Positions 1-64,000 of a stretch of 64,000 bases of DNA are shown piece after piece (position 1 is the stretch's first letter; every line of letters begins with the position of its first letter). Source of the DNA: Rhodobacter capsulatus. Lineage in GTDB: Bacteria > Pseudomonadota > Alphaproteobacteria > Rhodobacterales > Rhodobacteraceae. The position numbers and the translations under genes were made by a program. A model generated the notes under the pieces. The model did no database searches, was not told where the DNA came from, and worked only from the letters and a program-made list of their open reading frames with translations. The DNA lies in contig NZ_QKZO01000011.1 of the NCBI RefSeq assembly GCF_003254295.1, positions 62,001 to 126,000 on the forward strand, given 5' to 3'.

Positions 1-637
1 CCCGGAACCGGCCCTCGCGGTCGGTTTCGGCCACGATCCAGAGCGGCGCCCCGTGGCCTGGCAGGGCTTTCACCTGGCCGCCGACGGGTTCCGCCCCCAC
101 CCGTTCCAGAAGCACCGTCGTCGCCGTCAGCGCCCGCCCCTGTGCCAGCACCCGCGCCGAAAACCCCATCCCCGGCAGGAACCCGGGCAAGAGCAGGTCG
201 GGCAGGATCTCGACGGCAAGGCCAAGCGGCTCCGGCGCGGCGGGCGCGGCGCCGCGCAAGACGAAGCACGCGGCCGCATGCTGTACCAGCCCGCGGCCTT
301 CGGGATCGCGCCCGACCGGGGCCTCGGCGTGGATCCGGTGCAGCCCCGGCGCCGACAGATCAACCCGGGTCCGCCAGGCGCGCGCGGCATTGCCCGCGCC
401 CTGCAGCAGATCCGCCGTCAGCCCGGAGGTCAGATCGGTGCGCCGGTCCCCGTGCAGGTGCAGCGCCGCGCTTGGCGGGGGCAGGTCCAGCACCACCCCC
501 CCGCCCAAAGGATCGCCGAGGGCAAGGGTCAGCAGGCCGCCCGTCTCGGGCAGATGCGCCATCAGCCCCGGCGTGGCGGGGCGGGGGATCGCCAGCAGCG
601 CGCGGGCGGCGGCCATCAGGTTTCCGTGCAAGAACAT
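1..637 (-). CDS. DUF4198-family protein (cobalt/nickel uptake accessory, CbiK/NikK-like), C-terminus cut by window edge
   Basis: The minus-strand frame is open without a stop from a start at 637 to the window edge (about 212 codons). The start has a good ribosome site (AAGGAA, 7 nt spacing); MAAARALL 21 nt further in is an alternative start. The visible C-terminal part has the pattern I know from DUF4198 proteins that accompany ECF cobalt/nickel transporters: PLGLAVEILPD, then GMGFSARVLAQGRAL, then AETDREGRFR. It lies directly downstream of a minus-strand cobalamin riboswitch, which supports a role in cobalt supply. A cbiMNQO-type transporter just beyond the left edge is therefore my guess, not something seen. 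The family call rests on short motifs only. Confidence 0.6.
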   Translation of the reverse strand, partial: MFLHGNLMAAARALLAIPRPATPGLMAHLPETGGLLTLALGDPLGGGVVLDLPPPSAALHLHGDRRTDLTSGLTADLLQGAGNAARAWRTRVDLSAPGLHRIHAEAPVGRDPEGRGLVQHAAACFVLRGAAPAAPEPLGLAVEILPDLLLPGFLPGMGFSARVLAQGRALTATTVLLERVGAEPVGGQVKALPGHGAPLWIVAETDREGRFR

Positions 638-787
638 GGTCGTTTCCTTCCGGGGCGCGGTCCGGACAACCGGCCGCAAGACGCGAAAGGACGAAGGGAT
701 GTGGCCCCAGAGAGCCGGGCAGAGAGCCGGGCCCCCGGGGGCCAGACGCGCACCCCGGCGTCCGGTGAAACCGGGCCTTGGCCCGGG

Positions 788-957
788 GGGTGGCAGGTCT
801 CCTGGCTTGCGGGTCCGGGCTCGGGTCGGCCTTCCCGGGGTATCCCCAGTGGCATCGTCGACCGTCGCTCGCCGCTCACAGTTGCGGGGGCAGCTGCGGC
901 TTTGCCCGAAGGCACACCGCATTCCCTTTTCATCCCCGCCGAACGGGGAACCAATCC
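788..957 (-). promoter_or_regulatory. Cobalamin (AdoCbl) riboswitch
   Basis: Read on the minus strand, all main conserved blocks are present in order: a GGTTCCCC start, an AAAAGGGAA segment, GCTGCCCCCGCAACTGT, the B12-box core GCCACTGGG, and the closing GCAAGCCAGGAGACCTGCC. The aptamer ends about 150 nt upstream of the leftward DUF4198 start. That leader contains GC-rich inverted segments and two copies of GAGCCGGGCAGA that could form the expression platform. Binding of cobalamin would be expected to switch off the downstream uptake gene. Confidence 0.93.
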
Positions 958-1013
958 CGCCTTGGTTGTGCCAGCCCCCGCCGCCCGCGTCAATCGGCTT
1001 CCGTCGCGGGCAG

Positions 1014-1042
1014 TTGACAGTCACCCGGCAAGCGCGCATGTT
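1014..1042 (+). promoter_or_regulatory. Candidate sigma-70 promoter for the rightward riboswitch transcript
   Basis: TTGACA is followed after exactly 17 nt by CATGTT, just upstream of the rightward cobalamin aptamer. The -35 is perfect and the -10 is poor. On the other strand TTGACG (993-988) could be the -35 of the leftward riboswitch transcript, but I see no convincing -10 for it. Confidence 0.4.
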
Positions 1043-1051
1043 GCCCCCGCC

Positions 1052-1212
1052 TTGGTTCCGCGGCTGATCCCGCGGACGAAGAGGGAAGCCGGTGCAAGTC
1101 CGGCGCTGCCCCCGCAACTGTAAGCGGCAAGCCCCGAGCACGGCCACTGATCGCAGGATCGGGAAGGCGCAAGGGGCGTTCGAGCCGCAAGCCAGGAGAC
1201 CTGCCAGGCCGA
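1052..1212 (+). promoter_or_regulatory. Cobalamin (AdoCbl) riboswitch
   Basis: The plus strand shows AGAGGGAAGCCGGTGCAAGT, GCTGCCCCCGCAACTGTAAG, GGCCACTG, GGGAAGGCGC and GCAAGCCAGGAGACCTGCC in the canonical order and spacing. It sits back to back with the minus-strand riboswitch; the two aptamers are separated by under 100 nt holding both promoters. It precedes the DUF1636-cobQ-cobQ genes and should repress them when cobalamin is plentiful. Confidence 0.95.
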
Positions 1213-1308
1213 AAACCATCCCGGGCGGCGGGCCCGGAGGCAGGGTGCTTCGGCTTGTCCGGGGCCTGTCCCCTTACCGCTTTCCGGCCCAATGCCAGAG
1301 GAACGGTA

Positions 1309-1439
1309 TGGCGCCGAAAGACACGACCCCGATCACGGCCCCGATCACGGCCCCGATCACGACCTGGGGCGGCCTGTCACCCGGGCATCGCCCCGCCCCG
1401 CAGGCCACCTCGCAGCCCGGGGAGCGCCGCCATGGCTGA
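1309..1439 (+). CDS. Possible 43-residue leader peptide ORF with TPITAPITAPITT repeats
   Basis: A short frame starts with ATG 5-6 nt after AGAGGAA and ends at a TGA that overlaps the next gene's ATG by 8 nt, an arrangement suited to translational coupling. The peptide has an ITAP repeat encoded by a 12-bp tandem DNA repeat and a basic C-terminus (GERRHG). I do not recognise it; it does not look like CbtB, the usual short cobalt-transport protein. It may be only the non-coding leader of the riboswitch mRNA. Confidence 0.3.
1327..1362 (+). repeat. Three tandem copies of a 12-bp repeat
   Basis: The unit CCCCGATCACGG occurs three times in direct succession, the last copy ending in A instead of G. 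It lies between the riboswitch and the DUF1636 start, inside the possible leader ORF. Confidence 0.9.
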
Positions 1440-1803
1440 CGGAGGATCCCCGCCCGGAGCGCGCCCGTTCCGGGTGCTGGGCTGCAGCACCTGCCGCCAT
1501 GCCGACGCGCCCTGCCGCCCCGGCCTCGCCTTTCTGAACCGGCTGTGCCAGGCCCTTGCCCTGGCGCCGGTGGGGGCGGATTTCGACATCAGCGGCTCCG
1601 CCAGCCTGTGTTGCGGCACAAGGCTTTGCCCGGTGGTCTGGTGCGCCACGCCCGAAGGCGCGCGGCTTTGGGGCGATGTCCCCCCCGAGGTGCCGGTGGC
1701 GGCGCTTCTTGACCCGGAGCAGAGCGAGGCTCTTCCCGGCTCCCTCCACCCGCCCGTCCGCGCCGCCGCCGAGATCACCGCCGGGCCGGGCCTGCTGCAC
1801 TGA
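1432..1803 (+). CDS. DUF1636 metal-binding / 2Fe-2S ferredoxin-like protein
   Basis: This is a 123-residue Cys-rich protein with CSTC near residues 18-21, a further Cys at about 27, and CCGTRLCPVVWC near residues 59-70. This matches the DUF1636 family, thought to bind metal or an Fe-S cluster in a thioredoxin-like fold and often found with cobalamin genes. It is the first full gene after the rightward cobalamin riboswitch, and cobQ follows after about 70 nt. Its context suggests a role in cobalt handling or corrin synthesis, but its biochemical activity is not established. The start overlaps a small upstream ORF. Confidence 0.75.
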   Translation: MADGGSPPGARPFRVLGCSTCRHADAPCRPGLAFLNRLCQALALAPVGADFDISGSASLCCGTRLCPVVWCATPEGARLWGDVPPEVPVAALLDPEQSEALPGSLHPPVRAAAEITAGPGLLH

Positions 1804-1872
1804 TCCCCCCGACCTTCCGGTGTCGGGCTGCCCCGGCGCCGTCCTTGCCTTGCCGACCGAACGGACCCTGCC

Positions 1873-3447
1873 ATGACCCTCTCGCTTCCCGACCACGATC
1901 CGGTGCCGCCGCTGCCGGAACTCGATGTGCCGTTCCTGACCCCGCCGCCGCCGCGGCGCGGCCGGGCGCTGATGATCCAGGGCACCAGTTCCGATGTCGG
2001 CAAAAGCCTGCTGGTGGCCGGGCTGTGCCGCGCCTATGCCCGCCGCGGGCTGAAAGTGGCGCCGTTCAAGGCGCAGAACATGTCGAACAATGCTGCCGTC
2101 ACCGTGGACAGCGACCTGCCCCCCGGCCCCGACGGTCAGGCCCGGCGCGGCGAGATCGGCCGGGCGCAGGCGCTGCAGGCCCGCGCCGCCGGGGTGGCGC
2201 CCTCGATCCACATGAACCCGGTCCTGCTCAAGCCGCAGGCGCTGGTCGGCTCGCAGGTGGTGCTGCGCGGCCGGGCGCTGGGCAACTGGCCCGCGCGGCA
2301 TTACCACCATCTGAAACCCTTCCTGCTGCCCGCGGTGATGGACAGCTACCGCCGCATCGCCGCCGAAGCCGATCTGGTGCTGGTCGAGGGCGCGGGGGCG
2401 GCGACCGAGACCTGGATCAAGCATTGCGACATCACCAACATGCGTCTGGCCGAGGAGGCCGATCTGCCGGTGGTGCTGCTCACCGACAACGACCGCGGCG
2501 GCGCGCTGGCCGCCGTCGTCGGCAGCTGGATGCTGCATGACGAGGCCGAGCGGGCGCGGGTGAAAGGCATTCTGGTCAACAAGTTCCGCGGCTATTTCTC
2601 GCTTTACGAGCCCGCCTGCCGGACCATGACCGAGATCACCGGCTGGCCCTTTCTGGGGGTTGCGCGCTGGTTCGAGGCGGCGGGGCAGCTTCCGGCCGAG
2701 GATGCGCTGGCGCTGGAACGTCCCGCGACGGGCAATGGCGCGGGGCTGATCGTCGCCGTGCCGCATCTGGATGGCGTGGCGAATTTCGACGACCTCGACC
2801 CCTTGGGCGCCGAGCCCGGCGTCGATCTGCGCTGGGTCCGCCAGGGCCAGCCGATCCCGCCCGAGGCCGATGTGGTGCTGTTGCCGGGATCAAAAACCAC
2901 CCGGGCCGCGCTGGCCACCCTGCGCGCGCAGGGCTGGGATGTGGACATCCGCGCGCATCTGCGCCGCGGCGGCCGCGTCGTCGGGATTTGCGCGGGGTTT
3001 CAGATGCTTGGCCGGGTCGTGCGCGACCCCGAAGGGATCGAGGGCCCGGCGGGCGAGACCGAGGGTCTGGGGCTTCTGGACCTCGAAACCGTGATGACGC
3101 GCGACAAGATGCTGACCGAGGTGCAGGCGACCGATGCGCGCAGCGGTCAGGGTCTGGCGGGCTACGAAATGCACATGGGCCGCACCACCGGGCCGGGGCT
3201 TGACCGGCCGTGGTTCCGGCTCGACGGCCGCCCCGAGGGGGCGGTGTCCGGCGATGGAAGGGTGATGGGGACCTATCTGCACGGGCTCTTCGGGGCGGAT
3301 GGCTTTCGCGGTCATTGGATCACCGCGATGGGCGGGCGGGCCTCGGGGCTCGATCATGCCGCGCAGACCGAGGCGACGCTGGAGGCGCTGGCCGATCAGC
3401 TGGAGGAAGACCTTGATCTGGACGCGCTGCTGGCGCTGGCGAAATGA
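1873..3447 (+). CDS. cobQ: Cobyric acid synthase (first of two tandem copies)
   Basis: This glutamine-dependent enzyme amidates carboxylates b, d, e and g of adenosylcobyrinic a,c-diamide. The 524-residue product has a dethiobiotin-synthetase-like N-terminal domain with P-loop GTSSDVGKS near residues 37-45 and the CobQ signature APFKAQNMSNNAAVT. The C-terminal type-1 amidotransferase domain has the nucleophile Cys in GICAGFQMLG and the catalytic His in YLHGLFG. Relative to the second copy it has a roughly 35-residue Pro-rich N-terminal extension and a 14-residue insertion (SDLPPGPDGQARR region) after NNAAVT. Its stop overlaps the next start by 4 nt (ATGA), so the two are co-translated. Confidence 0.93.
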   Translation: MTLSLPDHDPVPPLPELDVPFLTPPPPRRGRALMIQGTSSDVGKSLLVAGLCRAYARRGLKVAPFKAQNMSNNAAVTVDSDLPPGPDGQARRGEIGRAQALQARAAGVAPSIHMNPVLLKPQALVGSQVVLRGRALGNWPARHYHHLKPFLLPAVMDSYRRIAAEADLVLVEGAGAATETWIKHCDITNMRLAEEADLPVVLLTDNDRGGALAAVVGSWMLHDEAERARVKGILVNKFRGYFSLYEPACRTMTEITGWPFLGVARWFEAAGQLPAEDALALERPATGNGAGLIVAVPHLDGVANFDDLDPLGAEPGVDLRWVRQGQPIPPEADVVLLPGSKTTRAALATLRAQGWDVDIRAHLRRGGRVVGICAGFQMLGRVVRDPEGIEGPAGETEGLGLLDLETVMTRDKMLTEVQATDARSGQGLAGYEMHMGRTTGPGLDRPWFRLDGRPEGAVSGDGRVMGTYLHGLFGADGFRGHWITAMGGRASGLDHAAQTEATLEALADQLEEDLDLDALLALAK

Positions 3448-4898
3448 CGGCGCGGCGGCTGATGGTGCTGGGCACCGGCTCGGATGTGGGCAAAAGCCTC
3501 TTCGTCGCGGGGCTGGCGCGGGCCTTCACCCGGCGCGGGCTGAAGGTGGCGCCCTTCAAGGCGCAGAACATGTCGAACAACGCGGCGGTGACGGCGGATG
3601 GCGGCGAGATCGGCCGGGCGCAGGCGCTGCAGGCGCGGGCGGCGGGGGTTCCCCTGTCCGTCCACATGAACCCGGTTCTGCTCAAGCCCGACAGCGATGT
3701 CGATGCGCAGGTGGTGGTGCAGGGGCAGGTGCTGGGGCGGTTTTCCGCGGCGGACTATCAGGCGCTGAAGCCAAGCCTGCGGGGGCGGGTGATCGAGAGC
3801 CTGGATCATCTTTCGGCGACGCATGATCTGGTGCTGATCGAGGGGGCGGGCAGCGGCGCCGAACGCTATCTGCGGCCGCAGGACATTTCCAACATGGGTC
3901 TGGCCGAGGCCGCCGATCTGCCGGTGCTGCTTTTGGGCGACGAGTCGCGCGGCGGGGTGACGGCGGCGGTGATCGGGCATCATCACCTGTGGACCGCGTC
4001 TGAGCGCGCCCGGGTGGGCGGCGTGATCGTGACCAAATTCCGCGGTGATCCGGCGATCTTCGCCCCGGCGGCGGCGGATATCCGCGCCGAGACCGGCTGG
4101 CCGGTGCTGGGGCTGATGCGCTGGTCCGAGGCGGCAAGGCGCCTGCCCGAGGAGGATTCGCTGGGTCTTGCGCGCAAGCGCGGCGCGGCGGGGGCGCTTG
4201 TCGTGGCGGTGCTCGAGCTGCCGCGGGTGGCGAATTTCGACGACCTCGACCCGCTTGCCGCCGAACCGGGCGTCGATCTGCGCTGGGTCCGTCCGGGGCA
4301 GCCGATCCCGGCCGAGGCCGCGGTAGTGATCCTGCCCGGGTCAAAGGCCACGCGGGCCGCGCTGACGGCGCTGCGCGCCGAGGGCTGGGATGTCGATCTC
4401 CGCGCGCATCTGCGCCGGGGCGGGCGCGTCGTGGGGATTTGCGCGGGGTTTCAGATGCTTGGCCGCGTCGTGCGCGACCCCGAAGGGATCGAGGGCACCC
4501 CGGGCGAAACCGAGGGGCTGGGGCTGCTTGATCTTGAAACGGTGATCGGGCCGACGAAGCGGCTGGCCGGGATCGACGCTCTCGACTATGCCAGCGGCGC
4601 CGGCGTGAGCGGCTACGAGATGCATATGGGCCGGAGCTTTGGCCCGGATCTGGCCCGGCCGTGGCTTGTTCCGGACGGGCGGCCCGAGGGGGCGGTCAGC
4701 GTCGACGGCAAGGTGATGGGCAGTTATCTGCACGGGCTTTTCGGCGCGGCGGGCTTTCGTGGCCATTGGCTTGCGCAGCAGGGCATCACCGCCGCAGCGC
4801 AAGACCACGGCGCCCGGATCGAGGCCGCCCTTGATGCCTTTGCCGCGGAAATCGAGGCCGATCTCGACCTTGACGCGCTTCTGGATCTGGCGCGATAG
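3444..4898 (+). CDS. cobQ: Cobyric acid synthase (second tandem copy)
   Basis: The 484-residue product is of usual CobQ length: P-loop GTGSDVGKS at residues 8-16, APFKAQNMSNNAAVT, GICAGFQMLG nucleophile elbow and YLHGLFG. All key residues seen in the first copy are kept, so neither looks like a pseudogene. Stretches such as GVDLRWVR.GQPIP and RVVRDPEGIEG are nearly identical between the two, which suggests tandem duplication followed by divergence, mainly in the N-terminal half. This copy lacks the insertion and extension of its neighbour. It is the last gene of the riboswitch operon; metH follows with its own promoter. Confidence 0.93.
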   Translation: MTARRLMVLGTGSDVGKSLFVAGLARAFTRRGLKVAPFKAQNMSNNAAVTADGGEIGRAQALQARAAGVPLSVHMNPVLLKPDSDVDAQVVVQGQVLGRFSAADYQALKPSLRGRVIESLDHLSATHDLVLIEGAGSGAERYLRPQDISNMGLAEAADLPVLLLGDESRGGVTAAVIGHHHLWTASERARVGGVIVTKFRGDPAIFAPAAADIRAETGWPVLGLMRWSEAARRLPEEDSLGLARKRGAAGALVVAVLELPRVANFDDLDPLAAEPGVDLRWVRPGQPIPAEAAVVILPGSKATRAALTALRAEGWDVDLRAHLRRGGRVVGICAGFQMLGRVVRDPEGIEGTPGETEGLGLLDLETVIGPTKRLAGIDALDYASGAGVSGYEMHMGRSFGPDLARPWLVPDGRPEGAVSVDGKVMGSYLHGLFGAAGFRGHWLAQQGITAAAQDHGARIEAALDAFAAEIEADLDLDALLDLAR

Positions 4899-4930
4899 GG
4901 TCGCAGCCCGGCAGGGACATGAGTGAGCCT

Positions 4931-4952
4931 CATAATTATCCTGATGATTATG
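4931..4952. promoter_or_regulatory. AT-rich palindromic operator upstream of metH
   Basis: A near-perfect 22-bp inverted repeat has outer arms CATAAT and ATTATG and inner arms ATC and GAT, broken by one mismatched pair and a 2-bp centre. It is very AT-rich in a GC-rich region and ends 3 bp before the putative -35 of the metH promoter. It resembles a dimeric regulator site. A methionine-cycle regulator such as SahR or MetR is possible, but I cannot match it to a known consensus. Confidence 0.6.
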
Positions 4953-4955
4953 AAT

Positions 4956-4984
4956 TTGCTGAAAGGTGACTTGTGGCCTATCTG
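4956..4984 (+). promoter_or_regulatory. Candidate sigma-70 promoter of the split metH operon
   Basis: TTGCTG and TATCTG are separated by exactly 17 nt, and the expected start point lies about 15-20 nt upstream of the metH start codon. The palindrome immediately upstream would be centred near -50, a position suited to an activator or an upstream repressor. Confidence 0.5.
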
Positions 4985-5007
4985 CCTTCCACCCGAGGGA
5001 GATTGCC

Positions 5008-6041
5008 ATGCTGACCCAGACCCTGCCCAGATCGACGGCCTTTGCCGCGCTTGAGGCCCTTGCCCGTGACCGTATCCTGATCCTTGACGGGGCGATGGGC
5101 ACGCAGATCCAACAGCTTGGCCTGAGCGAGGCGGATTTTCTGGGCCGCGGCTCGGGCTGCGCCTGCCGCCATGCCACCGATCACCCGCAAAAGGGCAACA
5201 ACGATCTGCTGGTGCTGACCCAGCCGCAGGCGATCGAGGAGATCCACTTCCGCTATGCGATGGCGGGGGCGGATATCGTCGAGACCAACACATTCTCCGC
5301 CACTACCATCGCGCAGGCCGATTACGGGCTGGAGGGCGCGGTGTTTGACCTGAACGCCGCGGGTGCGCGGGTGGCGCGGGCGGCGATGGACCGTGCCGAG
5401 GCCACCGACGGGCGGCGCCGCTTCGTTGCGGGGGCCGTGGGGCCGACGAACCGCACCGCCTCGCTCTCGCCCGATGTGAACGACCCGGGCTACCGCGCCG
5501 TCACTTTCGACGATCTGCGCACCGCTTACGGCCAGCAGGTGCGCGGGCTGATCGCGGGCGGCGCCGATATCCTGCTGATCGAGACGATCTTTGACACGCT
5601 GAACGCCAAGGCCGCCATTTTCGCCTGTTTCGAGGCCTTTGCCGAGCGGGGCGAGCGGTTGCCGGTGATGATTTCGGGCACGATCACCGATGCCTCGGGG
5701 CGCACGCTCTCGGGGCAGACGCCGACCGCGTTCTGGCATTCCGTGGCCCATGCCCGGCCCTTCACCGTCGGGCTGAACTGCGCTTTGGGCGCAAGCGCGA
5801 TGCGCCCGCATCTGGCGGAACTGGCGGGCGTCGCCCCCTGCGCGATCTGCGCCTATCCCAATGCCGGGTTGCCGAATGCCTTTGGCCAATATGATGAAAC
5901 CCCCGACCAGACCGCCGCGCAAGTGGCGGAATTTGCCCGCGAAGGGCTGGTCAATGTCGTGGGCGGCTGCTGTGGCACCACCCCCGATCACATCCGCGCC
6001 ATCGCGGCAGCCGTGAAACCTTTCCCGCCGAGGGCCCTGTC

Positions 6042-6045
<4 letters not shown>
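5008..6045 (+). CDS. metH: Methionine synthase, homocysteine-binding module (split MetH, part 1)
   Basis: This is the zinc-dependent homocysteine S-methyltransferase module that takes the methyl group from methylcobalamin. The 345-residue product begins the domain with [10 protein letters not shown]. It has the zinc ligands in [14 protein letters not shown] and in [14 protein letters not shown] near the C-terminus. In most bacteria this module is fused to the rest of MetH; here it ends with a stop that overlaps the next start by 4 nt. The start is chosen at MLTQTLPRS, 6-7 nt after GAGGGAG; an upstream in-frame start 42 nt earlier falls inside the promoter region. Confidence 0.92.
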
Positions 6046-8768
<2,723 letters not shown>

Positions 8769-8839
8769 TCCTGTCTTAAAACGTGGGCAGCGCGTCGTTT
8801 TTGGCGCGCGCCTTCTGCGACAATCTGTCAGGCTGAAGG

Positions 8840-9007
8840 CCTCAGGGTGCCCGTCCGCAAGGCCGGGAGAATTGGGAAGCCGGTGCAGGACCGGCGCTGC
8901 CCCCGCAACGGTCAGCAATGAGGGACGGCAAGGCCACTGGACCCAAGGTCCGGGAAGGGGCCGCGCCCGGGTGCGACAGCACGCATTGCAAGCCCGGAAA
9001 CCAGCCC
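8840..9007 (+). promoter_or_regulatory. Cobalamin riboswitch upstream of the Rieske oxygenase pair
   Basis: The conserved blocks are GGTGCCC, GGGAAGCCGGTGCAGGACC, GCTGCCCCCGCAACGGTCAGC, GGCCACTGG, CGGGAAGGGG and a slightly divergent closing GCAAGCCCGGAAACCAGCC. It lies between metH part 2 and gbcA and fills most of the 312-nt gap. A GGGCCC-AA-GGGCCC hairpin follows and could belong to the expression platform. The 60 nt between metH and the aptamer show no promoter I can defend. Confidence 0.92.
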
Positions 9008-9080
9008 CGAGACCGCCGGGCCCAAGGGCCCATCCATCCAACCAGCCCTTGCGGGGAGGCAGGGGCAAGTGAGGTGCAAG

Positions 9081-10316
9081 ATGCCGAACGCATCCGACAT
9101 CCGTGCGCAGCTCGCCGCACGGCGCAAGGACCATTCCCTGCCGCAACCCTTCTACTGCGATCCGGGGATCTTCCAGACCGATCTGACGCAGATCTTCTAC
9201 CGCGAGTGGCTGTTTGCCATTCCCGCCTGTCAGCTGCAAAAGCCCGGCGATTACGCGACGTTGCAGGTGGGCGCCTGTCCGGTGATCCTGGTGCGTGGCG
9301 CCGATGCGATGATCCGCGCCTTTCACAACGTCTGCCGCCATCGCGGCCAGCGGCTTTGCGCCAAGGCGACGGGGAACAGCCCGAAGCTTGTCTGCCCCTA
9401 TCATCAATGGACCTATGACCTGGACGGCAAACTGCTCTGGGCCAAGGACATGCAGGCGGATTTCAACCCCGCCGCGCATGGGCTGAAAAAGGTGCATTGC
9501 GTCGATATCGGCGGGATGGTCTTCATCTGTCTGGCCGAGGTGCCGCCCGCGATTGCCGATCTGGCGGGCACTCTGGGCCGCTATCTGCTGCCTGCCGGGC
9601 TGAAACAGGCCCGCGTTGCCCATGTCTCGACCATCATCGAGAAGGGGAACTGGAAGCTGGTGATCGAGAACAACCGCGAATGCTATCACTGCGGCGGCGC
9701 GCATCCGTCGCTCTGCCGGACCTATTCCGACAATCCGCGGATGACCGCGATGGAGGGCCCCGAGGCGGCAAGCCCCGACATTCTCGCGCATTGGGCGCGC
9801 TGCGAGGCGGCGGGTCTGCCCTCGCGCTTCGTGCATCATCCGCAGATGCAATGGCGGCTGGCCCGCATTCCGCTGCTGAATGGCGCCGAGAGCTACACGA
9901 TGAGCACCAAGGCCGCGGTGAAGGGCAAGCGTCTGGGCGAGATGCCCTTCAACGATGCCGGAAGCCTGCTCTTCTTCCACTATCCGAACACCTGGAACCA
10001 TTTTCTGGCCGATCATGCGATCGTCTTCCGGGTGCTGCCGATCTCGGCCACCGAGACCGAGGTGACGACGACCTGGCTTGTGCCCGGCGAGGCCGTCGAG
10101 GGAGTGGATTACGACCTGACGGAACTCACCGAGGTCTGGACGGCGACGAATGACGAGGACCGGCAGGTGGTCGAGGAAAATCAGGCGGGGATACTCTCGC
10201 CCGCCTATGAGCCCGGCCCCTATTCGACGCTGCAGGAAGAGGGCGTGATCCAGTTCGTCGACTGGTATTGCGGCACTTTGGACGCGCGGCTTTCCCCGCC
10301 GCTGGCGGCGGAGTGA
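9081..10316 (+). CDS. gbcA: Rieske non-heme iron oxygenase, glycine betaine demethylase large subunit type
   Basis: The 411-residue protein has a Rieske [2Fe-2S] motif CRHRGQRLC...CPYHQW (CxH...CxxH) near residues 82-107. The mononuclear iron region shows ENNRECYHCGGAHPSLC, which closely matches GbcA-type glycine betaine monooxygenases; these convert glycine betaine to dimethylglycine and formaldehyde. The start ATG follows GAGGTG; an upstream in-frame GTG is less likely. The reductase gene follows after 3 nt. A related quaternary-amine substrate such as carnitine or stachydrine cannot be excluded. The riboswitch control is unexpected for this family. Confidence 0.85.
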   Translation: MPNASDIRAQLAARRKDHSLPQPFYCDPGIFQTDLTQIFYREWLFAIPACQLQKPGDYATLQVGACPVILVRGADAMIRAFHNVCRHRGQRLCAKATGNSPKLVCPYHQWTYDLDGKLLWAKDMQADFNPAAHGLKKVHCVDIGGMVFICLAEVPPAIADLAGTLGRYLLPAGLKQARVAHVSTIIEKGNWKLVIENNRECYHCGGAHPSLCRTYSDNPRMTAMEGPEAASPDILAHWARCEAAGLPSRFVHHPQMQWRLARIPLLNGAESYTMSTKAAVKGKRLGEMPFNDAGSLLFFHYPNTWNHFLADHAIVFRVLPISATETEVTTTWLVPGEAVEGVDYDLTELTEVWTATNDEDRQVVEENQAGILSPAYEPGPYSTLQEEGVIQFVDWYCGTLDARLSPPLAAE

Positions 10317-10319
10317 TCG

Positions 10320-11369
10320 ATGGACCGGATCAACTGGGCCAGCGCGCCGTGGAGTGACGCCGAGCCGCTCGAATGCGCGATGGTGGTGCCCGAAACCGCC
10401 GATACCGCCACGATCACCTTCCGCGCGCCTTCGGGCGCGTGGTTCGACTACCTGCCCGGGCAGTTCCTGACGCTGGATCTGCCGGTGCCGGGCCAGCCGG
10501 TCAGCCGGACCTATACGATCTCGTCTTCACCCTCGCGGCCCCTGTCGCTGTCGGTGACGGTGAAGGCGCAGCCCGGGTCGGTGGGGTCACGCTGGCTGAT
10601 CGACGCGCTGAAACCGGGGATGCGGCTGCGGGCGCATGGGCCTGCGGGCGATTTCAGCCTGCGCCAGCATCCGGCGCGCAAATATCTGTTCATCTCGGCG
10701 GGCTCGGGCATCACACCGATGATGTCGATGACGACCTGGGCCTGGGACAGCGGCGAGATGCCCGACATCGTCTTTGTCCATGCAGCGCGGCGGCCCTCCG
10801 ACATCATCTTCCGCCCCCGGCTGGAACAATTCGCGGCGCGGGTGCCGGGGTTGCAGCTGCGCTTCACGGTGGAAGAGGTCGAGCCTTTCAGCGTCTGGCA
10901 CGGCTTTCGCGGGCGGCTCAACCAGATCATGCTGGGGCTGATGGCGCCGGATTATCTGGAACGCGAGGTGTTCTGTTGCGGCCCCGAGCCCTTCATGCGC
11001 TCCGTCAAGGACAGCCTCGCGGCGCTGGGCTTCGACCTTACCCGCTATCATCAGGAAAGCTTCGGCCCGCCCGAGATCGCGCCCGAAACGGTGCCCGAGA
11101 CCACGGAGGCCGCCGAGATCCGCTTCACCGCCTCGGGCGTCAGCACCGCTTGCGCGCCGGGCGAAACCGTGCTGGCGGCGGCGAAACGGGCGGGGCTGAA
11201 CATCCCCTCGGGCTGCAACTTCGGTCTTTGCGGCACCTGCAAGGTGCGCAAGACCGCGGGCGAGGTGCAGATGCTGCACAACGGCGGGATCTCTGAAGAC
11301 GATATCGCCGCGGGCTATATCCTGGCCTGCTGTTCGCGTCCCTCGGGCAAGGTGGCGGTCGAGATCTGA
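10320..11369 (+). CDS. gbcB: Rieske oxygenase reductase (FAD/NAD domain plus 2Fe-2S ferredoxin)
   Basis: The 349-residue electron-transfer partner of the preceding oxygenase starts with an FAD-binding domain (RTYTISSSP near residues 62-70). An NAD-binding domain follows, with SAGSGITPMMSM and CCGPEPFM. It ends in a plant-type [2Fe-2S] ferredoxin domain with CNFGLCGTCK near residues 299-308 and a fourth Cys in the ACCSRP segment. Domain order FAD-NAD-Fe2S matches GbcB. The 3-nt gap to the oxygenase gene implies one transcript, controlled by the cobalamin riboswitch. Confidence 0.87.
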   Translation: MDRINWASAPWSDAEPLECAMVVPETADTATITFRAPSGAWFDYLPGQFLTLDLPVPGQPVSRTYTISSSPSRPLSLSVTVKAQPGSVGSRWLIDALKPGMRLRAHGPAGDFSLRQHPARKYLFISAGSGITPMMSMTTWAWDSGEMPDIVFVHAARRPSDIIFRPRLEQFAARVPGLQLRFTVEEVEPFSVWHGFRGRLNQIMLGLMAPDYLEREVFCCGPEPFMRSVKDSLAALGFDLTRYHQESFGPPEIAPETVPETTEAAEIRFTASGVSTACAPGETVLAAAKRAGLNIPSGCNFGLCGTCKVRKTAGEVQMLHNGGISEDDIAAGYILACCSRPSGKVAVEI

Positions 11370-11444
11370 CCGCCGCCCCTGGCCCGCGGCAAAGCTGTTT
11401 CGAGAGGACGGCCGGGGCGTCATCGGGGCGAAGCCCCGGCGCGC

Positions 11445-12566
11445 TCAGGCCGTCAGCGGGTGCACCGTCGTTCCGGCCCGCAGCATCTCGACACTGTCGC
11501 GCAGGGCCTCCTGCGGCAGATCCCGCCCGATGATCACGATGCGGCTTTTGCGGTCGCTGCCGGTCCAGCGCGCCAGCCGCACCGGCGGATCGACGATATG
11601 CTGCACGCCGTGGATCACATAGGGCGTGTCGATCCCCTCGGCCCAGAGCACCGCCTTGAGCCGCAGGATCTCTGCGCCACGGGTGGCCAAGAGCGTCTCC
11701 AGCCAGAGATCGAGCATCACCGGGTGGATCGGCGTATCGATCACCATCGAGACCGAGCTGATGCGGTCGTCATGCCGCGACGGCGGCGGCATCGCGCCGT
11801 GCAGGGCCGGTCTGGCCGCGGGAAGGCCGAAAAGCCCATGCGTCGGGCCCTCGGGCTGGGCGACGGGCGCGGGGAGGAGAGTGGGCGCAGGGAGGAGAGT
11901 GGGCGTCAGCGGCGCCTTGATCCAGGCTCCCGCCGCGGGCAGGGGGGCGCCGGTCTCGGGGGCGCCGTGGCCGAACAGCGCGGCCAGCGGCAGCTGGCCC
12001 GGCCGAGCCTGCAACAGCCTGGCGCCGGGGGCAAGCGCCGCCAGACGCGCGCTCAGCCGGGCGATGTCGAAGGGGCGGGCCAGATCGGTCTTGGTCAGCA
12101 CCAGCACATCGGCCATCGCCACCTGCTGCACGCTTTCAAAGCCTGCATCAAGCGTCGCCGCCCCGTTCACCGCATCGCAAACGGTGATCACCCCATCCAG
12201 CCGCAGCCTGCCGCGCAGCTGCGGCGCCACGACCAGCGTGTGCAGGATCGGCGTCGGATCGGCAAGGCCGGTGGTCTCGATCACGATGCGCGCAAAGGCG
12301 AGATCGCCCCGGTCACGCCGGTCGAGCAGCCCCTCCAGCGCCGTCACCAGATCGCCGCGCACCGTGCAGCAAAGGCAGCCCGAGGCGAGCAGCACGGTTT
12401 CCTCGGTCGTGCCGACGATCAGGTCGTGATCCAGCCCGACATCGCCGAATTCATTCACCACCACCGCGATCCGCCCCGACGAGGCATCGGCCAGCAGCGC
12501 ATTGAGCAAGGTGGTCTTGCCGGCGCCAAGGTAGCCGGTCAGAAGCGTCAGGGGGATGCGGGTCAT
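11445..12566 (-). CDS. COG0523 (CobW/ZigA-like) GTPase, probable zinc metallochaperone
   Basis: The 373-residue G3E GTPase has Walker A GYLGAGKTTLLN at residues 9-20, the family metal-binding motif GCLCC, IVIETTGLADP, and LTKTDL for guanine specificity. A Pro-rich linker containing LLPAPTLLPAP is encoded by a short direct repeat. The C-terminal CobW domain follows. Although it sits beside cobalamin genes, its promoter carries a Zur-type palindrome 14 nt from the start codon and no riboswitch. That favours zinc-starvation induction over a role in cobaltochelatase. The start is taken at MTRIPL with ATGAGG as ribosome site; further in-frame starts upstream would read through the operator. Confidence 0.85.
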   Translation of the reverse strand: MTRIPLTLLTGYLGAGKTTLLNALLADASSGRIAVVVNEFGDVGLDHDLIVGTTEETVLLASGCLCCTVRGDLVTALEGLLDRRDRGDLAFARIVIETTGLADPTPILHTLVVAPQLRGRLRLDGVITVCDAVNGAATLDAGFESVQQVAMADVLVLTKTDLARPFDIARLSARLAALAPGARLLQARPGQLPLAALFGHGAPETGAPLPAAGAWIKAPLTPTLLPAPTLLPAPVAQPEGPTHGLFGLPAARPALHGAMPPPSRHDDRISSVSMVIDTPIHPVMLDLWLETLLATRGAEILRLKAVLWAEGIDTPYVIHGVQHIVDPPVRLARWTGSDRKSRIVIIGRDLPQEALRDSVEMLRAGTTVHPLTA

Positions 12567-12580
12567 GCTGGCCTCATGAT

Positions 12581-12595
12581 TGTTATAATGTAACA
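12581..12595. promoter_or_regulatory. Zur-type operator
   Basis: TGTTATAATGTAACA has 5-bp arms TGTTA/TAACA around an AT-rich centre, closely matching alphaproteobacterial Zur boxes as I know them. It ends 14 nt upstream of the COG0523 GTPase start codon, so bound Zur would block the promoter. Confidence 0.7.
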
Positions 12596-12735
12596 TATAC
12601 GAGGCCGCGGGGCAGGGCGCAACACCTCGGGCGGCGGGGCCGGGTCCGCAGCGCAGGCCCGCAGGGCTCCACGCCCGAAGGCTTGCCCTTTCCGCCGCGC
12701 CGGGCGATGCTCGCGCAGCCCAAAGGAGCCTGCCC

Positions 12736-13524
12736 ATGAGTTTCACCCTTGCCACCTGGAACATCAACTCGGTCCGCCTGCGCGAGGCGCTGGTGTGCAA
12801 GCTGATGACCGAGGAGGCCCCCGACGTGCTCTGCCTGCAGGAATGCAAGAGCCCGGTCGACAAGATCCCCTTCGCCGCCTTTGCCGCGCTGGGCTACCGC
12901 TATCACGTCGCGCGCGGGCAAAAGGGCTACAACGGCGTCGCGATTCTTTCGAAACTGCCGATGGTCGAGGCGGGGGCGGGCGATTACGCCAACCTTGGCC
13001 ATGCCCGCCACATCGCCGGGCGGCTGGAAAACGGCGTCACCATCCACAATTTCTACGTCCCCGCGGGGGGCGACATCCCGGACCGGGCGGAAAACGAGAA
13101 ATTCGGCCAGAAGCTCGATTTCCTCACCCATATGCGCGACGATTTCCACGCCCAGCGGCCGGACCGGGCGATCCTGGTCGGCGATCTGAACATCGCGCCG
13201 CGCGAAGATGACGTCTGGAATCACAAGGCGCTGCTGAAGATCGTCTCGCATACGCCGATCGAGGTCGCGCATCTGGCCGCGGCGCAAGACGCGGGCGGCT
13301 GGGTCGATGTCACCCGCGCCGATATCCCCGCGGGTCCGCTCTATTCCTGGTGGTCTTACCGCTCGCCCGACTGGGACGGCGCCGACAAGGGCCGCAGGCT
13401 GGATCACATCTGGGCCACGCCCGACATCGCGGGCGCGGCCCACGGCAGCCGGATCCTGCGCGCCGCGCGCGGCTGGGAGCAGCCCTCGGACCATGCCCCG
13501 GTCTTTGCCAGCTTCGATCTTTGA
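12736..13524 (+). CDS. xthA: Exodeoxyribonuclease III / AP endonuclease
   Basis: This 262-residue Mg-dependent enzyme cleaves DNA at abasic sites in base-excision repair. Motifs of the exonuclease-endonuclease-phosphatase fold are LATWNINSVR at the N-terminus, CLQECK (metal Glu), GDLNIAPRE (catalytic Asp-Asn), and RLDHIWAT plus PSDHAPV at the C-terminus (Asp-His). Length is normal for the family. The start codon is preceded by AAAGGAG. It points away from the COG0523 gene. Confidence 0.96.
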   Translation: MSFTLATWNINSVRLREALVCKLMTEEAPDVLCLQECKSPVDKIPFAAFAALGYRYHVARGQKGYNGVAILSKLPMVEAGAGDYANLGHARHIAGRLENGVTIHNFYVPAGGDIPDRAENEKFGQKLDFLTHMRDDFHAQRPDRAILVGDLNIAPREDDVWNHKALLKIVSHTPIEVAHLAAAQDAGGWVDVTRADIPAGPLYSWWSYRSPDWDGADKGRRLDHIWATPDIAGAAHGSRILRAARGWEQPSDHAPVFASFDL

Positions 13525-13591
13525 ACGGCGCCCCTTGGCGCGGCCCGGGCGGCGGCGCATATAGGGGCAAAGATCCAAAATGAGGACCTCC

Positions 13592-14503
13592 ATGTTCGGA
13601 ACCGACACGAAACCCGCGCAAACGTTCGTCAAGGATGTCACTGAAACCACCTTCATGGCCGAGGTGGTCGATGCCTCGATGGCCGTTCCGGTCATCGTCG
13701 ATTTCTGGGCGCCCTGGTGTGGCCCCTGCAAGACGCTTGGGCCGCAGCTGGAAGCCGCCGTCAACGCGCTCAAGGGGCGTGTGGTGATGGCCAAGATCAA
13801 CGTCGACGAGAACCAGCGTCTGGCGCAGGTGCTGGCGCAGCAGGGCCTGCCGCTGCAATCGATCCCGACCGTCGTCGCCTTTTATCAGGGCCGCCCGGTT
13901 GACATGTTCCAGGGCGCCGTTCCCGCCTCGCAGGTCAAGGCCTTTGTCGAGAAGCTGGCCGGTCTTGCGGGCGACGGCGGCCTGGGCGAGGCCCTCGCCG
14001 CGGCGGAAGAAATGCTGGCCGAAGGCGCGGCGGTCGACGCCGCCGAGACCTTCGCCGCGATCCTGGGCGAAGAGCCCGAGAATGCCGAAGCCTACGGCGG
14101 CCTTGTGCGGGCGCATCTGGCGGCGGGCAATCTGGAGCAGGCCGAGCTGATCCTGGCGGGCGCGCCCGCGAAGATCGCGACCGCAGCTCCGGTCGAAGCC
14201 GCCCGGGCGCAGCTGGCGCTGGCGAAACAGGCCGCGAAGGCCGGGCCGCTCGATGAGCTGAAAGCGAAGCTGACCGCCGATCCGGACGACCATCAGGCCC
14301 GCTTCGATCACGCCACCGCGCTGCATGCGGCAGGTCAGGTCGAAGAGGCGGTCGAAGAGCTGCTGGAGCTGTTCCGCCGCGACCGCGACTGGAACGAGGG
14401 CGCGGCGAAGACGCAGCTTTTCACCATCTTCGACAGCCTCAAGCCCGCAGATCCGATCGCGGTCAAAGGACGGCGGCGTCTGTCGTCGATGATATTTGCC
14501 TGA
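13592..14503 (+). CDS. Thioredoxin-TPR co-chaperone (YbbN/CnoX-like)
   Basis: The 303-residue protein has a thioredoxin domain at residues 10-115 with active site WCGPCK, then a helical TPR-like C-terminal half rich in Ala, Glu and Leu. YbbN/CnoX proteins hold oxidised substrates and hand them to GroEL or DnaK. Both active-site cysteines are present, unlike E. coli CnoX, so reductase activity is possible. The start is set at MFGTDT because TGAGGA precedes it by 6 nt; an ATG 12 nt upstream overlaps this ribosome site. A weak promoter (TTGGCG, 17 nt, CATATA) may lie upstream. Confidence 0.9.
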   Translation: MFGTDTKPAQTFVKDVTETTFMAEVVDASMAVPVIVDFWAPWCGPCKTLGPQLEAAVNALKGRVVMAKINVDENQRLAQVLAQQGLPLQSIPTVVAFYQGRPVDMFQGAVPASQVKAFVEKLAGLAGDGGLGEALAAAEEMLAEGAAVDAAETFAAILGEEPENAEAYGGLVRAHLAAGNLEQAELILAGAPAKIATAAPVEAARAQLALAKQAAKAGPLDELKAKLTADPDDHQARFDHATALHAAGQVEEAVEELLELFRRDRDWNEGAAKTQLFTIFDSLKPADPIAVKGRRRLSSMIFA

Positions 14504-14523
14504 ACGCGGGGGCGGGCTATCTG

Positions 14524-15168
14524 ATGCGGATGATCAAACCCAGTGACCTGCCTGCCCAGATCCCGCTCTTCCCGCTTCCGGGGGCGCTTTTGCTGCCCCG
14601 GGGGCGGCTGCCGCTCCATATCTTCGAACCGCGCTATTTGCAGATGATCGAAGACTGCATGGCGACCCCGCAACGGCTGATCGGCATGATCCAGCCCTGC
14701 AAGGGCCGCGACGGTGCGCAAAAGCTCTCCGCCATCGGCTGCGCCGGACGGCTGACCGGCTTTTCCGAAACCGAGGACGGCCGCTACATGATCACGCTTT
14801 CGGGCGTGTCGCGGTTCCGGCTGCAGCGCGAAATCGCGGGCAGCTGCCCCTATATCCGCGCCGAGATCGGCTGGACCGATTTTCCGCGCGACATCGGCAA
14901 CCCCGAACATGACCCGGGTTTCGACCGCGACGGGCTTCTGGACCTGCTCGGCCGCTATCTGCACAGCCAGGGTCTTGATACCGACTGGGAGGCGCTCAAG
15001 GATGCCGAGGATGAATTCCTGATCAACGCGCTCTCGATGCTTCTGCCCTTCGAACCCGAGGACAAGCAGGCGCTTTTGGAAGCCCCCAGCCTGCCGACCC
15101 GGCGCGAAACCCTTGTGACGCTGATGGAATTCGCGCTGCACGGCAACATCGAGGAGCGGCCGCAATGA
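14524..15168 (+). CDS. LON substrate-binding domain protein
   Basis: The 214-residue protein consists only of a LON N-terminal (LAN/PUA-like) domain: [19 protein letters not shown] followed by [11 protein letters not shown], the family hallmark. It lacks the AAA and protease domains of Lon, so it is a stand-alone family member of unknown client. It follows the CnoX-like gene by 20 nt and overlaps the next gene by 4 nt, suggesting a small protein-quality-control operon. Confidence 0.9.
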
Positions 15169-15377
15169 CCGAAAGCCTGCCGCAGCTTGCCCCCGAGGCC
15201 GAGCGCGGCGGCTTTGACCGGCGCATGCTGGAGGCGCTGGTCTGCCCGCTGACGCAGGCGCCGCTGCAGTATGATGCGGAACGGCAGGAGCTGGTGTCAA
15301 AGGCCGCGGCGCTGGCCTTTCCGATCCGCCGCGGCATTCCGATCATGCTGGTCGACGAGGCCCGGCCGCTCGACTAG
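15165..15377 (+). CDS. Trm112/UPF0434 family small protein
   Basis: The 70-residue protein has the typical [25 protein letters not shown] start and a C-terminal [14 protein letters not shown] segment. The family is related to eukaryotic Trm112, an activator of methyltransferases; only one Cys remains here, so it cannot form the full zinc site. It is translationally coupled to the LON-domain gene and converges, with 4 nt overlap, on the UbiH-like gene. Confidence 0.9.
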
Positions 15378-16600
15378 ATCTGCCGCCCCTGCAGCAGTTT
15401 CGGCTGCGGACCCGAGATCCCGGCCGCCTGCCGCATGAAGCCGCGCCGCAGCGGGCCGATCGCCTGAACCAGCCCCATGCCCAGATCGCGCCCCGCCCGC
15501 AGCAGCGGATTGTCGTTCGAAAAGAGCTTGTTGACCGTGTCCATGCCGAGTGCGAGCGTGGTGGCATCAAAGCGCCGCCACAGCTGATAGCGTTCGAGCG
15601 TGTGGATCGAGCCGATATCCTCGCCCCGCCGCATCGCGCCGATCAGCACCTCGGCCAAGGCCGCGACATCGCGCAGGCCCAGGTTCAGCCCCTGACCGGC
15701 AATCGGATGCACCCCATGCGCCGCATCGCCCACCAGCGCCACCCGGTCTGCCGCATAGGCCCTGGCCAGCGTCAGGTTCAAAGGATAGCTGAAGCGCGGC
15801 CCGACAAGGCTGATCTTGCCCAGAAAATCGCCAAAGCGCGGCCGCACCAGTTCCATGAAATCATCATCCGACAGTTTCGCGATCACGGCGGCATTCGCGT
15901 CCGTCTCGCTCCAGACGATCGAGGAGCGATTGCCGGTCAGGGGCAGGATCGCCAAGGGCCCGTTCGGCATGAACAGCTGATAGGCGATGCCGTCGTGCGG
16001 TTTTTCATGCGCCAGCGCCGCGACAAGGGCGGTTTGGCCGTAGCCCCAGCCCTCGCGCCCGATCCCGGCGCGTTCGGCCACGCCCGAGCGGCGCCCGTCC
16101 GCCCCGATCAGCACCCGGCCCGAGAGGCTTTCGCCATTCGAAAGCGTCACCCGGATCGCGCCGGGCAGAACGTCTTGCGCCACGACCGAGGTTTCGGAGA
16201 TCAGCGTGATGCGCGGGTTCGCCTCCATTGCGGCCAGAAAGGCGCGATACAGGAAGCGGTCCTCCAGCATGTAGCCGACCGGCTTCTGATCCAGCTCGCG
16301 GCTGTCGAAATGCAGAAAGAACGGCGCGGCCCCTTCGCCCGGGCGGCCGTCGAAGGCCTTCACATCGTTGATCGGCTGCGCCTGCGCGGCCACCGCGGGC
16401 CAGAGCCCGAGCGCGGCCAGCAATTTCTGCGACGCCAGCGCCAGCGCATAGGCGCGGCCGTCAAAGGCGTCCTCGGCGCGGCGCGTCGCGGGGGCGGCGT
16501 CGATCACGGTGACGGAAAGGCCCGCGCCCGCAAGGGCAAGGGCAAGCGCGGGGCCATTCAGACCACCGCCGGCGATGAGAACGTCGTGAACATGTGTCAT
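15374..16600 (-). CDS. UbiH/COQ6-type FAD-dependent hydroxylase (ubiquinone biosynthesis)
   Basis: The 408-residue class A flavin monooxygenase has the dinucleotide motif [15 protein letters not shown] at residues 6-20, the GADGRRSGV motif near residue 170, and [24 protein letters not shown] near 290, the signature of UbiH/UbiF/VisC proteins. These hydroxylate the quinone ring during ubiquinone synthesis; which ring position this one acts on cannot be told from sequence. The frame remains open far upstream as an artefact of GC-rich antisense DNA; the start is set at MTHVHD, where homology begins. Confidence 0.9.
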
Positions 16601-16678
16601 GCGCCCAATATGGCGCGGGCGGCGGGATTGTCCATTGCCTGCGCGCCCGTTAGCCTGTGCAAAACGAAGGGGGTTGCG

Positions 16679-17995
16679 ATGCTGGAACGGTTCTGGTCGG
16701 CCACCACGCAGGGGCAGGCGATGGCGGAAGGCAGGCTTGATCCTGTCGAGATGGTCGAGGCCTATCTGGACGCCGCCGCGGGGCGCAGCGATGTCTACGC
16801 CCGGCTGCCCCCCGAACGCGCCCGGTCCGAGGCGATGGCGGCGCGGACCCGGCTGCGGGACGGTCTGGCGCGCGGGCCTTTGGACGGCGTCGCGCTGAGC
16901 TGGAAGGATCTGTTCGACACGGCGGGGATCGCGACCGAGGCGGGCTCGCAGCTGCTGGCGGGCCGGGTGCCCGAAGCGGATGCCGCGGTGCTGCAGGCGG
17001 CGACGCTGATGGGCAGCGTCTGTCTGGGCAAGACCCACATGACGGAACTGGCCTTCTCCGGGCTTGGGATCAATCCGATGACTGCGACGCCGCCGAATGC
17101 GGTGACCGCGGGTCTGGCGCCGGGCGGGTCGAGTTCCGGCGCGGCGGTCTCGGTCAAACTGGGTCTGGCGGCGGCGGCGGTGGGCTCGGATACCGGCGGC
17201 TCGGTGCGGATCCCGGCGGCGTGGAATGATCTGGTCGGGTTGAAGACGACCGCGGGGCGGGTCTCGACCGCGGGCGTCGTGCCGCTTTGCAAGCGCTTCG
17301 ACACGGTGGGGCCGCTGGCGCGCACGGTCGAGGATTGCGCGCTGGTTCTGGCGGCGATCGAGGGCCGCACCGCCCCCGATCTGCGCGGGGCGACGCTGTC
17401 GGGCACGCGGCTTCTGGTGCTCGACGGGCTGCCCTTTGCCTCTGCGCGCGCGGTGCCGGTGCGCGGGTTCGAAGCCGCCGTGACCCGGCTGGAAAAGGCG
17501 GGTGCAAGGATCGAACGCCGCGTGCTGCCGATGCTGGAACCGGCCATGGACCTGTCCGGCACTCTTTTCGCCCCCGAGGCTTACGGGCTCTGGGCCGAGG
17601 TGATCGAGGCCGCGCCCGAAAAGATGTATCCGGTGACCCTGCAGCGCTTTCGCGGCGGGGCCGGCATCGCCGCGGCGGATTACGTCAAGGCCTGGGATGA
17701 TCTTGCGCGCTACCGGGCCGAGTGGCAGGCGGCGGTGGCGGGCTATGATGCCGTGCTTGTCCCGACCGCGCCGATCCTGCCGCCCGATGCGGCGCGTCTG
17801 CTGACCGATCCGGCCTATTTCGCCGCCGAAAACCTCCTCGCCTTGCGCAACACCCGCATCGCCAACATCTTCGGCCTGTGCGCGCTGACCCTGCCCACGG
17901 CCGAGCCGATGTGCGGGATTTCCCTGATCGGCAAGCCGATGCAGGAAGCCGCGCTCTGCCGTCTGGGCCTTGCGGCCGAGGCGGCGCTTGGCTGA
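16679..17995 (+). CDS. Amidase-signature family hydrolase
   Basis: The 438-residue protein has the amidase-signature catalytic residues: Lys in LSWKDLFDTAG near residue 77, cis-Ser and nucleophile Ser in GGSSSGAAVS and GSDTGGSVRIPAAW (about residues 145-185). It is not GatA in context, since gatB and gatC are absent. Substrate is unknown. It is transcribed divergently from the UbiH-like gene with about 80 nt between the starts. Confidence 0.88.
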   Translation: MLERFWSATTQGQAMAEGRLDPVEMVEAYLDAAAGRSDVYARLPPERARSEAMAARTRLRDGLARGPLDGVALSWKDLFDTAGIATEAGSQLLAGRVPEADAAVLQAATLMGSVCLGKTHMTELAFSGLGINPMTATPPNAVTAGLAPGGSSSGAAVSVKLGLAAAAVGSDTGGSVRIPAAWNDLVGLKTTAGRVSTAGVVPLCKRFDTVGPLARTVEDCALVLAAIEGRTAPDLRGATLSGTRLLVLDGLPFASARAVPVRGFEAAVTRLEKAGARIERRVLPMLEPAMDLSGTLFAPEAYGLWAEVIEAAPEKMYPVTLQRFRGGAGIAAADYVKAWDDLARYRAEWQAAVAGYDAVLVPTAPILPPDAARLLTDPAYFAAENLLALRNTRIANIFGLCALTLPTAEPMCGISLIGKPMQEAALCRLGLAAEAALG

Positions 17996-18112
17996 AAAGT
18001 CACAATCCCGCTCGCCCAATGGCGCAGCAGATGCGCTTTTTCTGGACGTGACCCGCAAGCTTGGGTAGTTTTGCCGCAAACGGGGCGAAACGACCCCGGA
18101 GATGAGGCATAG

Positions 18113-19291
18113 ATGGAGTTTCCCGAGCGGTTTGCGAACCTGCCCGAATATGCGTTCCCGCGGTTGCGGACGCTGCTCGACCACCTGAAACCGGGGGGCG
18201 AGCCTGTTGCCATGACCATCGGCGAGCCGCGCCACCCGATGCCCGATTTCGTCGGGCCGGTGCTGGCGCAAAGCCTGTCCGAATTCGGTCAGTATCCCGC
18301 CAATGACGGCACGCCCGCGCTTTTGGCGGCGATTTCCGGCTGGCTGGGGCGGCGTTACGGCGTCGAGGTGGCGGAAAACCGGCTGATGGTGCTGAACGGC
18401 ACGCGCGAGGGGCTGTTCAACGCCGCCATTGCGCTGTGCCCCGAAACCAAGCGCGGCAAGCGCCCGGTCATTCTGGTGCCGAACCCGTTCTATCAGGTCT
18501 ATGCCGTCGCCGCCGCGACCGTGGGCGCCGAGGTGGTCTTCGTTCCGGCGAGCGAGGAGACCGGCTTCCTGCCCGATTACGAAAGCCTGCCCGCCGAGAT
18601 CCTCGACCGCACTACGATCGCTTATCTCTGCTCGCCCGCCAATCCGCAGGGTTCGGTCGCCGGACGCGATTATCTGGCCCGGCTGCTCGCCTTGGCGGAA
18701 AAGCATGATTTCCGGCTGTTTTCCGACGAATGCTATTCCGAGCTTTGGCGCAATGCCCCGCCGCCCGGCGCGATCGAAGTCGCCGCCGAGACCGGCACCG
18801 ATCCCGAGCGGGTGGTGATCTTTCATTCGCTCTCGAAACGCTCGAACCTGCCCGGGCTGCGATCGGGCTTTTGTGCCGCCGGTCCGCAGGCGATGCAGCG
18901 CATAAGGCAGCTGCGCGCCTATGCCGGGGCGCCCTTGCCGCAGCCGATCCAGCGCGTCTCGGAACGCGCCTGGGCCGACGAGACGCATGTGGTCGAAAAC
19001 CGCGCGCTTTATGCGGAAAAATATGCCGATGCCGCGGAAATCTTCAGCGGTGTCAACAGCTTCCGTCTGCCCGAGGGCGGCTTCTTCCTGTGGTTGCCGG
19101 TCGAGAACGGCGCGGAAGCGGCGGTGAAGCTTTGGACCGAAACCGGGGTGCGTGTCCTGCCGGGGGCCTATCTGGCCCGCGACGTGGACGGCGAAAACCC
19201 CGGCAAGGGCTATATCCGGGTGGCCTTGGTCGCCCCGAGAGACGAAACGCGGCGCGGGCTGATCAGGCTGCGCGACTGCCTGTTCACGTAA
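18113..19291 (+). CDS. dapC: Class I/II aminotransferase, probable succinyldiaminopimelate aminotransferase
   Basis: The 392-residue fold-type I PLP enzyme has the PLP lysine in FHSLSKRSNLPGLRSGF near residue 243. It also has PANPQGSVAGRDY and a conserved C-terminal Arg segment (GYIRVALV). SLSKRSNLPGLRSG is typical of the DapC branch, which converts N-succinyl-2-amino-6-oxopimelate to succinyl-diaminopimelate in lysine and peptidoglycan synthesis. A dapE gene for the next step lies 21 kb away in this window. The start ATG follows GGAGATGAGG. Another aminotransferase specificity is possible. Confidence 0.8.
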   Translation: MEFPERFANLPEYAFPRLRTLLDHLKPGGEPVAMTIGEPRHPMPDFVGPVLAQSLSEFGQYPANDGTPALLAAISGWLGRRYGVEVAENRLMVLNGTREGLFNAAIALCPETKRGKRPVILVPNPFYQVYAVAAATVGAEVVFVPASEETGFLPDYESLPAEILDRTTIAYLCSPANPQGSVAGRDYLARLLALAEKHDFRLFSDECYSELWRNAPPPGAIEVAAETGTDPERVVIFHSLSKRSNLPGLRSGFCAAGPQAMQRIRQLRAYAGAPLPQPIQRVSERAWADETHVVENRALYAEKYADAAEIFSGVNSFRLPEGGFFLWLPVENGAEAAVKLWTETGVRVLPGAYLARDVDGENPGKGYIRVALVAPRDETRRGLIRLRDCLFT

Positions 19292-19303
19292 GGAGGGTTC
19301 AGC

Positions 19304-22300
19304 ATGGCATCCTTTCAGGCGCGGCAACGCGAACCGCTGCTCGACCAGGACACGCAGGCCGTTCTGGAACGCCGCGGGCGGGAATTGCTGGGCGTGGTCT
19401 TTCTGGCGCTTGCAGTCATGACGACGCTGATGCTGGCCTCCTATTCGCCGGAAGATCCGAGCTGGATGGCGGTCTCGGATGCGCCGGTGCAGAACTGGCT
19501 GGGCCGGATCGGCGCGGGCATCGCCTCGCCGCTCATCGTGATCGTCGGCCGCGGCGCCTGGCTTTTGCCGATCTCGCTGGCGATCTGGGGCGGCCGACAC
19601 ATCCTGCACCGCGGCGAAGAGCGCGTCACCGGCCGGATGGTCTTCCTGCCGATCGCGATTGCAGTGGCGGCGGTCTATGCCGCGCTGCTGGTGCCCGGCG
19701 CCGAATGGGGCCGCGCCTATGGTCTGGGCGGGAATTTCGGCGACATGATCGCCGGATCGCTTTTGGGGCTGTCGCCAGTCGAGGGCTCGATCGGGCTGAA
19801 GCTGATGACCGTGGTGATGGCGGTGCTGACGCTTCTGATCACGCTGTTCGTCACCGGCTTCGACCGTCTGGAACTGGGCGCGCTGACCCGGTTCCTGATG
19901 CTCGGCACGGTGGCCAGCTATGCCGCGGCGATGACGGCGCTGGGCAAGGGCGCGTCGGCCTCGGTGCGGATGGCGCGCGAGGCGGCCGAGCTGGCGCGCG
20001 AACGTCGGGCCCAGGCGGCGGCGCTGGCGCAGCAGCAGGCGGCCTGGCAGGCGCAGCAGGGCTGGCAGACGGGCGCGCAATATGCGCAGCCGCAACGCTC
20101 CGATATCGTGCGGGCGGCCGTGGCCTCGCGGGTGCGCCGTCCGGTCGAGCCGGAACCGGCCTATGCCCCCTATGAAATCTATGACGCTCCCGAGGCCGAA
20201 CTGGTCGAGCCGGTGCAGGCCTGGCCGATGCCCGAGTCCGAGGCGCCGTCCGAAGACCGGATCAAGGCGCGCATTCAGCATGCGGTGAAGACCCGGGCTC
20301 CCGCGCCGGTTCCTGTCGCCGCGCCGGTCGCCGCGCCGCAGATGCGCGTCGAACCCGAGCTTTATGCCCCGCGTGTCCAGGTCCAGCCCGCGCCGCAGCC
20401 CGAAGCCCCGGCCTCGGTTCTGGCGGCGGTTTCGGCGCGGCTTGCCCGCGGCCCGAAGACCCCGGCCGCGCCGCTCAAGCGTGTCGAGCCGCCGCTGCAG
20501 GCGCGTCCGCGCTACATGCCCGGCACGGCCCCCGCCGCGCCCGCCGTTGCGGCGCCGATGATGGCCGCGCCCGCGGTGACGGCCCCGCCGATGCCCGCGC
20601 CGCAGGAGCCGGACTGGTCGCAGCCGATGTCCGTGGCGCGTCAGGTCGAGGAGGCCCCGGCCGAGGACAGCTGGGAAGAAGAAGCCTTCGAGCGCAATGT
20701 CTTCTCTGATCTGGGCGAGGATCTGCCGCCGCCCGCGCCGATGCCGAAGATTTCGGCGCTGCGCGCGACCGTGGCCCCGCCCGCGCCCGAACGCCGCGTG
20801 GTGGCGCCCATGCGCAAGCCGGTGGCGCCCTCGAAACAGGCGATCGCCGAGGAACAGCCTGCCCTGCGCTTCGAGACGCCGGACAAGCCCGCCTATGAGG
20901 TGCCGCCGCTCAGCCTTCTGACCAATCCGGGCACGATCCAGCGGCACCAGCTTTCGGATGAGGCGCTGGAGGAAAACGCCCGCATGCTGGAAAGCGTGCT
21001 GGATGATTATGGCGTCAAGGGCGAGATCGTCTCGGTCCGGCCGGGTCCGGTTGTCACGATGTACGAGCTGGAACCGGCGCCGGGGCTGAAAGCCAGCCGG
21101 GTGATCGGTCTGGCCGATGACATCGCGCGCTCGATGTCGGCGCTCTCGGCGCGGGTCTCGACCGTGCCGGGCCGTTCGGTGATCGGGATCGAATTGCCCA
21201 ATGCGCATCGCGAAAAGGTGGTGCTGCGCGAGATCCTTTCGGCGCGCGATTTCGGCGACAGCAACATGCGGCTGCCGCTGGCCTTGGGCAAGGACATCGC
21301 CGGTGAGGCCGTGGTGGCGAACCTGGCGAAGATGCCCCACCTGCTGATTGCGGGGACGACGGGCTCGGGGAAATCGGTGGCGATCAACACGATGATCCTG
21401 TCGCTGCTCTACAAGCTCTCACCCGAGGAATGCCGGTTGATCATGATCGACCCGAAGATGCTGGAACTGTCGGTCTATGACGGCATCCCGCATCTGCTCT
21501 CCCCGGTCGTCACCGACCCGAAAAAGGCGGTCGTGGCGCTGAAATGGGTCGTCGGCGAGATGGAAGAGCGCTATCGCCGCATGTCGAAGATGGGCGTGCG
21601 CAACATCGAGGGCTACAACGGCCGTGTCCGCGAGGCGATGGACCGCGGCGAGATGTTCAAGCGCACCGTGCAGACCGGCTTTGACGAGGACACCGGCGAG
21701 CCGGTCTTCGAGACCGAGGAATTCCAGCCCCGGCCCTTCCCCTATATCGTCGTCATCGTCGACGAGATGGCCGATCTGATGATGGTGGCAGGCAAGGAGA
21801 TCGAGGCCTGTATTCAACGGCTTGCGCAGATGGCGCGGGCCTCTGGCATCCACCTGATCATGGCGACGCAGCGGCCCTCGGTCGATGTCATCACCGGCAC
21901 GATCAAGGCGAACTTCCCGACCCGGATTTCCTTCCAGGTCACCTCGAAGATCGACAGCCGCACCATTCTGGGCGAGCAGGGGGCCGAGCAGCTTCTGGGC
22001 ATGGGCGACATGCTTTACATGGGCAATGGCGCGCGCATCACCCGGATCCACGGGCCCTTTGTCAGCGACGAGGAAGTCGAGGAAATCGTCAGCCATCTGA
22101 AAAGCTTCGGGCCGCCCGAATACATGTCGGGCGTGGTCGAGGGGCCGGACGAGGAAGCGGCCTCGGATATCGACGCGGTGCTGGGTCTGGGCAACAGCGG
22201 CAACGATGCCGAGGATGCGCTTTACGATACCGCGGTGGCGATCGTGATCAAGGATCGCAAATGCTCGACCTCCTATATCCAGCGCAAGCTGGGCATCGGC

Positions 22301-22402
22301 TACAACAAGGCGGCGCGGCTTGTGGAACAGATGGAGGAGCAGGGCGTGGTGACGCCCGCCAACCATGTGGGCAAGCGCGAAATTCTGGTGCCCGAACAAT
22401 AA
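19304..22402 (+). CDS. ftsK: DNA translocase FtsK
   Basis: This 1032-residue divisome protein pumps DNA at the septum and activates dimer resolution. The N-terminal 200 residues hold about four membrane segments. Residues roughly 200-560 form a Pro/Ala/Glu-rich linker. The motor has Walker [13 protein letters not shown] near residue 685 and Walker [13 protein letters not shown] near residue 812. A C-terminal winged-helix gamma domain ([22 protein letters not shown]) recognises polar DNA sequences. The start follows AAGGAGG, 12 nt after the aminotransferase gene, so the two may be co-transcribed. A strong terminator follows. Confidence 0.96.
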
Positions 22403-22423
22403 GGGCGCAGGAACGTGATCCCG

Positions 22424-22461
22424 GCCCCGCGCGATGTGACCCGCGCGGGGCTTTTTCTTTT
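22424..22461 (+). terminator. Rho-independent terminator after ftsK
   Basis: GCCCCGCGCG and CGCGCGGGGC pair perfectly around a short loop and are followed by TTTTTCTTTT. It ends the aminotransferase-ftsK transcript 25 nt before lolA. Confidence 0.9.
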
Positions 22462-22485
22462 CCCGATCTGGATTAAATTGATCGC

Positions 22486-23097
22486 ATGACCCTGACGCGT
22501 TTCGCCCCCGTGGCCGCCCTCCTGCCCGTTCTGATGCTGGCCCTTGCCGCCCCGGCCTGGGCGGAGAAGATCCCTTTGGCCCAGCTTTCGGCCTATCTGA
22601 ACGGGCTGACGACGGCCGAGGCGGCTTTCACCCAGGTGAATGCCGACGGCTCGAAATCGACCGGCAAGCTTTACCTCAAGCGGCCCGGGCGGATGCGGTT
22701 CGAATACACGGATGACAAGACGCTGGTGCTGGCCTCGGGCGGGCAGGTGGCGATCTTCGATCCGAAGTCGAACCAGATTGCCGAGCAATATCCGCTCAAG
22801 CGCACGCCGTTGAACCTGATCCTGGCCGACCGGATCGATCTTGCCCAGGCGCGGATGGTGGTCGGCCACGAGGCGGAGGGGGCGAATACCGCCGTGGTGG
22901 CGCAGGATCCGCAAAACCCGGAATACGGCACGATCCGGCTGGTGTTTTCGGCCAATCCGGTCACGCTGCGGCGCTGGGTGATCACCGACGATGCCGGGGC
23001 GAAGACGGTGGTGATCCTCGATCAGCTGAAGCCCGGGGTCGATCCGGGCTCGCTGATGTTTTCGATCGTCGCCGAGACCGAGGCCCGCAAGAACTGA
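22486..23097 (+). CDS. lolA: Outer-membrane lipoprotein carrier protein LolA
   Basis: This 203-residue periplasmic chaperone carries lipoproteins from LolCDE to the outer membrane. It has a clear signal peptide (hydrophobic core LLPVLMLALAAPAWA, cleavage after AWA near residue 25), then the LolA beta-barrel core: AAFTQVNADGSKSTGKLYLKRPG, MRFEY and LVLASGGQVAIFDPKSNQ. Length is normal. It lies behind the ftsK terminator, so it needs its own promoter, which I cannot pick out in the 24-nt gap. It converges on the transglycosylase gene with 5 nt between stops. Confidence 0.94.
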   Translation: MTLTRFAPVAALLPVLMLALAAPAWAEKIPLAQLSAYLNGLTTAEAAFTQVNADGSKSTGKLYLKRPGRMRFEYTDDKTLVLASGGQVAIFDPKSNQIAEQYPLKRTPLNLILADRIDLAQARMVVGHEAEGANTAVVAQDPQNPEYGTIRLVFSANPVTLRRWVITDDAGAKTVVILDQLKPGVDPGSLMFSIVAETEARKN

Positions 23098-23102
23098 CCC
23101 TC

Positions 23103-23681
23103 TCAGCCGCCACAGCGGCTGAGTTGGGCGCGATACATCTCGGCGCGGGCGGCGACCTTGTCGGCGACGGCCAGAAGCCAGCCCTTGTCGTTGTAGCTGC
23201 CCTTCGCATAGCCGGTGCGGCCCTCGTGATAGGCGAGATACTGGTCCCGGGCGTTCCATTTCGAAATCCCGAGCCGGTCGGCCGAGCCGTCCATGTACCA
23301 GCCCATGAAATCGGTGGCGTCGGAGATCCGGGTCCGTTTCGCGCCCCAGGAATTGGTGTCGCGCCTGTAGTCTTCCCAGGTCGAATCAAGCGCCTGGCTG
23401 AAGCCATAGGCCGAGCTTTGCCGCCCGATCGGGATCACCCCCAGCGCGTAGCGATGCGGGGTCTTGGCATTGGGGATGAACTTGGATTCCTGATGGATCG
23501 TCGCCATCTGCACATGCACCGGCACCCCCCAGCGCTTTTCCGCGCGACGCATCGCCTTGAAATAGGCGGGCTTTTCGCGCGCCAGCAGGCAGGCGTTGTC
23601 AAGATTGCGCGGCGCTTTTCCGCCGCCGCCGCCACAGGAGGCGACGGCCACGAGAACGGCCAACATAAGGAATTTTTTCAT
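23103..23681 (-). CDS. Lytic transglycosylase (SLT-domain) lipoprotein
   Basis: The 192-residue protein has a lipoprotein signal (hydrophobic run, then lipobox VASC at residues 13-16) followed by a Gly-rich linker. The SLT fold has the likely catalytic Glu in MATIHQESKF near residue 65, then GVIPIGRQSSAYGFSQAL and YLAYHEGRTGY. It would cleave peptidoglycan from the inner face of the outer membrane. It has its own upstream region of about 190 nt shared with hspQ on the other strand. Confidence 0.88.
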   Translation of the reverse strand: MKKFLMLAVLVAVASCGGGGGKAPRNLDNACLLAREKPAYFKAMRRAEKRWGVPVHVQMATIHQESKFIPNAKTPHRYALGVIPIGRQSSAYGFSQALDSTWEDYRRDTNSWGAKRTRISDATDFMGWYMDGSADRLGISKWNARDQYLAYHEGRTGYAKGSYNDKGWLLAVADKVAARAEMYRAQLSRCGG

Positions 23682-23869
23682 GTCTGCTCTGCCCGCTCGG
23701 CTTTGTTTTGCGACAGTTTAGGGAATTTCGCCCCGCAACGAAAGCAAAACCGTGTCGCGAAGCCGTGAGCACTGTTGGGCGCGAGTCCACAGATTGTTTC
23801 CGCGCCCCGGGCGGGGCGGTGATGGACAGGAAACGCCGGAAGGTTTAAAAATGATGATCGGGGGTTACC

Positions 23870-24196
23870 ATGCAGACGACGCTTGCCAAATATCACATCG
23901 GTCAGATCGTCCGACATCGCAAACACCCGTTCCGCGGGGTTGTCTTCGACGTGGATGCGATGTTTTCCAACACCGACGCCTGGTACGAGGCGATCCCGGA
24001 AGAGAGCCGCCCCGCCAAGGATCAGCCCTTTTATCATCTGCTGGCCGAAAACGATCAGACCTATTACGTCGCCTATGTGTCGGAACAGAACCTTCTGCCC
24101 GACAATTCCGGCGAGCCGATCGACCACCCCGATCTGAGCGACCTGTTCGGGGATTTCGAAGACGGGCGTTACCCGTTGCAGTTCCAGCTCAACTGA
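23870..24196 (+). CDS. hspQ: Heat-shock protein HspQ (YccV/hemimethylated-DNA-binding fold)
   Basis: The 108-residue protein matches HspQ: KYHIGQIVRHRKHPFRGVVFDVDAMFSNTDAWY, then QPFYHLLAENDQTYYVAYVSEQNLLPD. E. coli HspQ is a Lon-specificity factor and binds a small SH3-like fold; the same domain was earlier described as binding hemimethylated DNA. I see no clear heat-shock promoter. The 3-prime end overlaps the convergent anti-sigma kinase gene by 8 nt. Confidence 0.92.
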   Translation: MQTTLAKYHIGQIVRHRKHPFRGVVFDVDAMFSNTDAWYEAIPEESRPAKDQPFYHLLAENDQTYYVAYVSEQNLLPDNSGEPIDHPDLSDLFGDFEDGRYPLQFQLN

Positions 24197-24680
24197 TCGA
24201 ACCCGGTTTCAACGGCAGCCGGAACGCCAGCAGGTTGCGGCCGTTTTCGCGGTGATAGCCCAGCTCCTCGACCAGATCGCGGATCAGGAACCAGCCGAAG
24301 CCGCCTTCGGGCAGGGTATCGGGCGCGGGGCGCAGCGAATCGTCGATGCCGAGGTCAAGGCAGGAATGCGGCAGTTCCACCCCGTCATCGCTGATCGAGC
24401 AGCTCAGCCCGCGGTGATCGCGCACCAGCGACAGCGTGATCGTGCCATTCCCGGTGTCGCCATAGCCATGTTCGACGATGTTGTTCAGCACTTCGGCCAG
24501 AACCAGCTCCAGCGTGCCGGCCTCGTCTTGCGACAATTGCCGCAGGAACCGGGCCAGCGCGGTGCGCAGGGCGAAACGGACCGAAAGCGGATCGGCCGCG
24601 AAGGAATGGTGAAAGATCTTCGGCTCGGGCCTTGGCGCCTCGGTCGGGCTGCGGCCTGGTTGGGGACGATCAGCCAACAT
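24189..24680 (-). CDS. RsbW-like anti-sigma factor / serine kinase (HATPase)
   Basis: The 163-residue GHKL ATPase has the N box LVLAEVLNNIVEHGYG near residues 62-77, the G1 box ISDDGVELP and a G2-like GGFGWFLIRDLVEELGY. Such proteins phosphorylate the STAS antagonist or bind a sigma factor in partner-switching modules. The STAS partner is encoded immediately upstream with an 11-nt overlap. The start is set at MLADRPQ; a longer frame upstream would extend further into the STAS gene. No PP2C phosphatase or sigma gene is visible nearby. Confidence 0.87.
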   Translation of the reverse strand: MLADRPQPGRSPTEAPRPEPKIFHHSFAADPLSVRFALRTALARFLRQLSQDEAGTLELVLAEVLNNIVEHGYGDTGNGTITLSLVRDHRGLSCSISDDGVELPHSCLDLGIDDSLRPAPDTLPEGGFGWFLIRDLVEELGYHRENGRNLLAFRLPLKPGSIS

Positions 24681-25017
24681 GGCGCAGCCCCGCCCGCAGA
24701 GCCGCCTCGACATCCTCGTGCATGACGAAGACGGTATCCATCCGTGTCAGCCGGAACACCCGTTCGACATTCGCCGTCAGCCCCGCCAACTCCAGCCGCC
24801 GGTCCGGGGTCAGCGATTTCATCACCGCCACCACCGCGCCCAGCCCGGAGCTGTCCAGAAATTCCACCTGCGACATGTCCAGCACCACCCGTCCGCCGGG
24901 TTGGCTGGTCACTTCCCGCATCCGCTCCTTGAACCGGATGGCGATGGCGGCATCGAGACGTTCCTCGTTCACCGAAACGACCAGCGCGCCCCCGCGTGAT
25001 TCCGCATAAAGATTCAT
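24670..25017 (-). CDS. STAS-domain anti-sigma factor antagonist
   Basis: The 115-residue single STAS domain has the phosphorylatable Ser in VEFLDSSGLGAVVA near residues 51-64, and GGRVVLDMS before it. It is the expected partner and substrate of the kinase encoded just downstream, whose start it overlaps. The pair would respond to an unknown stress or cell-surface signal. It is divergent from the fRMsr gene. Confidence 0.9.
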   Translation of the reverse strand: MNLYAESRGGALVVSVNEERLDAAIAIRFKERMREVTSQPGGRVVLDMSQVEFLDSSGLGAVVAVMKSLTPDRRLELAGLTANVERVFRLTRMDTVFVMHEDVEAALRAGLRHVG

Positions 25018-25108
25018 CTTGCCTCTCCGGCCCCGAAAGATTTGGTTCAGACTAAGGGCGAAAGCTTACCAATCCGTATCCGACGGAAAGAATGATGAAG
25101 GAAGACCG

Positions 25109-25564
25109 ATGACCTTTGACCCCGCGGTGCTGGCCCGCACCATCGCCGCCCTGACGGAAGGCGAGACCGACGAGGTGGCGCTGATGGCCACGCTCGCCTG
25201 CGAGATCCACCATGCCGACGACCGCTTCGACTGGACCGGCTTTTACCGCGTCACCGAACCCGGCGTGCTGAAGATCGGGCCGTATCAGGGCGGACACGGA
25301 TGTCTGGTGATCCCGTTCACGCGCGGCGTCTGCGGCGCGGCGGCGCGCGAGGGCCGCACCCGGCTTGTCCCCGATGTCGAGGCCTTTCCGGGCCATATCG
25401 CCTGTTCCTCCTCGACCCGGTCGGAACTGGTGATCCCGGTCTTCGGCGCGGGCGGGCGGCTCATCGGCGTGCTCGATATCGACAGCGATCAGCCCGACGC
25501 CTTCACCGAGGCCGATGCAAGGGCGCTGGAAGCGATCCTCGCCGATGTCTTCGGCACGCTCTGA
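25109..25564 (+). CDS. Free methionine-(R)-sulfoxide reductase (GAF domain, fRMsr)
   Basis: The 151-residue GAF-domain enzyme reduces free Met-R-sulfoxide. All three functional cysteines of the family are present: HGCLVIP, RGVCGAA and HIACSSSTRSELVIPV. The WTGFYRV and LIGVLDIDSD motifs also match. The start is placed at MTFDPAV after GAAGGAAGACCG; a longer in-frame extension upstream lacks homology. It gives a second route for methionine repair beside the methionine synthase genes of this window. Confidence 0.92.
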   Translation: MTFDPAVLARTIAALTEGETDEVALMATLACEIHHADDRFDWTGFYRVTEPGVLKIGPYQGGHGCLVIPFTRGVCGAAAREGRTRLVPDVEAFPGHIACSSSTRSELVIPVFGAGGRLIGVLDIDSDQPDAFTEADARALEAILADVFGTL

Positions 25565-25602
25565 GGCTTGACGCCGCGGCGCCCCCGCGCCATGCCGGGC
25601 CG

Positions 25603-26256
25603 ATGACCGAGCATGTCTACACGCCCCCGTCCGAGCCGCCGCGCATCCTGCATGCCGACCATGAAATCCTCGTGGTCGACAAGCAATCGGGGCTGCTGTC
25701 GGTGCCGGGCAAGGGCGATCACAAGGCTGATTGCCTGATCGAGCGGCTGAAGGGCGCCTTTCCGCAGGTGCTGCTGGTGCATCGGCTGGATGGCGACACC
25801 TCGGGGGTGATGGTCTTTGCGCTGACCGCGCATGCGCAGCGCCACCTTGGGCTGCAATTCGAGACCCGGCAGACGAAGAAGCACTATCTGGCCCGGCTCT
25901 GGGGGCATCTGGAGCCGAAGGCGGGCCGGGTCGATCTGCCGCTTTGCGTCGATTGGCCGAACCGGCCGAAGCAGCATGTGGATCCCGAGAACGGCAAGCC
26001 CGCGCAGACCGACTGGAAGGTGCTGCGCCACGATCCCGACGGCACGACCCGGGTGCGGCTGACCCCGCTGACCGGGCGCAGCCATCAGCTGCGGGTGCAC
26101 ATGCTGGAACTGGGCCATCCGATCCTCGGCGATCCGTTCTATGCCACCGGCCCCGCGCGCGACTTTCCGCGGCTGATGCTGCATGCCGAAAGCCTGCGCC
26201 TGCGCCATCCCGACGGCGGGCAGTTCATGACCTTCACCGCGCCCTGCCCGTTCTGA
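25603..26256 (+). CDS. RluA-family pseudouridine synthase
   Basis: The 217-residue catalytic domain has the nucleophilic Asp in LLVHRLDGDTSGVMVFAL near residue 64. It also has KKHYLARLWG and the C-terminal LTGRSHQLRVHMLELGHPILGD. There is no S4 domain, which points to the RluA/TruC group that modifies tRNA or 23S rRNA; the exact uridine cannot be assigned. It follows the fRMsr gene by 38 nt. Confidence 0.92.
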   Translation: MTEHVYTPPSEPPRILHADHEILVVDKQSGLLSVPGKGDHKADCLIERLKGAFPQVLLVHRLDGDTSGVMVFALTAHAQRHLGLQFETRQTKKHYLARLWGHLEPKAGRVDLPLCVDWPNRPKQHVDPENGKPAQTDWKVLRHDPDGTTRVRLTPLTGRSHQLRVHMLELGHPILGDPFYATGPARDFPRLMLHAESLRLRHPDGGQFMTFTAPCPF

Positions 26257-26298
26257 ACTCTGCCCGGCCGGGGGCTTCGCGCCCCCGGACCCCCGCGA

Positions 26299-26358
26299 GG
26301 TATTTGGGCCAAGATGAAACGGACCCCGGCGCTGCTTTCACCTTGGCGCAAATATCCC
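26299..26358. repeat. Two inverted copies of a dispersed intergenic repeat
   Basis: GGTATTTGGGCCAAGATGAAA and, facing it, TTTCACCTTGGCGCAAATATCC are copies of one element in opposite orientation, 16 nt apart. GC-rich inverted segments flank each (GGGGGCTTCGCGCCCCC to the left, GCGGGGCAGAGCCCCGC to the right). A third copy lies near 35464. This fills most of the 191-nt gap between the pseudouridine synthase and the NYN gene and may act as a bidirectional terminator. Confidence 0.75.
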
Positions 26359-26399
26359 GGGGTGCGGGGCAGAGCCCCGCTCCGCCCGCCGAAACGAAA

Positions 26400-26426
26400 A
26401 AGACGGCGGGAGTGGACCGCCGTCTT
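26400..26426 (-). terminator. Rho-independent terminator of the NYN-domain gene
   Basis: AAGACGGCGG and CCGCCGTCTT pair over 10 bp around a 7-nt loop. On the minus strand the stem is followed by TTTTTCGTTT, as expected for a terminator of the leftward gene ending at 26448. Confidence 0.85.
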
Positions 26427-26447
26427 CTCCTGTCCTGCCGTGAGCGG

Positions 26448-27029
26448 TCAGGTGTCCGAGCTGTCCGCCGAGGGGGCGGGCGGCGCGATCTCGCGCGGTT
26501 CGCGCGGCGGGCGGCCGATCACTTCGCGCAGCGCGTCGAGTTCGATGAAATTGTCGGCCTGACGGCGCAGCTCGTCGGCGATCATCGGCGGCTGGCTGCG
26601 GATCGTCGAGACGACCGAGACCCGCACGCCCATCCGCTGCAGCGCCTCGACCAGCGGCCGGAAATCGCCATCGCCCGAGAACAGCACCGCATGGTCGAGC
26701 CGCGGCGCGAGTTCCATCGCGTTCACCGCCAGTTCGATGTCCATGTTGCCCTTGACCTTACGCCGCCCCATCGAGTCGGTGTATTCCTTGGCGGGCTTCG
26801 TCACCATCGCGTAACCGTTGTAGTGCAGCCAGTCGACCAGCGGCCGGATCGGCGAGTATTCCTCGTTCTCCAGCAGCGCCGTATAGTAGAAGGCCCGCAC
26901 CAGCTTGCCCCGACGTTCGAATTCCTGACGGAGCAGCTTGTAGTCGATGTCGAAGCCGAGCGCCTTTGCAGCCGCATAGAGGTTGGACCCGTCGATGAAA
27001 AGGGCCAGCCTTTCGTCCTTGTAAAACAT
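26448..27029 (-). CDS. NYN/PIN-like domain protein (DUF88, LabA-like)
   Basis: The 193-residue protein has the acidic residues of the PIN-like NYN nuclease fold: ALFIDGSNLY at the start, KGNMDIELAVNAM in the middle and AVLFSGDGDFRPLVEAL near residue 120. These would bind divalent metal for RNA cleavage. The last 20 residues are Pro-rich and probably disordered. The start MFYKDE follows AAGGA by 8 nt. Target RNA is unknown. It is divergent from folK, with an unusually AT-rich gap. Confidence 0.88.
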   Translation of the reverse strand: MFYKDERLALFIDGSNLYAAAKALGFDIDYKLLRQEFERRGKLVRAFYYTALLENEEYSPIRPLVDWLHYNGYAMVTKPAKEYTDSMGRRKVKGNMDIELAVNAMELAPRLDHAVLFSGDGDFRPLVEALQRMGVRVSVVSTIRSQPPMIADELRRQADNFIELDALREVIGRPPREPREIAPPAPSADSSDT

Positions 27030-27125
27030 TATAAGTCCTTTCGTCGTGGCCCCGCGGTGTGGCGTCCGGAGTGGTTGACGGGGAAAAATTGTTCTACCCA
27101 ATACGCCGCGAGAACCAGTTCAGCA

Positions 27126-27761
27126 GTGCTTTCTACCAAGCGCCGGGAGGTCGAGATATCTGTCTTTAAAGATAATAGCACATTTTTTGTTGCGCTAGGG
27201 GCGAATCTTGCAACTGAGGCGGGTAAACCCCCTCAATCTCTGGTTGCGGCCCTGAAAATGCTGCCCGAGGAGGGGATTCGGCTGCGCGCGCTCAGCCGAT
27301 TCTGGCGATCTCCGGCTTTTCCGGCCGGGGCGGGGCCGGATTATGTCAATGCCTGTGCCGTGATGTCCGCCGCGTTGACGCCCGAAGCGGTGCTTGCGGC
27401 GCTGCATCGAATCGAGGCGCGGCTGGGGCGCCGACGCGGGGCGCGCTGGGAATCGCGCGGGATCGACCTTGATCTGCTGGCCTGGGGCGGGGCGATCCGG
27501 CCCGATGCGGCGACCGAGGCGCTTTGGCGCGGCCTGCCGCTGGAGGCGCAGATGCAGCGCGCGCCCGAGACGCTGATCCTGCCGCATCCGCGTCTGGCCG
27601 ACCGGGCCTTCGTGCTGATTCCCCTTGCCGAGATCGCGCCCTTGTGGCGTCATCCGGTCACCGGAAAGACGGTCGGCGAAATGCTTGCGGACCTTGACGC
27701 GGCCGAAAAAGCGGCGCTGGTCCCGTTTTCTGTTCCTTTCGACGGGCAGGGCCGCTTGTAA
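27126..27761 (+). CDS. folK: HPPK, 6-hydroxymethyl-dihydropterin pyrophosphokinase
   Basis: This folate-pathway enzyme transfers pyrophosphate from ATP to 6-hydroxymethyl-7,8-dihydropterin. The protein (about 211 residues) has FFVALGANL, LRALSRFWRSPAFPAGAGPDYVNACA, EARLGRRRGARWESRGIDLDLLAWG and LPHPRLADRAFVLIPLAEIAP, the complete family pattern. The start is uncertain: GTG at 27126 is the best canonical codon but has a poor ribosome site. A good GGGAGG further in is not followed by ATG, GTG or TTG in frame. No dihydropteroate synthase gene is adjacent. Confidence 0.88.
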   Translation: MLSTKRREVEISVFKDNSTFFVALGANLATEAGKPPQSLVAALKMLPEEGIRLRALSRFWRSPAFPAGAGPDYVNACAVMSAALTPEAVLAALHRIEARLGRRRGARWESRGIDLDLLAWGGAIRPDAATEALWRGLPLEAQMQRAPETLILPHPRLADRAFVLIPLAEIAPLWRHPVTGKTVGEMLADLDAAEKAALVPFSVPFDGQGRL

Positions 27762-27821
27762 AGGCCCCGGGAAGGGGCTAAGGGAGAGGTTCACACCTCC
27801 CCCTTTGGTCTGGAGTTGCCG

Positions 27822-28175
27822 ATGGCCCGCGTGACGGTTGAAGATTGCGTTGACAAGGTTCCGAACCGCTTCGAGCTGGTGATGCTTGCCGCCCACCGCG
27901 CCCGTGAGGTTGCGGCCGGGGCGCCGATCACCGTCGAGCGTGACAATGACAAGAACCCGGTGGTCGCGCTGCGCGAGATCGCCGAGGAAACCCAGCTGGC
28001 CGATGATCTGCGCGAGCGTCTGATCGAAAGCAACCAGACCCAGATCGAGGTCGACGAGCCCGAGGAAGACGCGATGGCGCTTCTGATGTCGGGCGAGATC
28101 GACCGGCCGCGCGTCGATGACATGGACGAGGAACGCATGCTGCGCGCGCTGATGGATGCGCAGGGTCGCGACTGA
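27822..28175 (+). CDS. rpoZ: RNA polymerase omega subunit
   Basis: The 117-residue protein starts [33 protein letters not shown], the conserved omega N-terminal domain. It ends in an acidic alphaproteobacterial tail. The start has TGGAG 7-8 nt upstream; an ATG-less extension of two codons is ignored. It sits 18 nt before rsh, the usual rpoZ-spoT pairing, which is functionally sensible because omega forms part of a ppGpp site on RNA polymerase. Confidence 0.95.
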
Positions 28176-28193
28176 CAAGGGGTTCGAGCGCGG

Positions 28194-30311
28194 ATGATCG
28201 ATGTCGAAGACCTGATCGCGCTCGTTCGCAACTACAATCCCCGCTGCAACGCCGATCTGATCCGCCGTGCCTATGCCTATGGGCTGAAAATGCACGACGG
28301 GCAGTTCCGCCACTCGGGCGAGCCCTATTTCACCCATCCCGTCGCCGTTGCCGCGATCCTGACCGAGCAACGGCTGGACGATGCCACCATCGTCACCGCG
28401 CTTTTGCATGACACGATCGAAGATACCCGCTCGACCTTCACCGAGGTCGAGGGGCTGTTCGGCACCGAGGTCGCGGAGCTGGTCGATGGCGTCACCAAGC
28501 TGACCAATCTGCAACTGGGATCTTCGGCCAGCAAGCAGGCGGAGAATTTCCGCAAGCTCTTCATGGCGATGTCGAAGGATCTGCGGGTGATCCTGGTGAA
28601 GCTCGCCGACCGGCTGCACAACATGCGCACGATCAAGAGCATGCGGCCCGAGAAGCAGGCGCAGAAGGCCCGCGAGACGATGGAGATCTTCGCGCCGCTG
28701 GCGGGCCGGATGGGCATGCAATGGATGCGCGAGGAACTCGAGGACCTCGCCTTCAAGGTGCTCAACCCCGAGGCGCGGACCTCGATCATCCGCCGCTTCG
28801 TGTCGTTGCAAAAGGAATCGGGCGACGTGATCTCGCAGATCACCGCCGATATCCGCAACGAGCTGGAAAAGTCCGGGATCGAGGCCGATGTTTTCGGCCG
28901 TGCCAAGCGCCCGTATTCGATCTGGCGCAAGATGGAGGAAAAAAGCCTTACGTTTTCAAGGCTTTCCGACATCTACGGTTTCCGTGTCATCACCCGCTCC
29001 GTGCCCGATTGCTATGCTGTGCTGGGGCTGATCCACCAGCGCTGGCGCTCGGTTCCCGGTCGGTTCAAGGATTACATCAGCCAGCCGAAATCGAACGGCT
29101 ACCGCTCGATCCACACCACCGTTTCGGGGCGCGACGGCAAGCGGGTCGAGGTGCAGATCCGCACGCGGCAGATGCATGAGGTCGCCGAAGCCGGGGTGGC
29201 CGCGCATTGGTCTTACCGCGATGGCGAACGGGCGCTGAACCCCTTTGCCGTCGATCCGGCGAAATGGCTCGCCTCGCTCACCGAACGCTTCGCCGAGGGC
29301 GATCACGACGAATTCCTCGAGAACGTCAAGCTCGAGATGTATTCCGATCAGGTGTTCTGCTTCTCGCCCAAGGGCGATGTGATCAAGCTGCCCAAGGGCG
29401 CGACGCCGATCGATTTCGCCTATGCGATCCACACCCGGATCGGCAATTCCTGCGTCGGCGCCAAAGTTGACGGCATCCGCGTGCCGCTCTGGACGCGGCT
29501 GAAGAACGGCCAGTCGGTCGAGGTGATCACGGCGGCCGGGCAGCGCCCGCAGGCGACCTGGCTGGATATCGTCGCCACCGGCCGCGCCAAGGCCTCGATC
29601 CGCAAAAGCCTGCGCGAGGAAGACCGGACCCGGTTCGTCAAGCTCGGCTCGGAACTGGCGCGGGTGGCCTTCGAACATGTCGGCCGCAAGGTCTCGGACA
29701 AGGCCCTGCGCACCGCGGCGAAGACGCTCGGCCTGCCGGATGAAACCGAGGTTCTGGCCCGGCTCGGCTCGGCCGAACTGACCGCGCGCGAGGTGGTCGA
29801 GGCGCTTTACCCCGAACTGGCGGCGCGGGGGCCGGAAACCGTCGATCCCGGCCGCGCGGTGATCGGGCTGGGGGCGGATCAGACCTTCCACCGGGCGAAA
29901 TGCTGCCAGCCGCTGCCGGGCGAGCGGATCGTCGGCATCACCTATCGCGGGCAGGGCGTGGTGATCCATGCGATCGACTGCCCCGCGCTCGAGGAATTCG
30001 AGGAACAACCCGGCCGCTGGGTCGATCTGCACTGGCACGAGGGCAGCCACCCGCCGGTCTATTCGGTGGCGCTGAAGATCACCATCGCGAATGATGCCGG
30101 GGTGCTGGGGCATATCTGCTCGTTGATCGGCGCCCAGAAAGCCAATATCTCCGACCTCAAATTCATCGATCAGAAACCCGACTTTTACTCGCTTGTCGTG
30201 GAAGTCGACTTGCGTGATGCGGAACATCTGCACCGGCTTCTGACGGCGCTGGAGGCCGAGACGGATGTGGCGCAGGTGCAGCGCTGGCGCGACCTGTCGC
30301 GCAAACCCTGA
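28194..30311 (+). CDS. Bifunctional (p)ppGpp synthetase/hydrolase (Rsh/SpoT)
   Basis: The 705-residue stringent-response enzyme has an HD hydrolase domain (YFTHPVAVAAIL, LLHDTIEDT) within residues 40-150. The synthetase domain shows RAKRPYSIWRKMEEK, DIYGFRVI and KSNGYRSIHTTV near residues 240-310. A TGS domain (FSPKGDVIKLPKGATPIDFAYAIHT) near 390 and a C-terminal ACT domain follow. Both catalytic halves appear intact, as expected for the single Rsh of alphaproteobacteria. It probably shares the rpoZ transcript. Confidence 0.95.
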   Translation: MIDVEDLIALVRNYNPRCNADLIRRAYAYGLKMHDGQFRHSGEPYFTHPVAVAAILTEQRLDDATIVTALLHDTIEDTRSTFTEVEGLFGTEVAELVDGVTKLTNLQLGSSASKQAENFRKLFMAMSKDLRVILVKLADRLHNMRTIKSMRPEKQAQKARETMEIFAPLAGRMGMQWMREELEDLAFKVLNPEARTSIIRRFVSLQKESGDVISQITADIRNELEKSGIEADVFGRAKRPYSIWRKMEEKSLTFSRLSDIYGFRVITRSVPDCYAVLGLIHQRWRSVPGRFKDYISQPKSNGYRSIHTTVSGRDGKRVEVQIRTRQMHEVAEAGVAAHWSYRDGERALNPFAVDPAKWLASLTERFAEGDHDEFLENVKLEMYSDQVFCFSPKGDVIKLPKGATPIDFAYAIHTRIGNSCVGAKVDGIRVPLWTRLKNGQSVEVITAAGQRPQATWLDIVATGRAKASIRKSLREEDRTRFVKLGSELARVAFEHVGRKVSDKALRTAAKTLGLPDETEVLARLGSAELTAREVVEALYPELAARGPETVDPGRAVIGLGADQTFHRAKCCQPLPGERIVGITYRGQGVVIHAIDCPALEEFEEQPGRWVDLHWHEGSHPPVYSVALKITIANDAGVLGHICSLIGAQKANISDLKFIDQKPDFYSLVVEVDLRDAEHLHRLLTALEAETDVAQVQRWRDLSRKP

Positions 30312-30332
30312 GGGAAGAACGGAAGGCGGAAC

Positions 30333-31004
30333 GTGGTTTTCAAGCGGCGGGAGAAGCGGAGCTGGGGCCAGTCGACGCGCGAACTGGTCTGGCCGCGCAC
30401 GGGCTGGCTGCGGGCGCTGAGCTACATCCGCCACCGTCTGACCCGGCTGCCCGACAAGCCGCACCGCATCGCCCGGGGCGTTTTCGCCGGCATATTCGTG
30501 TCTTTCACGCCCTTGTTCGGCGTGCATCTTCTGGCGGCCGCACTGCTGGCCAAGCTGATGCGCGGCAATGTGCTGGCCTCGCTTTTCGCCACGCTGGTCG
30601 GCAATCCGCTGACCTTTCCGCTGATCGCGCTGGTCTCGATCAAGCTGGGCCATGCGATGCTGGGGCAAAGCTACGATCCCGCCCATGCCGCCGGTCTGCT
30701 GGATGTCTTCGCCGAGGCTTTCGCCGATCTGCGCCACAATCTTCTGGCGATCTTCACCGCCGAGGAGACGCATTGGGCCGGCATGGCGGATTTCTTCTAC
30801 GGTGTCTTCCTGCCCTACACGCTGGGCGGGATGGTGCCGGGGGTGCTGGGCGGTCTGGCGGGCTATTTCATCGCCTTGCCGCTGGTCACCGCCTATCAGA
30901 ACCGCCGCCGCCTGCGGCTCAAGGAGCGGCTGGCGAAACTTGCCGCGAAGCTGCCGCATCCGCCCGTGGTTGGCGCCTCCGATCACGACGACGACAAGGG
31001 CTGA
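30333..31004 (+). CDS. DUF2062 membrane protein
   Basis: The 223-residue protein shows the DUF2062 pattern: PHRIARGVFAGIFVSFTPLFGVHLLAAALLAKLMRGN and LVGNPLTFPLIALVSIKLG, then a second membrane pair around residues 150-185. Ends are basic and charged. The family function is not known. The start is GTG, 3 nt or so after GGAAGGCGGAAC. It lies between rsh and pdxJ. Confidence 0.88.
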   Translation: MVFKRREKRSWGQSTRELVWPRTGWLRALSYIRHRLTRLPDKPHRIARGVFAGIFVSFTPLFGVHLLAAALLAKLMRGNVLASLFATLVGNPLTFPLIALVSIKLGHAMLGQSYDPAHAAGLLDVFAEAFADLRHNLLAIFTAEETHWAGMADFFYGVFLPYTLGGMVPGVLGGLAGYFIALPLVTAYQNRRRLRLKERLAKLAAKLPHPPVVGASDHDDDKG

Positions 31005-31065
31005 GCGGCATCTTCCCTCGGCCGTCGCGCTTCGCCATAGTGGCGGCATCTGACCGGAGGTTTCC

Positions 31066-31809
31066 ATGACCCGTTCCCTGCGCCTTGGCGTGAACATCGA
31101 CCACGTCGCCACCGTCCGCAACGCCCGCGGATCGGCCTATCCGAGCCCGCTGCGCGCGGCCCTGATCGCCGAGGCTGCCGGGGCCGACGGCATCACCGCG
31201 CATCTGCGCGAGGATCGCCGCCACATCCGCGACAGCGACATGGCCGAGCTTCGGGCGAATCTGCAGATCCCGCTGAATTTCGAGATGGCGACGACGATGG
31301 AGATGCAGCGCATCGCCTTGGCGACTCGGCCGCATGCGGTCTGTCTTGTGCCGGAAAAGCGGCAGGAACGCACCACTGAGGGCGGGCTGGATGTGGCGGG
31401 CGATCAGGCCCGGCTGACCGCCTATATCGCGCCCTTGCGGCAGGCGGGGGCGCGGGTGTCGATGTTCGTCGGCCCCGATCCGCGGCAGATCGAGGCCTCG
31501 GCGGCGATCGGCGCGGCGGTGGTCGAACTGCACACCGGCCATTATTGCGACTTGCATTACGAGGGCCGTTTCGCCGAACGCGACGCCGAACTGAAGGCGC
31601 TGGAAAAGGCCGCGGCGCTGGCCGCCAGTCTGGGCCTTGAGGTCCATGCCGGGCACGGGCTGACCTATGAGACCGTCGCCCCCGTCGCGGCGATCCCCGA
31701 GATCAAGGAGCTGAACATCGGTCATTTCCTGATGGCCGAGGCGCTCTTCATCGGGCTTGAGGCCGCGATCGCCGAGATGCGCCGTCTGATGGACGACGCG
31801 CGGCGTTGA
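31066..31809 (+). CDS. pdxJ: Pyridoxine 5-phosphate synthase
   Basis: This 247-residue TIM-barrel enzyme condenses 1-deoxyxylulose-5-phosphate with 3-amino-2-oxopropyl phosphate in vitamin B6 synthesis. Motifs: [16 protein letters not shown] at the N-terminus, HLREDRRHI near residue 45, [17 protein letters not shown] near residue 95, [11 protein letters not shown] near residue 200 and [13 protein letters not shown] near the end. It begins the pdxJ-(membrane protein)-acpS-lepB-rnc-era string, an arrangement common in proteobacteria. Confidence 0.96.
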
Positions 31810-31826
31810 GCGGAAAGGGGGGCCGG

Positions 31827-32273
31827 ATGCCGATCCTGCGCTATGGGCTGATTCTGGTTCTGACCGGGCTGGTCGTCTCGGGCCTCGTGCTGGCGCTGGA
31901 GCGCCTCGCCGGGGTCGATCTGGCCTCGGTCGGCATCGCCGCCGTGCCCATCTTCCTGACCGCGATGATCGAGGGGCAGTTCTTTGCCAAGCGCAGTGGC
32001 CGCCTGCCCGCGCGCGCCGAGGCGCTGCGCTTTGCCGCGCTGGCGACGGCGGTCACCCTGATGCTGCTTGGCCCGGCTTTGGTGCTGATCTCGCTGGGCG
32101 ATCCGGCGCTGCTGGCGCTACTGCGGGGCTTCGATGCGGTGCTGTGGCTGGTGATCCTGGGCCTTGTCGTCGCGATCACCTTCCCGGCCTCGTATCTGTT
32201 CTACGGGCAGGGCGCCCGCAGCCAGCTGCGCGCAACCCGGCGACAAAAGATTCGGCAAGGCGGGGCGAAATGA
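31827..32273 (+). CDS. Small membrane protein, unknown function
   Basis: The 148-residue product has four likely membrane segments (about residues 5-25, 35-52, 70-92, 105-125) and a basic tail. I recognise no catalytic motif; it resembles the ABZJ_00895-type membrane proteins only in size and topology. The chosen ATG follows AAAGGGGGG; a TTG 21 nt upstream overlaps the pdxJ stop. Its own stop overlaps the acpS start by 4 nt, so it is translated with acpS. Confidence 0.75.
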
Positions 32274-32671
32274 TCCTCGGCATCGGTTCGGATCTGGCCA
32301 ATATCGAACGCATCGCGGCCACGCTGGCCCGCTTCGGCGACCGTTTCCGCAGCCGCGTCTTCACCGAGACCGAGATCGCCAAGGCCGAGCAGCGCGCCGA
32401 TGTGGCGGGCACCTATGCGAAACGCTGGGCCGCCAAGGAGGCCTGTTCCAAGGCGCTGGGCACCGGCCTGGCGATGGGGATTTCCTGGAAGGACATGTCG
32501 GTGGCGAACCTGCCCACCGGCCAGCCGGTGATGCATCTGACCGGCTGGGCGGCGGAGCGGCTGGCGGCGATGACGCCGCCCGGTCACGAAGCCGTCGTGC
32601 ACGTCACCCTGACCGACGATCACCCCTGGGCGCAGGCCTTCGTCGTGATCGAAGCGCGTCCGCTTGCTTGA
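32270..32671 (+). CDS. acpS: Holo-[acyl-carrier-protein] synthase
   Basis: The 133-residue enzyme transfers 4-phosphopantetheine from CoA to ACP. It has the metal-binding Asp in [12 protein letters not shown] and the Glu in [17 protein letters not shown], plus a C-terminal [18 protein letters not shown]. Length is normal. The start overlaps the preceding membrane-protein stop (ATGA). It leads into lepB after about 50 nt. Confidence 0.95.
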
Positions 32672-32723
32672 CTTGCCCCCCGCATCGGGCCAAGGAAGAC
32701 AAGGTTTCAACAAGAGGCAGAGC

Positions 32724-33521
32724 ATGGCCAGCAAATCCGAAGGCGGCATCGGCGAAATGGCGCGGACGCTGTTCTGGGCGCTCATCATCGCGGGCGTCTT
32801 CCGCACGTTGTTCTTCCAGCCGTTCTGGATCCCCTCGGGCTCGATGAAGGACACGCTGCTGATCGGCGACTTCCTGTTCGTCAACAAGATGGCCTATGGC
32901 TATTCGCGCTATTCCTGCCCGTTCTCCAGCGCCGATTTCTCGCCCTGCCCGATCGAGGGGCGGCTGTTCGGCGGCGAGCCCGAGCGCGGCGATGTCGTGG
33001 TGTTCCGCCATCCGATCCGCAATGTCGATTTCATCAAGCGGCTGATCGGCCTGCCCGGCGACCGCATCCAGATGGTCAATGGCGTGCTGCAGATCAACGG
33101 CGCCCCGGTCAAACTCGACGACGGCGGCACCTTCTCGGAAGTGTTCGAACCGCAAGGCCCGGAAAAGCGCTATCCTTTGTGCCGCAACGAACCGGTGGGC
33201 GAGGGTGGCGAGTGCCAGTCGCAGCGCTTCATCGAAACGCTGCCGAACGGCGTCAGCCATTCGATCCTGAACACCTTCGACGGCACCCGCGCCGACAACA
33301 CGCCGGTCTTCACCGTGCCCGAGGGGCAGTATTTCTTCATGGGCGACAACCGCGACAATTCCGAGGACAGCCGCTTTGCGCAAAGCATCGGCGGCGTCGG
33401 TTTCGTGCCGGTGGAAAATCTGGTCGGCCGCGCCGACCGGGTGATGTTCTCCTCGGCGGGCAAATCGCTCTTCTTCTTCTGGACCTGGCGGGCGGACCGC
33501 TTCTTCAAGGCGATCGAATGA
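32724..33521 (+). CDS. lepB: Signal peptidase I
   Basis: The 265-residue membrane protease cleaves Sec and Tat signal peptides. It has one N-terminal membrane segment (residues 13-31), the nucleophile Ser40 in [10 protein letters not shown], and the general-base Lys in [14 protein letters not shown] near residue 105. [15 protein letters not shown] lies near residue 208. Two pairs of cysteines ([11 protein letters not shown] and CRNE...GEC) are noteworthy for a periplasmic loop. The stop overlaps the rnc start by 4 nt. Confidence 0.95.
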
Positions 33522-34204
33522 AAGTTGCGGCAGACCTCTCTGCCTTCATGGACCGGCTCGGGCATCGTTTCGCGACGCCCGAGCATCTTGTTCGGGCGTT
33601 GACGCATTCCTCGCTGGGTTCGGCCACGCGGCCCGACAACCAGCGGCTGGAATTTCTGGGCGACCGGGTGCTGGGGCTGTCGATGGCCGAGGCGCTGTTT
33701 GACGCCGATGGCTCCGCCTCGGAAGGGCAGCTGGCGCCGCGGTTCAACGCGCTCGTGCGCAAGGAAACCTGTGCCGCCGTCGCGCGCGACATCGATCTTG
33801 GGGCGGTGCTGAAACTCGGCCGGTCGGAAATGATGTCGGGCGGGCGGCGCAAGGATGCGCTTCTGGGCGACGCGATGGAGGCGGTGATTGCCGCCGTCTA
33901 TCTGGATGCCGGGTTCGAGGCGGCCCGCGCGCTGGTGCTGCGGCTCTGGGCCGGGCGGATCCAGTCCGTCGACAGCGACGCCCGCGATCCGAAGACGGCG
34001 TTGCAGGAATGGGCGCAGGCCCGCGGCCTGCCGCCGCCGCGCTATGAAACATTGGGCCGCGACGGCCCCGATCACGCGCCGCAATTCCGCATCGCGGTGG
34101 TGCTGGCCTCGGGCGAGACCGAGGCCGCGCAGGCCGGATCGAAACGCAACGCGGAACAGGCCGCCGCAAAGGCCCTTCTGGAACGGTTGGAGAGAGGCGC
34201 ATGA
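33518..34204 (+). CDS. rnc: Ribonuclease III
   Basis: The 228-residue double-strand-specific RNase has the signature [14 protein letters not shown] near residues 43-56, the second catalytic segment [19 protein letters not shown] near residue 115 and a dsRNA-binding domain ([14 protein letters not shown] to [14 protein letters not shown]). It is coupled by 4-nt overlaps to lepB and era. In Rhodobacter, RNase III is known to remove intervening sequences from 23S rRNA. Confidence 0.96.
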
Positions 34205-35112
34205 CCGAAGAAACGCAAGCCGGATTCGTGGCGCTGATCGGCGAGCCGAATGCCGGGAAATCGACGCTGCTCAACCGCATGGTGGGGGCCAAGGTCTCGA
34301 TCGTGACGCACAAGGTGCAGACCACCCGCGCCCGCATCCGCGGTGTCTGCATGGCGGGGCAGGCGCAGCTGGTCTTTGTCGACACCCCCGGCATCTTCCG
34401 CCCGCGTCGGCGGCTGGACCGTGCCATGGTCTCGGCCGCCTGGGGGGGCGCGGCCGATGCCGATATCGTCGTTCTCCTGATCGAGGCGCATCGCGGCCTG
34501 ACCGAGGGCGCGAAAGCGATCATCGAGGCGCTGAAGGCGCGCGAGGGCACGCAGCCGGTGGCGCTGGCGATCAACAAGATCGACCGGGTCAAGGCCGAAC
34601 GCCTTCTGGCCCTGGCCGAAGAAATGAACGCCGCCTTCCCCTTTGCCCGGACCTTCATGATCTCGGCCGAAAAGGGCTATGGCGTCGATGACCTGCGCGA
34701 CTGGCTGGCGTCGCAGGTGCCCGCGGGCCCGTGGTTCTATCCCGAAGATCAGATCGCCGATCTGCCGATGCGGATGATTGCCGCCGAAATCACCCGCGAG
34801 AAACTGACCCTGCGCCTGCACGAGGAACTGCCCTATCAGCTGACGGTGGAAACCGAGGCTTGGGAGGAAAAGCCCGACGGCTCGGCCCGGATCGACCAGA
34901 TCATCTATGTCAGCCGTGATGGTCACAAGGGCATCGTGCTTGGCAAGGGCGGCGAGACGATCAAGGCGATCTCCACCGCCGCCCGCGCCGAAATGACCGA
35001 GTTCATGGGCCGCCCGATCCATCTGTTCCTGCAGGTGAAGCTGCGCGAGAACTGGCAGGAAGAGGCCGAGCGCTACACGGAAATGGGTCTCGACTTCAAG
35101 GACGGCGACTGA
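34201..35112 (+). CDS. era: GTPase Era
   Basis: The 303-residue GTPase for 30S ribosome maturation has G1 [13 protein letters not shown]2 region TTRARIRG, G3 DTPGIF and G4 NKIDRV. The C-terminal KH domain has [15 protein letters not shown] near residue 240. It is translationally coupled to rnc, whose product also acts in rRNA processing. Confidence 0.96.
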
Positions 35113-35114
35113 GG

Positions 35115-35450
35115 ATGCGACCGCGCCTGCGTGCCGAACTTTGGGTGCGTGCCTATCTGCGTCGGCTGGAACTGAACAACATTCCCGCCTATGTCGCGGC
35201 GCGGGGTCAGCCTGACTCCGGCGCCGTGATGATCAAATGCGCGACGCTTGACGGGCTGGCGAAGCTCTACACCCGCACCTTTGATTACGAGGCCGATTGC
35301 GACATCTGGACGGTGCTCACCGAAGGCCCCGAGGCCGAGGTCGATCAAAGCATCCGCAAGCAGTGCAGCTTCGACCCGGACCTTTGGGTGATCGAACTCG
35401 AAGCCCGCCACGGCCGCACGCTTCTGGACGAAGACGGCCTGAAAGACTGA
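35115..35450 (+). CDS. DUF1491 family protein
   Basis: The 111-residue protein matches DUF1491: [38 protein letters not shown], a DCDIWTVL segment, and [20 protein letters not shown]. The function is unknown; the family is common next to era or recO in alphaproteobacteria. It starts 2 nt after the era stop and is followed by a dispersed repeat. Confidence 0.88.
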
Positions 35451-35463
35451 CCCCGGCTTTCCC

Positions 35464-35485
35464 TTTCATCTTGCCTCAAATATCC
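35464..35485. repeat. Dispersed intergenic repeat, third copy
   Basis: TTTCATCTTGCCTCAAATA matches the two copies near 26.3 kb at most positions and is likewise followed by a GC-rich hairpin (GGGGGG and CCCCCC arms, to about 35518). It occupies the 85-nt gap between the DUF1491 gene and recO, where a terminator would be expected. Confidence 0.75.
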
Positions 35486-35535
35486 TCGGGGGGTTCCGGG
35501 GGGCAGACAGCCCCCCGGCCTGCGTCACGGGCACC

Positions 35536-36258
35536 ATGGACTGGCAAGACAGCGGCACCATCCTTTCGACCCGCCCGCAGGGCGAAAGCTCGGCGATTGT
35601 CGAGGTGTTCACGGCCACCCATGGCCGCCATCTGGGCGTCGTGCGCGGTGGCGCCTCGCGCAAGATGGCGGCGGTGCTGATGCCCGGCTCGCATGTGGCG
35701 CTGAGCTGGCGGGCGCGGCTCGAGGACCAGCTGGGCAGTTTCACCGTCGAACCGCTGGCCTCGCGCGCGGGCGCGCTTTCGGATCGGCTTGCGCTGATGG
35801 GGCTGAATTCCATCTGCGCGCTTCTGTCCTTCGTGCTGGCCGAACGCGCGCCGCATCCGCGTCTTTACGCCGCCACCGAGCCGCTCTTCACCGTCATCGG
35901 ACAGGCGGCCGAGGGCTGGGTGGTCGATTACCTGATCTGGGAAATGGCGCTGCTGGAGGACCTCGGCTTCGGCCTCGACCTGAGCCGCTGCGCCGTCACC
36001 GGCACGCGTGACGATCTCGCCTTTGTCTCGCCGCGCTCGGGCCGCGCCGTCAGCCGTCAGGGCGCGGGCGACTGGGCGCCGAAACTGCTGCCGCTGCCGT
36101 TGTGCCTTTTGGGGCAGGGGCCCGCAACCTGGGCGGAAATCGCGCAGGGATTGCGGCTTACCGGCCATTTCCTGACCCGCTTCGCCGAGGATCACAGCCG
36201 CCGCGCCCTGCCCGAGGCGCGCAACCGGCTGATCGCGGCGATCGCCCGTCAGGGCTGA
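35536..36258 (+). CDS. recO: DNA repair protein RecO
   Basis: The 240-residue recombination mediator begins with an OB fold ([37 protein letters not shown]) and continues with the helical RecO domain. DLSRCAVTG lies where other RecO proteins have a zinc site; the usual Cys cluster is reduced, as in other alphaproteobacteria. With RecF and RecR it loads RecA on gapped DNA. Its stop overlaps the convergent acetyltransferase gene by 10 nt. Confidence 0.9.
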
Positions 36259-36752
36259 TCCCGGTCGTCCAGTTTCAGTTGCATCAGCAGCAGATCCAGC
36301 CAGCGGCCGAATTTCTGCCCGACCTGCGGCATCAGCCCCACCGCCTCGAAGCCCAGCCGCTGGTGCAGCACCAGCGAGCCGGCATTGCCCGCCTCGATCG
36401 CCGCCACCATCACATGCAGCCCCCGCGCCCGGGCATGCAGGATCAGCGCCGAAAGCAGCGCCCGGCCCCGCCCGCCACCGCGCAGATCGGCGCGGACATA
36501 GACCGAATGTTCGACCGTGCCGCGATAGCCGTCAAAAGCGCGAAAGGGGCCGTAGCTGGCATAGCCGACGACCTTCGCCCCCTCCTCCAGCACCAGCACC
36601 GGAAAGCCCGCCTGCTGCCGCGCCGCGATCCAGTCGATGCGGTCGCGCACCGTCACCTCGACCTCGTTCCAGATCGCGGTCGTCGTGCGCACGGCGTCGT
36701 TGTAGATCGTGGCGATCGCCGGCGCATCCTCGGGGGTGGCATCGCGGATCAT
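36249..36752 (-). CDS. GNAT acetyltransferase (phosphinothricin-acetyltransferase-like)
   Basis: The 167-residue protein has the pattern of the Pat/YncA group: [51 protein letters not shown] for acetyl-CoA binding, and [26 protein letters not shown]. Members acetylate methionine analogues or other small amines; the natural substrate here is unknown. The ATG follows GGAGGATCCG. It lies downstream of the mcd terminator and so should have its own promoter or depend on read-through. Confidence 0.9.
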
Positions 36753-36767
36753 CGGATCCTCCGTCAG

Positions 36768-36789
36768 AAAACGGGGCCCGAAGGCCCCG
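36768..36789 (-). terminator. Rho-independent terminator after mcd
   Basis: CGGGGCC, a CGAA/TTCG tetraloop and GGCCCCG form a stable hairpin. On the minus strand it is followed by TTTT. It lies 8 nt beyond the acyl-CoA dehydrogenase stop. Confidence 0.8.
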
Positions 36790-36796
36790 GTTCGGG

Positions 36797-38440
36797 TCAA
36801 CCCAGCAGACGGCGGGCAATCACCTGCGCCTGAATTTCCGCCGCGCCTTCGAAGATGTTCAGGATGCGGGCGTCGCACAGGATGCGCGAAATCGCATATT
36901 CGAGCGCGAAACCGTTGCCGCCGTGGATCTGCAGCGCGTTGTCGGCGGCGGCCCAGGCGACACGGGCGCCGAGCAGCTTCGCCATCCCGGCTTCCACGTC
37001 GCAGCGGCGGCCATTGTCCTTTTCCCAGGCCGAGAAATAGGTCAGCTGCCGCGCGATCATGATTTCGACCGCCATCATCGCCAGCTTGCCGCCGACGCGG
37101 GGGAACGCGATCAGCGACTTGCCGAACTGCTTGCGGTCGATCGCGTAGCGCATGCCGATCTCGCAGGCGGCCTGGGCCACGCCGACGGCGCGGGCGGCGG
37201 TTTGAATCCGCGCCGATTCAAAGGTTTCCATCAGCTGCTTGAAGCCCCGGCCGGTCTCGCCGCCCAGAAGATTCTCGCCCTTGACGCGGAAGCCGTCAAA
37301 GCCGAGTTCATATTCCTTCATGCCGCGATAGCCCAGCACCTCGATCTCGCCGCCGGTCATGCCGGGGGTGGGGAAGGGGTTTTCTTCGGTGCCCGGGGTC
37401 TTTTCGGCGAGGAACATCGAAAGCCCGCGCCAGTCGGTCGTGTCGGGCTCGGTCCGTGCCAAGAGCGTCATCACATGGGTGCGGCTCGCATGGGTGATCC
37501 AGGTCTTGTTGCCGGTCACCACCCAGTCGTCGCCGTCCTTGACCGCACGGGTGCGCAAGGAGCCAAGGTCGGAGCCGGTGTTCGGTTCGGTGAAGACTGC
37601 GGTGGACAGGATCTGCCCCGAGGCAAGCCCCGGCAGCCACTTCTGTTTCTGTTCTTCCGTGCCACCGCAGAGGATCAGTTCGGCGGCAATTTCCGAGCGC
37701 GTGCCCAGCGAGCCGACACCGATATAGCCGCGCGACAGTTCCTCGGTCACCACGACCATCGAGGCTTTCGACAGACCAAGCCCGCCGTATGCCTCGGGGA
37801 TGGTCAGGCCGAAGACGCCCAGTTCCGCCAGCTCCTCGATGATCTCCATCGGGATCAGCGCGTCCTTGAGGTGCCATTCATGCGCGTTCGGAATGACGCG
37901 GTCCTCGGCGTAGCGGTGGAACTGGTCGCGGATCATTTCCAGCTCGTCATCCAGCCCCGAGGCGCCGAAGAGCGCCCGGCCCTGATTGTCCTGCATCAGC
38001 GCCACCAGCGCCATCCGCGCCGCATCGGTGTTGCCCGCGGTCATCAGGCTGCGGGCGGCCTCGGACGGCGTCCAGCTGACGCCAAGATCGCTCAGACGCG
38101 CGGTTTCGACCTGGCTCATCGGGATGCCGCCGGCGATCTGGTTCAGGTATTCGCCAAAGCCGATCTGCAGGATCAGGCTTTCCATCGGCCCGAAAGCCCC
38201 CGCCTCGGCGACCCGCCCGGCCCAGCCGCGCAGCTGAATGAGCGACTGGTTGTAGGTCGCCAGCCAGGCCAGCGCATGGGCGGTGAACTGGTCTTCCTCC
38301 AGCGCGGCATTCGACACCTTGCCGCCGCGGCTGACCTTGGTTTTCAGCGCTTCGGTCGCCTGCGCCGTCAGCTGCGCAATCTCGGGAAGGGTGGCTTCGG
38401 TCAGCGCAAGCAGGTCGGCCAGAAGGATCTTGTCGGTCAT
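36797..38440 (-). CDS. mcd: Acyl-CoA dehydrogenase, probable (2S)-methylsuccinyl-CoA dehydrogenase
   Basis: At 547 residues it is about 150 longer than ordinary acyl-CoA dehydrogenases. The extra is an N-terminal domain (residues 1-150) of the kind found in Mcd of the ethylmalonyl-CoA pathway. The catalytic part shows TIPEAYGGLGLSKASMVVVTEELSRG, FTEPNTGSDLGSLRTRA and KQFGKSLIAFPRV, and ends with IHGGNGFALEYAISRILCDARILNIFEGAAEIQ. Mcd oxidises methylsuccinyl-CoA to mesaconyl-CoA during acetate assimilation. The assignment rests on length and overall resemblance. Confidence 0.8.
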   Translation of the reverse strand: MTDKILLADLLALTEATLPEIAQLTAQATEALKTKVSRGGKVSNAALEEDQFTAHALAWLATYNQSLIQLRGWAGRVAEAGAFGPMESLILQIGFGEYLNQIAGGIPMSQVETARLSDLGVSWTPSEAARSLMTAGNTDAARMALVALMQDNQGRALFGASGLDDELEMIRDQFHRYAEDRVIPNAHEWHLKDALIPMEIIEELAELGVFGLTIPEAYGGLGLSKASMVVVTEELSRGYIGVGSLGTRSEIAAELILCGGTEEQKQKWLPGLASGQILSTAVFTEPNTGSDLGSLRTRAVKDGDDWVVTGNKTWITHASRTHVMTLLARTEPDTTDWRGLSMFLAEKTPGTEENPFPTPGMTGGEIEVLGYRGMKEYELGFDGFRVKGENLLGGETGRGFKQLMETFESARIQTAARAVGVAQAACEIGMRYAIDRKQFGKSLIAFPRVGGKLAMMAVEIMIARQLTYFSAWEKDNGRRCDVEAGMAKLLGARVAWAAADNALQIHGGNGFALEYAISRILCDARILNIFEGAAEIQAQVIARRLLG

Positions 38441-38589
38441 GTCAGCCTCATCGACGCCGGGATTCGGCGGGTTTCTGCAGGTGCAGCCTGCTTAGGCATT
38501 TTGCAACCGCAGCGCAATAATAATTCGCGATCGATGCACGGCAAGACCGAATGTGTCGTGATGAAAATTCTTTCTTCAGGCTGTCCCGT

Positions 38590-39690
38590 TCAGGCCGCCA
38601 CCGATCCGCGCCGCCGCCGCCGTTCGGCCGCCAGCGCCTGCGCCTCCGCGGGCGTCAGCCCGCGACGGGCCGGGAGGCCATGCAGCGGCAGATCCATCCG
38701 CGCCACCAGCCCCGAAAGCGCGGTGGTCTTCGCCAGCGCCGGGGTGCGGGCCAGACGGCCGATGTTCAGGCTTTCCACGCGGCAGCCGTCGGCGATCAGC
38801 AGATGGTGCCCCTGCAGAAGCAGCCCGTGCCAGCTCAGCACGCAGGGCCGGTCGGGCTGCTGCGCGCTGATCCCGTCCACCAGATGATGCGCGGGAACCA
38901 GAACCTCGGTGTCGCCGAACAGCGCTTCGACGGCGGCGCCGCGCAGCGCCACGCGGTGCTGCGGCAAAAGCCACAGATCGCGGGTGGCGCCAAAGGCGGG
39001 GGCGCAGAGCCGCACCGGCCGCAGGCTGCCCAGCGCAGGCAGGGCGATCCGCCCCGACCACAGCAGCGGCTGCGGCCCGGCATCGGCGGTCAGCACCAGA
39101 TCGCCCGCCTTCAGGCTGGCGGCGGGGCATTCGCCCGCGGGCGTGGCGATGGGCGTTGACGGCGCGAAACAGCCGCCCGGCCCGACCGGCTGCATCTGGC
39201 TGCCGAAGGCCAGCCATTCGACGCGCGGGCCGATCTGCGCCGGGCTGCGGCCCTCGGCCAGCGCGGCCAGTTCGGCGCGCGAGAGCGGCATCGCCCCCGT
39301 GCCGAGGCGCTGGCGGATCTGCCCGCCGTCGATCGTCTCCAGCGTCAGCCGGGTCTCGTCGGTCCTGCAATCCCAGCTGAAGGTCAGCCGCATCCGCCCG
39401 CCCGCGGCGCAATCCTGCGCGATGTCCAGCGTCAGCGCCTGCACCGCCGCGCCCTGCCGCTGCACCAGCGTCAGCACGCCCTGCGCATCAAGCGAGATCG
39501 ACAGGAACCAGGTCCAGCCATTCTGATCGCCCAGATGCAAAAGCGGCAAAGGCCCGGTCTCGCCCGGCAGCAGCGCGAATTCCAGCATCAGGCTGCCCCG
39601 GCCCAGCGCCGCGGGCAAAGCGCGATCGGACAGCCGCACGGGCCCGCGTCCGGTCAGATGCGCCGCAAACCAGCCGTGTTCCAGCATCAT
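38590..39690 (-). CDS. Hint-domain (Hedgehog/intein-like) protein with N-terminal LamG-like domain
   Basis: The 366-residue protein has a beta-rich N-terminal half (residues 1-160) reminiscent of a concanavalin/LamG fold. A Hint_2 domain starts with GGCFAPSTPIATPAG near residue 175, continues with LKAGDLVLTADAGPQPLLWSGR and LLPQHRVAL, then EVLVPAHHLVDG, and ends with GCRVESL. The Cys at the domain start, needed for acyl shift, is present. No signal peptide is visible; such proteins in Rhodobacterales are often large secreted ones. It lies 7 nt downstream of a second Hint gene and is probably co-transcribed with it. Function unknown. Confidence 0.8.
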   Translation of the reverse strand: MMLEHGWFAAHLTGRGPVRLSDRALPAALGRGSLMLEFALLPGETGPLPLLHLGDQNGWTWFLSISLDAQGVLTLVQRQGAAVQALTLDIAQDCAAGGRMRLTFSWDCRTDETRLTLETIDGGQIRQRLGTGAMPLSRAELAALAEGRSPAQIGPRVEWLAFGSQMQPVGPGGCFAPSTPIATPAGECPAASLKAGDLVLTADAGPQPLLWSGRIALPALGSLRPVRLCAPAFGATRDLWLLPQHRVALRGAAVEALFGDTEVLVPAHHLVDGISAQQPDRPCVLSWHGLLLQGHHLLIADGCRVESLNIGRLARTPALAKTTALSGLVARMDLPLHGLPARRGLTPAEAQALAAERRRRRGSVAA

Positions 39691-39697
39691 CGCCCCC

Positions 39698-40327
39698 TCA
39701 GATCACCAGCTTGCGCATCATCTGCGATTCCTGCAGACGCAGCATCCGCGGCGCGCCGACCTCGGGCTGCGCCTCGCCGGGGATCGGACGCGGACCGGGG
39801 CGGAAGCACTCCACCGCCAGACCCTCGGCAAAGACCATGTGGGCGCAGTCGAAGACGAGGCGGACATAATCCACCATGCCGCCCGGATGGCGCGAGACCA
39901 TCTCGCCATCGACCAGCGTGCGGGCGGCGACCAGAACCTCGGCCTCGCCGAAGAGCATCTCCAGCACCGGATCGCGCACCAGCACGCGTTGTTGCGGCGC
40001 CACCAGCATCGCGCGCTCGGCGCCATGCGCGCCCGCGGCAAAGCGGATCGGCGCCTCGCTGCGCAGGGCGGGCAGGCGGGTCCGTTCGACGCTGACCACG
40101 GGCTGCGCCCCGGCCTCGCGGGTCTCGACCATGTCGCCCGGTTTCAGCGTCTCGACCCGGCGCAGCCCGGTCGGGGTTCGGACCCGGGTTCCGGCCGCGA
40201 ACCCTTCCAGCAGGTTCGGCGCCGCCACCTCTGCCGCCCGCGCGCCGAAGATCGATTTCGCGATCTGCGCCGCCGCTGCCGAGGGATCCAGTCCCAGAAC
40301 TCTGCCAAATGCCATCTCTTGCCCCAT
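39698..40327 (-). CDS. Short Hint-domain protein lacking the N-terminal Cys
   Basis: The 209-residue protein is mostly one Hint_2 domain: GFAAGTRVRTPTGLRRVETLKPGDMV near residues 43-68, APQQRVLVRDPVLEMLFGEAEVLVAARTLVDGEMV, and HMVFAEGLAVECF. The family normally starts CFAAGT; here Gly replaces Cys, so intein-type chemistry looks impossible. MAFGRVL four codons later is an alternative start with a somewhat better ribosome site. It precedes the longer Hint gene in the same transcript. The 267 nt upstream to dapE on the other strand hold no feature I can defend. Confidence 0.8.
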   Translation of the reverse strand: MGQEMAFGRVLGLDPSAAAAQIAKSIFGARAAEVAAPNLLEGFAAGTRVRTPTGLRRVETLKPGDMVETREAGAQPVVSVERTRLPALRSEAPIRFAAGAHGAERAMLVAPQQRVLVRDPVLEMLFGEAEVLVAARTLVDGEMVSRHPGGMVDYVRLVFDCAHMVFAEGLAVECFRPGPRPIPGEAQPEVGAPRMLRLQESQMMRKLVI

Positions 40328-40594
40328 ATGCCTGCGGGCAAAACATCATCGAGCCGGGAAAATCCCGTCCGTCCCGGCCATCCGGCCGTCCTGGGGGTGG
40401 GCGATTCTGCCCTGCTCGTGTGCCCTGCCTCGGGTCGTCTTGATTTTGTTCAACCGTAAGTCAGCTTTAGCCCCCTTGGAAACGAAAATTTCCGTGATGC
40501 CGGGGGATCGGGGCCGCGGTGACCCCGGGGCAACACCGGTTGTTGCGCGGGGGGGAAAGCGCGGCTAAGCCAAGGCATCGCACAGGAGCAACCG

Positions 40595-41734
40595 ATGACC
40601 CTCGACCCCGTTCAACTGACTGCCGATCTGATCCGCTGCCCCTCGGTCACGCCTGCCGAAGCGGGGGCGCTGGTGCTTTTGGAACGGGTGCTCTCGGCGG
40701 CCGGTTTCGCCTGCACGCGGGTCGACCGCAACGGCACGCCCAATCTGTTCGCGCGCTGGGGGGCGAAGGGGGCGAAGACCTTCGGCTTCAACGGTCACAC
40801 CGATGTCGTGCCGGTGGGCGACGCGGCGGCCTGGACGCAGGAGCCGTTCTCCGGCGCGGTGATCGACGGCGTGCTTTGGGGCCGCGGCGCCACCGACATG
40901 AAATCGGGCGTGGCGGCCTTTGTCGCCGCCGCCGTCGATTTCGTCACCACCACCCCGCCCGAGGGCGCGATCATCCTGACCCTCACCGGCGACGAGGAAG
41001 GCCCGGGCAAGGATGGCACCGTGGCGCTGCTGGACTGGATGAAGGCCGAGGGCGAGGCGATGTCGGTCTGTCTGGTGGGCGAGCCGACCTGCCCGCAGAC
41101 GCTGGGCGAGATGATCAAGATCGGCCGTCGCGGCTCGATGACCTTTTACCTCGAGGTCGAGGGGGTGCAGGGCCATTCCGCCTATCCGCACCGGGCGAAG
41201 AACCCGCTGCATGCGCTGGTCGATCTGCTGGGCCGGATGACGGCGGAACCGCTCGACCGCGGCACCGAACATTTCGAACCCTCGACGCTGCAGATCACCA
41301 CCATCGACTGCGGCAACCCGGCGAACAACGTGATCCCGGCGAAGGCGCGGGCGACGGTGAACATCCGCTTCAACGATGCCCATACGTCGGCGAAGATCGA
41401 GGATTGGGCGCGCGGGCTGATCGCCGAGATCGAGGCGGAAACCGGGACGCGCGTCACCTTGTGCAGCGAGGTTTCGGGCGAAAGCTTCCTGACGCCCCCC
41501 GGCGCCTTCGTCGAGCTGGTCAGCCGGGCTGTCGTGTCGGAAACCGGCGTCGTGCCGGTGCTCTCCACCTCGGGCGGCACCTCGGATGCGCGGTTCGTCA
41601 AGGATCACTGCCCGGTGCTGGAATTCGGTCTGGTCGGCAAGACCATGCATCAGGTCGATGAACGCATCGAAGTGGCGCAGATCACCCGGCTGAAGGCGAT
41701 CTACGCCCGCTGCCTGCGCGACTTCTTCGCATGA
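40595..41734 (+). CDS. dapE: Succinyl-diaminopimelate desuccinylase
   Basis: The 379-residue di-zinc peptidase-family M20 enzyme makes LL-diaminopimelate. Metal and catalytic residues lie in [12 protein letters not shown] near residue 68, [14 protein letters not shown] near residue 99, [13 protein letters not shown] near residue 133 and a His near the end ([13 protein letters not shown]). The start follows GGAGC. It works one step after the DapC-like aminotransferase. The stop overlaps the next start by 4 nt. Confidence 0.95.
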
Positions 41735-42150
41735 GGATCGTCGAGACCGCCGATCTGACCGCGGTCCATGCGCTGCGCCGCGCCGTCTTCATCGAGGAAC
41801 AGGGCGTGCCCGAGGCCGAGGAATGGGACGATCTGGACGGGCAGGCGGTGCATCTGCTGGCGCTTGCAGGCGAGGCCCCGCTGGGCACAGCGCGGCTGTT
41901 CGTGGCGGGCGAAACCGGCAAGATCGGCCGGGTCTGCGTCGCCCGGACCGCGCGGGGCAGCGGGCTTGGCACGGCGCTGATCGCGGCGGGCTGCGACCGG
42001 CTGCAGGCGCTTGGCTGCACCCGGGTCGAGCTGGGCGCGCAGCTGCAGGCGCTGCGCTTTTACGAAGGTCTCGGCTTTGCCGCTTTCGGCCCGATCTATG
42101 ACGATGCCGGCATTCCGCATCGCAAGATGGCCCGCGCGCTGGCGCCCTGA
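41731..42150 (+). CDS. GNAT acetyltransferase (YjcF-like)
   Basis: The 139-residue single-domain protein has an N-terminal [32 protein letters not shown] and the acetyl-CoA motif [18 protein letters not shown], then [16 protein letters not shown]. This matches the YjcF-like GNAT group, whose substrates are mostly unknown. It is translationally coupled to dapE, so an acylated amino-acid or peptidoglycan precursor is a reasonable guess only. Confidence 0.88.
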
Positions 42151-42264
42151 TCCGGGTTTTTGCGCTCAAAAGCGGGCAGGACGCGGCTTTTCGATATCTT
42201 CGAAGTGTATCTTTAAGGATTTGCGCGGACATCTGGGGTCTGGACCGGTTTCAACGAGGCATCC

Positions 42265-45200
42265 ATGTCTGCGGATCTGGCGCAACTGCGCAGCCTGCTC
42301 GACGGGTTTCCCGGCGCGGCGCTTGCCGTGTCCGACGCGGCCCGGCTGCTTTGGGCCAATGCCGGGGCGGAAAGTTGCCTTGGCACCGCGGCGCGCCTCG
42401 ACGCCCGGGTCGAGACGGTGTGTCCCGGGGCTTTGGGACAACGCATCGCCGGGATCGTCACCGCCGCGGACGGGACGGGGCTTTCGCAGCGCTTCGCCAT
42501 CGATCCTGACGCCCCGGTCGCAGGGGCGGGGGCAGGGCGGCCGGTCGAGGTGACGATCTGGCCGGTCTGTGCGCAGGGCGGCGACAGGGTCTGGCTGGTG
42601 CAGATCGCGGTGCCGGTGGCCCCGCCCGAGGGCGGCGAGCTCCCGGCGCCGGAGATGGCGCAGGAAACCCGGCTGGCCGAGGCTTTGGCCGAGGCGCAGG
42701 CCGCCCGCATCGCCGCGCAGGCCACCGCCGATGCGCTGACGACGGCGCTGATCTGCGGCGAAACCGGGGTCTGGTCGATCTGCGCCGAGCTGGGCGAGGC
42801 CTGGATGCCCGACGAATGCTATCGTCAGCTGGGCTATGCGCCCGGCGATTTCATCCCCGACGAGATCGGCTGGCGCAGCCTGTTCCATCCCGACGATCTG
42901 GAAGCGGCGATGGCCCGGATGCAGGATCTGATCTGCGACCGGGCCCCGGTCTTCACCGCCGACCACCGGCTGCGCCACAAGGACGGCAGCTATCACTGGT
43001 ACCGCACTGTCGCGCGCAAGATCGACCGCTCCGACCGGGGCCTGCCCTTCATCGTCAGCGGCGGCTTCACCCGCATCGACGAGGCGAAGGCGATCGAGCG
43101 GCGCTTGTCCGACGCGCTCGCCGATGCGCAGAAAAGCCGCGCCAAGGCCGAGGAACGCGGCGAGCTTTTGCGCACCTCGGCGCTTTGCGCCGGGATCGGG
43201 TCGTTCAGCGTCTGTCCCGATCTGGCTCTGGGCTGGACCCCCGACGAGACCTATCGCCTGTTCGGTCATGCCCCGGGGGCCTTCGCCGCGACCGATGCGG
43301 GCTGGCGCAGCCAGATCCATCCCGAGGATCTGGCCTCGGCCGTGACCGAGATGGAAAAGCTGAAATCCGGGGCCAGCGATCTTTACGTGCACGAACACCG
43401 CTGCCGTCATGCCGATGGCAGCTATCACTGGTATCGCGCCATCGCCCGTCGCGTCGATCGCTCGGACAAGGGGCTGCCCTATCTGCTGGCCGGGGTGATC
43501 ATCTGCATCGACCAGAGCCGGGAAAACGAACGCCGTCTGGCCGAGGCGGCAGAGCGCGCGCAACAGGCCCGGGACCGGCTGGACACGCTGGCCGACAATG
43601 CGCCGGGGGCGCTGTTCGAATATCGTCGCAACGCCGACGGCTCGATCGACATGCCCTATTTCAGCGCCAAGCTGCCGATGATGGTGGGCGTCGCCCCCGA
43701 GGCGATCGTGGCGAATGGTGTGAATGTCTTCACCCACATGCCGCAGGACATGATGCCGGAGATCTTCGGCTGGATCGAGGAGTCGCGCGAACAGGGCACC
43801 CCCTTCGAACATCGGCTGCCGGTCGATCACCCCGAGCGGGGCCTGATCTGGCTGACCGTTTCGGCGCTGCCCTGCAACCAGCCGGACGGCGCGACGCTCT
43901 GGTTCGGCAACGTCTTCGACATCACCGAACAGATGTACATGACGCGGCAGGCCGAACGCTCGGCCGAAGCGGTCCGCCGCGCGCATGACCGCATGGTCAC
44001 CATGGCCGAAAACGCGCCCGGGGCGATTTTCGAATGGCAGCGCGACACCGGCGGCCATTTCAGCTTCGCGTTCTTCAGCGCCGTCCTGCCCGATCTGCTG
44101 GGCCTGAGCGGCGAGGCGCTCGAGGCGGACGGGGCGGCGGTCTTCACCCGGATCCTGCCCGAGGACATTCCGGCGGTGCAGGCGGCGGTGATGCATTCGG
44201 TCGAGACCCTGACCCGGTTCGAGATCCTGCACCGGATCCGGCATCCGCAGCGGGGCCTGCGCTGGCTGCATGTCTCGGCCAGCCCGTTCCCGCAGGATAA
44301 CGGCACCATCGTCTGGTATGGCAATGCGATGGACGTGACCGAGCAGATCGAGGCGAAAAGCCGCGAGGAACAGGCGGCCGAGGCGATGCATCAGGCGCAT
44401 GAACGCCTGGCCTCGATCGCTTCGATCGCGCCGGTCGGGCTTTACGAATTCCGCCGCGATGCCGATGGCGGCACCTCTTTCCCCTATGCCAGCCCCTATC
44501 TCGAGGACATGCTGGGCGTGGGCTACGGGGTTTTTTCGCGCGTCGCCTCGACCGACTATCTTTTTGCCAATGTGCACCCCGACGATCGGCCCGATTTCAT
44601 GACCGCGCGGGGCGACAAGGCGACCAATCTGGAACTGTGGAACCAGCGTTTCCGGGTGCAGCACCCGATCCGCGGCGAGATCTGGCTGGCCAATTCCGCC
44701 ACGCCCAAGGCGCAGCCGGACGGGTCGGTGGTCTGGACCGGGGCGCTGCATGATGTCACCACCGATGTCGCGCGCGAGGCGGAATTGCGCCGCGCCCATC
44801 TGCTGGCCGAAACCATGCGCGCCGAAAACGAACGCCAGGCGCTGCATGACGGCCTGACCGGGCTGCCGAACCGGCGCAGCTACGACAATGTCCTCGCCCG
44901 GCGCATCGCCGGGGCGGCGGCGGGCGGTCCGCGCGACGGCGTGCTGATCCGGGTCGATCTGGATCACTTCAAACATGTCAACGACACGCTGGGCCACGAG
45001 GCCGGGGACATGGTGCTGCAGCGCGTCGCCGATGTGCTGCGTGCCGAATTGCGGGGCGGCGATTTCGCGGCGCGGATTGGCGGCGACGAATTTTCGATCA
45101 TCCTCGCGCCCGGACAATCGGGCGGCCATGCCCGCGAGGTGGTCGAACGGATGCAGGCCCGCCTGTCCGAACCGCTGCTGTTCGAGGGGCGGCAATGCCG

Positions 45201-46125
45201 GTTCGGCGCCTCTTTCGGTGTCGCCGAGACCGAAGATCTCGCCGCCATGGGCTCCGAGATCCAGCTTTTCGCCGATGCCGCGCTCTATCGCGCCAAGGAG
45301 GGGGGGCGGAACCGGATGGAGTTCTTTACCCCCGAGCTGCATCAGAACATCCTGTTCGACCGCAAGCTGGCGGTCGAGATCCAGGAGGGGCTCGACCGCG
45401 GCGAATTCGTGCCGTTCTTCCAGTCGCAGGTCTGCGCCCGAAGCGGCCGGCTGACCGGGGTCGAGACGCTGCTGCGCTGGCGCCACCCCGAACGCGGCCT
45501 GCTGGCCCCCGATGCCTTCATGCATGTGGCGGTGCAGCTGCGGCTTGTGTCGGAAATCGACCGGGTGATGATGGAGAAATCGGCCACGGCCCTGACCTCC
45601 TGGCGGGCGCAGGGGCTGCGCGTGCCGAAGATCAGCTTCAACGTCTCTTCGGGGCGGATGCATGATCCCGATGTGGTGCGGGCGGCGCGGGCCATCGCCG
45701 AGGGCGAGACCAAGGTGACTTTCGAGCTGCTGGAATCGATCCTTGTCGAGGAGGAGAGCGAGGTGTTCCGCTTCCATCTCGATGCGCTGCGCGATGCCGG
45801 GATCGAGATCGAGATCGACGATTTCGGCTCCGGTCATGCCTCGATCATCGGGCTGATGCATATTGCCCCCTCGGCGCTGAAGATCGATCAGCGCATCGTG
45901 GCCCCGGTGGCGCGCGATCCGCGCTCGAAAAATCTGGTGCGGGCGATCGTCGAGATCGCCGAGACGCTGGGCATCGCCACCGTCGCCGAAGGGGTGGAAA
46001 CCCGGGCGCAGGCCGAGATCCTGCGGGATCTGGGCTGCGACGTGCTGCAGGGCTTTTTGTTCTCGACGCCGCTTTCGGCCGAGGATTTCGCGCAGATCTG
46101 CACGCAAGAGATACGCCGCGCCTAG
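42265..46125 (+). CDS. Multi-PAS diguanylate cyclase/phosphodiesterase (GGDEF-EAL)
   Basis: The 1286-residue cytoplasmic sensor has no membrane segment. I count six PAS-like units: one degenerate at the N-terminus, two near-identical PAS/PAC units (each with RH.DGSYHWYR), and three of a second type (GALFEYRRNADGS, GAIFEWQRDTGGH, GLYEFRRDADGG). The GGDEF domain starts near residue 850 with intact FAARIGGDEFSII. The EAL domain has ETLLRW, FELLES, IDDFGSG, LKID and EGVET, so all metal-binding positions seem kept. Both synthesis and breakdown of c-di-GMP are possible. PAS cofactors cannot be read from sequence. Confidence 0.92.
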   Translation: MSADLAQLRSLLDGFPGAALAVSDAARLLWANAGAESCLGTAARLDARVETVCPGALGQRIAGIVTAADGTGLSQRFAIDPDAPVAGAGAGRPVEVTIWPVCAQGGDRVWLVQIAVPVAPPEGGELPAPEMAQETRLAEALAEAQAARIAAQATADALTTALICGETGVWSICAELGEAWMPDECYRQLGYAPGDFIPDEIGWRSLFHPDDLEAAMARMQDLICDRAPVFTADHRLRHKDGSYHWYRTVARKIDRSDRGLPFIVSGGFTRIDEAKAIERRLSDALADAQKSRAKAEERGELLRTSALCAGIGSFSVCPDLALGWTPDETYRLFGHAPGAFAATDAGWRSQIHPEDLASAVTEMEKLKSGASDLYVHEHRCRHADGSYHWYRAIARRVDRSDKGLPYLLAGVIICIDQSRENERRLAEAAERAQQARDRLDTLADNAPGALFEYRRNADGSIDMPYFSAKLPMMVGVAPEAIVANGVNVFTHMPQDMMPEIFGWIEESREQGTPFEHRLPVDHPERGLIWLTVSALPCNQPDGATLWFGNVFDITEQMYMTRQAERSAEAVRRAHDRMVTMAENAPGAIFEWQRDTGGHFSFAFFSAVLPDLLGLSGEALEADGAAVFTRILPEDIPAVQAAVMHSVETLTRFEILHRIRHPQRGLRWLHVSASPFPQDNGTIVWYGNAMDVTEQIEAKSREEQAAEAMHQAHERLASIASIAPVGLYEFRRDADGGTSFPYASPYLEDMLGVGYGVFSRVASTDYLFANVHPDDRPDFMTARGDKATNLELWNQRFRVQHPIRGEIWLANSATPKAQPDGSVVWTGALHDVTTDVAREAELRRAHLLAETMRAENERQALHDGLTGLPNRRSYDNVLARRIAGAAAGGPRDGVLIRVDLDHFKHVNDTLGHEAGDMVLQRVADVLRAELRGGDFAARIGGDEFSIILAPGQSGGHAREVVERMQARLSEPLLFEGRQCRFGASFGVAETEDLAAMGSEIQLFADAALYRAKEGGRNRMEFFTPELHQNILFDRKLAVEIQEGLDRGEFVPFFQSQVCARSGRLTGVETLLRWRHPERGLLAPDAFMHVAVQLRLVSEIDRVMMEKSATALTSWRAQGLRVPKISFNVSSGRMHDPDVVRAARAIAEGETKVTFELLESILVEEESEVFRFHLDALRDAGIEIEIDDFGSGHASIIGLMHIAPSALKIDQRIVAPVARDPRSKNLVRAIVEIAETLGIATVAEGVETRAQAEILRDLGCDVLQGFLFSTPLSAEDFAQICTQEIRRA

Positions 46126-46178
46126 GCCGCCGTCGGGCCGCCCTTGCCGCGGGTGGGGCGGGGCCGCATAGTCCGGCG

Positions 46179-47405
46179 ATGTCCAGCCTGCGCCGTCCCC
46201 CGCCCGCCCATCCGTTCCATGTCATGGCAAAGCCCATCGGGCCACGCTGCAATCTGGCCTGCGACTATTGCTATTACCTTGAAAAGGAAGCGATGTTTCC
46301 GCCCGGCCATCGCTTTCGCATCGATGATGCGGTGTTGGCCCGGTTTGTCGCCGATTACATCGCCAGTCAATCCGCCGCCGGGCTGCGCGAGATTGCCTTT
46401 GCCTGGCAGGGCGGCGAGCCGATGCTGATGGGGCTCGACTGGTTTCGCCGCCTCGTTGCGCTGCAGGCTCGGCTCTGCCCGCCGGGGCATCGGATCGTGA
46501 ACCTGATCCAGACGAATGGCACGCTGATCACCGAGGCTTGGGCCAGTTTCTTTGCCGAGCAGGATTTTCTGGTCGGCCTCAGCCTTGATGGCCCGCCCGA
46601 GATGCAGGACGCGGCGCGGCCTGACCGGCGCGGGCGGCCCTCGTCTGCGGCGGTGCTGCGCGGGCTCGAACGGTTGCAGCGGGCCGGGGTGCGGGTCAAT
46701 CTGCTGACGGTGGTATCCCGGGCGAATGTCGCCGATCCGGTTGCGGTCTATCGCTACCTCTCGGGGCTTGGTCCCGAGTTCCTGCAATTCATCCCGGCGC
46801 AGGAGCGTATCCTGCCCGATGGCCGCCGCGCCGGGGCGCCCGGGCGCGGCGACAGCGGCGCGGTGCCGGCCCCCTTCTGCATCACCGGCCTCGACTATGG
46901 CCGCTTCCTCTGCGCGATCTTCGACGACTGGATCCGCCGCGATATCGGCCGCATCTTCGTGCAGCATTTCGACGAGATGCTGGGCCTGCTGACGGGCGCC
47001 CCGGCGGGGCTGTGTATCTTTGCCGAGACCTGCGGCACGGCGCTGGCGCTGGAACAGGACGGCGGGCTGTTCCCCTGCGATCACTACGTCTACCCCGCGT
47101 TCCGGCTGGGCAACATCAAGGCCCGTCCGGTGGGGGAACTGGCCGCGCTGCCAAAGGCGCGGGCCTTCGGCAAGGACAAGCAGGCCGGGCTTTGCGCCAC
47201 CTGCCGCGCCTGTTATTGGCGCTTTGCCTGTCAGGGCGGCTGTCCGAAGCACCGCACCGCGCCCGAGCCGGGCGGGCCGGGCCGGATCAACCATTTCTGC
47301 GACGGCTACCGGATGTTCCTGACCCATGCCGCGCCGACGCTGCGCCGGATCGGCGCTCTGATCGCCGCGGGCCGCCCCGCGGCGGCGATCATGGCCGAAG
47401 CCTGA
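46179..47405 (+). CDS. Radical-SAM anaerobic sulfatase maturase (anSME-like, SPASM)
   Basis: The 408-residue enzyme has the radical-SAM cluster motif CNLACDYC near residues 25-32, then AWQGGEPML and LIQTNGTLI. The C-terminal SPASM/Twitch region has paired cysteines (CIFAETCG, FPCDHY, CATCRACYWRFACQGGCPKHR). anSMEs oxidise the active-site Cys or Ser of sulfatases to formylglycine without oxygen. A Cys-type choline sulfatase gene lies 2.6 kb downstream and is a likely client. The start may be internal at MAKPIGPRC; both have weak ribosome sites. Confidence 0.88.
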   Translation: MSSLRRPPPAHPFHVMAKPIGPRCNLACDYCYYLEKEAMFPPGHRFRIDDAVLARFVADYIASQSAAGLREIAFAWQGGEPMLMGLDWFRRLVALQARLCPPGHRIVNLIQTNGTLITEAWASFFAEQDFLVGLSLDGPPEMQDAARPDRRGRPSSAAVLRGLERLQRAGVRVNLLTVVSRANVADPVAVYRYLSGLGPEFLQFIPAQERILPDGRRAGAPGRGDSGAVPAPFCITGLDYGRFLCAIFDDWIRRDIGRIFVQHFDEMLGLLTGAPAGLCIFAETCGTALALEQDGGLFPCDHYVYPAFRLGNIKARPVGELAALPKARAFGKDKQAGLCATCRACYWRFACQGGCPKHRTAPEPGGPGRINHFCDGYRMFLTHAAPTLRRIGALIAAGRPAAAIMAEA

Positions 47406-47502
47406 ACTGTTCGAATGCGGCGGATTTTCCGCGGTGGCGGCAGGATTTTCTTCATCCCCTTTTGCCATCCTGCTCGGGGACAGATCCAGAAGGACACTTG
47501 TG

Positions 47503-48069
47503 ATGATCACTGCCGTTTCCAACGCGCCGCCCGTCGCGCAGGCGCAAACCGCCCGGGCCGCGACGGCCAGCAGCCCGGCCTTCACCCTTTCGGAGGCGGA
47601 GACCGCGCCGGAACCGTCTCAGGATCGGGCCGGTTCAGGGCAATCGAGCCGGATGCAGGAGGCCCTTTTGCAGGCACGCGCCGCCGAAGCGAACCAGACG
47701 GAAGCTCCGGTCCCCGCCGCGGAGGAGGGGGCGGCCGCGTCCGAGGCCGGTGCCGAGGCGGCGCCTGCGGGGGCCGCAAGTGCCGGGTCCGATCACATGG
47801 CCCCGGCAGGCACGCGCGCCGCGGGCGATGCCGCCCCGGAGAAACAGGAAACGAGCGACGCTGATCGCAAGAAGGCCGCGCGCAAGGCGGCGAAGGAGAT
47901 CGAGGAAAGTTTCGACCGGATCAAGGAATTGCTGGCGAACCGGACAGAGGTTCCCGAGGCCGCGACAGGATCGCAAGCCGCCGCCAGCGCCTGGGCCGCC
48001 AGCCGCAAGGTGCTGGGCATTTCGTCTCTCCCCTCTGCCACGGCAAGCGTCAGCGCCACTTCAGCCTGA
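47503..48069 (+). CDS. Hypothetical low-complexity Ala/Glu-rich protein
   Basis: The 188-residue product is dominated by Ala, Glu, Ser and Pro. A charged helical stretch lies near residues 115-145 (DRKKAARKAAKEIEESFDRIKELLA), which may form a coiled coil. There is no signal peptide, membrane segment or family I recognise. AGAAGGA lies upstream of adjacent GTG and ATG codons. Codon third positions are GC-rich as in neighbours, and the 3-prime end overlaps the convergent LysR gene by 9 nt. It may be real but fast-evolving. Confidence 0.55.
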   Translation: MITAVSNAPPVAQAQTARAATASSPAFTLSEAETAPEPSQDRAGSGQSSRMQEALLQARAAEANQTEAPVPAAEEGAAASEAGAEAAPAGAASAGSDHMAPAGTRAAGDAAPEKQETSDADRKKAARKAAKEIEESFDRIKELLANRTEVPEAATGSQAAASAWAASRKVLGISSLPSATASVSATSA

Positions 48070-48945
48070 GGGCAGACCCGCCTCGGCCCGCAGCCACTGC
48101 CAAAGCGCCTCGGCCCCGGCGTCGCGCGGCGCGTTTGCGACCAGAAAATAGCCGCGCTCCGGGTTGGCCAGTTCCGGCCCCGCCTCGACCAGCTGATCGC
48201 GGGCGAGCAGCCGATCGACGAGCCCGCGCCAGCCCAGCGCCACGCCTTGCCCGGCCAGCGCCGCCTCGATCACCAGCGCATAGGTGTTGCAGCGCAGATC
48301 CCCCCGCGCGCGGCGCGGATCGCGGGCAGGCGTCAGGGCACGCTGGTAGGCCGGCCAGTCGAACCAGACTGCCCCCGGTTCTGCATCAAGATGGATCAGC
48401 GGCGCATCGGGCAGCACGCCTTCGGACAGGCCCGCCCGCAAGGCCGGGGCGCAGACCGGCACCACCGCCTCGGGCAGGATCTGCACCGCCGCGGGGCCCA
48501 GCTCGGCGCGGGAGGCGAAAACCACCGCCATCTCGCCCTCGGCCCGTGTCCCGGCATGTTGCAGCGCGACGATCTGCAACTCCAGTTCGGGATGGGCGGT
48601 GCGGAACAGATGCAGCCGCGGCATCAGCCACAGGCCTGAAAAGGCGTAATCGGTGTAAAGCCGCAGCGTCTTGCGCCGAGGTGTCGGGCGCAGCGCCTCG
48701 GCCAGGGCATCGACCTGCGTGACGGCGCGGGCGAGGATGTCATGCAGCGCCCGCCCCTCGGGCGTCAGCGCCACCCCGCGGGCCTTGCGCAACAGCAGGG
48801 CCACGCCGAATTCCCCCTCGGCGCGGCGGATCTGATAGCTGACCGCGGGCTGGGTGATGTTCAGGCGATGCGCCGCCTCGGACAGGCTGCCCGCCCGCCC
48901 GACCTCGACAAAGACCCGCATCCAGCCCAGATCGACGCGCCGCAT
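48061..48945 (-). CDS. LysR-family regulator of choline-sulfate utilisation
   Basis: The 294-residue protein has an N-terminal winged helix with GSLSEAAHRLNITQPAVSYQIRRAEGEFGVALLLRKARGVALTPEGRAL and a C-terminal periplasmic-binding-like effector domain. It is divergent from choX and betC, the arrangement I know for the choline-sulfate-utilisation transcription factor family. The start is at MRRVDLGWMRVF, where homology begins; longer in-frame starts would cover the regulatory gap. The effector may be choline sulfate or choline. Confidence 0.85.
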   Translation of the reverse strand: MRRVDLGWMRVFVEVGRAGSLSEAAHRLNITQPAVSYQIRRAEGEFGVALLLRKARGVALTPEGRALHDILARAVTQVDALAEALRPTPRRKTLRLYTDYAFSGLWLMPRLHLFRTAHPELELQIVALQHAGTRAEGEMAVVFASRAELGPAAVQILPEAVVPVCAPALRAGLSEGVLPDAPLIHLDAEPGAVWFDWPAYQRALTPARDPRRARGDLRCNTYALVIEAALAGQGVALGWRGLVDRLLARDQLVEAGPELANPERGYFLVANAPRDAGAEALWQWLRAEAGLPSG

Positions 48946-48986
48946 CTGGTATAAACCTTTCTTATCGCAGGCATTCGGAAATTGCC

Positions 48987-48996
48987 CCTGTACAGG
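48987..48996. promoter_or_regulatory. Candidate operator between the LysR gene and choX
   Basis: CCTGTACAGG is a perfect 10-bp palindrome in the 103-nt divergent gap, about 50 nt from each start codon. It is a possible binding site for the LysR protein, but LysR sites usually have a longer T-N11-A form, so this is tentative. Confidence 0.3.
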
Positions 48997-49048
48997 ACAA
49001 ACTGTCTCACCTTTCATAAGCGAATGAAATAGCTGACAGGGAACCGGA

Positions 49049-49993
49049 ATGACCTTCGCCATCGCCTGCCGCACGGGGCTTTCCGTGGCCTTCCTTCTGT
49101 CCGGCGCCGTCATGGCGCTGGCCGATGACGCCAGCTGCGCCACGATCCGGCTCTCGGACCCGGGCTGGACCGACATCACCGCGACGAATGCCGTGGCCTC
49201 GGTGGTGCTGACGGGCCTTGGCTATGCGCCCGAGGTGAAGACGCTCTCGGTGCCGATCGGCTATGCGTCGATGAAGACCGGCGAGATCGACGTGTTTCTG
49301 GGCAACTGGATGCCCGCGCAACAGAAATTCATCGACGATCTGACCGCCGCCGAGGCGGTCGATCATCTGGCGCAGAACCTGACCGGGGCGAAGTTCACCC
49401 TGGCCGTGCCCAGTGCCGCGGCGGCCAAGGGGGTGACGGATTTCGCCGATCTGGCGGCGCATGGCGCCGAGTTCGACCACAAGATCTATGGCATCGAGCC
49501 GGGGGCCCCGGCGAACGCCAATATCCAGAAGATGATCGACAGCAATGATTTCGGGCTGAAAGACTGGCAACTGGTCGACTCGGGCGAACAGGCGATGCTG
49601 GCGCAGGTCGATCGCGCGGTGACGGAGGGCAAGGGGATCGTCTTCCTCGCCTGGGCGCCGCATCCGATGAACGCGACATTCGATCTGACCTATCTGTCGG
49701 GGGGCGACGCCTATTTCGGGCCGGATTTCGGCGGCGCGACGGTGCACACGCTCGCCCGCAAGGGCTGGGCGGGGGCCTGTCCGAATGCGGGCAAGCTGTT
49801 CTCGAACCTGGTCTTTGACCTGGGCATGGAGAACGAGCTGATGGGGTCGATCCTTGGCGGCGTTGAGCCCAAGCTGGCCGCCGCCGACTGGATCAAGGCG
49901 CATCCCGAAGTGCTGGGCCCCTGGCTTGAGGGGGTGACGACGCTTGAAGGCCAGCCGGGCGAGGCGGCGGTCAAGGCCGCGCTGGGACTGTAA
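49049..49993 (+). CDS. choX: Choline ABC-transporter periplasmic binding protein
   Basis: The 314-residue protein has a signal peptide (SVAFLLSGAVMALA, cleavage near residue 25). Its mature part has the OpuAC/ProX-like substrate-binding fold: CATIRLSDPGWTDITATNAV, GEIDVFLGNWMPAQQ, and VFLAWAPHPMNATFDLTYLSGGD. Trp residues in PGW, GNW and LAW positions fit an aromatic cage for a quaternary amine. The permease and ATPase genes are not adjacent, so this subunit must work with a transporter encoded elsewhere. betC follows after 15 nt. Confidence 0.88.
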   Translation: MTFAIACRTGLSVAFLLSGAVMALADDASCATIRLSDPGWTDITATNAVASVVLTGLGYAPEVKTLSVPIGYASMKTGEIDVFLGNWMPAQQKFIDDLTAAEAVDHLAQNLTGAKFTLAVPSAAAAKGVTDFADLAAHGAEFDHKIYGIEPGAPANANIQKMIDSNDFGLKDWQLVDSGEQAMLAQVDRAVTEGKGIVFLAWAPHPMNATFDLTYLSGGDAYFGPDFGGATVHTLARKGWAGACPNAGKLFSNLVFDLGMENELMGSILGGVEPKLAAADWIKAHPEVLGPWLEGVTTLEGQPGEAAVKAALGL

Positions 49994-50008
49994 GGACAAG
50001 GCCGGACC

Positions 50009-51523
50009 ATGGATCCCCGCCCGAATATCCTTGTCATCATGGTGGATCAGGCCAACGGGACGCTGTTCCCCGACGGTCCGGCCCCGTTCCTGCACACGCC
50101 GCACCTGAAGCGTCTGGCGAAGCGGTCCACCCGCTTTGCCAACACCTACACGGCCAGTCCGCTTTGCGCCCCCGCGCGGGCGTCCTTCATGTCGGGGCAA
50201 TTGCCGTCCCGCACGCGGGTCTATGACAATGCGGCCGAATTCGCCTCGGACATTCCGACCTTCGCGCATCATCTGCGCCGGGCGGGCTATGCCACGACGC
50301 TCTCGGGCAAGATGCATTTCGTCGGCCCCGATCAGCTGCATGGCTTCGAGGAACGGCTGACCACCGACATTTACCCGGCCGATTTCGGCTGGACGCCGGA
50401 TTACACGAAACCGGGCGCGCGGATCGACTGGTGGTATCACAATCTGGGTTCGGTCACCGGCGCGGGCGTGGCAGAGATCACTAACCAGATGGAATATGAC
50501 GACGAGGTTGCCTATCACGCCACGCGCAAGCTTTACGATCTGTCGCGGCGGCAGGATGAGCGGCCGTGGTGTCTGACGGTCTCCTTCACCCATCCGCATG
50601 ATCCCTATGTGGCGCGCAAGCGGTTCTGGGATCTGTATGAGGAAAGCCCGGCGCTGGACCCCGTGGTTCCGGCTTTGGCTTTCGAAGATCAGGATCCGCA
50701 ATCGCAGCGCATCTTGGAATCCTGTGATTTCAGAAATTTCGAAATCACTCCGGAAATGATCTGCCGCGCCCGCCAGGGGTATTTTGCCTCGATCAGTTAC
50801 GTCGATGAAAAGATAGGGGAAATCATCGATGTTCTGGAGCGCGGGCGGATGGCGGAGAATACCGTCATTGTCTTCGTCTCGGATCATGGCGACATGCTGG
50901 GCGAGCGCGGGTTGTGGTTCAAGATGAACTTCTTCGAGGGCTCGGCGCGGGTGCCGATGATGATTGCCGCGCCCGGCTGGAAACCCGGGCGGATCGACAC
51001 GCCGGTCTCCACGCTCGACATCACGCCGACGCTGGCGGCGCTGGCGGGGATCGACATTTCCACGCTGGCGCGCTGGACCGATGGCGTCGATCTGGCCCCG
51101 GTGGCCCAAGGCGATGCCCGTGCCGCGGTGCCGATGGAATATGCCGCGGAATCGACGATCGCGCCGATGGTCTGTCTGCGCGAGGGGCGCTACAAGCTGA
51201 TGCTGTGCGCCGTTGATCCGCCGATGCTGTATGACCTTGAAGCCGATCCGCAGGAGCTGGTGAACCTGGCGAGATCGCCTGAACATGCCGGGACGCTGGC
51301 ACGGCTGACCGATCAGGCGATGGCGCGTTGGGATCTGGCGGCCTTTGATGCCGATGTGCGCGAAAGCCAGGTGCGGCGCCGGGCGGTTTATGACGCCTTG
51401 CGCAACGGCGCCTATTTTCCCTGGGATTACCAGCCGCTGCAAAAGGCGTCTGAGCGCTACATGCGCAACCACATGGACTTGAACGTGCTGGAAGAAAACC
51501 AGCGTTATCCGCGCGGCGAATGA
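50009..51523 (+). CDS. betC: Choline sulfatase
   Basis: The 504-residue type I sulfatase hydrolyses choline-O-sulfate to choline and sulfate, feeding betaine synthesis. The N-terminus PNILVIMVDQANGTLFPD carries metal-binding Asp. The formylglycine motif is Cys-type, SPLCAPARASFMSGQLPS near residue 50. LSGKMHFVGPDQLHGFEERL and VIVFVSDHGDMLGERGLW supply further active-site residues, and the C-terminal region typical of BetC is complete. It needs maturation by a formylglycine-generating system; a radical-SAM maturase lies nearby. Confidence 0.94.
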   Translation: MDPRPNILVIMVDQANGTLFPDGPAPFLHTPHLKRLAKRSTRFANTYTASPLCAPARASFMSGQLPSRTRVYDNAAEFASDIPTFAHHLRRAGYATTLSGKMHFVGPDQLHGFEERLTTDIYPADFGWTPDYTKPGARIDWWYHNLGSVTGAGVAEITNQMEYDDEVAYHATRKLYDLSRRQDERPWCLTVSFTHPHDPYVARKRFWDLYEESPALDPVVPALAFEDQDPQSQRILESCDFRNFEITPEMICRARQGYFASISYVDEKIGEIIDVLERGRMAENTVIVFVSDHGDMLGERGLWFKMNFFEGSARVPMMIAAPGWKPGRIDTPVSTLDITPTLAALAGIDISTLARWTDGVDLAPVAQGDARAAVPMEYAAESTIAPMVCLREGRYKLMLCAVDPPMLYDLEADPQELVNLARSPEHAGTLARLTDQAMARWDLAAFDADVRESQVRRRAVYDALRNGAYFPWDYQPLQKASERYMRNHMDLNVLEENQRYPRGE

Positions 51524-51530
51524 CGCAAGG

Positions 51531-51553
51531 GGGCTGCCCGCAAAGGGCAGCCC
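51531..51553. terminator. Bidirectional terminator between betC and the small membrane protein gene
   Basis: GGGCTGCCC and GGGCAGCCC form a perfect 9-bp stem with a 5-nt loop between two convergent genes. TT follows on the plus strand and AA-rich flanks lie on the other side. Confidence 0.75.
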
Positions 51554-51554
51554 T

Positions 51555-51833
51555 TCAATGCTTGAAGCGACGCACCAGCGTCCAGATCCCGAGCAACACG
51601 CCCATCTGGATCGCATTCGTCACCAGCCCGATGACGGCGGCGACCAGGAACCAGACGTTGCCATTCGGCAAAAGCAGCGGGATCAGCAACGCGACCAGAA
51701 CCAGCCCCGCCGCAAGGGTCGGAATCCTGCCCAGCCGGTCTTCAAGCCGCGGTTGCAGCGCGATCACCCCGGCCAGCAGGATCAGGCGCAACGGATCCCC
51801 GATCTGGGCGATGAAAATGTCGACAGGTCCCAA
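51555..51833 (-). CDS. Small membrane protein, unknown function
   Basis: The 92-residue product has about three hydrophobic segments (residues 10-25, 38-58 and 62-85) and a basic C-terminus. The start codon appears to be TTG with an excellent GGAGGAG four nt upstream. I recognise no family. It may belong to the 3-prime end of the leftward transcripts but lies 72 nt from the flavoprotein gene. Confidence 0.65.
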   Translation of the reverse strand: MGPVDIFIAQIGDPLRLILLAGVIALQPRLEDRLGRIPTLAAGLVLVALLIPLLLPNGNVWFLVAAVIGLVTNAIQMGVLLGIWTLVRRFKH

Positions 51834-51905
51834 GGCTCTCCTCCCTCTGAGCGTGACGGGGCGAGATTAGGCGCCGCCGCGCCTTTCGCCAAGGATTTTC
51901 CCGGC

Positions 51906-52931
51906 TCAGGCTTGCGCAACCGTTGCCGCCGTGACGGAGAGCCGGGCACCGTCCAGCGTGCGGGCCGCACCCTTGCGGGCATCGCCCAGAACGATGGCTT
52001 CGCTGCGCAGCATCGAGCGGCCCTGCGCGTCGCAGGGGCACCAGCCCGAGGCATCGACCAGACCCGCGGTGCGGGCAATCGCCCCGGCCACATGCGGCGG
52101 CACGAAGTTGATCACATCGGCGGTCAGACGTCCGGCCGCGGTCTCGATCCGGCCCGTCCGGGCGTCGACGGCCTGCACGGTGGCGCCCTCGGCGGCGGTG
52201 ATCCAGGCCACCTGTGCCGCAATCCCCTGCAACTGCTTCGCCATCGCGAAGGCCTGCGCCAAAGCCGGGGTCGGCGTCGCATCAAGCACCGTCAGCCGCG
52301 CCGCCGGGCGGGTGGCGGCCAGATGCCGGCTCAGCATCAGGGCGCGGTGCAGCGCCACCTGCGGATGGCTGAGACCGGCGGGCAGGCGCAGCACGACATG
52401 ACCGGCGTCCCGCAGCGCGGCGAGCTGTGCCGCCAGCCGCCGCGCCTCGCGCGCATTGCCCCAGGCGGCGGGCATCGCATAGCGGGCCGCGGCGTCGAGC
52501 CCCTCGATCGCTTCGGCCCTGGCCGTCGTGCCGGGGGCAAGATAGAGCCGGTCAAAGGCGGTCGCGCGGCCGGAAAACAGCGAGAGCCGCCCCGCCGTCC
52601 AATCGACATCGGTGACATCGTCGAGCATCACCTCGATGCCCTGCGCTTTCAGCTGCGCAAGCGTCGCCTCGGTCCGCGGCGGGCCAAAGGCGGCGGCGGT
52701 CGCATCCTGCGCCGCGCGCGCCAGACGGGTCGGGTCGCGTTCGAGAAGCGCCACCCGCAGCGCCGGATGAGCGGCACGGAGCGCCAGCGCCGCCTGTGCC
52801 CCGGCGGGACCGGCGCCGACGATCACGGCGCGCTCCGAAGGGGCAAGGGCAAGGCCGATCCCGCCCGCCGCCGCGACGGCAGAGGTGGCGAAAAGACCGA
52901 GGGCGAGGTGGCGACGGGTCAGACGGGTCAT
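51906..52931 (-). CDS. Tat-exported FAD flavoprotein (sulfide-dehydrogenase/FccB-like fold)
   Basis: The 341-residue protein starts MTRLTRRHLALGLFATSAVAAAGG, a Tat signal with twin Arg. It has a dinucleotide motif VIVGAGPAGAQAALALRA near residues 35-52 and a C-terminal FAD segment with IVLGDARKG. Fold and spacing recall FccB/SoxF-type flavoproteins, but only a WCPC motif stands in for their redox cysteines. It starts 32 nt after rnfH with AGGAGA upstream, so it is probably the last gene of the rnf operon. The role and substrate are unknown. Confidence 0.7.
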   Translation of the reverse strand: MTRLTRRHLALGLFATSAVAAAGGIGLALAPSERAVIVGAGPAGAQAALALRAAHPALRVALLERDPTRLARAAQDATAAAFGPPRTEATLAQLKAQGIEVMLDDVTDVDWTAGRLSLFSGRATAFDRLYLAPGTTARAEAIEGLDAAARYAMPAAWGNAREARRLAAQLAALRDAGHVVLRLPAGLSHPQVALHRALMLSRHLAATRPAARLTVLDATPTPALAQAFAMAKQLQGIAAQVAWITAAEGATVQAVDARTGRIETAAGRLTADVINFVPPHVAGAIARTAGLVDASGWCPCDAQGRSMLRSEAIVLGDARKGAARTLDGARLSVTAATVAQA

Positions 52932-52963
52932 CGGGGATCTCCTGACGAAAGGGGGGAGGGCGG

Positions 52964-53221
52964 TCAGCTTTTCTTTTCCAGCAACTCGGCTTCGGGATGG
53001 ATCGGGCGGTAGATCTCGACCCGGTCGCCTTCCTTCAGCGCCTTTTCCAGCGGGCAGATCTGGCCGAAGATGCCGATCTTTTGTCGGCTCAGGTCGATCT
53101 CGGGGAACTGGTCGAGCAGGCCGGATTTCTCGATCGCGTCCCGCGCCGTGGCGGTTTCCGGCACATCGACGTTCTTCCAGACCTGCACGGTCGGCTTGGC
53201 ATAGGCGACACCGACGATCAT
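52964..53221 (-). CDS. rnfH: RnfH, ubiquitin-like-fold protein of the Rnf operon
   Basis: The 85-residue protein has the RnfH beta-grasp pattern: VGVAYAKPTVQVWKNVDVPETATARDAIEKSGLL, KIGIFGQICPLEKALKEGDRVEIYRPI. The function within Rnf is not settled; in R. capsulatus it is known as part of the operon. The start overlaps the rnfE stop by 4 nt. Confidence 0.93.
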   Translation of the reverse strand: MIVGVAYAKPTVQVWKNVDVPETATARDAIEKSGLLDQFPEIDLSRQKIGIFGQICPLEKALKEGDRVEIYRPIHPEAELLEKKS

Positions 53222-53949
53222 GCCTCTTCTCCGGTTTCCAGTTTCGGTTTCAGCACCCCCGCCGCGGTGAACACGCGTTCGGTGCGCATCTGCTTGATTT
53301 CCTGTTCGATCGTCGGCTTGCGGGCGTCGATGATGCGCTTGAGCGCGAAAAGCCCGCCCACCACCAGAAAGCCGCCCGGCGGCAGGATCATGATCAGAAA
53401 GCCCGGGTAATCGGGAAAGACCTTCAGCTCCAAGAAGGCGAAATGCGGCCCCAGTAGCAGCGAGGCCTGGGCGAAAAGCGTGCCCGAGCCGAGGATTTCG
53501 CGGATCGCCCCCACCACCACCAGCGCCAGGGTGAAGCCGATCCCCATCATCAGCCCGTCAAGCGCCGAGGCCAGCACGCCAAAGCGCGAGGCAAAGGCCT
53601 CGGCCCGGCCGAGGATGGCGCAGTTCGTCACGATCAGCGCGATGAACAGGCCCAGCACCTTGTGCAGATCGTGCAGCCAGGCGTTCAGCGCCAGATCGAC
53701 CACGGTCACGATGGCGGCGATGATCAGGATGAAGGCCGGGATGCGGATCTCCGGCGCGATGGTCTTGCGCAGGGCGGAAATCACCACGTTCGACAGGATC
53801 AGCACCACCGTCGTCGCCAGCCCCATGCCCAGGCCGTTCGTGGCGGTGCCGGTGATGGCGAGCGCCGGGCAGAGCGCCAGCATCTGGCCCGTCACGATGT
53901 TCTTGTCCCACAATCCGTCGCGGGCGATCTTGGCGTAATTCTCCGACAT
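53218..53949 (-). CDS. rnfE: Rnf electron-transport complex subunit E
   Basis: The 243-residue integral membrane subunit, paralogous to RnfA, has six predicted membrane segments. Conserved segments are QMLALCPALAITGTATNGLGMG and LFIALIVTNCAILGRAEAFASR; the Cys in each matches the pair that holds a membrane-embedded Fe-S centre between RnfA and RnfE. A charged cytoplasmic tail of about 40 residues is longer than in E. coli RsxE. Confidence 0.95.
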   Translation of the reverse strand: MSENYAKIARDGLWDKNIVTGQMLALCPALAITGTATNGLGMGLATTVVLILSNVVISALRKTIAPEIRIPAFILIIAAIVTVVDLALNAWLHDLHKVLGLFIALIVTNCAILGRAEAFASRFGVLASALDGLMMGIGFTLALVVVGAIREILGSGTLFAQASLLLGPHFAFLELKVFPDYPGFLIMILPPGGFLVVGGLFALKRIIDARKPTIEQEIKQMRTERVFTAAGVLKPKLETGEEA

Positions 53950-53960
53950 CGGCGCGCTCC

Positions 53961-54614
53961 TCAGGATTTCGGCGGCAGGGGGGCGGTCAGCGCCGCCTTG
54001 TTGCGGTCAAAGAAGGTCAGCCCGCGGGCAATCGTCCTGACGACGGCGCGCGGCGTGATGGTCGCGCCCGAGAACTGGTCGAACACGCCACCGTCCCGTT
54101 TCACCTTCCAGTTCTCGGGGCCCGGATCTTGCAGCGACTTGCCGGAGAAGCCGAGGATCCAGTCGTCCTTGGCCACTTCGATCTTGTCGCCCAGACCCGG
54201 GGTTTCGGTATGCGACAGCACCCGCACGCCCAGCAGCGTGCCATCGGGGGCGATGCCCAGAAGCACCCGGATCTGACCGCTGTAGCCGGGGCCGGAAAGT
54301 TCATAGGCAAGGCCCGTCACCGCGCCCGCCCTCGTCGCGACATAGACCTTGACCGTGCCTTCCGTGGCGTCGCTGACCGGGCGCATCGCGGCGGCCAGAT
54401 CATTGTCGTGCAGATCCTGCGGGATCACCTGTTCCAGCGAGGCGGCCAGATCCTCGGCACCGCGGGCGGCGATCGGCGCCGAGGTGGTGTCATTCGCCGC
54501 GGCCAGCAGGACGGCGGTGACCAGCGCAAAAAGCGCCAGCATGATCCCGTGCGCCAGGGGCGAGGCCTTGAACCAGGGCAGTTTCGGTTTTTCGGGGGGG
54601 GGCGTGTCAGTCAT
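53961..54614 (-). CDS. rnfG: Rnf complex subunit G (covalent FMN)
   Basis: The 217-residue subunit has one N-terminal membrane segment (residues 20-42) and a periplasmic FMN-binding domain. The flavinylation site is [11 protein letters not shown], with the acceptor Thr in SGAT near residue 183. RnfF (ApbE-like), encoded on the other side of the cluster, should attach the FMN. The start overlaps the rnfD stop by 4 nt; longer in-frame readings upstream are shadows of rnfD. Confidence 0.94.
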
Positions 54615-55696
54615 TTCGTCGCTCCCTTCGCGGGTTTGGTTGTGCCAAGCGGCTTGCCGCTGCGCGAGCGCCCGAAGATCCGCGGCCGGATGTAGGTTTC
54701 GATCAGCGGCGTGACCGAGTTCATCAAGAGCACCGCGAAGGCCACGCCCTCGGGGAAGGCGCCGAAGGTGCGGATCACGAAGATCAGCGTGCCGATGCCG
54801 ATGCCATAGACCCATTTGCCTGCAGTGCTGACCGGCGAGGTGACGTAATCGGTGGCGATGAAGAAGGCGCAGAGCATCGTCGAGCCCGAAGTCAGATGCA
54901 GGATCGGCGGCGCGAAGCGGTCGGGCGCGAAGAAGGAGCAGACCGCCGACAGCGTGGCAATCGTGCCCAGCACCGCCAGCGGGATCGTCGGCGTGATGAT
55001 CCTTGTGACCAGCAGCAAAAGCCCGCCCAGCGCCAGAAGCAGGGTCGAGGTCTCGCCAAGGCTGCCGGGCACGAAACCAAGCAGGCGGCTTTCCAGATCC
55101 GCCAGGGTCGGCAGGATCTCGCCCATCGTCGCCCCGGCGCTGATCTGGCTTTTGATGTGGCTCAGCGTCGAGGCCGAGGAGACCGCGTCGAAGTCCTGCG
55201 CGCCGAGAAAGGTGATCGACAGCCCGTGCAGGAACGACGGGCCATCGAGCAGCCCGACCGGCGCGATCCAGGTGGTCATCTGCACCGGCAGCGCGACGAC
55301 GAGCATGGCGCGGGCGACCATCGCCGGGTTGAACAGGTTCTGCCCCAGCCCGCCGAAGATCTGCTTGGCCAGAACGATGGCGATGAAGGCGCCGATCGTG
55401 CCGACCCACCAGGGCGCATAGGGCGGCAGCGTCATCGCCACCAGCCAGCCCGACAGGATCGCCGAACCGTCGGTGGCAAAGGGCCGGATCGGTTTCTTGG
55501 CGATCCAGAGGCAGGCGACCTCGAAGACCCAGGCCGAGAGGACCGTGGTCAGGAACAGGAAGATCGCGGGCCAGCCGAATTGCCACAGCCCGAACAGGGT
55601 GGCGGGCGTCAGCGCCACCACCACCGTCAGCATCGTGCGGGACACGGTGAACAGCGTATGGGTATGCGGGCCCGCAACGGGCATGTGCATGGTCAC
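54611..55696 (-). CDS. rnfD: Rnf complex subunit D (membrane, covalent FMN)
   Basis: The 361-residue membrane subunit has about nine hydrophobic segments. The segment [21 protein letters not shown] near residue 262-282 corresponds to the SGAT flavinylation site of RsxD/NqrB, with Ser at the Ala position. The start is read as GTG overlapping the rnfC stop (GTGA on the minus strand), because GGGGGAGG lies 7 nt upstream; ATG codons 6 and 12 nt later are alternatives. Confidence 0.93.
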
Positions 55697-57252
55697 GGCG
55701 TGGCCTCCCCCTGGATGGCGGTTGCGGTCGCGGGCGGTGGCATCTCCGCCGCAGCGGCCGCTTCTTCGGCTTTCTTCTTCGCGGCCATCTCGGCCTTGCG
55801 TTTCAGCATCATCTGTTTCTTGGCTTCAAGGATCGCCTCCTCGCGCGCCTTGCGGGCGGCGGCGAGACGTTTGGTTTCCTCCTGCTGGTGCTTGCGGCTT
55901 TGCCGTTCGGCCAGCTTGCCCTTGGCGAACTGGAACGATTGCACCAGCGGCAGGTTGGCGGGGCAGTTGTAGGAACAGCAGCCGCAGGCAAGGCAGTCCA
56001 TCAGCCCGACCTTGGCCGCGCCCTCCAGATCGCCCGCGTGGATGCGGGCGTTCAGCTCGAAGGGCGTCAGCCCCACCGGGCAGCCCTGGACACAGCGGCC
56101 GCAGCGGATGCAGGGCATGGTCTTCGCCTCGGGCGTTTCCGCCGCGGTCAGCGCCAGAATGCCGTTCGTGCCCTTGACCACCGGCACCCGCGGGTTCTGG
56201 ATCGGCATCCCCATCATCGGCCCGCCCAGCAGCAGCCGGTCCGGTTCCTCGGTGAAGCCGCCGCAATGGGCGATGATTTCCGACACCGGCGTGCCGATCA
56301 GCACCCGCAGGTTGGCGGGGCGGCGGATGCCGTGCCCCGAAACCGTCACCGTCCGCGCGATCAGCGGCTCGCCATAGCGCACCGCCAGGTGGACGGCATG
56401 GGCGGTGGCGATGTTGTGCACGACCACGCCCAGATCGGCGGTCAGCGCCCGCGCCGGGGTCTCCCGGCCGGTGATCATCTTCACCAGATGCTTTTCCGAC
56501 CCCATCGGATATTGCGTCGGCACCACATGGACCTTGAACGTGTAGCCAAGCGCGCGGTTGTAGCGCGTCATCGCCTCGATCGCCTGCGGCTTGTTCGATT
56601 CGATCGCCACGAACACCTGTTTCACGCCAAGCGCCCTGGCCATGATGCCGATGCCGTCGGCGATTTCCTCGGCGCGCTCGCGCATCAGCCGGTCATCGCA
56701 GGTCAGATAGGGCTCGCATTCGGCGCCATTGAGGATCAGCGTCGTCAGATCGTATTTCGCCCGCAGGTTCAGCTTCACCGCCGAGGGGAAGGTGGCCCCC
56801 CCCATGCCGACGATCCCCGCCGCCGCCACCTGCGCCGCGATCTCCTCGGGCGAAGCGTTCTCGGGGCGGAGGCGCGGCAGGTGCGGGCCCCATCTGTCCT
56901 CGCCGTCGGGGCGGAGCGTGATCGTCGGCACCGGCAGGCCCGAGGCATGCGGGGCCACGAAATGCCCCACCGCGATCACCCGCCCCGAGGTCGGCGCATG
57001 GATATTGGCCGACAGCGGTCCGCGCGCCTTGGCGATCAGCTGGCCTTTCAGCACCAGATCATCACGGCGCACGATCGGTTCCGCCTCGGCGCCGATATGC
57101 TGCTGCAAGGGCAGCCGGATCAGCGTCGGCATCGGCATCGTCTCGATCTCGCATTCCGAGGTCAGATGCTTGTGGGTTTCCGGATGGATCCCGCCGCGGA
57201 TCGAAAAGGATTGCAGCGGGTGAAACAGGGTGGCGATCGAGGGAAGTCTCAT
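55693..57252 (-). CDS. rnfC: Rnf complex subunit C (NADH/ferredoxin-side, two 4Fe-4S clusters)
   Basis: The 519-residue peripheral subunit has [13 protein letters not shown] near residue 85, a flavin/NADH-binding Gly-rich stretch [16 protein letters not shown] near residue 140, and two 4Fe-4S motifs, [12 protein letters not shown] and [12 protein letters not shown], near residues 380-430. The C-terminal 80 residues are a charged Lys/Glu/Ala helix ending in Ala/Pro repeats, shorter than in E. coli RsxC. It would exchange electrons with NADH at the cytoplasmic face. Overlaps with rnfB and rnfD are 4 nt each. Confidence 0.95.
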
Positions 57253-57812
57253 GCTGCGGTCTCCGCGCGCGCCGCGGCCAGACCCGGTTGCGGCTTGTCC
57301 CAATACCAGGTCTTGAGGCTCTTCGGCTTGACCCGGCTGACGATCGCCTCGGTCGGGCAGACCTCGATGCAGGCGTCGCAGCCGATGCAGGCATCCATCA
57401 CCACGGTGTGGATCTGCTTGGCGCCGCCGACGATCGCATCGGTCGGGCAGCGCTTGAAACATTTCTGACAGCCGGTGCAATGATCCTCGAAGACAAAGGC
57501 GACCATCGGCTCGATCTCGGCGATCGGGCCTGCTTCGGCGCCCGCCTCGACGGTGACGATCTCGGCCAGGGCCAGCGCCACATCGCGCCCGCCCGGGGTG
57601 CAGGCGGTCAGGGGCGCGTTGCCCTCGGCCATCGCCTCGGCCAGACCGTTGCAGCCGGGAAAGCCGCAGGCGCCGCAATTGGTGCCGGGCAGGATCTTGC
57701 CGATTTCCTCGACGATCGGCGGGGTCTCGACGTGGAACTTGCGGGCGGCGGCGCCGAGCAGGTAGCCCAGCCCGAGCCCGAGGGCCGACATGGAAGCGGC
57801 GGCTGCGATCAT
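57249..57812 (-). CDS. rnfB: Rnf complex subunit B (ferredoxin-interacting Fe-S protein)
   Basis: The 187-residue subunit has a short N-terminal hydrophobic anchor and a 4Fe-4S motif with Cys46, 49, 54 and 71 (NCGACGFPGC...TAC). Two bacterial ferredoxin motifs follow, HCTGCQKCFKRCP and ACIGCDACIEVCP. It is the likely site of ferredoxin reduction. AAAGGAG precedes the start, 20 nt after rnfA. Confidence 0.95.
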   Translation of the reverse strand: MIAAAASMSALGLGLGYLLGAAARKFHVETPPIVEEIGKILPGTNCGACGFPGCNGLAEAMAEGNAPLTACTPGGRDVALALAEIVTVEAGAEAGPIAEIEPMVAFVFEDHCTGCQKCFKRCPTDAIVGGAKQIHTVVMDACIGCDACIEVCPTEAIVSRVKPKSLKTWYWDKPQPGLAAARAETAA

Positions 57813-57832
57813 GGCAGGTCTCCTTTCGACGA

Positions 57833-58414
57833 TCAGACGTGCACGAGCCCGGCAAAGCCCATGAAGGCGAGGCCCAGAAGCCCTGCGGATACGAAGGCGA
57901 TGGGGGTTCCGGCGAAGGCGGCGGGGACCGACAGCTGCGCCAGCCGCTCGCGCATGCCCGCAAAGATCACCAGAACGAGGGTAAAGCCGACCGAGGCGCC
58001 AAAGCCGCTCAGCGTGCTCATCGCAAGGCTCAGATGGCCCTGGATATACATCAGCGGCAGACCCAGGACGGCGCAGTTGGTGGTGATCAGCGGCAGATAG
58101 ATGCCGAGCGCCTTGTGCAGGTCGGGGGTGACCTTGCGCATCACCGTCTCGATGAATTGCACGATCGCGGCGATGACCAGGATCATGCTCAGGATGCGCA
58201 GGAATTTCAGGTCGAGCGGTTCCAGGATCAGCGCCTCGACCAGCCAGCAGGCGGCCGAGGCGACGGTGATCACGAAGGTGGTGGCCAACCCCATGCCGAT
58301 CGCGGCATCGGTCTTGCGCGAGACGCCCATGAACGGGCACAGCCCGAGGAATTTCACCAGCACGACGTTGTTCACAAGCGCGGTGCTCAAGAGGACGAGA
58401 AGGAAGTCTTGCAT
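57833..58414 (-). CDS. rnfA: Rnf complex subunit A (membrane)
   Basis: The 193-residue subunit has six membrane segments. [20 protein letters not shown] near the N-terminus and [14 protein letters not shown] near residue 110 carry the two conserved Cys that with those of RnfE hold the intramembrane Fe-S centre. It is the first gene of the leftward operon; GGGGAG precedes the start. A sigma-54 promoter lies 65 nt upstream, so transcription should follow nitrogen limitation. Confidence 0.95.
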
Positions 58415-58478
58415 CGGTCTCCCCGGTTGGCTGTGCCGTCGCGCCAAGGCTCGGGCGAAGGGCTTCATCGGGGATCCA

Positions 58479-58493
58479 GCAAGAGCCGTGCCA
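58479..58493 (-). promoter_or_regulatory. Sigma-54 promoter of the rnf operon
   Basis: Read on the minus strand, TGGCACGGCTCTTGC has the invariant GG and GC dinucleotides with 10 nt between them. It lies 65 nt upstream of the rnfA start and would need an activator, presumably NifA. Confidence 0.9.
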
Positions 58494-58690
58494 AGCGGGC
58501 GGATCGCGGCCTTTCGCGCCCCCGCGTGCCCGCCCGCGTGCGTGTCCGCGCGCGCATCCGCCCCCGCGCCCGCGATAAGGATGTGAGCGCTCTCGCCGCA
58601 GCGGCAAAGCCCGTCGATTTCGGGGGGAAATCGCCTCGATCACGGCTTCGAGAGCCGGTTTTCCGCATGATTTCGGCGCTTTCGCCGCAT

Positions 58691-58716
58691 TGTCGGATTC
58701 CCGACAATTTGTCGGG
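58691..58716. promoter_or_regulatory. NifA-type upstream activator site with overlapping palindrome
   Basis: TGT-N10-ACA (TGTCGG, ATTC, CCGACA) occupies the first 16 bp. Its right arm also forms the left arm of a 17-bp palindrome CCCGACAA-T-TTGTCGGG. The site lies about 73 bp upstream of the fprA -24 element and about 200 bp from the rnfA one, so it may serve both. The rest of the 422-nt gap between the two start codons holds the two promoters and GC-rich sequence with no ORF. Confidence 0.8.
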
Positions 58717-58778
58717 GCCGCGCCGCGGCTTCTGTCGCCTTGCGGCCCCGCGGCCCTGTTTCCTTGGGGTTCCGCGCT

Positions 58779-58793
58779 TGGCACGGTTCTTGC
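58779..58793 (+). promoter_or_regulatory. Sigma-54 promoter of fprA-fdxC-fdxN
   Basis: TGGCACGGTTCTTGC is a near-consensus -24/-12 element. The start of transcription would fall near 58805, about 30 nt before the TTG start codon of fprA. Confidence 0.93.
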
Positions 58794-58836
58794 TGCAACC
58801 CTGATGCGGCCTGCCCGCAACCACAGGAGTGTTCCC

Positions 58837-60446
<1,610 letters not shown>

Positions 60447-60492
60447 GAAGACGAAACGAAGCCAAGCCATCAGCCAGAAAAGGAAACCAGCC

Positions 60493-60690
60493 ATGGCCAT
60501 GAAGATCGATCCCGAACTCTGCACCTCCTGTGGCGACTGCGAACCGGTCTGCCCGACCAATGCGATCGCGCCGAAGAAAGGTGTCTATGTGATCAACGCC
60601 GAAACCTGCACCGAATGCGAGGGCGAGCACGACCTGCCGCAATGCGTCAACGCCTGCATGACCGACAATTGCATCAACCCGGCGGCGTAA
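60493..60690 (+). CDS. fdxN: 2[4Fe-4S] ferredoxin FdxN (FdI)
   Basis: The 65-residue ferredoxin has two cluster motifs, CTSCGDCEPVCP and CTECEGEHDLPQCVNAC, the second with the enlarged loop typical of nif-linked ferredoxins. It is the main electron donor to nitrogenase in R. capsulatus and the likely acceptor of electrons raised in energy by Rnf. It is in the same rightward transcript as fdxC. Confidence 0.96.
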   Translation: MAMKIDPELCTSCGDCEPVCPTNAIAPKKGVYVINAETCTECEGEHDLPQCVNACMTDNCINPAA

Positions 60691-60691
60691 G

Positions 60692-61171
60692 ATGACGGGC
60701 TGCTGCGACGACGGTCTGGCGACCGGGGCGCGCGATCTGCGCGAAAGACTGCGCGTGGTCGCGGTCAGGGGCGAAAGCCTTGTTGTCGCGGCAGACCGCG
60801 CCTCGGCCTGTGCCGCCTGTGCCGAGGCGAAGGGCTGCGGCACCCGGGTTCTGGTCTCGCTGCGCCGGGCCGATCTGATGACGATCGACCGCCCGGCGGG
60901 CCTTGCCGTCGCCGCGGGCGACGAGGTCGATGTGGCGATCTCCGGCAACAGCTTTCTGGCCGGTGTCGGACTGGCCTATCTCTTGCCCGCGCTGGCCTTT
61001 GTCATCGCCCTGTCGGTGGCGACGGGGGCGGGGCTCTCGGATGGCGCTTCGGCCGTGGTGGCGCTGATCGTGCTGCCGCTTGCTTTCCTGCCGGTGGCTT
61101 TTCTGGAACGCCGCGCGCGTCTGCACCGGTCGCTGCAGGTGCTCGAGGTGATCCCGGGCCGGGGCAGATGA
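60692..61171 (+). CDS. RseC/SoxR-reducing-system family membrane protein
   Basis: The 159-residue protein has an N-terminal Cys-rich domain with CAACAEAKGCG near residues 37-47, like RseC. It also has two membrane segments around residues 90-110 and 117-137 and a basic tail. E. coli RseC works with Rsx (the Rnf homologue) to keep SoxR reduced. The start is 1 nt after the fdxN stop and its stop overlaps rnfF by 4 nt, so it is firmly part of this operon. A role in assembling or modulating Rnf is inferred. Confidence 0.85.
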   Translation: MTGCCDDGLATGARDLRERLRVVAVRGESLVVAADRASACAACAEAKGCGTRVLVSLRRADLMTIDRPAGLAVAAGDEVDVAISGNSFLAGVGLAYLLPALAFVIALSVATGAGLSDGASAVVALIVLPLAFLPVAFLERRARLHRSLQVLEVIPGRGR

Positions 61172-62265
61172 CCCTCCGCGGCAGCCTTGCGCGGGCGGCG
61201 CTGGTTCTGGCCGCGGGGCTGGCCCTTGCGGGCGGGGTGCGGGTGCTGCGCCCCGCGCCGGACATCACCGAGACCTTTTATGTCTTCGGCACGCTTCTCG
61301 AGGTCGAAACCCGTGGCGTGCCCGAGGCGCAGGCCCGCGACGCGATGGCGGTGCTTGGCGCGCATTTCCGGCAGATGCACCGCGACTGGCACGCCTGGGC
61401 CCCGGGCAAGCTGGAAAGCCTGAATGCGGCGATTGCCGCGGGCAAGCCCTTCGAAGTCGACCCCGCTCTGGCGAAACTTCTGGCGCAGGGCCGGGAACTT
61501 GCCTGCCGCTCGAACGGGCTTTTTGATCCCGCCGTGGGCGGCATGGTCGAGGCCTGGGGTTTTCACGCCGACACCCCGCCCGAGGGCGATCCGCCCGCCG
61601 AGGCGGTGCTGGCCAGGCTTCTGGCGGGCGCCCCGAAAATGACCGATCTGACGATCGCGGGCACCACGGTGCGCTCGTCCAATCCCGCCGTGCAGCTCGA
61701 TCTGGGCGCCTATGCCAAGGGCGCGGCGCTGGACCTGGCCGAAGAAGACCTGCAGGCCGCAGGCATCCGTGATGCGGTGCTGAACGCGGGCGGCGGGGTG
61801 CAGGTTCTGGGCGATCACGGCGCGCGGCCCTGGCGCGTCGCGATCCGCGATCCCTTCGAATGGGGCGTCGTCGGCGCCGTTTCGCTGCGCCCGGGCGAGG
61901 CCTTGCACACCTCGGGCAATTACGAGCGTTATTTCGACAAGGGCGGCATCCGCTTTTCCCATATCATCGACCCGCGCACCGCCCGGCCGATGCAGGGGAT
62001 CGTGTCGGTCTCGGTCCTGTCCGACAGCGGCGCGCTCTCCGATGCCGCCGCCACGGCGCTGAGTGTTGCGGGCGAAAAGGACTGGCCACGGATCGCCGCG
62101 CAGATGGGGGTGACGGCGGTTCTGATGATCACCGATGACGGATCGATGCTTGCCACCCCCGCGATGATGGACCGCCTCGAGCCCGTCGCAGGCGGGTTTC
62201 CCGCCCCGATCACCGTCGTCGATCTGCCCAAGGATGTGGCAATTCCCGTCTGTCCCGCGGGCTGA
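61168..62265 (+). CDS. rnfF: RnfF, ApbE-type FAD:protein FMN transferase
   Basis: The 365-residue protein has an N-terminal hydrophobic signal or anchor (residues 8-24). The ApbE domain follows: YVFGTLLEVETRG, FDPAVGGMVEAWGF near residue 120, LDLGAYAKGAALDLA near residue 175, VLNAGGGVQVLG near 207 and a C-terminal SDAAATALSV. ApbE enzymes attach FMN to Thr of S-G-A-T motifs, which are present in RnfG and (as SGST) RnfD here. Its export matches periplasmic flavinylation. Confidence 0.93.
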   Translation: MTLRGSLARAALVLAAGLALAGGVRVLRPAPDITETFYVFGTLLEVETRGVPEAQARDAMAVLGAHFRQMHRDWHAWAPGKLESLNAAIAAGKPFEVDPALAKLLAQGRELACRSNGLFDPAVGGMVEAWGFHADTPPEGDPPAEAVLARLLAGAPKMTDLTIAGTTVRSSNPAVQLDLGAYAKGAALDLAEEDLQAAGIRDAVLNAGGGVQVLGDHGARPWRVAIRDPFEWGVVGAVSLRPGEALHTSGNYERYFDKGGIRFSHIIDPRTARPMQGIVSVSVLSDSGALSDAAATALSVAGEKDWPRIAAQMGVTAVLMITDDGSMLATPAMMDRLEPVAGGFPAPITVVDLPKDVAIPVCPAG

Positions 62266-62273
62266 ACGCGCTT

Positions 62274-62288
62274 TGGCACGGGCCTTGC
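62274..62288 (+). promoter_or_regulatory. Sigma-54 promoter upstream of the peroxiredoxin gene
   Basis: TGGCACGGGCCTTGC has the same element length and GG-N10-GC spacing as the fprA, rnfA and nifE promoters. It lies 9 nt after the rnfF stop. I found no TGT-N10-ACA site in the 200 nt upstream, inside rnfF. The transcribed leader would be about 120 nt. Confidence 0.75.
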
Positions 62289-62315
62289 CCGACGGCGCCT
62301 GTCACATTCTGGACT

Positions 62316-62328
62316 TGGAACGATTCCA
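62316..62328. promoter_or_regulatory. Palindrome resembling an Irr/ICE box
   Basis: TGGAACGATTCCA is a perfect inverted repeat whose core GAACGATTC fits the centre of the alphaproteobacterial Irr (ICE) consensus. It lies between the sigma-54 promoter and the peroxiredoxin start. Binding by an iron- or peroxide-responsive regulator is possible but unproven. Confidence 0.4.
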
Positions 62329-62418
62329 TATTGCAGTGCAGCGACGATCAGGCTACCCCGTCGGCGAAGAATTTTCGGGGCCCCCGATCCGGGGCCCGAC
62401 CCAGGACAGGAGAGACAG

Positions 62419-62958
62419 ATGAAAACCAACAGCAAATTGCCCGACGTGACCTTTCACACCCGCGTGCGCGACGAAAGCGTCGGCGGTCCGAACCCCTTCC
62501 GCTGGCAGGACATGACCACCGCCGATTATTTCGCGGGCAAGCGGGTGATCCTGTTCTCGCTGCCGGGCGCCTTCACGCCGACCTGCTCGACCTACCAGCT
62601 GCCGGGCTTCGAGAAGGGCTTCCCGGAGTTCGCCGCGAATGGCATCGACGCGATCTATTGCCTCTCGGTCAACGACAGCTTCGTGATGAACCAATGGGCG
62701 AAAGCGCAGGGACTGGAAAACGTCCAGGTGATCCCGGACGGCTCGGGCGAATTCACCCGCCGCATGGGGATGCTGGTGCGCAAGGACAACCTTGGCTTCG
62801 GCCTGCGCTCGTGGCGCTATGCCGCCATCGTCGACAACGGCGTGATCGAGGCCTGGTTCGAAGAGCCCGGCCTGATGGACAACTGCCCCGAGGACCCCTA
62901 TGGCGTCTCCAGCCCGGAAAACCTTCTGGCCTGGCTGAAAACCGCGAAAGCCGCCTGA
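62419..62958 (+). CDS. Peroxiredoxin (Prx5-type)
   Basis: The 179-residue thiol peroxidase has the peroxidatic Cys in FSLPGAFTPTCSTYQLPGF near residue 56, preceded by the usual Pro-Gly-Ala-Phe-Thr-Pro. It lacks a fused glutaredoxin domain. A second Cys in AIYCLSVND and one in NCPEDP could act in recycling. It is behind a sigma-54 promoter between rnfF and nifE, so it probably protects nitrogenase or Fe-S proteins from peroxide. The start follows CAGGAGAG. Confidence 0.92.
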   Translation: MKTNSKLPDVTFHTRVRDESVGGPNPFRWQDMTTADYFAGKRVILFSLPGAFTPTCSTYQLPGFEKGFPEFAANGIDAIYCLSVNDSFVMNQWAKAQGLENVQVIPDGSGEFTRRMGMLVRKDNLGFGLRSWRYAAIVDNGVIEAWFEEPGLMDNCPEDPYGVSSPENLLAWLKTAKAA

Positions 62959-62978
62959 GCGATCCGAAAAAGGTTCCG

Positions 62979-63004
62979 AAAGCCCCGCCCCCGGCGGGGC
63001 TTTT
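62979..63004 (+). terminator. Rho-independent terminator after the peroxiredoxin gene
   Basis: AAAGCCCCGCC and GGCGGGGCTTT pair over 11 bp around a CCC loop, with TTTT at the end. It separates the peroxiredoxin from nifE. Confidence 0.9.
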
Positions 63005-63020
63005 GGGTTGCGGGGCAGGG

Positions 63021-63037
63021 TCCGACAATTTGTCGGA
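63021..63037. promoter_or_regulatory. Palindromic upstream element of nifE
   Basis: TCCGACAA-T-TTGTCGGA is a perfect 17-bp palindrome centred 57 bp before the -24 element. It shares the core CCGACAATTTGTCGG with the fprA/rnfA region. The half-sites face outward (ACA-N3-TGT) rather than as in the classical TGT-N10-ACA; no classical site was found nearby. Confidence 0.6.
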
Positions 63038-63085
63038 TATGCTCCAAACCCGGCGCCGATGCCGCAAAAACCGGGCCGTTTCACC

Positions 63086-63100
63086 TGGCACGTTGCTTGC
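63086..63100 (+). promoter_or_regulatory. Sigma-54 promoter of nifE
   Basis: TGGCACGTTGCTTGC is a near-consensus -24/-12 element with GG-N10-GC. The leader to the nifE start would be short, about 17 nt, with AGGGGGATG as ribosome site. Confidence 0.93.
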
Positions 63101-63128
63101 TTGATCCCTGATAACAGGGGGATGCACC

Positions 63129-64000
63129 ATGTCCGAAGCCTTGAAGTCGAAAATTGCCGCTGTCCTGAACGAGCCGGGCTGCGCCACCAATGCGACCAAG
63201 ACCGATGTTTTGCGCAAGAAGGGCTGCACCAAGCAATTGACCCCGGGGGCGGCGGCCGGTGGCTGCGCCTTTGACGGCGCGATGATCGCGCTGCAGCCGA
63301 TCGTCGATGTCGCCCATCTGGTCCATGCCCCCGCCGCCTGCTGGTCGAACGGCTGGGATAACCGCTCCTCGGCCTCTTCGGGGTCGGAACTTTACCGCAA
63401 GGGTTTCACCACCGATCTGTCGGAAATCGACATCGTGATGGGGCATGGCGAGAAGAAACTCTACCGCGCCATCCGCGAAGTGATCGAGGCGGAAAGCCCC
63501 GCCGCCGTCTTCGTCTATGCGACCTGCGTGACGGCGCTGATCGGCGATGACATCGAGGCCGTCTGCAAGGCGGCCACAGTGAAATGGGGCACGCCCTGCA
63601 TTCCGGTCAATGTGCCGGGGTTCGCGGGCTCGAAGAACCTCGGCAACAAGCTGGGCGGCGAGGCGCTTCTGGATCACGTCATCGGCACGCTGGAGCCCGA
63701 GACGGTGACGCCTTACGATGTCAACATCATCGGCGATTACAACCTGTCGGGGGAACTCTGGCAGGTGAAGCCGCTTCTCGACAAGCTCGGCATCCGCATT
63801 CTGGGCGCGATCGCTGGCGATGCGCGCTACAAACAGGTGGCGATGGCGCATCGGGCCAAGGTGACGATGCTCGTCTGCTCGCAGGCGCTGATCAATGTCG
63901 CCCGCAAGATGCAGGACCGCTACGGCATCCCCTATTTCGAGGGCTCGTTCTACGGCATCTCGGACACCTCGCAATCGCTGCGCACCATGTGCCGGATGCT
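63129..64000 (+). CDS. nifE: Nitrogenase FeMo-cofactor scaffold protein NifE, cut by window end
   Basis: The first 290 residues of NifE are present: CATNATKTDVLRKKGCTKQLTPGAAAGGCAFDGAMIALQPI at the N-terminus, HAPAACWSNGWDNR, YATCVTALIGDDIEAVC and VPGFAGSKNLGNK. These hold the Cys ligands of the NifEN Fe-S cluster. With NifN it forms the scaffold on which FeMo-cofactor is completed. The frame is open to the window edge. nifN and nifX would be expected next, outside the window. Confidence 0.96.
   Translation, partial: MSEALKSKIAAVLNEPGCATNATKTDVLRKKGCTKQLTPGAAAGGCAFDGAMIALQPIVDVAHLVHAPAACWSNGWDNRSSASSGSELYRKGFTTDLSEIDIVMGHGEKKLYRAIREVIEAESPAAVFVYATCVTALIGDDIEAVCKAATVKWGTPCIPVNVPGFAGSKNLGNKLGGEALLDHVIGTLEPETVTPYDVNIIGDYNLSGELWQVKPLLDKLGIRILGAIAGDARYKQVAMAHRAKVTMLVCSQALINVARKMQDRYGIPYFEGSFYGISDTSQSLRTMCRM

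Follow-up and report, generated by a model that had tools for sequence, protein, structure and literature searches.

A distinct cobalamin riboswitch subtype precedes genes for a putative betaine N-demethylase in Rhodobacter capsulatus and other Alphaproteobacteria

We describe a cobalamin riboswitch in front of a two-gene operon for a putative O2-dependent betaine N-demethylase in Rhodobacter capsulatus, which belongs to a distinct riboswitch subtype recurring ahead of homologous oxygenase genes in other Alphaproteobacteria. The window, i.e., the whole stretch of DNA that was analysed, comprises 64,000 nt of contig NZ_QKZO01000011.1. We judge it probable (roughly 0.6) that this leader is a B12-repressed switch of an enzyme that substitutes for corrinoid-dependent demethylation when B12 is scarce; this was the lead explanation of the original prediction, made from the window sequence, and with the substrate left open it is the best account of the data below. 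With ample B12, the riboswitch would shut off translation of the operon. When corrinoids are scarce, the corrinoid-dependent route (MtgB/MtgC type) would fail, the loop L5 of the empty aptamer would release a hairpin adjacent to the Shine–Dalgarno (SD) site, and the GbcAB-like enzyme would be made. The latter would then use O2 and NAD(P)H to convert a methyl group, of either glycine betaine or proline betaine, into formaldehyde, and would be a B12-independent isozyme, like MetE or the B12-free ribonucleotide reductases, the latter being a known isozyme case under cobalamin riboswitches. B12-independent isozymes are described as a category of cobalamin-riboswitch targets (PMC3766115), and metE under a cobalamin riboswitch is such a B12-independent isozyme (PMC9600662), as proposed here for the GbcAB-like enzyme.

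The aptamer extends over positions 8828–9023 on the plus strand. A cmscan search (Rfam 15), the Infernal search suggested by the original prediction, matched it to the full RF00174 model (1–189) with 88.3 bits (E 1.8e-20), far above chance and above the Rfam gathering score of 31.5; the riboswitch foreseen from position 8840 is thus confirmed, although it begins 12 nt earlier. All 189 positions of the class I architecture are matched, including the P6 extension, L5 and the B12 box (GCCACTG, about 8933–8939, according to the Rfam position map). With R1, our own covariance model built from 19 gbc-linked and four other riboswitches, the score is 133.4 bits, the same sequence having been part of the R1 training set. 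By cmscan, two other cobalamin riboswitches occur in the window (791–953, minus strand; 1036–1222, plus strand), and the aptamer at 8828–9023 scores lowest of the three. The whole genome contains 12, including the gbc-linked one. Several of the others precede typical B12-regulon genes (encoding a BtuB-like receptor, ExbB, CbiM, CobW-CobN, NrdD and DUF4198), while some of the first genes behind them gave no family match.

Downstream of the aptamer, on the same strand, lie the genes for a Rieske oxygenase alpha subunit (9081–10316), assigned to the group Vb quaternary-ammonium N-demethylase type by Pfam, identity and residues, and for a GbcB-like reductase with FAD, NAD and 2Fe-2S domains (10320–11369). 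The open reading frame of the oxygenase could begin at GTG 9069 (9069–10316), but ATG 9081 is the likelier start; a GAGG sequence is present ahead of it at 9071–9074. The next gene, for a CobW-type GTPase (11445–12863), is on the opposite strand, so only the oxygenase and reductase genes lie between it and the riboswitch as possible targets on the same strand. A split MetH gene (4966–8768, plus strand) is located 5′ of the riboswitch, as had been noticed, and not behind it; its first part (4966–6045) encodes the homocysteine domain (S-methyl_trans) and its second part (6042–8768) the folate, B12 and activation domains (Pterin_bind, B12-binding, Met_synt_B12). Two tandem cobQ genes stand before it. 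Between metH and the riboswitch, we observed a terminator-like site (8781–8795), the occurrence of which is near chance (one found, 0.5 expected); a promoter scan at the locus found nothing.

The names gbcA and gbcB, originally given to the two downstream genes, are not retained. The oxygenase scores 491 bits with the GbcA equivalog model NF058607 (cut-off 670) and the reductase 379 bits with its GbcB counterpart NF058606 (cut-off 500), and we therefore call the pair, which has the oxygenase–reductase arrangement of GbcA/GbcB, GbcAB-like. The oxygenase combines the Rieske and Ring_hydroxyl_A domains (Pfam), and is 56% identical to Stc2 (PDB 3vca), the stachydrine (proline betaine) demethylase of Sinorhizobium meliloti, and 50% identical to a GbcA copy (L240) that passes the NCBI cut-off; the closest PDB entries are 3n0q and the Stc2-type 3vca and 4qup. 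In a 20-sequence alignment (A1), C89, H91, C109 and H112 of the Rieske motif are invariant, as are N202, C205, H207, C208 and H212 (all GTG numbering), C205 and C208 forming a Cys-x-x-Cys; D364 (GTG numbering) is the presumed third iron ligand. The Cys pair is reported as common in group V Rieske oxygenases, and an Asn replacing Tyr203 of CntA as a mark of group Vb, of which the substrates are glycine betaine (GbcA, BmoA) or proline betaine (Stc2) (PMC7948474, PMC10952381). The window oxygenase has the Rieske CxH/CxxH, the two His residues near the mononuclear iron, the Cys-x-x-Cys and the Asn at the Tyr203 site, the last two within the motif NNRECYHC that it has in common with Stc2. By its residues, it would be a group-Vb betaine N-demethylase; as it falls below the NCBI GbcA cut-off, its substrate could be either glycine betaine or proline betaine. 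In the tree, it is found outside the well-supported subclade of Stc2, which also includes L085 and L208 and has no riboswitches; the window oxygenase groups with L139, L140 and others. Moreover, the LysR and old yellow enzyme (OYE) genes that are common beside riboswitch-free copies are absent from the window locus.

The survey of GbcA-type genes for riboswitches, also proposed at the outset, revealed that the arrangement is recurrent. Of 188 homologous loci searched, 58 have a riboswitch ahead of the Rieske oxygenase gene, and these represent at least seven alphaproteobacterial GTDB families; the other 130 gave no riboswitch. In 54 of 166 loci, the window included, the distance from riboswitch to gene is 71–235 nt on the same strand. 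The genome of the window has one copy of the oxygenase gene and, amongst 248 sampled genomes of the same GTDB family, there are 49 other loci at 55% identity or more, 20 of which have an upstream riboswitch according to R1 (the one in L058 is degenerate); with Rfam, riboswitches were found in 15 of the 20 closest and three of the next nine same-family loci. At the class level, Rfam detected riboswitches in seven of 20 loci and R1 the same seven in 25 (in five further GTDB families, f16, f37, f105, f107 and f155), and four further riboswitch loci (L249–L252; family f174), all of the gbc subtype, came from 22 additional loci. Among named loci, 26 of the best 80 have a riboswitch, a partial one being present in L184; these 80 are best matches rather than a random sample, and some of their genomes recur in the sampled-genome set. 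Named genera with the riboswitch include Rhodobacter, Gemmobacter, Ruegeria, Phaeobacter, Shimia, Sulfitobacter, Roseibium, Hoeflea, Mesorhizobium and Rhizobium. In Roseibium aquae, one copy has a riboswitch (L172) and a second has none (L171), and the closest named relative (L139, 80–81% identical) has no riboswitch.

On a tree of 173 rows, 55 of them riboswitch-bearing, the riboswitch label requires 20 changes, against a mean of 47.0 for shuffled labels, and at least 13 of the changes are forced by well-supported branches. The riboswitch is thus clustered on the tree, yet was gained or lost repeatedly, and it is found both in the Stc2-like clade and in the GbcA clade, where three riboswitch-bearing homologues (L118–L120) group with GbcA. 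A chance neighbourhood of riboswitch and oxygenase gene is ruled out by the recurrence in 58 of 188 loci and by this clustering.

The gbc-linked riboswitches constitute a distinct subtype, as judged from their aligned core positions. We compared 83 riboswitches from homologous loci and the genome of the window, 54 before an oxygenase gene and 29 not (unique sequences: 51 and 27). At four core Rfam positions (82, 161, 165 and 169), the 55 unique gbc-linked riboswitches have no base in common with the 27 unique others, where readable. Position 82 is G in 50/50 readable gbc-linked sequences, and T or C in 27/27 others; position 161 is C in 49/49, and A or G in 26/26 others; position 169 is A in 49/49, and T or G in 26/26 others. 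At position 165, in J6/3, the 53 readable gbc-linked sequences, the late loci included, have A (52) or T (one), while 26/26 others have G. Position 45 is less clean (gbc-linked: T 47, C 4; others: A 22, C 2, T 2, G 1). The four later loci, L249–L252, agree with the subtype at all these sites; they were found with R1, the training of which was mostly on gbc-linked sequences.

In the window (plus strand), these differences correspond to the P3 pair U8873–A9003, mostly A–U in other riboswitches, to the P6 pair G8910–C8995, U–A elsewhere (R1 register; the Rfam line is one position off), and to AAA in J6/3 (8998–9000) in place of the canonical AGA. The gbc-linked copies are nearly fixed for these three features, in which they depart from RF00174 class I. 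Both pairs have undergone compensated change, from U–A to G–C in P6 (seven and 26 cases in alignment A4) and from mostly A–U to U–A in P3. The helices are retained: over 33 riboswitches of named loci (26 gbc-linked, seven others), in an alignment fitted to the model, 95.8% of the pair cells are standard pairs and 26 of 39 pairs show two-sided change, and none of 500 shuffles scored as high. GGAGACC is the sequence present in neighbouring riboswitches that precede nrdHIE or metH at these same loci, so that local duplication does not explain the subtype. The riboswitches before genes for B12-free ribonucleotide reductases (nrdD in the genome of the window; nrdHIE in L069 and L051) have the canonical J6/3, unlike the gbc-linked ones.

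The exact 16-base signature of the subtype was searched in 385 class genomes and 248 family genomes, one genome (G000) being counted in both. In the class genomes, it occurs at 15 places, nine of which are riboswitches, eight before a Rieske gene and one before fdhA; the other six were taken as chance, including one (L225) with a weak R1 match (20.2 bits, E 0.002) but without the AATTGGGAA core. In the family genomes, 25 of 31 places are riboswitches (23 called by R1, that of G000 known from the class search and that of G118 recognised by its place in L048), and six lie inside open reading frames without R1 match. Twenty of these 25 precede a Rieske gene and five an orphan small open reading frame after uvrD. 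Exclusive association of the subtype with betaine demethylases is, therefore, ruled out by fdhA (once) and by the orphan small protein (five times). The fdhA gene, in G546, codes for a formaldehyde dehydrogenase of the glutathione-independent type (711 bits, cut-off 637); such an enzyme goes well with a demethylase, whose expected co-product is formaldehyde. The orphan protein is conserved, with 92–98 amino acids and its gene (in L299, 10447–10722) 3′ of uvrD (recognised by Pfam in three cases, and in all by 81–91% identity to one of these); it matches no model of Pfam at E 0.01 or of NCBIfam at E 1, and PDB chains match it at E 0.4 at best. With five subtype riboswitches before an unrelated orphan protein, the subtype cannot be a signal for betaine alone.

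J6/3 faces the upper side of the ligand. Key pocket residues are reported to be able to convert the upper-ligand specificity of cobalamin riboswitches (PMC9600662), which makes a ligand difference of the subtype a reasonable hypothesis. We would tentatively suggest, as a possibility that is still rather doubtful, that its ligand pocket (J6/3, P6, P3) is retuned, for instance to methylcobalamin or to a different corrinoid state indicative of methyl-corrinoid chemistry, and that it governs a small regulon of its own (betaine demethylase, formaldehyde dehydrogenase, orphan small protein) beside the canonical adenosylcobalamin regulon in the same cell.

Immediately before the SD site, the window leader can form a hairpin, GCCCTTGC-GGGGAG-GCAGGGGC (9045–9066, plus strand). 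Its loop with two stem bases (GCGGGG, 9051–9056) is complementary to CCCCGC at 8901–8906, in and beside L5 (CCCCCG, 8900–8905; plus strand, mapped on the Rfam structure), and we regard the hairpin as a candidate kissing partner of L5 and candidate expression platform. When the last 60 nt of each leader are considered, such a hairpin is present in 31 of 54 leaders with a riboswitch (3.8 expected from mononucleotide shuffles) and in eight of 112 without one (7.0 expected), counts in which related leaders are not independent and from which L249–L252 are left out. In its longest form, the hairpin has nine distinct versions, eight of which keep six to eight of the eight pairs and show compensating changes in the inner stem. 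The remaining one, in L159, keeps two of the eight and is a chance match. Of the 54 riboswitch leaders, 23 lack the hairpin, the more distant ones among them; in several of these distant leaders, a hairpin with a similar loop lies close to the aptamer. The folding energy of the window leader gave no information (z 0.12).

In studied cobalamin riboswitches, an L5–L13 kissing loop promotes a hairpin at the ribosome binding site, leading to repression (PMC10653944); we infer that the gbc leader likewise binds a corrinoid and is a translational OFF switch. That the subtype might instead turn genes on with corrinoid, as one activating corrinoid riboswitch, that of cobT, is reported to do (PMC10653944), or sense another corrinoid form, would agree with its distinct core including J6/3. 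However, a Rieske oxygenase has no corrinoid-dependent step that would gain from such induction, and the SD-adjacent hairpin suits an OFF design; we consider this atypical output very unlikely.

For the proposed substitution, the Mtg system is the candidate corrinoid-dependent counterpart. In Ruegeria pomeroyi, glycine betaine is demethylated aerobically via the B12-dependent MtgB-MtgC-MtgD (PMC12478193). Its first reaction would be that of the GbcAB-like enzyme, by corrinoid methyl transfer instead of O2-dependent oxidation, and MttB-type and MtgC-type genes are present in the genome of the window. That genome encodes one MttB-family protein, for which the best NCBIfam match is a trimethylamine model (254 bits, cut-off 525), and a stand-alone MtgC-type corrinoid protein (195 bits, under the NCBI MtgC cut-off of 370); a gene for a betaine-homocysteine methyltransferase (614 bits, cut-off 338) lies about 1.2 kb from that of the latter. 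There are also three GCV_T frames of 848, 869 and 1091 amino acids, the sizes of dimethylglycine- and sarcosine-demethylating enzymes, to which they were assigned by size alone. The B12-independent demethylation of glycine betaine, put forward originally, is partly supported by the recurrence of the arrangement and by these MttB-type and MtgC-type genes, with the reservation that the substrate may be proline betaine instead.

MttB is present in 235 of 248 family genomes, and the stand-alone MtgC-type protein in 19 of 20 riboswitch-bearing versus 23 of 27 riboswitch-free family genomes (p 0.38; the 27 have an orthologue at 55% identity or more, and G238, with a degenerate riboswitch and an MtgC-type protein, was set aside). 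As both proteins are nearly universal in the family, their co-occurrence with the riboswitch is uninformative and was dropped as proof. Six gbcA-bearing family genomes have no stand-alone MtgC-type protein, and in five of these (G046, G226, G094, G088 and G083, the copy of the last being 43% identical) the riboswitch before gbcA is absent; the sixth, G118, has the riboswitch and is an 84% complete genome. G046, of the same genus as the window, has neither MttB nor MtgC, and its oxygenase copy has no riboswitch. GbcAB is also reported in genomes without MtgBCDE (PMC12478193), so that, in what that survey says of GbcAB, the pairing of the two routes is not its emphasis.

Gene neighbourhoods differ between riboswitch-bearing and riboswitch-free copies (43 and 80 loci; L249–L252 are left out of the 43). 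OYE genes are near none of the 43 versus 26 of the 80 (p 3.5e-6), and LysR genes near one versus 22 (p 4e-4), both uncorrected for relatedness; riboswitch-bearing copies have mostly left the catabolic LysR/OYE neighbourhoods. NrdE is found near six of the 43 (one 30% identical) versus four of the 80, a difference that is not significant (p 0.096). Class Ib ribonucleotide reductase genes with riboswitches of their own adjoin the oxygenase in some loci. MetH is adjacent to four of the 43 (one of them 32% identical) versus one of the 80 (p 0.05), in the same direction in L047, L146 and L069. Such adjacency is uncommon and does not support the split MetH, first considered beside an MtgB-type system, as the corrinoid-dependent counterpart.

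These MetH genes, and the absence of a PF01717 (MetE) match from the genome of the window, would also accord with a rescue of one-carbon metabolism, in which the methyl groups of betaine, or of any methylated amine, are oxidised to formaldehyde upon failure of MetH, refilling folate one-carbon pools or relieving the methyl-folate trap. We hold this to be unlikely, given the few MetH adjacencies and the fact that oxidative demethylation does not itself make methionine. A further alternative is suggested by the position of the operon in the cobQ-metH-cobW neighbourhood of the window, and by the reported increase of B12 yield in producers upon betaine feeding (PMC8123684): gbcAB could be induced together with the B12-synthesis genes, with betaine converted to glycine (for 5-aminolevulinate) and one-carbon units that feed corrin synthesis. 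Elsewhere, cob genes are rare near riboswitch copies (CobQ 1/43; CobW types 1/43), and a formaldehyde dehydrogenase gene behind a riboswitch of this subtype suggests demethylation and detoxification, not corrin supply; nor would precursor supply explain a separate riboswitch subtype, and we find it improbable.

Rodionov et al. are said to have listed in 2003, as regulated by B12 elements in alphaproteobacteria, an 'ardX-frdX' pair (an aromatic-ring dioxygenase and a ferredoxin gene); if so, the association as such had already been predicted. A full-text literature search gave no mention of ardX, and we found no report of a riboswitch before gbcA in the open-licence PMC literature. As far as we know, the enzyme assignment and the subtype are new, even if the ardX-frdX association was predicted. 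Experiments are justified by the enzyme assignment, by the conserved subtype with its targets (fdhA and the small-protein gene), and by the pairing with MttB/MtgC. The subtype also provides a natural comparison set, two kinds of cobalamin aptamer in one cell, with which pocket rules for ligand choice are testable. The importance of the B12-dependent betaine route in marine bacteria was demonstrated recently (PMC12478193). If the B12-repressed substitution proposed here is true, betaine demethylation would join the short list of reactions switched between B12-dependent and B12-free enzymes, and B12 supply would be predicted to decide the fate of betaine methyl groups, folate or formaldehyde, in such alphaproteobacteria.

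Beside the riboswitch in front of the oxygenase, the genome of this strain holds three further cobalamin riboswitches within about 1.7 kb: at 791-953 (-) and 1036-1222 (+) of the window and at 61559-61754 (-) of the contig (G000:C11). Two cobalamin riboswitches of this genome have DUF4198 genes behind them. A canonical one directly precedes the anaerobic ribonucleotide reductase gene nrdD (own-genome locus L103:7616-9643, +). The riboswitch at 1036-1222 is followed, after about 650 nt, by two overlapping tandem cobQ genes (1873-3447 and 3444-4898); with 588 and 574 bits, both exceed the 273-bit cut-off for cobyric acid synthase. MetH is encoded at 4966-8768 by two overlapping ORFs, with the homocysteine domain separate from the remainder, a split shared by several related loci.

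In five of the 248 family genomes, a gbc-subtype riboswitch and uvrD are followed by a conserved protein of 92-98 aa (L296:9461-9742, -; L297:2994-3275, +; L298:9855-10130, -; L299:10447-10722, -; L300:1064-1357, -), with a shared AARxGFLEW... motif and an RRGG...RR tail; searches of Pfam and NCBIfam returned no match to it. The class genome G546 (locus L236) carries a gbc-subtype riboswitch in front of a glutathione-independent formaldehyde dehydrogenase gene, and a canonical riboswitch diverging towards the gene of a 354-aa homocysteine-methyltransferase-like protein; the genes of the two riboswitches lie at 5476-6663 (-) and 7792-8853 (+).

Roseibium aquae has two paralogous demethylases on the same contig, one with (L172) and the other without (L171) the riboswitch, and these paralogues constitute a natural pair for comparing expression.
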